41,846 nt of DNA, from contig NZFP01000017.1 in NCBI GenBank assembly GCA_002689325.1, positions 1 to 41,846 of the forward strand, given 5' to 3'. The notes beneath the pieces are model-generated. The model was not told the DNA's origin, ran no database searches, and saw only the letters and a list, made by a program, of their open reading frames with translations. The DNA is from Rickettsiales bacterium. Its GTDB lineage: Bacteria > Pseudomonadota > Alphaproteobacteria > Methylaequorales > Methylaequoraceae. The translations under genes and the position numbers were made by a program. Positions 1 through 41,846 of this stretch are shown here, piece after piece; the first letter of the stretch is position 1, and each line of letters opens with the position of its first letter.

Positions 1-30
1 ACATTATTTAAATATCATTATTTGAAAAAT

Positions 31-58
31 TTGCATATTTACTTTTTTATTATATATT
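31..58 (+). promoter_or_regulatory. Candidate sigma-70 promoter of the aminotransferase gene
   Basis: A -35-like TTGCAT (31-36) is followed after 16 bases by a -10-like TATATT (53-58, five of six consensus bases). The -10 ends only six bases before the ATG at 65, so transcription would begin at or next to the start codon. No Shine-Dalgarno sequence precedes that ATG. AT-rich DNA yields chance matches, so this is tentative. Confidence 0.4.
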
Positions 59-64
59 CAGCTC

Positions 65-1234
65 ATGGATGGTCTCAATAAATTTATTTATGAAATAGGC
101 AGTGATAGTGCTTTCTCAATACTGGCTAGAACCAACGAACTTACAAAACAAGGAAAAGAAGTCATTAATCTTGGTATTGGTCAACCAGACTTTCCCACCG
201 CCCCTAATATTGTTGAATCGGCTGTCAAGGCACTTAGGGAGGGGAATCATGGATACTCTTCATCAAACGGTATTTTAGAATTAAGAGAAGCAGTTGCTGA
301 TGATTTTTTTAATCGCAACAATGTTAAAATTGACCCAAATGATATTCTCGTCACACCAGGGGGTAAAGCTGTAATCTTCTACACTTTATTAATATTTGGA
401 CAACCAGGCGTTGAAATTATCACGCCTGATCCAGGTTTTATTGCATATAGATCAATGATAGATTACATGGGAGCAAAAGCTATAGCCCTTCCGCACAGAA
501 TGGAAAATAATTTCTCATTTGATGCTGAGGAATTACTGTCTTTAATAAATGATAGGACAAGATTAATTATATTAAATTCACCGGCAAACCCTACTGGTGG
601 GGTGGTTCCACATTTGGAATTAGAGAAATTGGCGAAAGGATTAAAAAAATTCCCAAATGTTTTTATCCTTTCAGATGAGATCTACAGTAGAATTCTTTTT
701 GATGGTCACAAACACTCAAGTTTACTTTCATTTCCGGAGGTTAAAGATAGGGTTATAGTTTTAGATGGCTGGTCAAAAACCTATTCAATGACTGGCTGGA
801 GACTTGGTTATGGAATTTTTCCAAAAAACATTTTCAAGTATGCTGAAAAACTTGCAATAAACTGTCACTCATGCATAAGTATTCCAACACAGCTAGCTGG
901 AATAGAAGCATTAAAAGGTAGTCAAGATTCTGTAAAAAAAATGATTCAAGAATTTCAAGAAAGAAGAGACTTTCTTGTAACTGAATTAAATAAAATTAAA
1001 GATGTATCCTGTGTGTCCCCAGGTGGAGCATTTTATGTGTTTCCAAAAATTAATAAAGAAAATCAAAAATCGAAAGAGATATCAAACTTTCTTCTCGAAA
1101 AAAAATTTGTTGCAACTGTACCAGGTTCATCATTTGGAATTAATGGTGAGGGATTTCTGAGAATTTCTTATGCTAGTAAACTAGAAAACCTAAAAAAGTT
1201 TATAAATCTTCTAAATGAATATATGAATGAGTAG
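65..1234 (+). CDS. Class I PLP-dependent aminotransferase (aspartate aminotransferase-like)
   Basis: This 389-residue protein is a fold-type I, class I/II aminotransferase, a cytosolic PLP enzyme moving amino groups between amino acids and 2-oxo acids. Visible family marks are NSPANPTGG (171-179), the DEIY motif (204-207), SKTYSMTGWRLGYG (237-250) with the PLP-binding Lys238, and FLRISYA near the end, whose Arg would bind the substrate carboxylate. Length is normal for the family. The sequence is compatible with aspartate or a broad-range transaminase; I cannot name the substrate. The next genes are glnB and glnA, so a role in nitrogen metabolism is plausible, but a terminator-like hairpin separates them. 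The ATG at 65 has no Shine-Dalgarno sequence and follows closely on a promoter candidate. Confidence 0.9.
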   Translation: MDGLNKFIYEIGSDSAFSILARTNELTKQGKEVINLGIGQPDFPTAPNIVESAVKALREGNHGYSSSNGILELREAVADDFFNRNNVKIDPNDILVTPGGKAVIFYTLLIFGQPGVEIITPDPGFIAYRSMIDYMGAKAIALPHRMENNFSFDAEELLSLINDRTRLIILNSPANPTGGVVPHLELEKLAKGLKKFPNVFILSDEIYSRILFDGHKHSSLLSFPEVKDRVIVLDGWSKTYSMTGWRLGYGIFPKNIFKYAEKLAINCHSCISIPTQLAGIEALKGSQDSVKKMIQEFQERRDFLVTELNKIKDVSCVSPGGAFYVFPKINKENQKSKEISNFLLEKKFVATVPGSSFGINGEGFLRISYASKLENLKKFINLLNEYMNE

Positions 1235-1249
1235 AAATTAAACTATAAA

Positions 1250-1683
<434 letters not shown>

Positions 1684-1707
1684 TATTATTATAAAAAGGA
1701 GGAAATA

Positions 1708-3114
1708 ATGAGTGTAGCCAAAGTTTTAAAAATGATTAAAGATAAAGAGGTCAAATTTGTGGACCTCAGATTTACTGATACCAAAGGGAAGTGGCAACAT
1801 ACCGCTCAAACGGCTTCAACAATAGATGAGAATACTTTCAAAGAGGGTATAATGTTTGATGGATCCTCAATAGCTGGTTGGAAAAATATTAATGAATCAG
1901 ACATGATATTAATGCCTGATCCTAATACCGCAGTTATGGATCCATTTACTGCCCAGCCACAAATGATTCTCTTTTGTGACGTGATTGAACCGTCTGATGG
2001 TAAACCTTATGGGCTAGACCCTAGAAGCACAGGTAAAAAAGCTGAAGAATATTTAAAATCTTCTGGTATTGGAGAAAAATGTTTTTTTGGTCCAGAAGCT
2101 GAGTTTTTTATATTTGATGATGTAAAGTGGGCTACAAACCAAGAATATACATTTTTTAGTATCGATTCCGAAGAAGGCGCCTACAATACAGGTTCTGAAA
2201 TGGAAGGTGGAAATATGGGACATAGACCCAAAGATAAAGGTGGTTATTTTCCAGTACCTCCAGTTGATTCTGCTACAGATATTAGAGCTGAAATGGTTTC
2301 CACAATGATTGAAATGGGATTGGATATGGAAAAACATCATCACGAAGTTGCCCCATCCCAGCACGAATTAGGTTTTAAGTTTGGAAGTCTGATCGAAAGT
2401 GCTGATAATCTTCAAAAATATAAATATTGCGTGCATATGGTCGCACAAGCCTATGGTAAAACAGCAACCTTTATGCCCAAACCTGTCTACAATGATAATG
2501 GATCTGGCATGCATGTTCACCAGTCAATTTGGTCCAAAAGTGGATCCCTATTTGCTGGTAAAGAATATGCTGGTTTATCGGATACATGCCTTCACTACAT
2601 TGGTGGTATAATCAAGCATGCGAAAGCTATCAATGCCTTTTCCAATGCAACAACAAATAGTTATAAAAGATTAGTTCCAGGATTTGAAGCTCCAGTTTTA
2701 TTAGCTTACTCCGCTAGAAATAGATCAGCTTCTTGTAGAATTCCCTATGCTCCTTCTGCTAACGGTAAAAGAGTAGAAGTAAGATTTGGTGATGCATCTG
2801 GAAACCCCTACTTTACATTTGCAGCAATGTTAATGGCCGGAATTGACGGAATTAAAAATAAAATCCACCCTGGTGACGCCACGGATAAAGACCTTTATGA
2901 TCTACCTGAAGAGGATTTAAAAGGTATACCAACTGTGAGTTCTAGTCTAAGGGAGTCTTTAGATTCATTAGATAAAGACAGGGATTTTTTAAAAGCTGGA
3001 AATGTATTTACAGATGATTTAATTGACTCTTATATATCATTAAAAATGGATGAAGTTTTACAATTTGAACACACTCCACACCCAGTTGAATTTAAAATGT
3101 ACTATTCTGTCTAG
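1708..3114 (+). CDS. glnA: Glutamine synthetase type I
   Basis: This 468-residue GSI enzyme makes glutamine from glutamate, ammonia and ATP and works as a cytosolic dodecamer. Visible motifs are FDGSSIAGW (50-58), the metal-binding GPEAEFF (128-134), [10 protein letters not shown] (264-273) and the [14 protein letters not shown] region (355-368). Tyr397 in DLYDLPEED is the conserved adenylylation site, so activity should be controlled by GlnE together with the PII protein encoded just upstream. A strong AGGAGG Shine-Dalgarno sequence (1697-1702) sits five bases before the ATG, unlike glnB, which has none. The stop lies only five bases from the convergent hydrolase gene, leaving no room for a terminator. 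Confidence 0.97.
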
Positions 3115-3119
3115 TCTAA

Positions 3120-3671
3120 TTATTTGATAAATTTACCAGATAGTTTTTTAAAAAACTGGTTTTTAGAATCTCTGATTAATTCAAAAAATACCATTTCAAA
3201 GTTAATCAGAGATGATCCTTTTTTTAGCATTCTCTCCACACCCATTTTTGCATCCCCTAGCTTTCTGGATCCAACGCATTCATCAACAATATAAACTTGT
3301 CTATCATTTTCTAATAAATCTATAGCAGTTTGTAAAACACAAATATGAGACTCAATTCCAATAACAATGACTTGCTGTTTTTTTATTTGAGTCAAAAATT
3401 TTTTTAAGTCTTCATTTTCATAAGCAGAAAAAGTTGTTTTCTCAATTCTTTTTGAATTATTTTCCATTAATTTTTTTTTTAAACAACTAACAGTCGAACC
3501 AAGCCCATTTGGATATTGTTCTGTATAAATTATTGGAACTCTAAGTTCTATGAAAAGTTCAACTAGTTTGTTTGAATGGTATTTAATCTTTTCTTTGTTG
3601 AATATGTGAGATAATAATTTCTCCTGCAAATCTATTATCAGGAGACAGCAATTGTTAATGTTAAGTTTCAT
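3120..3671 (-). CDS. Isochorismatase-family cysteine hydrolase
   Basis: This 183-residue protein belongs to the isochorismatase/nicotinamidase-like hydrolase superfamily. The expected triad is visible: Asp14 in LLIIDLQEKLL, Lys78 in EKTTFSA, and Cys111 in GIESHICVLQTA, preceded by the usual cis-peptide region. EQYPNGLGSTV is typical of the ISOC1/YcaC-like branch, whose natural substrates are often unknown, so I give no substrate. It lacks a signal peptide and is presumably cytosolic. Its ATG overlaps the stop codon of the upstream glutathione peroxidase as TAATG, so the two are translationally coupled and co-transcribed. Its 3' end faces glnA across five bases. Confidence 0.85.
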   Translation of the reverse strand: MKLNINNCCLLIIDLQEKLLSHIFNKEKIKYHSNKLVELFIELRVPIIYTEQYPNGLGSTVSCLKKKLMENNSKRIEKTTFSAYENEDLKKFLTQIKKQQVIVIGIESHICVLQTAIDLLENDRQVYIVDECVGSRKLGDAKMGVERMLKKGSSLINFEMVFFELIRDSKNQFFKKLSGKFIK

Positions 3672-4210
3672 TAATTATAAAGAGCTTGTTCTACCTGCTT
3701 TAAAAGGCCTTCAGAGGTTGGGCTAGTCATTGAAGAAAACCAATTAAGAATCTGTCCTTCTTTGCTGATCAAATATTTATGGAAATTCCATCTAGGCTGA
3801 CCTATAACTGAGGTATTACCAGATATCCATTTATATAGTGGATGCGCACTATCTCCTTTAATCTTTTGAATTGAGGTTAGGGGAAAGTTCACACCATATC
3901 TAATTTCACAGAATTTTTTAACATCTTCATCATTTGAAAGTTCTTGGTTAAAGTCATCAGAAGGAACACCCAAGACAACAAACCCGTCATCTTTATATCG
4001 GTCATAAATTTTTTGAAGACCAGCATACTGAGGAGTAAAACCACATTGCGATGCCGTGTTAACTAGTAAAACAACTTTATCTTTATAATCAGCTAAAACA
4101 ATATCTTTCCCGGAAATTGATTCGATGCTAAAATCGTGGAAACTTTTTTCGGAGCTAATGGATTTTGTAGTAAAAAACATTGTTATAATAACTATAAAAA
4201 ATTTAAACAT
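3671..4210 (-). CDS. Glutathione peroxidase family protein, probably exported
   Basis: This 179-residue thioredoxin-fold peroxidase reduces hydroperoxides using a thiol donor. The cysteine-type active site is seen as NTASQCGFTPQ with Cys56. Gln89 and Trp141 (in WNFHKYLI) fill the other catalytic positions. The N-terminus (about 1-20) has a lysine, a long hydrophobic stretch and a polar end, consistent with a Sec signal peptide and a periplasmic location. It has Cys, not selenocysteine. The gene starts 52 bases from the divergent lipoprotein gene, with no Shine-Dalgarno sequence, and its stop overlaps the next start as TAATG. Pairing with an isochorismatase-like hydrolase suggests a shared stress or detoxification setting, but that is inference. 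Confidence 0.88.
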   Translation of the reverse strand: MFKFFIVIITMFFTTKSISSEKSFHDFSIESISGKDIVLADYKDKVVLLVNTASQCGFTPQYAGLQKIYDRYKDDGFVVLGVPSDDFNQELSNDEDVKKFCEIRYGVNFPLTSIQKIKGDSAHPLYKWISGNTSVIGQPRWNFHKYLISKEGQILNWFSSMTSPTSEGLLKQVEQALYN

Positions 4211-4262
4211 ATATAGTAATTTAATGTTTTACATTTGAAAATTAAAGTGTTTAATTAATATT

Positions 4263-4697
4263 ATGATACAGTTTAATAGTTTTCTTTTATCTATATCTAC
4301 TTTATTTTTCTTATATTCTTGTGCTGGAGATAGTTTACTACCAGTAAAAGGCCCTGAAGGGGATCCCTCAACAGAATTAAGTTTAGCTGAATTTGATGAC
4401 CTTCCAATACCACTGAACTCTAAACTTGATAAAGAAAAATCCATTATATTTTCTAAAAAAAATGGATGGTATGGTCGATTAACCTTCAATACATCGGAAA
4501 AACAAATCAACGTGTACGATTTTTTTAGAAATGAGCTTCCAAAATTTGGTTGGAAAAAATTATCTGAAATCTCTTCCGAAACAAGTATATTAAATTATCA
4601 AAATCAAGCAAGATTAGCACTTATTCAAATAAAAGAGAATCTCTTATATGGAAGTAATGTAATGGTAACAGTTACTGAACTTGAATCCTCAAAGTAG
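4263..4697 (+). CDS. Small predicted lipoprotein of unknown function
   Basis: I do not recognise a named family. The 144-residue product begins with a hydrophobic signal segment ending in a lipobox-like LYSC, with Cys20 as the likely lipidated residue. Ala at +2 predicts outer-membrane sorting by the usual Lol rule. After a short Pro/Gly-rich linker, the domain holds DLPIPLNSKL, a GWYGRLTF strand and an amphipathic helix YDFFRNELPKFGW, so a small alpha/beta periplasmic domain is likely. It sits alone on the plus strand between a divergent peroxidase and a convergent recombinase-like gene. Its last nine bases overlap that gene's 3' end. No Shine-Dalgarno sequence precedes the ATG. Confidence 0.75.
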   Translation: MIQFNSFLLSISTLFFLYSCAGDSLLPVKGPEGDPSTELSLAEFDDLPIPLNSKLDKEKSIIFSKKNGWYGRLTFNTSEKQINVYDFFRNELPKFGWKKLSEISSETSILNYQNQARLALIQIKENLLYGSNVMVTVTELESSK

Positions 4698-5906
4698 AAT
4701 ATTTGTATCAGAATATTCAAGTTGTTCTAACCAACTCTTTTTCATATCAAGACTTATTTCTCTATTGTAAAGATTGTTCTTTTTTGACCGCCCTATTATC
4801 TCAAGAATCACTTCCTCAGGACATTCAATTTTAATAAGCCTTGATATAAAAAAAGATTTTATACCACCCAAAGGCTTTATTATTGAATTATTAATTAAAA
4901 TTTTTTTAATTAAATTTTCAAGATTTTTAATTTTTTTTTTATCAAAAAGAACCTTGCCATCATTTAACTTATTTAATATAAACTGAGCGCCAGATTTTGA
5001 TATTCCAATTAATGGAATAGTTCTATTTTTATAAATACTTTTAATTGGTCTTGTTGAATTATTTCTTATTATAATAAAAGATTGAAATTTATCTAGATAA
5101 ATATCGCTAGTTTCCAAGCCCATTAACTCATAAAGATTAGAACCTGAATATAACATCATTGAAAGTAATGAACTTTCAACTGATGGACATCTTTTACAGA
5201 AATTTTCTAATTTTTTAAAATCTTCGAATGTAATTGAACTATTGGTCAATTTTTTTTTTATTGAGATTGACTTTGTGGGTGGAAAAATTTTTTTCTTAAT
5301 TTCAAATTTGTCAAATGCCATTAAAAAAACTTTTTTTAAGAAGTGCAACCGAAAGTCCTTATTATTGAGTAAACTTAGATGAATCTTTTTAATATCTCCT
5401 GAGTTATATGAATTTATAGGTTTATCCCCACAAACATAAATAAAATTTGTTACAGTTTTTTTAAATTGGAGAAATTGATTAGGTTTAAATTCAAATTCCT
5501 TAATGAATGTTTCATTGAAGAAAACTGATAAAACAGGAATAGACTTGTGTATATTTGTAAAATATTTTTTGATATTTGAAACATTAATTTTAGAAAAATT
5601 TTTGTTTGAAAAAATTAAATCTGAAACGTAATCTTCATAATCATCCAAAAAATTAATGTCATAATCTTTTACTTTTATTTTTTGATTTTTAAAAATTTTA
5701 AGAAATGAGTCTTTTCGTTTTTCAGACAATTTATTAAACATCTTTTTATGTTCAATAGCCTGTAGCTTTGATCTAGTAATGGCTGTTTGTATTTTATTAG
5801 TATTGAGTGAGACTTTAATACTTCTAACTCCAACTAATTCTACTAATTTAAGAGGAACAGCTCTTTGATACCAAAACTTATTACCATGTTTATAAAGATA
5901 TTTCAC
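4689..5906 (-). CDS. Degenerate tyrosine recombinase (phage-type integrase relative)
   Basis: The 405-residue protein has the layout of alphaproteobacterial phage-type integrases. The N-terminus YLYKHGNKFWYQRAVP resembles the DUF6538-like region, a SAM-like core-binding part follows, and the C-terminal catalytic fold runs from about 225. Box I aligns as LYSGSNLYELMGLETSDI (252-269), where the catalytic Arg is Asn257. The box II HxxR motif reads GGIK (347-350) and the later LGH motif reads IGR (371-373). Tyr380 could still be the nucleophile. So the reading frame is intact but four of the five usual catalytic residues look replaced. The start is GTG without a Shine-Dalgarno sequence. It lies 42 bases from the tRNA-Leu 3' end, the classic integrase position. 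It could be an inactivated integrase or a domesticated DNA-binding protein. Confidence 0.7.
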   Translation of the reverse strand: MKYLYKHGNKFWYQRAVPLKLVELVGVRSIKVSLNTNKIQTAITRSKLQAIEHKKMFNKLSEKRKDSFLKIFKNQKIKVKDYDINFLDDYEDYVSDLIFSNKNFSKINVSNIKKYFTNIHKSIPVLSVFFNETFIKEFEFKPNQFLQFKKTVTNFIYVCGDKPINSYNSGDIKKIHLSLLNNKDFRLHFLKKVFLMAFDKFEIKKKIFPPTKSISIKKKLTNSSITFEDFKKLENFCKRCPSVESSLLSMMLYSGSNLYELMGLETSDIYLDKFQSFIIIRNNSTRPIKSIYKNRTIPLIGISKSGAQFILNKLNDGKVLFDKKKIKNLENLIKKILINNSIIKPLGGIKSFFISRLIKIECPEEVILEIIGRSKKNNLYNREISLDMKKSWLEQLEYSDTNILL

Positions 5907-5912
5907 ATATTA

Positions 5913-5940
5913 ATACTACATATCTACCACAATTTTTCAA
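5913..5940 (-). promoter_or_regulatory. Candidate promoter of the recombinase-like gene
   Basis: On the minus strand, TTGAAA (5935-5940) and TAGTAT (5913-5918) are separated by 16 bases. The -10 box ends six bases before the GTG start at 5906, the same spacing as at the aminotransferase gene. It would allow expression of the recombinase-like gene independently of the tRNA-Leu transcript. Confidence 0.4.
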
Positions 5941-5948
5941 TATTTATC

Positions 5949-6035
5949 TGGTGCGGCCGAGAAGACTCGAACTTCCACAGGATATTTCCTACAACGACCT
6001 CAACGTTGCGCGTCTACCAGTTCCGCCACGGCCGC
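5949..6035 (-). tRNA. tRNA-Leu (anticodon GAG)
   Basis: The minus strand folds into an 87-nt leucine tRNA. The acceptor is GCGGCCG paired with CGGCCGC. The anticodon arm CAACG-UUGAGGU-CGUUG carries GAG, followed by a long variable arm typical of class II tRNAs and a T arm with GTTCGAG-type loop. The discriminator is A, and the 3' CCA is encoded (5949-5951). It reads CUC/CUU codons. The 5' end lies nine bases after the pccA stop codon, so it is probably made from a pccBA read-through transcript. Its 3' end faces the recombinase-like gene. Confidence 0.97.
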
Positions 6036-6044
6036 ATAAATATT

Positions 6045-8033
6045 TTACTCGAATTCAAGTATAATTTGCTCAACTTCAAGGCTATCCCCTTCTTTACAAT
6101 TCACTTTTTTTACGACTGCTTTTTTTTCTGATTTTATAATATTCTCCATTTTCATTGCCTCTACAACAGCCAAGGGCTGTCCCTCTTCAATAACATCAGC
6201 TTCCTCAACAAGTACAGATACTAAAAGTCCAGGCATTGGAGCCATTAAAAACTTAGATTTATCTTCTTTTTTTCTAGGTTTCATTATTTTGTTTAATTCA
6301 GAATGTCTTTTTGACAAGACTAGTAAATCAAGTATACATCCTTTGTGGCCGATACTAATTTTTGGACCGTTTCTAAGTATTGAGAAGTAATGTAATTTAT
6401 TATCTACAATTGCAGAAAATAATGGATATCCTATCTTCCAATTACTTTTTATACTTATATGTTTATCTAAAAGATAAAGATCATAATTGTTATTATAGTT
6501 ATTATAGTTAATCTTAACTTCAATTTGCTTTGATTTATCTATAACATTCCATATATTTCCAACAGTTTTATTAAAACCTTTAAGCTGATTTGCAATGGAT
6601 GCAGCCCTAATTAAATACTGAAAATTTATAAAAGTTGCTACACAATACAATATTTCTTTTTCTTTTATATCTATGTCGTAAGAATTATATCCTTTTGGAT
6701 AATTTTCAGAGATAAAAGATGTGGAAAATGTTCCCTGCTTAAATTCTTTATTTTGAAGAATATTGGACAAAAAATCTTTATTTGTCTCAACACCTTCAAT
6801 AAAATATCTGTCCAGTGCATTTAACATCTCATTAATAGATGATGCTCTATCGTTTGAATGGGTGCAAAGCTTTGATATCATTGGGTCATAAAACATACTA
6901 ATCTCAGATCCTTCTACAACTCCTGAATCAATTCGTATTTTTTTTCCGAACGGTTCAATATACCTTGTTAATCTTCCAATTGAAGGAAGAAAATTTTTGG
7001 ATGAGTCTTCAGCGTAAATTCTGCATTCAATTGCGCTCCCATAAAAATTGATATCTTTTTGTTGAACTGAAAGTTTGTCTCCATAAGCTATCCTTATCAT
7101 TTGTTCTACTAGATCAATCCCAGTTGTAAGTTCAGTTACAGGATGCTCAACTTGTAATCTTGTGTTCATTTCTAGAAAATAAAAATTTTTATCTCTATCA
7201 ACTACAAACTCTACTGTTCCAGCTGAATAATATCCTACTGCTTTGGCAAGCTTTAATGACTGGTCAACCATCTGTTGTCTAAGGTTTGTATTTACAAATG
7301 GGCTTGGTGCTTCCTCAATTACCTTTTGATGTCTTCTTTGAATTGAACATTCTCGTTCTCCTAGGTGAACAAAATTTCCAAACTGATCACCTAAAACTTG
7401 AATTTCAATGTGCTTAGGAAATTCAATAAATTTCTCAATAAAAACCCTTTCATCTCCAAAGCTAGACTTGGCTTCATTTATTGCTGAATTGAAGTTTTCC
7501 TTAAGTTGTTTTTCATTAAATGCAATTCTCATTCCTTTGCCTCCTCCTCCAGCGGAAGCCTTTACCATTAAAGGATAACCAATTTTATTTGCTTCATTTA
7601 TTGCTTTGTCTAAATTCTTAATTGTATTAAGCCCACCAGGAACAACAGAAACCCCAGCTTTTTTTGCAATCTTTTTTGATTCTACCTTATCACCCATTAA
7701 TAAAATTGCCTGACTTGGGGGGCCAATAAATATTTTTCCTGCTTTATGTACTTCATCTCTGAATTGAACATTTTCTGATAAAAATCCATACCCTGGATGA
7801 ATAGCATCAGCTTTAGAAGATTTTAAGGCATCAATGATCTTAGAAATCACTAAGTAACTCTCTGCAGATGTCTGTCCACCAATATTAATGTATTCATCTG
7901 CCAAACTTACATGTGGTGAGTTTTCGTCTGGGTCAGAACAAATTGCAACAGTTTTAATACCTAGTCTCTTTGCAGTTCTTATAATCCTGGAAGCAATTTC
8001 TCCTCTATTGGCTATTAAAATTTTTTTAAACAT
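6045..8033 (-). CDS. pccA: Propionyl-CoA carboxylase, biotin-containing alpha subunit
   Basis: This 662-residue subunit carboxylates its own biotin using ATP and bicarbonate. The N-terminal biotin carboxylase starts FKKILIANRGEIASRI, has the Gly-rich ATP-grasp loop KASAGGGGKGM and the catalytic EMNTRLQVEHPVTE near 288-301. A middle region of about 450-590 matches in position the domain that joins alpha to beta in PCC. The C-terminal biotinyl domain carries EAMKMEN with biotinylated Lys628. The length fits PCC rather than the shorter AccC, and pccB is directly upstream (the ATG is two bases past its TAA). Together they convert propionyl-CoA to methylmalonyl-CoA. The related acetyl-/3-methylcrotonyl-CoA carboxylases are less likely given the partner. 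Confidence 0.92.
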   Translation of the reverse strand: MFKKILIANRGEIASRIIRTAKRLGIKTVAICSDPDENSPHVSLADEYINIGGQTSAESYLVISKIIDALKSSKADAIHPGYGFLSENVQFRDEVHKAGKIFIGPPSQAILLMGDKVESKKIAKKAGVSVVPGGLNTIKNLDKAINEANKIGYPLMVKASAGGGGKGMRIAFNEKQLKENFNSAINEAKSSFGDERVFIEKFIEFPKHIEIQVLGDQFGNFVHLGERECSIQRRHQKVIEEAPSPFVNTNLRQQMVDQSLKLAKAVGYYSAGTVEFVVDRDKNFYFLEMNTRLQVEHPVTELTTGIDLVEQMIRIAYGDKLSVQQKDINFYGSAIECRIYAEDSSKNFLPSIGRLTRYIEPFGKKIRIDSGVVEGSEISMFYDPMISKLCTHSNDRASSINEMLNALDRYFIEGVETNKDFLSNILQNKEFKQGTFSTSFISENYPKGYNSYDIDIKEKEILYCVATFINFQYLIRAASIANQLKGFNKTVGNIWNVIDKSKQIEVKINYNNYNNNYDLYLLDKHISIKSNWKIGYPLFSAIVDNKLHYFSILRNGPKISIGHKGCILDLLVLSKRHSELNKIMKPRKKEDKSKFLMAPMPGLLVSVLVEEADVIEEGQPLAVVEAMKMENIIKSEKKAVVKKVNCKEGDSLEVEQIILEFE

Positions 8034-8035
8034 AG

Positions 8036-9568
8036 TTATAAGGGGATATTATCGTGTTTTTTCCATGGGTTCTTCAACCTTTTATTTTTAAGCATTTCCA
8101 AAGATCTACAAATTCTTTTTCTTGTTGTATTTGGCATTATCACATCATCTATGAAACCTCTGCTACCAGCTATAAATGGGTTGGCAAGTTTCTCTCTATA
8201 TTCATTTGTTTTTTGATCAATCTTTTCTTTGTTGCCTATTTCACCTCTGAAAATAATCTCAACTGCCCCCTTCGGACCCATAACAGCAATTTCTGCTTGA
8301 GGCCAAGCATAATTTACATCTCCTCTTAAATGTTTAGAACTCATTACATCATAAGCTCCACCATAAGCCTTTCTTGTAATTATAGTTATTTTAGGAACGG
8401 TAGCTTCTGCAAATGCAAAAAGTAGTTTAGCCCCATGTTTTATTATTCCATTATACTCCTGCGAAGTTCCTGGAAGAAAACCAGGAACATCAACAAAGGT
8501 TATAATTGGTATGTTAAAACAGTCACAGAACCTAACAAACCTAGCTGCTTTGCGAGCCGAATTATTATCTAAGCAACCAGCTAAAACCATTGGTTGATTG
8601 GCAACAATCCCAACTGGAGAGCCTGTCATACGAGCAAAACCAGTAATTATATTAGCTGCATAATCTGGTTGAGTCTCAAAAAAATCTCTATCATCGACTA
8701 CTTTTGTTATTAATTCCTTCATATCATAAGGTTTATTTGAATTCTCAGGGACAAGAGTGTCGAGAGAAAGTTCTAATCTATCAGCTGGATCATCAGAGGG
8801 TCTGGTAGGAGGACTCTCTTTATTAGAGGAAGGTAAAAAACCCATAAATCTTCTAAGTTGAAATAATGCCTCCACATCGTTTTCGAAAGCTAAATCAGCA
8901 ACGCCTGACTTTTTAGTGTGTGTTGTAGCCCCTCCTAATTCTTCATGACTGACTTCTTCATGAGTAACTGTTTTGAGAACATCAGGACCAGTTACAAACA
9001 TATATGAAGTATCCTTTACCATAAAAATAAAGTCAGTCATTGCTGGACTATAAACAGCACCACCAGCACAGGGACCCATAATTACAGAAACTTGAGGAAT
9101 TACACCAGATGACAATACATTTCTTTGAAAAACCTCTGCATATCCTGCAAGTGAAGCAACACCTTCTTGAATTCTAGCTCCACCAGAATCGTTTAATCCT
9201 ATCACAGGGGCACCAACTTGTAGTGCTTTATCCATAATTTTACATATTTTCTCAGCGTGAGACTCTGATAGGGATCCACCAAAAACAGTAAAATCCTGAC
9301 TAAAAACAAAAGTCAATCTACCGTTAATTGTACCATAACCAGTAACCACGCCATCACCAGGTATTTTTTGTTTATCCATTTCAAATTCAGAGCACCTATG
9401 TTCAACAAACATATCCCATTCTTCAAAAGTTCCTTCATCTAATAAAACTTCAATTCTTTCTCTAGAGGTAAGTTTACCTTTTTTGTGCTGAGAATCTTGA
9501 CGTTTTCTTCCACCACCTGCAATTGCAAGTGATCTTTTTTCGTTAAGCTTTTTTAAAATTTCTTTCAT
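8036..9568 (-). CDS. pccB: Propionyl-CoA carboxylase, carboxyltransferase beta subunit
   Basis: This 510-residue crotonase-fold carboxyltransferase moves CO2 from biotin to propionyl-CoA. PCC-beta hallmarks are the N-terminal [30 protein letters not shown], the first oxyanion loop [10 protein letters not shown] near 127-136, and the second, [12 protein letters not shown], near 400-411. The length matches PccB and the partner pccA follows directly, forming pccBA. A 34-base gap upstream holds a 13-base A run (T run in the transcript) and no Shine-Dalgarno sequence, so whether pccBA is continuous with the upstream genes or has its own promoter is unclear. Confidence 0.93.
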
Positions 9569-9602
9569 GATTAAAATTGAAACTATATCAAAAAAAAAAA
9601 AA

Positions 9603-10274
9603 TTAATTTACATTTTTTAAAAAAAAAGAAATTTTTTTTAGACTAGATAAGTAGTATTGATCGTTTTTTTTTTGTTCGTCAACATATCCCCAATGATTTT
9701 GCTGAAACTTATTTTCGAGATTTATTAATCTAAAAAATTCAGGAATATTAACTTTATTTTCTAAAAAAAAATAACTCAAAATCACTGATTTACTTATACC
9801 TGAAAGCTTAAATAATGCTGTTAGATAAAAATTATTTAATTTTTGAATAAATTTTTTAAAAAATTTTTTGTCTAAATGATGGTTAGCATTTTCTATGAAG
9901 CCTTCAATTACTTTTAATTTCATATTAAATGATTCATTAAACTTATTAATAAAAGGATCATATTTTTTATTCATTAATTTTAGCAATATTTGATCATCAA
10001 AATACCTATAAAGTAATAGGTCAAAATCCAAATTTTTTAACAACTTTAAAACAATCTCATTAATTAGTTTTTTATCAAGACTACTCGCAAACATAGTTAA
10101 ACCAAGAATTGAGAATTGATCTGGTTTAACTTCTTTTTTTCTTAAATCTTTAAGTATTAATTCAGCATGTTTTAAGTTAATTGCTACTAGTGGATTATTA
10201 TCAGAAACTTTTATTAAGGAATCATTTTTATAGAATATAAAAAAATCATCATTACTTTTGTAAGAAAATTTCAT
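9603..10274 (-). CDS. ATP12 family F1-ATPase assembly chaperone (divergent)
   Basis: The 223-residue protein is highly Lys/Asn/Phe-rich but keeps the ATP12 pattern in order: DLLLYR (85-90), YDPFINKF (105-112), KVIEGF (121-126), [11 protein letters not shown] (157-167), [15 protein letters not shown] (186-200). The closing WG...E stretch is the most conserved part of the family. ATP12 binds the F1 alpha subunit before it joins the ATP synthase hexamer; bacterial homologues are found mainly in alphaproteobacteria, often beside an RluC-type gene, as here. Its ATG overlaps the stop of that gene as TAATG. The ATP synthase genes themselves are not in the window. The call rests on pattern matching by eye. 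Confidence 0.8.
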
Positions 10275-11212
10275 TAATCTTCTTTCAATTGATTAAGATA
10301 GTTTTTTATCCTTGAAATAGAATAATTCATTTCTTCTAATTTTTTCTCAAAATAAAATGGAGGAGCGGCAAATAAATCATACTTATTCGACGGTTCATTA
10401 AATCTTATAGAAAGTGAATGTAAGAAAAAATTTTGGCTTTTAATTTTTTTTTTAAAACCGAACCCAAATTTTTCATCACCAATAATCGGATGTCCAATAG
10501 ATGAAAAATGTCTTCTTAATTGATTTTTTCTACCGGTAACAGGGTGTGCTAATACTAAAGAAGAGTTTTTTCTTGTTTTTAATATTGAAAAAAGAGTAAG
10601 TGACTCTTGGTCTTTGTTGTTAATTTTAATTGGTGTATCTATTAACCCACCCTTGATATCTGGAAATCCATGAACTAAAAGCAAATAATTTTTTGTTACA
10701 CTTCTATTCCTGAATAGTTTAGTTAGAAACTGTGCATACTCTAAGTTTCTTGCAACTATAAGTAAGCCAGATGTATCTTTATCTATTCTATGAACTAGTT
10801 TAGGCTTATTAGAATTTCTAAATTTTAAATACTCCAAAACATCATCTAAACTAATCTTTATTTTTGATCCACCTTGTACTGGAAAACCACTTGGTTTATT
10901 AAAAGCAATAAAGTTTTTATTCTTAAGTATTATCCAGCCCTTTACCTCTTCTATTACTTTTTGATCAACGTTAATTTTTTTTTTCTGTGTATTAATAGAA
11001 ATATCAAAATATAACTTAATAGAATCACCATTTTTTAAAAAATATGAATTATTAATTTTTTTTCCATTTACTTTGAGCTGGCCTTTTCTTATTATTTTAC
11101 AGATTATGGGGTAGCTAATTGAGGTTAACTTTTTTTTTAAAAAATAATCAATTCTTTTATTGTTATAATCAGCTCCGACTATCCACTCATCTTCATTGGA
11201 ATTTTTAATCAT
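10274..11212 (-). CDS. rluC: RluC/RluD-type 23S rRNA pseudouridine synthase
   Basis: The 312-residue protein has an N-terminal S4-like RNA-binding domain (about 18-75) and a pseudouridine synthase domain of the RluA/RluC/RluD family. The catalytic motif HRIDKDTSGLLIVARN holds Asp144. AFNKPSGFPVQGG (103-115) and GRKNQLRRHF are further family motifs. It isomerises uridines in rRNA; I cannot tell by eye exactly which 23S positions. It starts 16 bases past rplQ in the same direction, so it may be read from the ribosomal operon, and it is translationally coupled to the ATP12 gene. Confidence 0.88.
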   Translation of the reverse strand: MIKNSNEDEWIVGADYNNKRIDYFLKKKLTSISYPIICKIIRKGQLKVNGKKINNSYFLKNGDSIKLYFDISINTQKKKINVDQKVIEEVKGWIILKNKNFIAFNKPSGFPVQGGSKIKISLDDVLEYLKFRNSNKPKLVHRIDKDTSGLLIVARNLEYAQFLTKLFRNRSVTKNYLLLVHGFPDIKGGLIDTPIKINNKDQESLTLFSILKTRKNSSLVLAHPVTGRKNQLRRHFSSIGHPIIGDEKFGFGFKKKIKSQNFFLHSLSIRFNEPSNKYDLFAAPPFYFEKKLEEMNYSISRIKNYLNQLKED

Positions 11213-11228
11213 TAAAAAGCATTAAAAC

Positions 11229-11789
11229 CTAGTCTTTAGAATCTTTTTCTTTCTTTTTTGAACTTGTAGTTTGTTTTGTATTTTCTAACTTATCTTCAAC
11301 TACCTTTTTATTTTTTTCTTTATCCTTTATTTGAGCTTCATCATTTGTGACTTTTTCCTGAGGTGTTTCTTGTTCACCTTGTTTTCTCTGTTCTTCAACT
11401 CTTTTTTTATCGGCATATCCTTTAGCTGATATATCTCTATCAACAAGTTCAATTATTGCTTTTGGAGCAGCATCTCCATACCTAAATCCAGACCTAAGAA
11501 CTCTGGTATACCCTCCTTTTCGGTTGGCATATCTTTTTGCAAGAACATCAAAAACTTTATTTACAAGTATATTATCTCTAAGAAAGCTAAAAACCTTTCT
11601 TCGAGAGTGCAAACTATTTTTCTTACCTGAGTGTACTATTTTTTCTACAAATGGTTTGAGCTCTTTTGCTTTAGGTAGAGTTGTCTCTATTTGTTCATTA
11701 GTTAAAAGAGATTTAGTAAGATTTTTCAATAAAGCCATTCTATGACTAGTTTTTCTATTAAGCTTTCTTCCTGAAATTCTATGTCTCAT
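11229..11789 (-). CDS. rplQ: 50S ribosomal protein L17 with long charged C-terminal tail
   Basis: Residues 1-120 are canonical L17: MRHRISGRKLNRKTSHR at the start, LLTNEQIETTLPKAKELK in the middle, and GFRYGDAAPKAIIELVDRD at the end. The remaining 65 or so residues form a Lys/Glu/Gln-rich, probably disordered tail absent from E. coli L17 (127 residues). L17 sits near the exit of the peptide tunnel. rplQ is the last gene of the alpha operon after rpoA, with 15 bases between them. Similar low-complexity tails occur on S5, L15 and L3 in this window. Confidence 0.95.
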   Translation of the reverse strand: MRHRISGRKLNRKTSHRMALLKNLTKSLLTNEQIETTLPKAKELKPFVEKIVHSGKKNSLHSRRKVFSFLRDNILVNKVFDVLAKRYANRKGGYTRVLRSGFRYGDAAPKAIIELVDRDISAKGYADKKRVEEQRKQGEQETPQEKVTNDEAQIKDKEKNKKVVEDKLENTKQTTSSKKKEKDSKD

Positions 11790-11804
11790 GTTTCATTTCC
11801 TATT

Positions 11805-12827
11805 TTAGTATGGGTCATCAAGTTTTTTTCTGATATCTTCAATATTTTCTGGAGGCCAACCCTCAATCTTCATTCCTAATTCTAAGCTCATAGTTGCCAA
11901 AATCTCTTTAATTTCGTTTAACGATTTTCTACCAAAATTTGGAGTTCTAAGCATTTCTGATTCTGTTTTTTGAACCAAATCACCAATATAAATTATTTCG
12001 TCATTTTTCAGACAATTTGCTGATCTCACAGAAAGTTCAAGTTCTTCAACCTTCCTCAAAAGATTTACATTAAGTTGAGGTTCTTCTTTTGTTGGAGCAA
12101 CAACTTCCTCAACAGGATCTTCAAAATTGATAAACATTTTTAATTGTTCATCGATTATTCTTGCAGCATATGCAACGGAATCCTCTGGCACAACTGAGCC
12201 ATCTGTTTCAATTTGCATTATTAATTTGTCATAATCAGTAACCTGACCAATTCTTGAATTTTCTACTTTAAATGAAACTTTTCTAACTGGTGAAAAAAAG
12301 GAATCTATAAAAATTGTCCCTAATGGTGCGTCATCATCACCATTACTATGTTTTATAGCAGGAACATATCCTTTACCTTCATCAACATTTAAAGTCATGT
12401 CAATTTTTGCTTTTGAGTCAAGGGTACATATGTGCAAATCTTTATTTAGCACTTCAACATGAGCACCACATTCAATATCACTGGCTTTGATCTCTTTGGG
12501 TCCATTTGCTTTTATGTAAATTTTTGAGGATTCAACATCATTTAGTTTTAAGGCTAATTGTTTTATGTTAAGAATTATTTCTGTAACATCTTCAATTATT
12601 CCAGGTATAGAAGAGAATTCATGGGTAACTCCCTCAATTTTAATAGAAGTGACAGCTGCCCCTCTAATTGATGATAATAGAACTCGTCTAAGCATATTAC
12701 CTAGCGTTTGCCCATACCCGCTTTCTAAGGGTTCGGCTACAAGTTCTGCTGAATTAAAACTGTCTTTTTCTTTATTAAACTCAATCTTTTTTGGTTTGAT
12801 TAAACCTTTCCAATTTTTATTTATCAA
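11805..12827 (-). CDS. rpoA: RNA polymerase alpha subunit
   Basis: The 340-residue alpha subunit nucleates RNA polymerase assembly. The N-terminal dimerisation domain (about 1-235) includes [23 protein letters not shown]-like features and the conserved [11 protein letters not shown] segment. The C-terminal domain (about 255-330) carries [13 protein letters not shown] with the Arg used for UP-element DNA contact, then [15 protein letters not shown]. The start codon is TTG at 12827: the resulting [14 protein letters not shown] matches other RpoA N-termini, and a good AGAGG Shine-Dalgarno sequence lies seven bases upstream. It sits between rpsK and rplQ as in the usual alpha operon, but without rpsD. 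Confidence 0.97.
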
Positions 12828-12854
12828 TCTTTACCTCTCTAATTAAAATTTCTA

Positions 12855-13241
12855 TTAAACTCTTCTTTTTTTTGAAGGTCTGCACCCATTGTGTGGAATG
12901 GGTGTTATATCTTTAATGACAGTGATAGTTAACCCTGTTGATCCCAATGCCCTGATAGCTGATTCTCTACCATTACCTGGACCTTTGATAACAATTTCAA
13001 TGTGCTTCATACCATTTTCAATAGCTTTCTTTCCAGCCTCTTCGGCAGCAAGCTGTGCTGCGAAAGGAGTAGATTTTCTGGAACCTTTAAATCCTTTGTT
13101 ACCGGAGGATGACCATGAAATTGTATTACCTGAAGTATCTGTAATTGTAATAATAGTATTATTAAAGGTAGAATTTATATGCGCTATTCCAGATGGAATG
13201 TTTTTTTTGAGTTTTTTTTTTTTTGTTTTATTTATCGCCAT
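12855..13241 (-). CDS. rpsK: 30S ribosomal protein S11
   Basis: The 128-residue S11 has the family core [18 protein letters not shown], the turn [20 protein letters not shown] and the C-terminal [11 protein letters not shown], all typical. It binds the platform of the small subunit near the 3' end of 16S rRNA, close to the mRNA exit. It follows rpsM after five bases and precedes rpoA by 27 bases, the normal alpha-operon order. Its N-terminus is very rich in lysine. Confidence 0.97.
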
Positions 13242-13246
13242 TCGGA

Positions 13247-13621
13247 TCAGACTGCTTTCTTCTTACCAGCGATTGGTATCGCTTTACCTTTTCTCGTTCT
13301 TGCATTAGTATGGGTTCTTTGACCTCTTACAGGAAGCTTATTTCGATGTCTCAAACCTCTGTAACAACCTAGATCTGTTAATCTCTTTATATTATTGGAG
13401 ACCGATCTTCTTAAATCACCCTCAACTAAATAGCCTTTATCAATGCATTCTCTAATTTTAATGATTTCATCCTCTGTTAGATCATTGACTCTCTTATTTT
13501 TATCAATAGATACTTTTGTGCAAATATCATCTGCGTACTTTTTGCCAATTCCTAAAATATAGGTAAGTGCAATTAATAATCTTTTAGAGCTGGGAACATT
13601 TACACCCGCTAATCTCGCCAC
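13247..13621 (-). CDS. rpsM: 30S ribosomal protein S13
   Basis: The 124-residue S13 begins [26 protein letters not shown] and ends with the tRNA-contacting tail [24 protein letters not shown]. Its head domain contacts 16S rRNA and the P-site tRNA and forms bridges to the 50S subunit. It lies 46 bases downstream of adk with an AGGGG Shine-Dalgarno sequence. No rpmJ or infA gene lies between secY and rpsM. Confidence 0.97.
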
Positions 13622-13667
13622 ATTTAACCCCTAATAATACAAATCTGGATTATATTTTTTTTTTTTT

Positions 13668-14255
13668 TTAAGTCAACACCGTCGGACTAATAATCTTTAA
13701 TATTTCCTTGTTTACATTCTCAATTGACTCCATACCATTAATTGCATTAAGAATATTTTTTTTTTTATAAAAATCAACGATTGGTAATGTATTATTTTTA
13801 TAGACCTCAATCCTTTTCAGAAGAGTCTCTAAATTGTCATCCGAACGTTTGACATCAACTGACTCAGCAATTCTGTTTTGAATTCTTTCTTCCAAAATTT
13901 TAAAATCAACTTCAAACAATATTGCGTGATCTAAATCAATCGAAGATTCTCTCAATGATTGATCCAATACCTCTGCCTGATTAATGTTTCTAGGAAAACC
14001 ATCAAAAACTATGTTTTCATCCTTTAAACTTAAAACTTTATTAATTATCAAGTTTATAACAATTTCATCTGTTACTAAATCACCTCTTTGCATGATTTCA
14101 TTTATTTCTTTACCATATGGTGAATTTTTATTCATAGTCTGTTCTCTTAGTAAATCACCGGTTGAAAGTTGAAAAAAACTAAATTTATCGACCAGGATTT
14201 TGGATTGAGTTCCTTTTCCACATCCTGGTGGACCTAAAAGAACAATTTTTTTCAT
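13668..14255 (-). CDS. adk: Adenylate kinase, short-LID form
   Basis: The 195-residue enzyme interconverts ATP, AMP and ADP. The P-loop GPPGCGKGT is at 8-16, the AMP-binding LSTGDLLRE follows near 30, and FDGFPRNINQAE is the NMP-side signature. The LID region between IQNRIAE and RSDDNLETLLKR is short, lacking the longer lid insertion and any zinc cysteines; this explains the length being below the 214 of E. coli. The ATG follows the secY stop codon with no gap (TAGATG). The secY-adk-rpsM order is typical of alphaproteobacteria. Confidence 0.96.
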   Translation of the reverse strand: MKKIVLLGPPGCGKGTQSKILVDKFSFFQLSTGDLLREQTMNKNSPYGKEINEIMQRGDLVTDEIVINLIINKVLSLKDENIVFDGFPRNINQAEVLDQSLRESSIDLDHAILFEVDFKILEERIQNRIAESVDVKRSDDNLETLLKRIEVYKNNTLPIVDFYKKKNILNAINGMESIENVNKEILKIISPTVLT

Positions 14256-15596
14256 CTATCTTCTTCTCAGATTTGACTTTCTAATCAAACCCTCATATTG
14301 ATGAGCTAAAAGGTATGACTGAATTTGGTTGACTGTATCCATTGTCACACTCACAACAATTAATAAGCTTGTACCACCAAAGTAAAAAGGGACTTTGTAT
14401 TTTGAAATTAAAAGTTCCGGTAATAAGCATATAAAAGAGAGGTAAATGGAACCAATAACTGTCAGACGTGTAAGAACAAAGTCTAAGTAATTCGCCGTAT
14501 TTTCACCTGGTCTTATACCTGGGATGAAGCCTCCATATTTTTTCAAATTATCAGCTGTATCTTTAGGGTTAAAAACTATTGCAGTGTAAAAGAAAGCAAA
14601 AAAAACTATCATTGCAGTGTAAAGTGACAAATAAACTGGATGACCTCGGCTAAGAAATTGGCTTAAAACATTTAACCACTCAGGTCCAGAACCAGCATTA
14701 AAGCTAACAAAAGTTATTGGTAATAGTAAAAGTGAACTGGCGAAAATTGGAGGAATTACTCCAGCAGTATTTATCTTAAGAGGAAGGTGAGATGAATCAG
14801 CTACTTTATTTCCTGCACCAGGTTGCCTTTTAGGATATTGAATAGTTATTCGTCTTTGTGCCCTTTCAATAAAAACCATAAAAGCGATAACTGCAACTGA
14901 CATAACTAGTAAAAAAACTATAAAGATTGTAGAGAGTGCTCCAGTTCTGCCAAGTTCAAAAGTTGTACTTAGTGCAACTGGTAATTGTGCAACTATCCCA
15001 GTAAAAATAATCAAAGAGATTCCATTTCCTATACCTCTTTGAGTGATTTGCTCACCTAGCCATACCAAAAAGATTGTTCCTGAAACTAGTGTAATCACAG
15101 TGGTAAATCTAAAAAACATTCCTGGGTCAATAACTGCCTGCATACCTTGACTATTAGACATATTTTCAATTCCAACGGCAATACCGTAGCCTTGGACTGT
15201 AGCTAAAAAAACAGTTCCATATCTAGCATATTGATTTATTTTTTTTCTACCAATTTCACCTTCTTTTTTTAATTGTTCAAGCTGGGGAGAAATAACTGTC
15301 AAAAGTTGCATAATAATACTAGCCGATATATATGGCATTATATTTAAAGCAAAGACTGTCATTCGACCTAACGCTCCACCTGCAAACATATCAAACATAC
15401 CTAAAATACCACCAACATTTGCTTTGAATACCTTCTCAAGAGCAACTGGATCTATTCCAGGTAATGGAATATATGACCCTATTCGATAGACAATAAGAGC
15501 GAGAAGTGTAAATAATATTCTTTTTTTTAGATCCTCGGCTTTGGTAATTGATCCTAGGTTAATTCTTGATGCAATTTGTTCAGATACAGATGCCAT
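14256..15596 (-). CDS. secY: Protein translocase channel subunit SecY
   Basis: The 446-residue protein is the ten-helix channel of the Sec translocon in the inner membrane. Recognisable parts are YRIGSYIPLPGIDP in the first helix region, the plug segment following it, FNPKDTADNLKKYGGFIPGIRPG in the conserved cytosolic loop, and repeated hydrophobic helices throughout. Its partner secE is at the far end of the same strand (40703-40885). It lies between rplO and adk; rplO stops six bases earlier. Length and composition are ordinary. Confidence 0.97.
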   Translation of the reverse strand: MASVSEQIASRINLGSITKAEDLKKRILFTLLALIVYRIGSYIPLPGIDPVALEKVFKANVGGILGMFDMFAGGALGRMTVFALNIMPYISASIIMQLLTVISPQLEQLKKEGEIGRKKINQYARYGTVFLATVQGYGIAVGIENMSNSQGMQAVIDPGMFFRFTTVITLVSGTIFLVWLGEQITQRGIGNGISLIIFTGIVAQLPVALSTTFELGRTGALSTIFIVFLLVMSVAVIAFMVFIERAQRRITIQYPKRQPGAGNKVADSSHLPLKINTAGVIPPIFASSLLLLPITFVSFNAGSGPEWLNVLSQFLSRGHPVYLSLYTAMIVFFAFFYTAIVFNPKDTADNLKKYGGFIPGIRPGENTANYLDFVLTRLTVIGSIYLSFICLLPELLISKYKVPFYFGGTSLLIVVSVTMDTVNQIQSYLLAHQYEGLIRKSNLRRR

Positions 15597-15602
15597 TATA
15601 AG

Positions 15603-16259
15603 TTACGGTTTTTTTGAGGGTTTATCTTTAGTGCTTTTAGAGCTTACTTTTGGTTTCTTAGACTCTACTTTTTTATTTAAAAGCTTTTTTCTAGCTGAGG
15701 AAGAAACTAATTCTTTTTTCACGGTTTTTTTGGAATCATCAGATTCTTTATTTTCTTTTAAAACTTTTTTCTTGATATTATTAGACTTACTTGAATTTTC
15801 TTTTTTATATTTAATAATATCAACTTCACCGCCTACCCTTTTAAATTCTTTCAGAGCATTCGCAGAAACAGCATGAGCTTGAACAAATACTGGTTTATCT
15901 AATTTCTTTCCAAACAAAAACTTAATATAAGAATTTTTACTAGATCTTGAAAAATTAACAATTTGTCCGATATCAAGTTTTGCTTTATCTGAGATAATTT
16001 TTTTTTCTAAAAGTTGATTAATAAAATCGGTTTTTAAAATAATTTTTCTATATTTAGATTTTGACTTAAAACCATGTTTCGGCATTCTCATATGAAGAGG
16101 CATTTGTCCACCTTCAAAACCATTTATAGAAACTCCTGTTCTAGATTTTTGTCCTTTCATACCTCTACCGCCAGTTTTCCCTTTACCAGAACCAATACCT
16201 CTGCAAATTCTTTTTCTTTTTGAATTCTCTTTGGTTGTTTTAAATTCATTAAGCTTCAT
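15603..16259 (-). CDS. rplO: 50S ribosomal protein L15 with long basic C-terminal tail
   Basis: Residues 1-150 are standard L15, with [24 protein letters not shown] near the N-terminus written as a Gly/Lys-rich loop at 17-40, [18 protein letters not shown] (48-64) and [14 protein letters not shown]. From about 152 to 218 an extra Lys/Ser-rich, repeat-like tail follows that E. coli L15 (144 residues) does not have. L15 is a late 50S assembly protein. Its ATG overlaps the rpmD stop as TAATG, indicating translational coupling. Confidence 0.95.
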
Positions 16260-16441
16260 TAGTTTACCTTTTCAACTTTTAGAAGGTGTTTAATTTTATC
16301 AATCATACCTAAGATTGATGGATGATCATTGTGAACTTTAACTCTATTAATTTTATTCAACCCAAGTGATATGAGTATTTTTCTTTGTGCAGAATTTCTT
16401 CCAATGGGACTCTTAATTTGCTTAACACTAATTTTTGGCAT
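16259..16441 (-). CDS. rpmD: 50S ribosomal protein L30
   Basis: This 60-residue L30 is identified by [19 protein letters not shown] and the closing helix [13 protein letters not shown] chose the ATG at 16441 (MPKISV), which gives the normal family length; a longer frame starting at 16483 would add 14 residues that overlap rpsE coding sequence. It overlaps the 3' end of rpsE by 14 bases and the rplO start by one base (TAATG), so all three are tightly coupled. Confidence 0.95.
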
Positions 16442-17312
16442 TATCTGAAACCTCGTTAAATTTTCTTCTTTTAGTAATATCATTAATCTTTAGACCTCTT
16501 CTCATAGCAATTATCTTTGGCGATGATGATGATTTTAATGCTTCAAATGTAGCTCTAACCATATTATGAGGGTTAGAACTTCCAACAGATTTTGCGACAA
16601 TATCCTCTATTCCTAGGGCTTCGAAAACAGCTCTCATAGGCCCCCCTGCTATTACTCCTGTTCCTGATGGTGCGCTTCTTAAATAAACTTTACCTGAATC
16701 AAATCTCCCTTTTATATCATGGTGAAGAGTTTTTCCGTGTCTTAATGGTACTCTTATCATATTAGTCTTAGCTTCATCAGTTGCTTTCTTGATAGCCTCA
16801 GGAACTTCTTTTGCTTTTCCTTTACCATGACCAACCATACCATTACCATCACCTACAACCACCAATGCAGCAAAACTAAACCTTCTTCCACCTTTTACAA
16901 CTTTAGCAACTCTATTAATACTAACAAGCTTTTCAATAAGTTCGTTTTGGTCAGTATTTTTAGATGAAGAATCATCGTTTTTTGTTTCTCTGGAGCTGGT
17001 TGGTGAATCTTTTTTTAAATTTTTAGAACCATTAGTTTTAACAGATAGCTTTGATTTCTTATCTAATTTTGTATCGTCTGATTTTTTATTAGGTTCACCT
17101 TTTTTTTGTACTGTTTTAACTTTTTGATCAACATCTGAAGGAGGGAGGGCAGTAGACGAAGATTCCAAAGAGGTATTCTTTTTTAATTCTTTATTTTTAG
17201 TTGAAAGATGTGTTGCATCTTTAGGCTTATTAGAAGTATCAGCTTTGACAGCCTTTTCGTCCTTTCTAATTTCATTACTTTTTTGTGGTTTATTTTTTAA
17301 ATCATCAGCCAT
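16428..17312 (-). CDS. rpsE: 30S ribosomal protein S5 with about 120-residue N-terminal extension
   Basis: Residues 122-294 form a normal S5: [20 protein letters not shown], the [20 protein letters not shown] loop (split here between two strands of the dsRBD-like domain) and [21 protein letters not shown]5 helps decoding accuracy and mRNA unwinding at the entry channel. The first 120 residues are low-complexity, rich in Lys, Ser, Asp, Asn and Thr. The extension looks real: no alternative start lies near the core, the frame is open throughout, and the ATG at 17312 sits nine bases from the rplR stop. Most S5 proteins are about 165-200 residues. Confidence 0.93.
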
Positions 17313-17321
17313 AACATATCC

Positions 17322-17672
17322 TTAAAACTTAACTCCTTTGGATTTCACACCCATTGCGAATTCTTTAACTCGCCCATGAAAAAGATATCCGCCTCTATCA
17401 AAACATATTTTTTTCTCTATTTTTTTTTCTAAAATTTTTTTTCCAAATGACTCGCCAATTTGAAACGCAATTTCCTTAGGCGAGCCTTTAGCGTTCTTAA
17501 ATTCTTTTTGAATAGAGGATGATGATAGTAATGTTTTTCCATTAGAATCATCAATTAGCTGAGCATAAATAAACTTGTTAGATCTAAACAAACTAAGCCT
17601 TAAGTTATCTTTTCTTTTAATTTTAAACCTTACTCTTTGAGTTCTTTTCTTTTTATTAGTCAATGTACTCAT
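17322..17672 (-). CDS. rplR: 50S ribosomal protein L18
   Basis: The 116-residue L18 binds 5S rRNA in the central protuberance with L5. Its marks are the Arg/Lys-rich N-terminus, RLSLFRSNKFIYAQLIDDSNGKT-like first strands (residues 26-48), and the closing FDRGGYLFHGRVKEFA. Its ATG overlaps the rplF stop codon as TAATG. Length and order within the spc-type cluster are normal. Confidence 0.96.
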   Translation of the reverse strand: MSTLTNKKKRTQRVRFKIKRKDNLRLSLFRSNKFIYAQLIDDSNGKTLLSSSSIQKEFKNAKGSPKEIAFQIGESFGKKILEKKIEKKICFDRGGYLFHGRVKEFAMGVKSKGVKF

Positions 17673-18205
17673 TATTTTTTCTTACCCTCTTTTCTTCTTA
17701 TATATTCATCTTTATATTTAACACCTTTACCTTTGTAAGGCTCAGGTTTTCTGTAAGAACGAATGTTAGCTGCAATCTGACCAACTCTCTGTTTATCAAT
17801 ACCTGATATCTTTATTGATGTTGGTTTGGGCACTTCAATTTTTAGATCTTCAGGTATTTCAAAATTAATTGGATGTGAAAAGCCAAGACTCAACTCTAGA
17901 GTCTTTCCTTTAGGTGCTGCTTTGTAACCGACACCGACTAATTCAAGTTCTTTTGTGTAGCCAGAAGAAACTCCTTCTATTAGATTAAAAATTCTTGACC
18001 TAACAGTACCCCACATTTTTGCAAAATATTGACTTTCTCCCCCTTTTGAAACAATAACAGTATTTTCCTTAACCTCAACTTTAGCACTGTTTTCAAATTT
18101 AAAGGAAAGTTCGCCTAATTTACCCTTTGCAATAATAACTCCTTCATCTACTTTTACCTCAGTATTCTCAGGAATAGCGATAGGTATTCTCCCACTTCTA
18201 GACAT
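17672..18205 (-). CDS. rplF: 50S ribosomal protein L6
   Basis: The 177-residue L6 has the two duplicated alpha/beta domains of the family. It starts MSRSGRIPIAIPENTEV, and the second domain shows GVGYKAAPKGKTLELSLGFSH (split by a turn) and the C-terminal YRKPEPYKGKGVKYKDE. L6 supports the factor-binding region by the sarcin-ricin loop. It lies 12 bases after rpsH and is coupled to rplR by a TAATG overlap. Confidence 0.97.
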   Translation of the reverse strand: MSRSGRIPIAIPENTEVKVDEGVIIAKGKLGELSFKFENSAKVEVKENTVIVSKGGESQYFAKMWGTVRSRIFNLIEGVSSGYTKELELVGVGYKAAPKGKTLELSLGFSHPINFEIPEDLKIEVPKPTSIKISGIDKQRVGQIAANIRSYRKPEPYKGKGVKYKDEYIRRKEGKKK

Positions 18206-18217
18206 TAAAATATACTC

Positions 18218-18616
18218 CTAGAAAATTTTGCATAAAATTTCTCCACCAACACTTTCAACTCTTGCTTCACTATCTGAAAGAACCCCTTTAGAAGTCGATA
18301 AAATGTATATACCAAGTCCATCAAAATGTCTTTGCAGGTCTTTAATCTTAGAATAAACTCTCCTTCCAGGTTTGGAAACTCTAGATATACTTTTGATAAC
18401 TGGCTGACCATCAACATATTTTAATTCAATTTTAAATTCATTCTTGTTATTGGCAATTTCAAGTTTTTTAAAACCTTTTATATACCCTTCTCTTTGTAAT
18501 ACATCAAGAACATTTCCTCTAAATCTAGAAGCAGGCATCAGGACAGATTCTTTTCCTCTCATCTGACCATTTCTAATTCTTGTTAACATATCTCCAAGTG
18601 GATCTGACAAACTCAT
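18218..18616 (-). CDS. rpsH: 30S ribosomal protein S8
   Basis: The 132-residue S8 begins MSLSDPLGDMLTRIRNGQ and ends with the signature STSKGVLSDSEARVESVGGE and a Cys-containing tail. It is a primary 16S rRNA binder in the central domain and, in E. coli, a repressor of its own operon. I chose the ATG at 18616: it gives the canonical N-terminus and has GAGGA upstream, whereas a frame extension to 18640 would run into rpsN. Confidence 0.96.
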   Translation of the reverse strand: MSLSDPLGDMLTRIRNGQMRGKESVLMPASRFRGNVLDVLQREGYIKGFKKLEIANNKNEFKIELKYVDGQPVIKSISRVSKPGRRVYSKIKDLQRHFDGLGIYILSTSKGVLSDSEARVESVGGEILCKIF

Positions 18617-18633
18617 AATTAATTCCTCACTTT

Positions 18634-18939
18634 CTACCAACTTGATTTTGTAATTCCTGGTATGTGTCCTTTTGAAGCTAATTCACGAAAAGCAATTCTT
18701 GAAAGTTTGAACTTTCTGTAAACTCCTCTACTTCTTCCGGTGAGAACACATCTATTTCTAATACGAACTTTAGAGGCATTTCTTGGGATTTTAGATAATT
18801 TTAATCTAGCTTGAAACTGCTCCTCTGGTGTTAACCTCTTATTACTAGCTTGCTTTAGAAGTTTATCGTGTTTTTCCTTAAACTTTTTATAAAGCTTAAT
18901 TCTTTTTTTGTTTCTTTCAATCAAACTTAATTTTGACAT
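18634..18939 (-). CDS. rpsN: 30S ribosomal protein S14, zinc-independent form
   Basis: The 101-residue S14 is the long form without a zinc ribbon: only one Cys is present, in [21 protein letters not shown], where the zinc form would have two CxxC pairs. It starts [20 protein letters not shown]. It binds the head of the 30S subunit. Neighbours are rplE upstream (18 bases) and rpsH downstream, as expected for the spc cluster. No paralogue or Zur-type switch is visible here. Confidence 0.96.
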
Positions 18940-18957
18940 AAATTCACTCCTTATAAT

Positions 18958-19497
18958 TTATTTCCTGAATGGTAAGTTAAAGCCTTTAAGTAATTCGAAA
19001 GCATGGTTTTTATCATTAGTTGAGGTAACGATGCTTACATCCATTCCTCTAACTTTATCTATTTTATCATAATTGATTTCTGGAAAAATAATTTGCTCTT
19101 TAATCCCAATAGAGTAGTTACCACTTTTATCAAATGATTTCTTTGAAAGGCCCTTGAAATCTCTCACCCTTGGTAAGGCAATATAAATTAATCTATCCAA
19201 AAATTCATACATCATATCTTTTCTCAAAGTCACCTTGCACCCAATATTTACCCCTTTACGAAGCTTGAATCCTGCGATTGATTTCTTGGCTTTAGTTATC
19301 ATAGGCTTTTGACCAGTAATTGTAGTTAGATCAGTTTTAGCTGACTCAATTTTTTTTGAGTCAGAAGCTGCCTCACCAACGCCCATGTTAACAACAATCT
19401 TTGTAATCTTGGGAACCTCAAATACATTTTTAAAACCAAGTTTATTTTTTAATTCGTCTCTTAATTCAGTTTGATAATATTTTTTTAATCTAGCCAT
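18958..19497 (-). CDS. rplE: 50S ribosomal protein L5
   Basis: The 179-residue L5 binds 5S rRNA and touches the P-site tRNA. Family segments visible are [15 protein letters not shown] near 29-43, [33 protein letters not shown] and GMDVSIVTS with the final FNLPFRK. The length is the family standard. It lies 16 bases after rplX and 18 bases before rpsN. Confidence 0.97.
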
Positions 19498-19513
19498 TAT
19501 TGATACCTAATAT

Positions 19514-19840
19514 TTAGTTTAGAGTTTCTCCAGATTTTTTTGCAAATCTCACTTTTTTTCCGTCCTCTAATTTTTTAAATCCAACCCTCGATGGTTTTAA
19601 AGTTTTGGGGTCTTGAAGTGCTAATTTACAAAGGTGTATTGGCATTTCTATACTTTCTATACCGCCTTTACTTGTCGCTGATTGTTTAGTGTGTTTTTTT
19701 ACAATATTGACACCTTCAACCACAGCTTTAACTCTAGAGTCAGTTTTAATCTTAACTATTCTTAATACCTTTCCATTTTTTCCTTTATCCTTTCCTGATA
19801 GAACTATAACCGTGTCACCTTTTTTAATTTTTATAGCCAT
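19514..19840 (-). CDS. rplX: 50S ribosomal protein L24
   Basis: The 108-residue L24 shows a KOW motif near its N-terminus (KKGDTVIVLSGKDKGKNGKV, residues 5-24) and then VEGVNIVKKHTKQS, both typical. L24 starts 50S assembly on 23S rRNA domain I near the tunnel exit. Its ATG lies two bases after the rplN stop, suggesting coupled translation. Confidence 0.96.
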   Translation of the reverse strand: MAIKIKKGDTVIVLSGKDKGKNGKVLRIVKIKTDSRVKAVVEGVNIVKKHTKQSATSKGGIESIEMPIHLCKLALQDPKTLKPSRVGFKKLEDGKKVRFAKKSGETLN

Positions 19841-19842
19841 GA

Positions 19843-20211
19843 CTAAAGTACCTCCGGAGCTAATGAAATAATCTTCATATATTTTTTGGCTCTAAGTTCT
19901 CTTGTAACAGGTCCAAAAATTCTCGTCCCAATTGGTTCTCCATTATTATTTATTAGGACCGCTGCATTTCTATCAAATCTAATAGACGAACCATCCTGTC
20001 TGTATACTTCTTTAGCTGTTCTTACAATAACAGCTTTATGGATATCACCCTTTTTAACTTTACCTCTAGGAATCGCATCTTTTACTGTAATCACAATCAC
20101 ATCACCAATAGATGCAAACCTTCTCTTCGAGCCACCTAACACTTTAATGCATTGTACTTTTTTGGCTCCCGAGTTGTCTGCGACAAATAATGTTGACTGC
20201 ATTTGAATCAT
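19843..20211 (-). CDS. rplN: 50S ribosomal protein L14
   Basis: The 122-residue L14 is close to textbook: [20 protein letters not shown] at the start, [11 protein letters not shown] in the middle and the end [13 protein letters not shown] then [10 protein letters not shown]. It lies at the subunit interface, bridges to 16S rRNA and is the docking site of the silencing factor RsfS. It sits 11 bases after rpsQ and two bases before rplX. Confidence 0.97.
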
Positions 20212-20222
20212 AAAACTTTTCT

Positions 20223-20450
20223 TTAATTAATTACTATCCATTTTTTTGTTTTGGAAATAGGTATATTCTCTTGAATACTGACTATTTCACCATTTTTAAA
20301 TTTGTTGTCTTTATCGTGAACTGAGTATTTTTTTGATTTTTTTATGTATTTTTTATATACGGGGTGCAAAACTTTTCTACTTACAAGCACAGTTATAGTT
20401 TTATCTAATTTATCAGACACAACAATTCCTTTTAAAACTCTTTTGGGCAT
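20223..20450 (-). CDS. rpsQ: 30S ribosomal protein S17
   Basis: The 75-residue S17 is an OB-fold primary binder of 16S rRNA. It begins [21 protein letters not shown] and includes [18 protein letters not shown] and the final [10 protein letters not shown]. It directly follows rpmC (one base between stop and start) and precedes rplN. Composition is very lysine-rich even for this family. Confidence 0.96.
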
Positions 20451-20451
20451 C

Positions 20452-20652
20452 TTATTTTTTACCTTTCATTTTAGAGGTTATTGCAGTCTTAATTCTCGCA
20501 ATCTGCTTTCGTACTTGAGAGATTCTGGCAGTTTTATCAAGTTGACCTGAGCTTTTTTGAAACCTGATATTAAGAGACTCTTTTCTCAAAACAAAAATTT
20601 TATCTTTTAAGACCTTAATTTCTAATTTCTCTAATTCTGAAAATTTTTCCAT
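20452..20652 (-). CDS. rpmC: 50S ribosomal protein L29
   Basis: This 66-residue, all-helical L29 has the two-helix hairpin pattern [19 protein letters not shown] and then [16 protein letters not shown], matching the family. L29 lies at the tunnel exit next to L23, where signal recognition particle and trigger factor dock. Its ATG is directly beside the rplP stop, and rpsQ follows after one base. Confidence 0.95.
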
Positions 20653-21066
20653 TTATAAACCCAATCTTCTTACAAATTTATTCTTATTAGGTAGTTTAGC
20701 AGATGCTAGTTCAAAAGCCTCTTCAGCTAGTATTTTTGAAACACCGTCGATCTCAAAGAGAATTTTTCCAGGCTTTACTCTGGCAGCCCAAAATTCAACA
20801 GCACCTTTTCCTTTTCCCTGCCTAACCTCAGCAGGTTTTTTTGTAACAGGTACATCTGGAAAAATTCTTATCCATACCTTTCCGGATCTTTTTAAATGAC
20901 GAGAGATGCATCTTCTGGCTGATTCTATTTGTCTGGATGTAATCCTAGCTGGAGTGACTGCCTTGAGCCCGAAAGACCCAAAGTTAAGGTCATTCCCCCC
21001 TTTAGAGTTTCCATGCATTCTCCCTTTAAATTGTTTTCTAAACTTAGGTTTTTTAGGTTGTAACAT
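20653..21066 (-). CDS. rplP: 50S ribosomal protein L16
   Basis: The 137-residue L16 begins [19 protein letters not shown] and holds [11 protein letters not shown]-like [34 protein letters not shown] and [18 protein letters not shown]. It helps position the A-site tRNA and is needed for peptidyl transferase assembly. The Arg in the [11 protein letters not shown] stretch is where many bacteria carry a modified residue. It lies four bases after rpsC and abuts rpmC. Confidence 0.97.
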
Positions 21067-21070
21067 GTTT

Positions 21071-21760
21071 TTACTCCCCTGCCTTTTTTATCAAATCGTT
21101 TGAAGGTTTGTCTTTTTGAACATCATTAACTTCTTTATCAAACTTTTCACCTTTAAAAATCCATACTTTTACCCCACAAATTCCATAAGTAGTGTTCGCT
21201 CTTGAAACACCATAATCAATGTCAGCTCTTAGGGTATGAAGAGGAACCCTTCCCTCTCTATACCATTCAGTCCTAGCAATTTCAGCACCACCAAGTCTCC
21301 CACTGCAATTAACTCTGATTCCTAAAGCACCAAGTCTCATAGCTGATTGAACGGCTCTTTTCATAGCTCTTCTAAAAGCTACTCGTCTCTCCAATTGTTG
21401 GGCAATATTATCTGCAACTAATTGTGAATCTAACTCAGGCTTTTTAATTTCAACAATATTTATACTCACATCGCCTTCTGTGAAATTACCTATTTCTTTT
21501 TTTAGTTTTTCAATGTCTGAACCTTTTTTTCCAATAATGACCCCTGGTCTCGATGTATGAATCGTTATTTTAGCTAGCTTTGCAGGACGTTCAATAACAA
21601 CTTTTGAAATGCCTGCTGTAGAAAGTTTTTTCATAAGAAATTTTCTGATATTTATATCTTCCTGAAGAAGTTTTGAGTAATCTTTTTCAGAAAACCATCT
21701 CGACTCCCAAGACTTGATGATGCCAAGTCTAAAACCAATAGGGTTAGTTTTTTGTCCCAT
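21071..21760 (-). CDS. rpsC: 30S ribosomal protein S3
   Basis: The 229-residue S3 starts [14 protein letters not shown], has a KH domain with the GKKG loop ([13 protein letters not shown]) and the C-terminal domain with [21 protein letters not shown]3 lines the mRNA entry channel and contributes helicase activity. A short Lys/Asp-rich tail ends the protein. The start overlaps the end of rplV by 17 bases, so ribosomes finishing rplV probably re-initiate here. Confidence 0.97.
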
Positions 21761-22151
21761 TATTCTTTTCCTCTACTTTTTTATTTTTTTCTTTTTCATT
21801 TACTTTTTCTTGAACCAAAATTTTGACTTTTGAAAAAGGTTTGAGTATTTTTCCTGACCTTCCTCTTGCTCTTGGTCTGAATCTTTTTAAGACCATTGAT
21901 TTACCAACAGTTGCTTCTTTAATGTACAATTTATCTATATCAAGTTGATGATTGTTTTCGGCATTAGCAATTGCGGATTTTAAAATTTTTGTAATTTCAT
22001 TGGAAATTCTTCTTTTTGAAAATCCAAGAATGTTAAGAGCATTCTCTGCCTTTTTACCTCTAATCATTTTTAGAACTAAGTTTACTTTTGTAATACTAGT
22101 TTTAATAGACTTTGCTTTTGCCGATGCTATATTTTTATTTTTTTCACTCAT
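21744..22151 (-). CDS. rplV: 50S ribosomal protein L22 with charged C-terminal tail
   Basis: The 135-residue L22 has the core [32 protein letters not shown] and the tunnel-lining loop [16 protein letters not shown]. It narrows the peptide exit tunnel together with L4. I chose the ATG at 22151: a longer frame from 22232 overlaps rpsS coding sequence. The last 20 or so residues are Lys/Glu/Asn-rich and extend past the E. coli end. The gene overlaps the rpsC start by 17 bases. Confidence 0.95.
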
Positions 22152-22158
22152 ATTTTTA

Positions 22159-22431
22159 TTATTTAGTTTTTTTATCTGCGTTGTGTCCTTTATAGGTTCT
22201 GGTAGGAGAAAACTCCCCAAATTTATGTCCAACCATGTTTTCGTTAACCGTTACCGGTATATGTTTTTTTCCATTATGGACTCCAAAAGTTAAGCCAACA
22301 AACTCAGGAAGTATAGTTGACCTTCTAGACCAAGTTTTAATTACATCATTTCTTCCTGAATTTCTAACAGCTTCAGCTTTTTTTATTAAATACATATCTA
22401 CAAATGGTCCTTTCCAAACTGATCTTGTCAT
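22159..22431 (-). CDS. rpsS: 30S ribosomal protein S19
   Basis: The 90-residue S19 begins [19 protein letters not shown] and holds [14 protein letters not shown] and [15 protein letters not shown]. It binds the 30S head with S13 and contacts the A-site side. Length and position between rplB (five bases upstream) and rplV (seven bases downstream) are standard for the S10-type cluster. Confidence 0.97.
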
Positions 22432-22436
22432 ATGAA

Positions 22437-23264
22437 TTACTTCCTTCTTCTGTCCTTTAAGATTAATTTGTCTGTTCTTTTGTTATTTCTCGTTTTCTTA
22501 CCTTTAGCTGAAATTCCTTTACGAGAAACAGGGTTGCGTCCTCCAGAAGTCCTTCCTTCACCCCCACCATGAGGATGATCAACTGGGTTCATAGCCACAC
22601 CTCTGACAACGGGTCTGATACCAAGCCATCTTTTTCTGCCGGCTTTACCTAGTTTAATATTCTTTTGATCGGGGTTTGAGACCATACCAACGGTTGCTCT
22701 ACATTCAACTCGAACAATCCTAATTTCACCCGAAGACAACTTTATCTGAGCATAATCTGCATCTTTACCAATAAGCTGTCCATACGTTCCAGCGGATCTT
22801 GAAAGTTGGGCGCCTTTTCCAGGCTTAAGTTCAATATTATGAATGATTGTATCAGTAGGCATATTTTTTAACTTTAAACAATTGCCGGTTTTAATTTCTG
22901 CTTTATCTGAAGATACTATATTATCCCCTACCTTTAGGTTTTGAGGACAAATGATATACGAAAACTTGTCGTTATCATATTTAATAAGAGCAATATGGGC
23001 AGTTCTATTAGGGTCATATTCAATTCTTTCAACTTTGGCGCTAACATCTAATATATTTCTCTTAAAATCAATTATTCTATATTTTCTTTTATGTCCTCCA
23101 CCTTTTCTCCTTGAAGTTAAATGACCAAAATTATTTCTTCCACCAGACTTTGTAAGTCCCTTGGTAAGTTTTTTAAGAGGCTTACCTTTATGTAATTCAG
23201 TTCTATCAACAAGAACTAAACCACGTTGTGAGGATGTAATTGGCTTATATTGTTTTAATGACAT
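22437..23264 (-). CDS. rplB: 50S ribosomal protein L2
   Basis: The 275-residue L2 is essential for subunit joining and peptidyl transferase activity. The highly conserved C-terminal stretch [18 protein letters not shown] is intact, including the histidine linked to peptidyl-transferase function, as are [18 protein letters not shown] and [11 protein letters not shown]. It directly follows rplW with no gap and precedes rpsS by five bases. Confidence 0.97.
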
Positions 23265-23570
23265 TTACTTAACCTCCACCGTCGTGTCAATGGTTTGGCC
23301 CTCAGCAAGTTTAACAAAAGCTTTTTTAGTGCTCGCTCTAAATCCAACTTTACCTCTAAATCTTTTCTTTTTTCCTTTTTGATTTAGAGTATTCACTGAC
23401 TTAACCTCCACTTTAAAAATATTTTCAACTGCATCTTTTATTTCTTTCTTATTTGAATTAGGTGAAACTTTAAAAACATAGTAATTAAATTGCGAAATAA
23501 ACGTTGATTTTTCTGATATTAAGGGTGACCTTATAATCTCGTAAATTCTTTCAGTAGAGGTTTTACTCAT
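23265..23570 (-). CDS. rplW: 50S ribosomal protein L23
   Basis: The 101-residue L23 lies at the tunnel exit and is the main docking site for trigger factor and SRP. It holds IIRSPLISEKS, FKVSPNSNKKEIKDAVENIF and KRFRGKVGFR. I chose the ATG at 23570 (MSKTSTERIYE), with AAAGG seven bases upstream; an ATG at 23585 with AGGA upstream is a real alternative adding five residues. In either case the start overlaps the end of rplD. Confidence 0.95.
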   Translation of the reverse strand: MSKTSTERIYEIIRSPLISEKSTFISQFNYYVFKVSPNSNKKEIKDAVENIFKVEVKSVNTLNQKGKKKRFRGKVGFRASTKKAFVKLAEGQTIDTTVEVK

Positions 23571-24189
23571 TTTTAAACCTTTCATTAATTCCTAAAAGAG
23601 CTTTCTCGGAAATAACCAAAAAGTTTCTTCTAATAATATCGTAAACGTTAATTCCAGAAATCGGAAGAAAATCAGTTTTAGGAATATTTCTTACAGCATG
23701 TTTAAAGTTTTTTTCAACATCCACTCCGTCAATAAATAAAGCTGAATCAATTTCCATTTTTACTAGCTTAGATGTTAAAAAAGAAGTTTTTGGTTTACTG
23801 ATTTTAAAGTCTGAAATTACTTTGAGTTTTCCTTCTTTAAGTTTATTAGAAAGTGCCATTTTTAATGCTAACGCTCTAATTCTTTTTGGAAGCTTATGAG
23901 CATGAGAACGAACTTGTGGTCCAAATATTACAGATCCACCTCTCATTTGTGGGGACCTTCGACTACCTTGCCGAGCGTTACCAGTCCCCTTTTGTTTAAA
24001 AGGCTTTCGCGTTGTACCTGATATTTCAGAAATACCTTTAGTTTTATGATTACCTGATCTTTTTTTTGCAAGTTGATATCTAACCATTCTATGAATGATT
24101 TCGTTCTTGACCTCGACACCAAAAATTGTTTTATCTAAATCAATTTCTTTAATTACTTTATTTTCTAAACTTTTAATTTCTTGCTTCAT
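23563..24189 (-). CDS. rplD: 50S ribosomal protein L4
   Basis: The 208-residue L4 has the long tunnel-reaching loop GTTRKPFKQKGTGNARQGSRR and QMRGGSVIFGPQVRSHAHKL as its clearest marks (positions about 58-100). L4 shapes the peptide tunnel; in E. coli it also represses the S10 operon. Its ATG overlaps the rplC stop as ATGA, and its own end overlaps the rplW start by eight bases. Confidence 0.97.
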   Translation of the reverse strand: MKQEIKSLENKVIKEIDLDKTIFGVEVKNEIIHRMVRYQLAKKRSGNHKTKGISEISGTTRKPFKQKGTGNARQGSRRSPQMRGGSVIFGPQVRSHAHKLPKRIRALALKMALSNKLKEGKLKVISDFKISKPKTSFLTSKLVKMEIDSALFIDGVDVEKNFKHAVRNIPKTDFLPISGINVYDIIRRNFLVISEKALLGINERFKNE

Positions 24190-25073
24190 TCTTTAACTTC
24201 ATTATTGTTAGTTTCTTTATCTATTTCATCAGATTTCTGTGTTGTTGACTTCTGATCAGAATCCTGCTTATTTTCTCCAACATTAACCACCGTTTCATTT
24301 GGTTTATTTGATTTGTCTTCAGTCATTTCTTGTTGTTTTACAGAATCGTTTATTTTACTTTTTTCAACTTGGCTGGCTTCATGTTGATTCATTGAATCGT
24401 TGGTTTGACTAACTTCATCTTTTGTTGGTGGCTTAATTTCCTGATTTTTTTTTACAGAATCAAAAACCTTTAGTACACAATCTTTATGACCTGGAACAGC
24501 ACCTTTTACAAGAATAATACCATTGTCATTGTCAACTTTTAATACTTTAAGATTTTGAATGGTAACCTTAACATTACCGAGTCTTCCAGCCATCTTTTTT
24601 CCCTTAAAAACTTTACCTGGATCTTGACACTGTCCAGTAGAACCATGAGATCGGTGTGATATTGAAACTCCATGAGTTGCCCTATTGCCTCCAAAATTAT
24701 GTCTTTTCATTCCACCAGCAAAACCTTTACCTTTTGAATTAGAAGTTACATCAACAAACTGGCCTTCAATAAAATTACTTACTGTTACCTTTTGGCCGAC
24801 CTTGTAATTAGAAGTTTCACTAACTCTGAATTCTTTAGAAAATAAAAACGAAGGGACATTCTTCTTCTTAAGAAAACCTTTAACTGATTTATTATCTTTT
24901 CTTTTAGATTTTCCTAATGATAATCTAACAGCTGAATAACCGTTTTTTTCGACATTTACGATATCCACAATATTTGATTCATCAACTTTTAATATTGTAA
25001 CTGGGTGGTTAACTCCAGAGGAATCATAAAATCTACTCATTCCAACTTTTTTTGCCAGCAAACCTAATCTCAT
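24186..25073 (-). CDS. rplC: 50S ribosomal protein L3 with about 80-residue acidic tail
   Basis: Residues 1-210 are a standard L3: MRLGLLAKKVGMSRFYD, KGKGFAGGMKRHNFGG, RSHGSTGQCQDPGKVFKGK and MAGRLGNVKVTIQNL. L3 reaches into the peptidyl-transferase centre and starts 50S assembly. From about 213 to 295 an extra Glu/Asp/Asn/Gln/Lys/Ser-rich tail follows, containing a loose internal repeat (NDSMNQHEASQ then NDSVKQQEMTE). E. coli L3 has 209 residues. The stop overlaps rplD as ATGA. Confidence 0.95.
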   Translation of the reverse strand: MRLGLLAKKVGMSRFYDSSGVNHPVTILKVDESNIVDIVNVEKNGYSAVRLSLGKSKRKDNKSVKGFLKKKNVPSFLFSKEFRVSETSNYKVGQKVTVSNFIEGQFVDVTSNSKGKGFAGGMKRHNFGGNRATHGVSISHRSHGSTGQCQDPGKVFKGKKMAGRLGNVKVTIQNLKVLKVDNDNGIILVKGAVPGHKDCVLKVFDSVKKNQEIKPPTKDEVSQTNDSMNQHEASQVEKSKINDSVKQQEMTEDKSNKPNETVVNVGENKQDSDQKSTTQKSDEIDKETNNNEVKE

Positions 25074-25082
25074 AACTCTAAC

Positions 25083-25391
25083 CTATAATTTAATTTCAAT
25101 GTCAACACCTGCGGCAAGCTCGAGTTTTTGAAGAGCATCAACGGTTTGTGGTGTCCACTCTGTTATATCCATCATTCTTTTATGTGTTCTAAGTTCAAGT
25201 TGATCACGAGACTTTTTATCAACATGAGGGGACTTCAAGATAGTGAACTTTTCAATACTTGTAGGTAGAGGTATTGGACCCTTTACGTTGGCACCTGTTC
25301 TTTTAGCAGTGCTGACGATTTCCATGGTGGTTTGATCAAGAACTCTATGATCAAAAGCCTTTAACCTTATTCGAATGTTTTGGTTGGCCAT
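25083..25391 (-). CDS. rpsJ: 30S ribosomal protein S10 (NusE)
   Basis: The 102-residue S10 begins [19 protein letters not shown] and shows [20 protein letters not shown] and THKRMMDI. It is a 30S head protein and, as NusE, links NusG to the ribosome and joins antitermination complexes. It follows tuf after 23 bases and opens the S10-type cluster without a separate promoter that I can see. Confidence 0.97.
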
Positions 25392-25414
25392 ATTCTTTAC
25401 CTTGTTATTATTAA

Positions 25415-26605
25415 TTAATCAATTATCTCAGCGACTACTCCCGCACCCACAGTTTTTCCACCTTCTCTAATAGCAAATTTAAGTCCTTTATCCATTGCTA
25501 TTGGAGTGAGAAGCTCAACTGTAACAGATACATTGTCACCCGGCATTACCATTTCTGTTCCAGAAGGCAGCTCAATTGTTCCTGTAACATCAGTTGTTCT
25601 AAAATAGAATTGAGGTCTATAGTTTTTAAAGAATGGGGTATGTCTTCCACCCTCATCTTTATTTAAAACATACGCCTCAGCCTTGAATTTTTTATGAGGT
25701 TTTATTGAACCAGGTTTCGCTAAAACTTGGCCTCTTTCAACATCCTCTCTTTTTGTTCCTCGCAAAAGAACCCCAACGTTGTCACCAGCTTCTCCTCTGT
25801 CGAGTAATTTTCTAAACATTTCAACTCCCGTACAAACAGTTTTTTGGGTTTCTTTGATTCCTGTAATTTCTATTTCATCATTGACATTAACAACTCCTCT
25901 TTCTACTCTTCCTGTTACGACTGTTCCTCTACCGGAAATAGAAAAAACATCCTCTATTGGCATTAGAAAGTCTTGATCTAATGGTCTTGCTGGTTGAGGA
26001 ATATGCTCATCGACTTTTTGCATTAATTCAAGAATGGCTTTCTTACCTGTTTCCTCATTAGAACCCTCAATAGCAGATAAAGCTGAGCCTTTAACTATTG
26101 GAATGTTATCTCCATCAAATTCATATTTAGATAACAACTCCCTAACTTCCATTTCTACTAAGTCAAGTAATTCTGGGTCATCAACTTGGTCCACTTTATT
26201 CATAAATACTACAATTGACGGAACTCCAACTTGTCTGGCTAAAAGAATATGCTCTTTAGTCTGAGGCATTGGACCGTCTGCTGCTGAAACAACAAGAATT
26301 GCTCCATCCATTTGTGCGGCTCCAGTTATCATATTTTTGACATAATCAGCGTGGCCTGGGCAATCAACATGAGCGTAATGCCTTTTTTCAGTTTGATATT
26401 CGACATGCGCTGTGGAAATTGTAATTCCTCTCTCTTTTTCTTCAGGGGCCTTATCAATTTGGGCATAATCCATTGCAGTTGCACCTCCTGTTTCAGCCAA
26501 AACTTTGGTTATTGCTGCTGTCAATGTTGTCTTACCATGATCTACATGACCGATTGTACCAATGTTGCAGTGTGGTTTACTTCTATCAAATTTTTCTTTT
26601 GCCAT
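25415..26605 (-). CDS. tuf: Elongation factor Tu
   Basis: The 396-residue GTPase brings aminoacyl-tRNA to the ribosome. G1 is GHVDHGKT (19-26), G3 [10 protein letters not shown]4 NKVD and G5 SALSA. The effector region [12 protein letters not shown] is intact. Domains 2 and 3 follow with [18 protein letters not shown] and the final [15 protein letters not shown] clear AAGGAG Shine-Dalgarno sequence precedes the ATG. Only one tuf copy is in the window; it lies between fusA and rpsJ. Confidence 0.98.
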
Positions 26606-26629
26606 TTTATTACTCCTTCATAAAATTAG

Positions 26630-28711
26630 TTAACCAGAAACTTTTTCTTTAACTTCTTCTGCGACATTATGAGGCACTTCCTCATAATGATCAAAAGTCA
26701 TTGTATAACTAGCTCTACCCTGGCTCATAGAGCGTAAATTGTTTACATATCCAAACATGTTAGCAAGAGGTACCATACTGTTAACAACATGATTTACACC
26801 TCTTTGCTCCATACCTGAAACCTGTCCACGTCTAGAGTTTAAATCTCCAATAATATCCCCCATATACTCTTCAGGTGTAACAACTTCTACTTTCATCATC
26901 GGTTCTAATAAAACTGCCTTGCCTTTAGGCATTGCTTCTCTAAAGGCGGCTCTAGCTGCAATTTCAAAAGCCATTACGCTAGAATCAACATCATGAAACG
27001 CGCCATCGACCAAAGTACATTTAAAATCTATCACGGGGAAGCCAGCTAAAAAACCTGTCTCTGTAGATAATTTAATACCTTTTTCAACTCCAGGAATATA
27101 TTCTTTTGGAACCCTACCACCTACAATTTTACTTACAAAAACAACACCTTCTCCTTTTTTTAAAGGTTCAAATTCTAAGACAACCTTAGCAAATTGACCA
27201 GCACCTCCTGATTGTTTTTTGTGTGTGTAATCAACAGACGTAGGTTGGGTAATTGTCTCCCTATAGGCAACCTGAGGTGCTCCTACAGCCGCATCAACTT
27301 TAAATTCTCTTAGCATTCTGTCAACAAGAATTTCTAAATGAAGTTCGCCCATTCCTTTCATAACTGTTTGACCTGACTCATGATCAATACTGACTTTGAA
27401 AGAAGGATCTTCAGCAGCGAGGCGTTGCAGAGCAATTCCCATTTTTTCTTGGTCAGCTTTCGTTTTTGGTTCAACAGCAACTTCTATAACGGGATCAGGA
27501 AATTCCATTCTTTCAAGAATAACAGCTTTTTCAGAGTCACATAAAGTATCACCGGTTGTTGTGTCTTTTAGTCCAGCGACAGCTATTATATCTCCAGCGT
27601 GTGCAGTTTTAATATCTTCTCTTGAGTTGGAATGCATTTGTAGCATTCTTCCGAACCTCTCCCTTTTGTCCTTAACAGAATTAAGGACAGAAGAACCTGC
27701 TTCAACTTTACCAGAATAAATTCTCAAAAAAGTAAGGGAACCAACGAAGGGGTCATTCATAATTTTAAAAGCTAATGCTGAAAAAGGTTCGTCATCAGAA
27801 CTTTTTCTTACTATTGGATTCTCCTCATTTTTATATTCAACTCCTTTAATTGATGGAACATCTAATGGCGATGGTAAAAAGTCAACAACTGCATCAAGCA
27901 TTGGTTGCACCCCCTTATTTTTAAAAGAACTACCACATAAAACTGGAACAAATTTGCTTTGTATTGTACCTTTTCTAATTAGTTTTTTAATTTCTTCTTC
28001 AGATGGCATTGTTCCGTCAAGATATTTCTCCATGATTGGATCATCAAGTTCGACAACCATTTCAACTAATTTTTCTCTATATTTTTCACTGTCAGCCTTT
28101 AAGTCATCTGGGATTTCTTCATAAGTGAATTTTGCACCTAATGTCTCTTCTTGCCAAACAATTGCCTTCATCAAAATAAGGTCAATGACACCTTTAAAAT
28201 TCGATTCAGACCCTAAAGGAAGTTGAAGGACCAAAGGTGTTGCGCCTAATCTTTCAACAATCATGTCAACGCATCTATAAAAATCAGCTCCAACTCTATC
28301 CATTTTATTTACAAAACACATTCTGGGAACACCGTATTTATCTGCTTGTCTCCAAACTGTCTCTGATTGTGGTTCAACACCAGCTACTGAGTCAAATACA
28401 CAAACACTTCCGTCTAAAACCCTAAGAGATCTTTCTACCTCAATGGTAAAATCAACATGTCCAGGTGTGTCAATTATGTTTATTCTTTTATCCGCCCAAA
28501 AGCATGTTGTAGCAGCTGAAGTTATTGTTATTCCTCTTTCTTGCTCCTGCTCCATCCAGTCCATTGTTGCTGCACCATCATGAACCTCACCTATTTTGTG
28601 AGAAACCCCAGTATAATATAAGATTCTCTCAGTAGTTGTTGTTTTACCAGCATCAATATGAGCCATTATACCAATATTTCTATAATTTTCTAAGGGGGTT
28701 ACTCTTGACAT
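26630..28711 (-). CDS. fusA: Elongation factor G
   Basis: The 693-residue translocation GTPase has P-loop AHIDAGKT (17-24), [13 protein letters not shown] and the five-domain layout of EF-G, with [14 protein letters not shown] and the domain IV loop around [12 protein letters not shown] chose the ATG at 28711 ([14 protein letters not shown]), which has AGGTGG a few bases upstream and lies two bases past rpsG; a GTG three codons earlier would overlap the rpsG stop. It sits between rpsG and tuf in the usual str order. Confidence 0.97.
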
Positions 28712-28713
28712 TA

Positions 28714-29561
<848 letters not shown>

Positions 29562-29625
29562 TTAATCCCCTAAATAAATAAATAGAAATTGTGTTTGGCT
29601 TTAAACCACTACCAATTATTCGTGC

Positions 29626-29653
29626 ATACTAATATATCTTTATTGGCTGTCAA
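29626..29653 (-). promoter_or_regulatory. Promoter of the str-type operon (before rpsL)
   Basis: In the 122-base gap between rpoC and rpsL, the minus strand carries a perfect -35 TTGACA (29648-29653) and, after 16 bases, TAGTAT (29626-29631). The start site would be near 29619, leaving a leader of about 58 bases with an AGGGG ribosome-binding site. This is the best sigma-70 match I found in the window. Confidence 0.65.
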
Positions 29654-29683
29654 CTAAGAAAAAAATTTTTTTAATGCATAAAA

Positions 29684-32600
29684 TTATTCTTTTTCATTAG
29701 CTTTGCTTAAAAGTTCTCTGTCTTTTTTTGAGGCCTCAAGTTTTACTTGAGACATGAATGAGCCAGTCCCACAAGGAACGAGTCTTCCGACAATAACATT
29801 TTCCTTAAGACCTTGTAAATTATCAACCTTTCCTGATACCGCGGCTTCTGTTAAGACTCGTGTAGTTTCCTGAAAAGACGCCGCAGAAACAAAACTATCA
29901 GTTTGGAGAGAAGCTTTTGTTATACCCAAGAGAACCTGATGACCTTTAGCCAGCTTTAATCCATCAGCTGATGCTTTTAAATTAATTTCGGTAAATTCTT
30001 TTTTACTAACTTGTTCTCCAGAAAGGAAAGTCGTTTGACCTGGATCTGTTATTTCAACCTTTTGCATCATTTGTCTAACAATAACTTCGATATGCTTATC
30101 ATTTATTTTAACGCCCTGGAGTCTGTAAACATCTTGTACTTCCTTAATTAAATAACTTGCCAGCGCTTCAACTCCTTTAATTCTGAGAATATCATGTGGA
30201 ACTGAACTACCATCAACTAATACGTCTCCAATTTCAACATAATCACCTTCTTGAACTGTCAAATGCTTTGATTTAGATATAACATACTCTACTGGTTCAA
30301 TTGCAGCATCTTCTGGAATAATTTCAATTTTTCTTTTCATTTTGTAGTCCTTACCGAACTTTATTTTTCCTGAAATTTCCGCAATAATTGCATGATCCTT
30401 TGGTTTCCTTGCCTCAAAAAGTTCTGCCACTCTTGGTAAACCACCAGTTATATCTTTAGTTTTTGTTGACTCTTTTGGAATTTTAGCAATGTAATCACCT
30501 TGTTTAATTTTCATATCACCAGTTACAAGAATGATAGAGTCAGCTGTAAGTTCGTATGATGCTAAACTTCCATTTTCAAGCACTAGAACTTTTCCATTAC
30601 TCTTTTTATCATGAATCTCTACTCTAGGGACAAGGTGTTGAATTTTTGCCTGTTGTTTCCAATCAATAACAATATTACTGGTCAGTCCTGTAGAATCATC
30701 AACAATTTGACGTGTAGTCACACCCTCTTCTAGGTCTTTTAAAACTATGTGTCCATCTGTTTGGGCAACAATGGGTAAGGTAAATGGATCCCATTCAGCA
30801 AGAGCATCAGAGGCCTTAATTTTTTTATTGTTTTTAAATTTTAATTTGCACCCAAAGGGAAGTCTGTGCTTTGCTTTTTCTTTGTTTTTATCATCCATTA
30901 TTGACAAACTACTATTCCTAGAAATGTTAATTAAATTTTGAGAACTATCAGTAGCAATATTTACATTAGTATATTTTACCGTACCGTCATATTTAGATTC
31001 TATACTTGAAACTTCAGTTCCTTTTTGGGCAGCACCCCCTATGTGAAAAGTTCTCATAGTCAACTGTGTTCCTGGCTCACCTATTGATTGAGCAGCAATA
31101 ACTCCAACTGCTTCACCAACATTAACAGGAGTACCTCTAGCTAAATCTCTTCCATAACATTTTCCACAAACACCAAATTCAGCTTCACAAGTCAAAACCG
31201 ATCTGACTTTTACGCTAGTCAAACCTGAAGAATCAATTAAAGAAAGGTGCTCTTCAGATACGATATCACCTGTTTTTGCAATTACATTATTAGTTTCTTT
31301 GTCTGTTATATCTTCAGCTAAAGTTCTCCCTAGACATTTCTCGGACAAGCTTTCAATTACCTCCCCATCCTCCACTAATTCTTCTAGTGTAATAAATTTA
31401 TTAGTAAAACAATCGTCTATTGTAATGATAGAATCTTGAGCAACATCTACCAACCTTCTGGTTAAGTAACCAGAGTTAGCAGTTTTTAAAGCTGTATCAG
31501 CAAGACCTTTCCTTGCTCCATGACTGGAGTTAAAATACTCCAGAACAGTCAGCCCCTCTTTAAAATTTGAGACAATAGGTGTTTCGATAATTTCTCCGGA
31601 CGGTTTAGCCATCAAACCTCTCATTCCAGATAATTGTTTTAATTGCGCAGCGGAACCTCTAGCACCTGAGTCTGCCATCATGAAGACACTGTTAAATTGT
31701 TCAACATTATCAGTTGTTCGTGGAACCATAATTTTTGTCATCTCCTCAGCAACTTGATCCGAACATTTTGCCCAAGCATCTACTACTTTATTGTATTTTT
31801 CACCTCTTGTAATAAGGCCCTCCGAATATTGTTTTTCATAAAGTTTAACCTTTTTTTCTGTTTCAGCCAATAAATCACTTTTATTACTAGGAATCATAAG
31901 ATCGTCCTTGCCAAAAGAAATTCCAGCTTTACATGCTTCTCTAAATCCAATTTCCATAAGTTTATCGGCAAATATAACTGTTTTTTTCTGCCCACAGTGT
32001 CTGTAAACAACGTCAATGGCATTACTAATTTCCTTTTTAGTTAAAATTCTATTTATCAAATCAAAACTAACCTTTGGGTGTTTAGGAAGAATCTCACTCA
32101 CTATCATTCTTCCTGGTGTTGTATCAACGGTTAATATTTTTGGTTGAAAATTTTCATCTAATGTTTGGTATCTAGATTTAATCCTAGAGTGAAGTGATAC
32201 TACACCTTGATCCAATGCAATAGTTAACTCCTCAATACTTGAAAAAAGCATTTTATCTCCGGCACCCTTATGGCTTACAAGGCTAAGATAATATAGGCCT
32301 AAAATCATATCTTGAGAGGGAACAATTATGGGTTTGCCATTTGCCGGGGAGAGAATGTTATTAGTTGACATCATTAATACTCTTGCCTCTAGCTGAGATT
32401 CTAAAGACAATGGAACATGAACAGCCATTTGGTCTCCATCAAAGTCTGCATTAAATGCTGTGCAAACTAGAGGATGAAGCTGAATAGCTTTACCTTCAAT
32501 CAAGATTGGTTCAAATGCTTGAATACCCAATCTGTGAAGAGTCGGTGCTCTATTAAGTAGAACTGGATGCTCTCTAATTACTTCTGCTAGTATATCCCAT

Positions 32601-33823
32601 ACCTCTGGCCTTTCTCTTTCAACCATTTTTTTTGCAGCTTTAATTGTGGCTGCTAAGTTATACTTTTCTAGCTTTGAGTAAATAAAAGGTTTAAATAATT
32701 CAATAGCCATTTTTTTTGGAATACCACACTGATGAAGCTTAAGCTCCGGTCCAACAACAATTACTGATCTCCCTGAATAATCAACTCTTTTACCTAAAAG
32801 GTTTTGTCTAAACCTTCCCTGCTTACCTTTCAACATATCAGATAGTGATTTCAGTGGTCTTTTATTTGTTCCTGTTATAACCCTACCTCTTCTTCCATTA
32901 TCAAAAAGAGCATCACATGCTTCTTGAAGCATTCTTTTTTCATTTCTTACTATTATGTCAGGAGCCTTAAGTAATAAAAGTCTTTGGAGCCTATTGTTTC
33001 TGTTTATTACTCTTCTGTACAAATCATTTAAGTCGGAAGTTGCAAAACGCCCCCCATCAAGTGGGACAAGAGGTCTCAATTCTGGAGGAATTACTGGAAT
33101 AACATTCAGGATCATCCATTCAGGTTTTAATTTTGAATTAATAAATGCCTCGATAAGTTTTAATCTTTTTACAAGTTTTTTGATTTTTGTTTCTGAATTA
33201 GTTGATTCTAAATCTTCCCTAACTTTTTTTTGCTCAGCTTGAAGGTCAACCTCAGATAAAAGCTTCTGAATGGCCTCTGCCCCAATCATACTTTGAAAAC
33301 TATCACCATATTCCTGTAGTAGTTCAGTATTTTCGTCATCTGAAAGAATTTGAAATTTTTTTAATGATTTAACCATTCCAGGCTCGGTAACAATAAAATT
33401 TTCGAAATAAAGAACCTTTTCTAAATCCTTTAAAGCAAGATCAAGAAGGAGACCAATTCTACTCGGAAGAGATTTTAAAAACCATATGTGAGCAACCGGT
33501 GCAGCCAATGGAATATGACCCATTCTCTCTCTTCTAACTTTAGAAAGTGTAACCTCCACACCACATTTTTCACAGATTATTCCTTTGAACTTCATCCTTT
33601 TATATTTTCCACAAACACACTCGTAATCTTTAATGGGACCAAAGATTCTTGCACAAAATAAACCACTTCGCTCGGGTTTGAATGTTCTATAGTTAATTGT
33701 TTCTGGTTTCTTAATTTCTCCGTGAGACCATGATAAAATCTCATCAGGACTGGCTATTGAAATTTTAATTTGGTTAAAATCTATTGCTCCTGGTTTTTCT
33801 ATGAGTTTAATTATTTCGTTCAT
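29684..33823 (-). CDS. rpoC: RNA polymerase beta-prime subunit
   Basis: The 1379-residue subunit holds the active site of RNA polymerase. The N-terminal zinc-binding cysteines are at 69, 71, 84 and 87 ([10 protein letters not shown]...CEKCGVEV). The catalytic [12 protein letters not shown] lies near 460. A second zinc site appears as [15 protein letters not shown], followed by the trigger loop region [13 protein letters not shown]. The ATG overlaps the rpoB stop as ATGA. No hairpin terminator follows it, only an A7T7 run and then the str promoter. Confidence 0.98.
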
Positions 33824-36800
33824 TTTACTAGTCCTTGATTAACGTTACTCTCTAGCAACTCTACATTAAGCCCAAGAGATTTTAGTTCCATAATTAAAAC
33901 GTTAAAAGATTCTGGAATACCAGATTCTATATTATCGTCTCCTCTTACAATAGTTTCATAAGCTTTTGTTCTTCCTGACACATCATCTGATTTAACAGTT
34001 AACATTTCCTGAAGTGTGTAAGATGCCCCATAGGCCTCAAGCGCCCAGACCTCCATTTCACCAAATCTTTGTCCACCAAATTGAGCTTTGCCGCCTAGTG
34101 GTTGCTGAGTCACAAGACTGTAAGGTCCAATAGATCTTGCATGAATTTTGTCATCAACCAAATGATTAAGCTTTAGCATGTAGATTTGTCCAACAGTTAT
34201 CTTTCTGTCAAAGTAATTACCAGTTCTGCCGTCGATAAGTTTTTTTTGTCCGCTAGTATCGCTTCCAGCAACTTTAAAAAAATTATTTATATCTAGCTCT
34301 TTTGCTCCGTCAAAAACAGGTGTTGCGAAGGGAACACCATCCTTTAAGTTAAGAGCTCTTTTTATTAATTCATCAGCTTTTAATTTATCAAATCGATCCT
34401 TAAAAATTTTCTCACCATAAACTATTTTAAATAGACTTATAAGATCATCAATTGAAGTTTTTTTATTTTTGATGCTAATTGCTGTATCATAAAATTTCTT
34501 ACCAAGGTCTACTGAAACTGCTCCAAGATGTGTTTCTAAAATTTGTCCAACATTCATTCTAGATGGAACACCTAGAGGGTTTAAAACTATGTCTACTGGA
34601 GTACCATCTTCCGTATAAGGCATATCCTCAACAGGAATAATCCTGGAAATAACACCCTTATTCCCATGTCTTCCTGCCATTTTGTCGCCTGGAGCTAGTT
34701 GTCTCTTTACTGCAACAAAGACTTTTACTAGCTTCATTACACCGGGCAGAAGTTCATCGCCTGATTGAACTTTATCAACTTTTGACTGAAAAGTTTTGTT
34801 TAAAACATCAAGACTTTTCTCAAAGGCTTCATTCAAAAGCTCAACTTTTTTCATTACCGCATCTTCTTTAACAGAGATATCTTTTAATTTTTTTAATGAT
34901 AGTTCTTTTAATGTTGCTTCTGTAAGTTTGGTGTTTTTGGAAAGATTAGCAACTCCGCTGATATGAGTTTGATTTACTAAAAGTTTTTTTAGACTATCTG
35001 TAAAACTACTTTCAAGAATAAATCTTTCGTCTTCCATATCTATATGAAGTTGTTCGATATGCATCCTCTCATTCGATAAAGATCTTTCATCTTTATCAAC
35101 TCCCCTTCTAGAAAAAACTCTGACTTCAACAATTGTTCCCGATACTCCAGGAGGTAATTTAAGCGAGGTGTCCTTAACGTCAGCTGCTTTTTCTCCAAAA
35201 ATTGCTCTTAAAAGCTTTTCCTCGGGAGTCATTGGGGACTCACCTTTAGGTGTTACTTTACCAACAAGTATATCGCCAGGATTAACCTTAGCTCCAATAT
35301 GTACTATTCCTGCCTCATCTAAATTCACTAGTGATTCTTCACCAACATTAGGAATATCTCTTGTTATTTCTTCCTGACCAAGCTTTGTATCTCTGGCTAA
35401 AACTTCAAACTCTTGGATATGAATCGACGTAAATACATCATTAACAACAAGGTTTTCAGAGATCAATATAGAATCTTCATAGTTGTAACCATTCCATGGC
35501 ATAAAAGCTACTGTCACATTTCTTCCCAATGCTAATTCTCCAATTTTTGAAGCCGGACCATCAGCAATGATATCTCCCTTTTCAACGTAATCACCAACTC
35601 TTACAAGTGGAGATTGATTAATGCACGTATCTTGATTAGACCTTTGAAATTTGCTCAATCTATATATATCAACACCTGTATCGTTATCACTTTTCTTTAC
35701 AGCACTAATAACTATTCTTGAGGCATCAACTTGATTAACATAACCGGAGCGTTTTGCTACTAAAACAACTCCTGAGTCTCTGGCAACAACTGATTCCATA
35801 CCAGTACCAACATAAGGTGATTGACTTTTCAAAAGTGGAACTGCCTGACGCATCATGTTTGAACCCATTAATGCTCTGTTTGCATCATCATTTTCCAAAA
35901 ATGGGATCAGTGCTGCAGCAACGGAAACCAACTGCTTAGGAGATACATCCATGTAGTTTACTTCTTTGGGATCAACCATTAAAAAGTCTCCACTTCTTCT
36001 GCAAGAAACCAGTGATCTCTCAAAAGACCCATCATTTTTGAGTGGTTCATTTGCTTGAGCTATTGTATAATTTTGTTCTTCCATTGCAGAAAGATAAACA
36101 ATTTCTGAGGACACTTTTGAATTATTTACTTTTCTGTAAGGTGTCTCAATAAAACCATATGAATTTACTTTTGAGTAAGTCGCCAGTGAATTTATTAAGC
36201 CAATATTAGGACCTTCTGGAGTCTCAATTGGACAGATTCTCCCATAGTGAGATGGATGAACATCTCTTACCTCAAAACCTGCTCTTTCCCTTGAAAGACC
36301 GCCTGGACCAAGCGCAGACAACCTTCTCTTATGTGTGATTTCAGATAATGGATTGGTTTGGTCCATAAACTGAGATAATTGACTTTGACCAAAAAATTCT
36401 CTTATAGCTGATGAAGCTGGCTTGGGGTTTACAAGGTCATTTGGCATTACCGTCTCAATATCAGGTGCGTTAGTCATTCTTTCTTTAATAGCTCTTTCCA
36501 TTCTAATTACACCAATAGTATATTGATTTTCTAACAACTCTCCCACTGACCTAACTCTTCTGTTTCCTAAGTGATCGATATCATCTATATGACCAAAACC
36601 ATCTTTAAGACCAGCCAGATATTTGACAATTTGTATTATATCATTGTTCTCAAGAATTCTTTGACCTTGTTTAGCGTCAAGATTTAATCTTGTGTTAAGT
36701 TTTAACCTACCAACCAATGAAAGATCATATCTTTCTCTATCAAAAAACAAACTTTTAAATAACTTGTCAGCAGCTTCAACGGTTGGTGGTTCACCAGGTC

Positions 36801-38010
36801 TTAAGATTTTATAAATTTCAGTAACAGCATCATTTCTGTTTTTATTTTTATCAGCATTAAAGGTATCTCTGATGTAAGAACCTTGACTATTTGAATTAAT
36901 TTTTAAAATCTCAATAATTTTAATATTTTTATCCTCTAAATATTTGAATGTATTTTCAGTTACCTCATCACCTGACTCAAAATAAATTATTCCTGTTTTT
37001 TCATCAAAAATATCATTAGATAAAAAGGAACCTAAGAGGTTTTCATCATCAATAAATATTTTTTTTACAGAATCTGATTTCAAATTTTTTGATATTAATG
37101 CATTAAACTTTTCACCTTTTTTTGCGTAGACTTTTCCATTTGAGGAATTTATTAAATCAAAATCTAATTTACTTCCGATAAAATCTTTTTCAAAATATTC
37201 AAATTCCCATCCTTTATTTTTCCTATGAAGCTGAGTTTTTTCATAAAAATAAGAAAATAGAGTCTCCTGGCTTAAACCATTGATTTTTGTATAATCAATT
37301 TCTTTTCCCTTTTTTTGGCATTCATATCTATATTCTGCTGACCTCTCATCATCTAATGCTAACAACAATGATGAAGCTAAAAGCTTTCTTCTTTTATCAA
37401 TTCTTACATAAATTAGATCTTTACCATCAAACTCGAAATCTATCCAAGATCCATTGTAAGGAATTAATCTAGATGCAAACAAAAATTTTCCAGTACTATG
37501 ACTTTTACCTTTATCATGATCAAAAAAAACTCCAGGTGATCTGTGCATTTGCGACACCACTGCTCTGGTAGTACCATTAAAAACAAATGTTCCCTTGGAA
37601 GTCATTAATGGCATATCACCTAGATAAACATCTTGTTCTTTAATATCTTTTACGGACGAAACTCCCGTTTCTTCGTCAACTTCCCTTATAATTAAGTTTA
37701 AAGTTACTCTCAGAAGTGAACCATAAGTCCCCCCCCTTTGAATGCACTCATCAACATCATATCTTGGTTCTTCAAGTTCATACTTAACGAATCTGAGTTC
37801 CGCTGTACCGGAAAAATCAGTAATAGGAAACACTTTATTAAACACTGCCTGCAAACCGGTGTCTTCTCTGTCTTCTGATTTGACATTTTTTTGAAGAAAA
37901 AGATCGTAAGAATTCTTCTGAATTTCCAAAAGATTAGGCATGTTGACTAGCTCTGGAATTTTTCCAAAACTTTTTCTAATATTATGTTTGAAAGTAAATG
38001 ATTTTGTCAT
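33820..38010 (-). CDS. rpoB: RNA polymerase beta subunit
   Basis: The 1396-residue subunit pairs with beta-prime. The rifampicin pocket near residue 550 reads [18 protein letters not shown] and then [14 protein letters not shown], with the Asp, His and Ser positions that mutate in resistance all in the sensitive state. DEDGxx-type [12 protein letters not shown] and the C-terminal [18 protein letters not shown] are present. I prefer the ATG at 38010 ([10 protein letters not shown]), nine bases past rplL; a TTG two codons earlier is possible. The gene ends overlapping rpoC by four bases. Confidence 0.98.
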
Positions 38011-38019
38011 ATTCAATGC

Positions 38020-38403
38020 TTACTTCAGTTCAACAGTTGCTCCGGCTTCTTCTAACTGTTTTTTGAACTTTTCAGCATCTACCTTGCCAACTCCATCTTT
38101 AAGCTTACTAGGTGCTCCTTCGACTAAATCTTTTGCTTCTTTTAAACCTAAGCCTGTAATAGTTCTTACCTCTTTGATAACATTTATTTTTTTATCACCC
38201 GCAGCTGCTAAATGAATTTCAAACTCTGTTTTTTCTTCAGAAGCTCCTGCTTCACCAGCAGGTTGACCAGCAGGGGCTGCCGCCACTGCTACTGGAGCAG
38301 CGGCCGATACTCCCCATTTTTCTTCTAATATTTTTGTTAATTCAGACGCTTCGATAACTGTTAAGCTCGATAAATCATCTGCAATCTTTTGTAAGTCTGC
38401 CAT
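38020..38403 (-). CDS. rplL: 50S ribosomal protein L7/L12
   Basis: The 127-residue stalk protein has an N-terminal dimerisation domain (1-33), an Ala/Gly/Pro-rich hinge (about 34-56), and the C-terminal factor-binding domain with [27 protein letters not shown]. Several copies bind L10 and recruit translation GTPases. It lies 14 bases after rplJ with a good Shine-Dalgarno sequence (AAGGAG), consistent with the higher synthesis needed for a multi-copy protein. Confidence 0.98.
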
Positions 38404-38417
38404 TATTTTCTCCTTGA

Positions 38418-38924
38418 TTATGATTTATTTTTGTTAGTAACTAATCTTATTAAATTGGATTGGTTAGCTTGAAGTGTGCTCATTAAACTTCTTTGAGAGG
38501 CTGACAATAGACCAACAATTTTTGCTCTTAGATTTTCCATACTCGGAAGAGAAGCCAGTTTTTCGATCTCGTCTATTTTTAGTTCTTTACCACTCATTGC
38601 TCCACCAAGGATCTTAAGGTTTTCATTTTCTTTGGCAAAATCAATCAATGCCTTTGATGTGGAAACCGGATCGTCAGAATAAGCAACTGAAGTTGGTCCA
38701 ACAAAAAGTTTATCTAAAACCTCAAAGTTAGTATCCCTTAAGGCCCTTTTTGCAAGAGTATTCTTAGCAACTTTGAAAATTGAGTTAGCTGATTTAATTT
38801 TTTGTCTTAAAGATGAGATCTCTGAAACTGATAGACCTTTGTAGTGAGCTACAACTAAAAAATCTTTATCTTTCAAAGTTTCATTAAAGTTTTTAACAAA
38901 TTCTTGTTTTTCAGCTTTATGCAC
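38418..38924 (-). CDS. rplJ: 50S ribosomal protein L10
   Basis: The 168-residue L10 anchors the L7/L12 stalk and represses its own operon in E. coli. The N-terminus after the chosen start aligns with alphaproteobacterial L10 ([16 protein letters not shown], then [15 protein letters not shown]). I place the start at GTG 38924: GGAG lies six bases upstream, whereas a TTG at 38936 would put that same GGAG inside the coding sequence. The C-terminal helix binds L12 dimers. A structured leader lies just upstream. Confidence 0.93.
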
Positions 38925-38939
38925 AATAATCTCCAAAAC

Positions 38940-39012
38940 CTGTCTGAGTAAATCAAAGATAAACCCATCTATTCAGAATATTTAAGGCTTTGCCATCTGA
39001 AGTCTAGGACAG
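38940..39012 (-). ncRNA. Probable L10 leader (autoregulatory mRNA structure)
   Basis: In the 107 bases between rplA and the rplJ start, the transcript can form an outer stem CUGUC/GACAG (39008-39012 with 38940-38944) and an inner stem UUCAGA/UCUGAA (38996-39001 with 38972-38977), with unpaired bases between. This placement and nested shape fit the L10 leader family, where the L10-L12 complex binds to reduce translation. I have not computed the fold, and the kink-turn bases are not verified. Confidence 0.55.
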
Positions 39013-39025
39013 ATTAAAATAAGTT

Positions 39026-39054
39026 TTTACATTACATAGCACTACTCGGGTCAA
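39026..39054 (-). promoter_or_regulatory. Candidate promoter of rplJL-rpoBC, overlapping the rplA end
   Basis: The minus strand carries TTGACC (39049-39054) and, after 17 bases, TGTAAA (39026-39031). The -35 box lies inside the last rplA codons (the VDPSSAM end) and the -10 just past the stop. The start would be near 39019, immediately before the L10 leader structure, which supports the idea. The -10 is weak. Confidence 0.4.
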
Positions 39055-39721
39055 CTTGCAAGCCTGGACCCATAGTTGTGTTAATAAAAATTTTTTTCAA
39101 AAAGATTCCCTTAGAAGATTCGGGTTTTTTGTTCTTTAGTTCATTAAGAAAGAAATTAGTATTTTTAATTAAATCATCATCGGAAAAGCTTACTTTTCCA
39201 ATACTTGCGTGAACAATTCCGGCTTTATCTGTTTTATATTCTATTTGGCCTGACCTGACTTTTTTAATTGCGTCAACAATATCACTTGAAACTGTCCCTA
39301 GTTTGGGGTTTGGCATTAAACCTTTTGGTCCCAAAATTTGTCCTAATACACTAACTTTTACCATCATTTGAGGCGTGGAAATACATTTATCAAAATTAAT
39401 TTCCCCGCTTTTAACCTTTTCGATTAAATCATCAGCACCAACAATATCAGCACCCGACTTTTTAGCATCATCAGCATCTTTTCCATCAGCAAAAACTGCA
39501 ATCTTAACTTTCTTTTCAGGCATTTTGGGAAGGCTTAAGACTCCTCGAATTTGTTGATCAGACTTTTTAGCATCAACTCCCAGAACTACAGATATATCTA
39601 ATGATTCATCAAATTTTTTTGATGAAAACTTCTTTGCGACTGGAAGTGCTTCACTAAGTTTAAAGAAACTATTTTCTTTAAGTTCTTTGCTAATTTGTTT
39701 TTTTTTATTACTCAATTTCAT
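39032..39721 (-). CDS. rplA: 50S ribosomal protein L1
   Basis: The 229-residue L1 forms the mobile stalk by the E site. Visible marks are FDESLDISVVLGVDAKKSDQ near 37-56, GADIVGADDLIEKVKSGEI, LGPKGLMPNPKLGTV and the final MGPGLQVDPS. In E. coli it represses rplKA translation. Its ATG overlaps the rplK stop as TAATG, so the pair is coupled. Confidence 0.98.
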   Translation of the reverse strand: MKLSNKKKQISKELKENSFFKLSEALPVAKKFSSKKFDESLDISVVLGVDAKKSDQQIRGVLSLPKMPEKKVKIAVFADGKDADDAKKSGADIVGADDLIEKVKSGEINFDKCISTPQMMVKVSVLGQILGPKGLMPNPKLGTVSSDIVDAIKKVRSGQIEYKTDKAGIVHASIGKVSFSDDDLIKNTNFFLNELKNKKPESSKGIFLKKIFINTTMGPGLQVDPSSAM

Positions 39722-40146
39722 TACTCTACCTTAATTCCCATCGATCTGGCTGTACCTGCAACCATTCTTTCAGCAGATTCAGCATTGTCAGTATTTAGAT
39801 CCTGCATTTTTGTTTCAGCAATTTGTTTGATATCATTTTTTGAAATAGATGCAATAAATTCTTTTCCTGGTGTTTGAGATGCTTTTTTTAATTTAAGAGC
39901 TTTTTTAATAAAGAAAGAGACAGGGGGTGATTTAGTTTCAAAAGAAAAACTTTTGTCCTGATAAACAGTTATTACAACTGGAATAGGCATACCTTGTTCT
40001 AATTTTTGAGTATTAGCATTAAAAGCTTTACAAAATTCCATTATATTTACACCTTTTTGTCCTAATGCCGGTCCTACTGGAGGAGAAGGGTTAGCCTGTC
40101 CTGCAGGAATTTGTAATTTTATAAAACCGTCAATTTTTTTTGCCAT
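39721..40146 (-). CDS. rplK: 50S ribosomal protein L11
   Basis: The 141-residue L11 lies at the GTPase centre and is needed for the stringent response through RelA. It begins [20 protein letters not shown], followed by [19 protein letters not shown], and ends with [16 protein letters not shown]. The Pro-rich N-terminal switch that binds thiopeptides is intact. It lies 20 bases after nusG, with an AGAAAGG further upstream than usual. Confidence 0.98.
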
Positions 40147-40166
40147 AGCTAACTAAACCTTTCTGT

Positions 40167-40694
40167 TTAAATTTTTTCAACTTGCGAATATTCAAGATCA
40201 ACAGGTGTAGATCTTCCAAATATAGAAACGCTTACTTTAAGTCTTGCTTTTTCCTCATCAACTTCTTCTACCATTCCATTAAATGAAGAAAAAGGACCAT
40301 CAGAAACTCTAACTTGCTCACCAATTTCAAAACTAACAGAAGGCTTGGGTTTGTCTAACCCATCTTTCATTTGATTAAAAATAGAATCTATTTCAGCCTG
40401 TGAAACTGGTATAGGTTCACCTTTTTTTCCGCCTAGGAATCCATAAACTTTTGGTATTGTTCTAACAGTGTGCCATATTTCGTCATCCATAGTCATTTTT
40501 ATCATCATATAGCCAGGGAAAAACTTTCTTTCTGTGTTAACTTTTTTACCTTTTTTCATTTCAATGACATCTTCAGAAGGGATAAGAATCTCATCAATAT
40601 TTTTTTTCAAACCTTTTTTTTCAAGCTGAGCTAGAAGTTCTTTTTCAACTTTCTTTTCGGTACCCGAATGTACCTGTAAAATATACCAGTCCAT
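40167..40694 (-). CDS. nusG: Transcription elongation/antitermination factor NusG
   Basis: The 175-residue factor has an N-terminal NGN domain (about 1-115; begins MDWYILQVHSGTEKKVEKEL and includes KKFFPGYM-like RKFFPGYMMIKM) that binds the polymerase clamp, and a C-terminal KOW domain (about 120-175, EQVRVSDGPFSSFNGMVEEV) that binds Rho or S10. It lies eight bases after secE with an AAGGG ribosome-binding site. Confidence 0.98.
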   Translation of the reverse strand: MDWYILQVHSGTEKKVEKELLAQLEKKGLKKNIDEILIPSEDVIEMKKGKKVNTERKFFPGYMMIKMTMDDEIWHTVRTIPKVYGFLGGKKGEPIPVSQAEIDSIFNQMKDGLDKPKPSVSFEIGEQVRVSDGPFSSFNGMVEEVDEEKARLKVSVSIFGRSTPVDLEYSQVEKI

Positions 40695-40702
40695 AAAAAC
40701 CC

Positions 40703-40885
40703 TTAAAACAAAAGATACTCAACAAGAAAGGAAACTATTTTATCAACTAATAAAAAAAATACTGAGGCTAATATTACAAAAATAAAAACCATAATAGTTG
40801 TGGTGATTACCTCTGGCTTTGTGGGCCAAGTTATTTTTAACCCCTCTTGTTTAACTTCTTTGTAAAACTTAACAATTTTTTGCAT
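40703..40885 (-). CDS. secE: Protein translocase subunit SecE
   Basis: This 60-residue, single-helix SecE has the amphipathic KFYKEVKQEGLKITWPTKPE and then a hydrophobic membrane segment (about 31-55), the minimal form found in most bacteria. It clamps SecY in the translocon. It opens the minus-strand supercluster. No Shine-Dalgarno sequence precedes its ATG; a promoter candidate lies 37-65 bases upstream in the divergent gap. Confidence 0.95.
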   Translation of the reverse strand: MQKIVKFYKEVKQEGLKITWPTKPEVITTTIMVFIFVILASVFFLLVDKIVSFLVEYLLF

Positions 40886-40921
40886 TTTATATGAAAAATT
40901 TTTTTTGTATTGTTAACATAA

Positions 40922-40950
40922 TGTATAGAAAATACAAATAATTAATTCAA
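40922..40950 (-). promoter_or_regulatory. Candidate promoter of secE-nusG-rpl operon
   Basis: In the 71-base gap between secE and the divergent sir2 gene, the minus strand shows TTGAAT (40945-40950) and TATACA (40922-40927) separated by 17 bases. Each box matches four of six consensus bases. The region is very AT-rich, so the match is only moderately informative, but some promoter must lie here because sir2 is divergent. Confidence 0.4.
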
Positions 40951-40956
40951 TAAATT

Positions 40957-41673
40957 ATGGACGTAAAAAAAAATATTTTTATACTAACCGGTGCTGGAAT
41001 CTCAAAAGAAAGTGGAATTCAAACTTTCAGAGAAAAAGATGGACTTTGGGACAATCATCGTATCGAAGATGTATGTACTGTTGATGCTTTTTTAAGAAAC
41101 CCAGATTATGTAAATAATTTTTATAATCAAAGGAGAAAAACACTCACAGAAGCCAAAATAAAACCAAACTCAGCGCACAAAAATTTAGCTATTCTTGAAA
41201 ATTACTGGAAAGGTGAATTTATTCTAGTTACACAAAATATTGATAACCTTCACGAGCAAGGTGGCTCAAAAAAAATAATTCACATGCATGGCTCACTTGA
41301 TAAAGCTTATTGTATGAATTGTTTAAACAAAATTAACTTAGACTTTGATTTATCAACAAATTATCAGTGTGAAAAATGTAAAAAAAAAGGTGAGGTTAGG
41401 GTTGACGTTGTTTGGTTTGGTGAACAACCAAAAAATCTTGATTTAATATACAAATATCTTGAAAGAACAGATATTTTTATATCGATTGGAACATCTAATA
41501 ATGTATACCCTGCTGCTGGTTTTATAGACTTTATTTGTAATCAACAAAGGAGAGTTGAATTAATAGAATTTAATATCGAAAAAACAAACAAAAGCTCATT
41601 ATTTGAAAAGTCAATAATCGGGCCTGCAAGCGTCACAATAGAAAAGTTCGTCAGAGAAATTGTCAGAGATTAG
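40957..41673 (+). CDS. cobB: Sir2-family NAD-dependent protein deacylase (CobB-like)
   Basis: The 238-residue sirtuin removes acyl groups from lysines using NAD+. Motifs are TGAGISKESGIQTFR (11-25), TQNIDNLHEQGG (92-103), catalytic His111 in HMHGS, four zinc cysteines (119, 122, 138, 141) and VVWFGE. The pair Tyr56/Arg59 in FYNQRR matches the YxxR motif of class III sirtuins such as CobB and SIRT5, which act on succinyl-lysine as well as acetyl-lysine. It is transcribed opposite to secE, and its TAG stop directly abuts the encoded CCA of tRNA-Trp on the other strand. No Shine-Dalgarno sequence is seen. Confidence 0.9.
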   Translation: MDVKKNIFILTGAGISKESGIQTFREKDGLWDNHRIEDVCTVDAFLRNPDYVNNFYNQRRKTLTEAKIKPNSAHKNLAILENYWKGEFILVTQNIDNLHEQGGSKKIIHMHGSLDKAYCMNCLNKINLDFDLSTNYQCEKCKKKGEVRVDVVWFGEQPKNLDLIYKYLERTDIFISIGTSNNVYPAAGFIDFICNQQRRVELIEFNIEKTNKSSLFEKSIIGPASVTIEKFVREIVRD

Positions 41674-41749
41674 TGGCAGGGGCGGAGAGACTCGAACTCA
41701 CGACCTACGGTTTTGGAGACCGTCGCTCTACCAACTGAGCTACACCCCT
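41674..41749 (-). tRNA. tRNA-Trp (anticodon CCA)
   Basis: The 76-nt minus-strand tRNA has acceptor AGGGGTG/CGCCCCT, anticodon loop CUCCAAA with CCA at 34-36, discriminator G and an encoded 3' CCA (41674-41676). The T stem contains one U-U mismatch. tRNA-Trp upstream of secE-nusG is a common bacterial arrangement, but here a sir2 gene on the opposite strand separates them. Its 3' end has no spacer from the sir2 stop codon. Confidence 0.97.
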
Positions 41750-41752
41750 AAA

Positions 41753-41826
41753 TGGAGCGGGTGAAGGGAATCGAACCCTCGTAACCAGCTTGGAAGGCTG
41801 AGGCTTTACCACTAAGCTACACCCGC
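41753..41826 (-). tRNA. tRNA-Gly (anticodon UCC)
   Basis: The 74-nt minus-strand tRNA has acceptor GCGGGTG/CACCCGC, anticodon arm UCAGC-CUUCCAA-GCUGG with UCC at 34-36, a GTTCGAT T loop, discriminator U and an encoded CCA (41753-41755). Three bases separate it from tRNA-Trp, so the two are likely processed from one transcript. The window ends 20 bases upstream of its 5' end. Confidence 0.97.
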
Positions 41827-41846
41827 AATTTATTTTTGCTATAATG

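Follow-up and report, generated by a model that had tools for sequence, protein, structure and literature searches.

Tyrosine recombinases that have lost their chemistry and serve as DNA-binding proteins are already known from phages (MrpR) and transposons (TnsF). MrpR (YopR), the master repressor of the Bacillus prophage SPbeta, has a recombinase fold and binds a short repeated operator; its catalytic residues are changed from R1 to V/S, from H to N and from H/W to V, with K and Y kept (PMC10516654). The tyrosine (Y304) is needed for DNA binding, which is apparently why it was kept, and the protein is described as consisting of core-binding (CB) and catalytic (CAT) domains only, without an arm-binding N-domain (PMC10516654). 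TnsF of Tn6022 is an inactivated tyrosine recombinase used for target recognition, and catalytically active relatives of it are known (PMC10293859). For the integrase-like gene described here, INT, the reading that we favour, with moderate confidence, is a domesticated, catalytically dead integrase that acts as a site-specific DNA-binding regulator, like the phage repressor MrpR.

INT lies on the minus strand (4689..5906) of the window, the whole 41,846-nt stretch of contig NZFP01000017.1 (assembly GCA_002689325.1) that was analysed, and is single-copy in this genome by whole-genome search. The frame, rightly described in an earlier note as open for 405 codons, comprises 405 codons plus stop and runs from a GTG start (5904-5906) to a TGA stop (4689-4691). 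Codons 1-60 (5727..5906, minus strand) encode an N-terminal domain of the arm-binding type, DUF6538 (PF20172), matched in Pfam over residues 3-60 (7.5e-11, 42 bits against a cut-off of 27) and containing strands at residues 2-7, 10-16 and 29-33 in the AlphaFold model. DUF6538 is a domain that occurs at the N-terminus of integrases. It was matched in 17/17 INT family members and is the best-conserved part of the protein: of the first 18 residues, 13 are identical in all 17 orthologues compared. A helical core-binding domain follows at codons 126-222 (5241..5531, minus strand; approximate boundaries), recognized from helices at 126-200 in the model and a match to the XerA/XerD N-domain profile, and codons 223-405 (4692..5240, minus strand) form a degenerate catalytic domain, identified by profile and structure matches.

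As a single query, the window INT retrieved no relatives from the genome or viral collections and no sensible solved structure, and alignment-based searches were required. The window protein alone gives weak integrase evidence (2.6e-4 against the PHROG integrase phrog_1), and its orthologues make the identity clear: phrog_1 was matched in 14/17 family members (best 2.3e-20) and Phage_integrase (PF00589) in 8/17 (best 2.4e-5), XerD, XerC and XerA models were matched by orthologues, and the INT profile matches solved XerA and XerD structures. AlphaFold models of the window INT (pLDDT 73) and of an orthologue from genus g7 (pLDDT 77) are of middling confidence (pTM 0.45-0.47), and the top fold matches of both are solely tyrosine recombinases (Tn1549 integrase, XerA and lambda Int, probability 1.00), with a TM of 0.79 between the core-binding domain of the g7 orthologue and lambda Int. 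Viral integrases were also matched in the fold search, and SroF of phage Phi3T (PDB 9rd5) was a weak match (E 6.6e-4, TM 0.39). By homology of its CB and CAT domains, in profiles and in fold, INT belongs to the tyrosine recombinase superfamily, and its recombinase identity is real. It shares the CB and CAT fold with lambda Int, the Tn1549/Tn916 integrase and XerA/XerD and, unlike them, lacks the catalytic residues.

Catalytic columns were set by aligning 17 INT family members to 14 complete relatives, and are certain because the DTGMR, GFRH, DRLRAVNCP and GGW stretches align unambiguously. Asn257 (5136..5138; this and the following codons are on the minus strand) occupies the position of the box I arginine (R1), which is Arg in 14/14 relatives and in 0/17 INT family members, where N, M, S, T or K replaces it. 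Gly347-Gly-Ile-Lys350 (4857..4868) stands at the H-x-x-R position; the box II histidine is kept in 0/17 family members (replaced by G/T/S/I/V/Q/L/K) and the box II arginine (R2) in 4/17, with K in 12/17 and G in 1/17. Arg373 (4788..4790), the last residue of Ile371-Gly-Arg373, falls at the third His/Trp position, which is Trp in 14/14 relatives and is kept in 0/17 family members (replaced by R/N/Q/M/V/L/I/K). Tyr380 (4767..4769) is invariant (17/17) and out of the canonical register: two residues fewer separate it from the third catalytic position than in the relatives. In the model it falls in a low-confidence stretch (378-381). Placements made by eye in the earlier note (Asn257 at the box I Arg, GGIK at HxxR, IGR at the third motif) are all borne out by this alignment. 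Its statement that only Tyr380 remains is right about the tyrosine and slightly overstates the loss, as the beta-hairpin lysine (Lys289) is still there in the window INT; that lysine is not conserved in the family (6/17). Neither the alignment to complete relatives nor the structural models, compared with XerD and lambda Int by fold search rather than atom-level superposition, put an Arg or His back in the active site. INT does not carry the R-K-H-R-H/W plus Tyr set of an active tyrosine recombinase, and recombination activity is, judging from the sequence, apparently fully gone.

To account for an open frame without catalytic residues, the earlier note had proposed either that the protein was domesticated for DNA binding or that its active site is divergent; the evidence supports this pair, strengthening the first and weakening the second. 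We regard it as very improbable that INT is still a recombinase with an active site rebuilt around the invariant tyrosine and R281, R286, R295, K344 and R356. Those five basic residues are indeed invariant in the INT family, as is the tyrosine, but the replacements at R1, H and H/W differ in each genus, and a divergent active site is weakened because they vary so freely. The displaced register of the tyrosine also argues against a rebuilt site, as do the counterparts of Arg295 and Arg356 that complete relatives carry outside the catalytic set, and no element, attR copy or partner site was found in the regions searched. MrpR likewise keeps its tyrosine, apparently for DNA binding (PMC10516654). 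The domestication option draws independent support from synteny and from a clade-restricted tandem motif, both described below.

The host genomes are those of HIMB59-type marine Alphaproteobacteria, including 'MED-G10 HIMB59' and single-cell genomes, and are small and streamlined (~1.3 Mb). In the window, a tRNA-Leu(GAG) gene (5949..6035, minus strand; ARAGORN), the ancestral integration site, lies 42 nt upstream of the INT start codon on the same strand (spacer 5907-5948). Beyond it is a gene for a biotin-dependent carboxylase alpha subunit (pccA-like; 6045..8033, minus strand; Pfam), which by synteny is the upstream neighbour with or without INT. On its other side INT converges with orf144 (4263..4697, plus strand), a 144-aa ORF with a lipoprotein-like N-terminus in a relative; the two ends overlap by 9 bp, and orf144 bounds the locus on its downstream side in every genome. 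INT orthologues were found in 20 genomes, all of the same family, one of them (G021) as a C-terminal piece at a contig end. INT lies just 3' of tRNA-Leu(GAG) in 19/32 sampled family genomes (7 genera), and every full-length copy is directly 3' of this tRNA, which precedes INT in 18 full-length orthologues. Where flanks were examined, the gene order is pccB-pccA-tRNA-Leu(GAG)-INT-(mgtE)-orf144 (opposite strand)-gpx-isochorismatase-glnA, mgtE being optional, and seven genomes of five sister genera have an empty site, where these neighbours occur but INT does not. A tree of seven neighbouring proteins separates genomes with INT from those without it as two clans (support 1.0); therefore one gain or one loss explains the distribution of INT.

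Between tRNA-Leu and orf144 there is INT alone, with or without mgtE, and no element with cargo; a second copy of the tRNA 3' end, as expected of an att duplication, was not found in the regions searched. INT is thus a gene directly 3' of a tRNA that lacks the cargo and duplicated att site of a mobile element. In some genomes 1.4 kb separates INT from orf144, a stretch whose size suggested a second integrase; this assignment was rejected, as the stretch reads as mgtE-like, that is, as a Mg2+-transporter-like gene (named by eye from sequence). Some genomes carry this mgtE-like gene between the tRNA-Leu locus and orf144 and others do not, irrespective of whether INT is there, and it also occurs in a genome that lacks INT. 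The spacer between tRNA and INT shrinks from 42-47 nt to 6-14 nt in genera g7, g10 and g12, so that in these genera INT is probably expressed from the tRNA transcript and has next to no leader.

All full-length INT copies are open (18/18, taking the true C-terminus), and dN/dS is 0.09-0.30 in within-genus pairs. Over the same pairs, INT has a dN/dS of 0.09-0.24 against 0.00-0.12 for glnA, pccA, gpx and alaB, and the accessory neighbour isochorismatase is close to INT (0.12-0.24). The N-domain has a dN/dS of 0-0.14, the lowest or near-lowest of four regions in every computable pair. Orthologues reach down to 33-44% identity with the window copy without decay. Homologues thus have intact frames and evolve under purifying selection, which answers the earlier note's concern that a dead integrase would normally decay. 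That INT is a neutral leftover, a dead integrase that has not yet decayed, is the least credible of the readings considered and is already contradicted: INT does evolve faster than its housekeeping neighbours, but dN/dS is well below 1 in every close pair, the full-length frames are all open, and the family diverged this far in streamlined genomes without decaying. We infer that what keeps INT in these genomes is DNA binding or contacts rather than catalysis.

The nearest relatives of INT, detected in a broader search, are integrases of other Alphaproteobacteria (1e-28 to 1e-41). All 14 have a complete R-K-H-R-W-Y set, with GGW at the third catalytic position, and all 14 lie directly 3' of a tRNA gene (Arg, Phe, Gly, Leu, SeC or Thr). 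At or near the int ATG they carry a tandem repeat with a period of 11-12, its sequence individual to each integrase; GGTAGACCGAATGGTAGACC and GGTCGTAGAAATGGTCGTAG are the repeats of relatives at tRNA-Leu(GAG). Relative spacers reach p<0.05 against dinucleotide shuffles in 7/14 cases (~0.7 expected), with p values that allow several periods over a 140-nt stretch and with half of the relatives missing this level. These active DUF6538-type tRNA integrases resemble INT in domain order, in position 3' of a tRNA, in a homologous CAT domain and, for 7/14 at p<0.05, in the tandem repeat at the int start; they differ in having a complete active site and in being scattered over tRNAs instead of fixed at one family-wide locus. 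A more distant, complete integrase within the host family of INT (L111/L112) gives the same catalytic alignment (profile-profile comparison, probability 95, 2e-8). L111 and L112, each from a different g7 genome, are near-identical and complete integrases of the DUF6538 type; their neighbours are also shared, and they probably mark a recently moving island.

In four genera, the interval that separates tRNA-Leu from the INT start codon contains a tandem motif, TTGTGGTAGAAWTGTRGTA, and a 21-mer, TTGTGGTAGAAATGTAGTATT, is common to the tRNA-to-INT spacers of g1, g3, g8 and g11. The motif is a tandem direct repeat, TGTGGTAG-AAW-TGTRGTA, with an 11-bp period. In the window it reads TTGTGGTAGATATGTAGTATT (5912..5932, minus strand), separated by 16 nt from the tRNA and by 5 nt from the GTG, and is a putative binding site and autoregulatory operator. 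Counted sites were limited to <=2 mismatches because a 3-mismatch search was no better than its control. At this level the motif is present in 23/25 genomes of INT-bearing genera, against 2/7 INT-less genomes (weak 2-mismatch matches), and a reversed-pattern control gave 1 match in 32 genomes; at <=1 mismatch it was found in 1/140 other Alphaproteobacteria. Motif copies number 1-4 per genome and are almost restricted to the INT-bearing clade. At the window locus, motif conservation is 0.87 against 0.40 and 0.53 in the flanks, and most motif sets have an identity of 0.84-0.97 against flanks of 0.40-0.67. In one recent set the downstream flank, too, is conserved (0.88), owing to its overlap with the end of a coding sequence, and a pair of TonB-type sites is too similar to separate motif conservation from flank conservation. 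Eight viral contigs with the motif were judged to be chance matches, mostly inside apparent coding stretches and with no adjacent tRNA evident. At INT itself the motif is absent from g7, g10 and g12, which have 6-14 nt between tRNA and start codon; autoregulation through the motif therefore cannot be universal.

In all six genomic contexts the motif lies 3' of the upstream gene and in its sense, and the genes flanking motif copies have no obvious shared function. A second site occurs at tRNA-Ser(GCT) in g7, g8 and g10, 3-6 nt after this tRNA in g8 and ~65 nt after it in g7, a genus whose INT spacer is too short to hold the motif. In g7 and g8 the site falls between tRNA-Ser(GCT) and a convergent MAPEG-like gene, and is conserved while the spacer diverges. 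In g3, g7, g8 and g10 the motif lies <=4 nt after the stop of a gene for a ~210-aa secreted protein, which has no Pfam match and is followed by genes that vary between genera; a search for this gene in motif-less genomes gave almost no matches. A hairpin seen by eye at these sites (CTACCA...TGGTAG) was dropped because its upstream arm does not survive differences in the coding sequence. Further copies stand behind genes that look, by eye, like those for a TonB receptor and a substrate-binding protein. In two genera, apparently homologous proteins of ~220 aa with GLSVEDAIK stretches start 60-90 nt downstream of the motif; the upstream genes at these sites differ (contig C36 of the window genome versus G009).

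The N-terminal domains of lambda-type integrases bind directly repeated arm-type sites. The tandem motif probably belongs to INT, by analogy, because its active relatives carry a similar tandem repeat in the same place; with this shared position and layout, and arm-site binding by such integrases, the simplest reading is that the motif is an old arm site. This former arm site would now be an operator, and would have been copied or have re-evolved elsewhere. A rival that is unlikely, yet the most serious of those weighed here, accepts INT as a dead DNA-binding protein and assigns the TGTGGTAG tandem motif to another clade-specific regulator, with INT binding elsewhere (for example, at a core site in tRNA-Leu) or acting through protein contacts. 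Because INT and the motif mark the same single clade, their association amounts to one phylogenetic event, and g7 and g10 keep INT without a motif at INT; both points suit this rival. Against it, four genera have the motif at the start of INT, a tandem repeat occupies the corresponding position in complete relatives, and the one-turn tandem layout is that expected, from general knowledge of lambda-type integrases, of arm-type sites.

Position at tRNA genes could be read in another way, with INT guarding tRNA-Leu(GAG) by occupying the attachment site and blocking phages or islands that use it. We consider this improbable. INT is always found at tRNA-Leu(GAG), complete relatives use this and other tRNAs, and tRNA-Ser(GCT) has the second motif site in three genera; however, other motif copies follow protein-coding genes, g7, g10 and g12 have no motif beside tRNA-Leu, and the INT-less sister genera also have a clean tRNA-Leu. 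An alignment-based search of the viral collection with INT found nothing, and no viral contig in that collection has a close INT relative. About equally doubtful is a role as a host-owned, sequence-specific roadblock at gene 3' ends that ends or insulates transcription, a dedicated bacterial equivalent of mTERF-like terminators, built from an integrase; this is suggested by the tandem site lying just downstream, in the same orientation, of tRNA-Leu(GAG), tRNA-Ser(GCT) and several protein genes.

Under the favoured reading, of INT as a domesticated regulator, its ancestor would have belonged to an alphaproteobacterial integrase family whose elements integrate at tRNA gene 3' ends, and the ancestor of one half of the HIMB59-type family would have gained such an element at tRNA-Leu(GAG). 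The rest of the element would then have been lost, leaving the integrase gene alone, and the recombination chemistry would have gone too, with INT retained as a sequence-specific DNA-binding regulator. INT is predicted to bind the tandem motif through its DUF6538 N-domain and core-binding domain, with two adjacent protomers offset by one turn of the helix, and this binding would regulate transcription. In the window genome, the copy that lies 5 nt ahead of the INT start codon suggests autoregulation by self-repression. INT may act at zero to three further loci per genome, 3' of tRNA-Ser(GCT), the ~210-aa secreted protein gene and others. One to four sites per genome make a small regulon.

On present evidence INT would work like MrpR and TnsF, a likeness of proposed mechanism rather than a claim of membership in either family. 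With MrpR it shares a tyrosine-recombinase fold, replaced catalytic Arg and His and a kept Tyr, and, as in MrpR and SroF, the fold stands without its catalytic residues, the operator here being the candidate motif. MrpR is phage-encoded in a Bacillus host and has no arm-binding N-domain, whereas INT, likened to it by description and fold, is chromosomal, vertically inherited and tRNA-linked and has DUF6538. TnsF is likewise an inactivated tyrosine recombinase serving as a DNA-binding module; unlike INT it is a transposon target selector with zinc fingers, a partial CAT domain and a TniQ partner, and INT has pccA, tRNA, orf144 and gpx as neighbours, no transposon genes, and DUF6538 as its N-domain. 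If the favoured reading holds, INT would be a dead recombinase encoded in the chromosome and fixed at a single locus in seven genera of streamlined marine bacteria, and its cognate motif would be scattered through the genome. This would show an integrase arm site turning into an operator, in a simple protein-DNA pair with living active relatives for comparison, and a solitary 'integrase' next to a tRNA would not be enough, in a small genome, to infer a mobile element.
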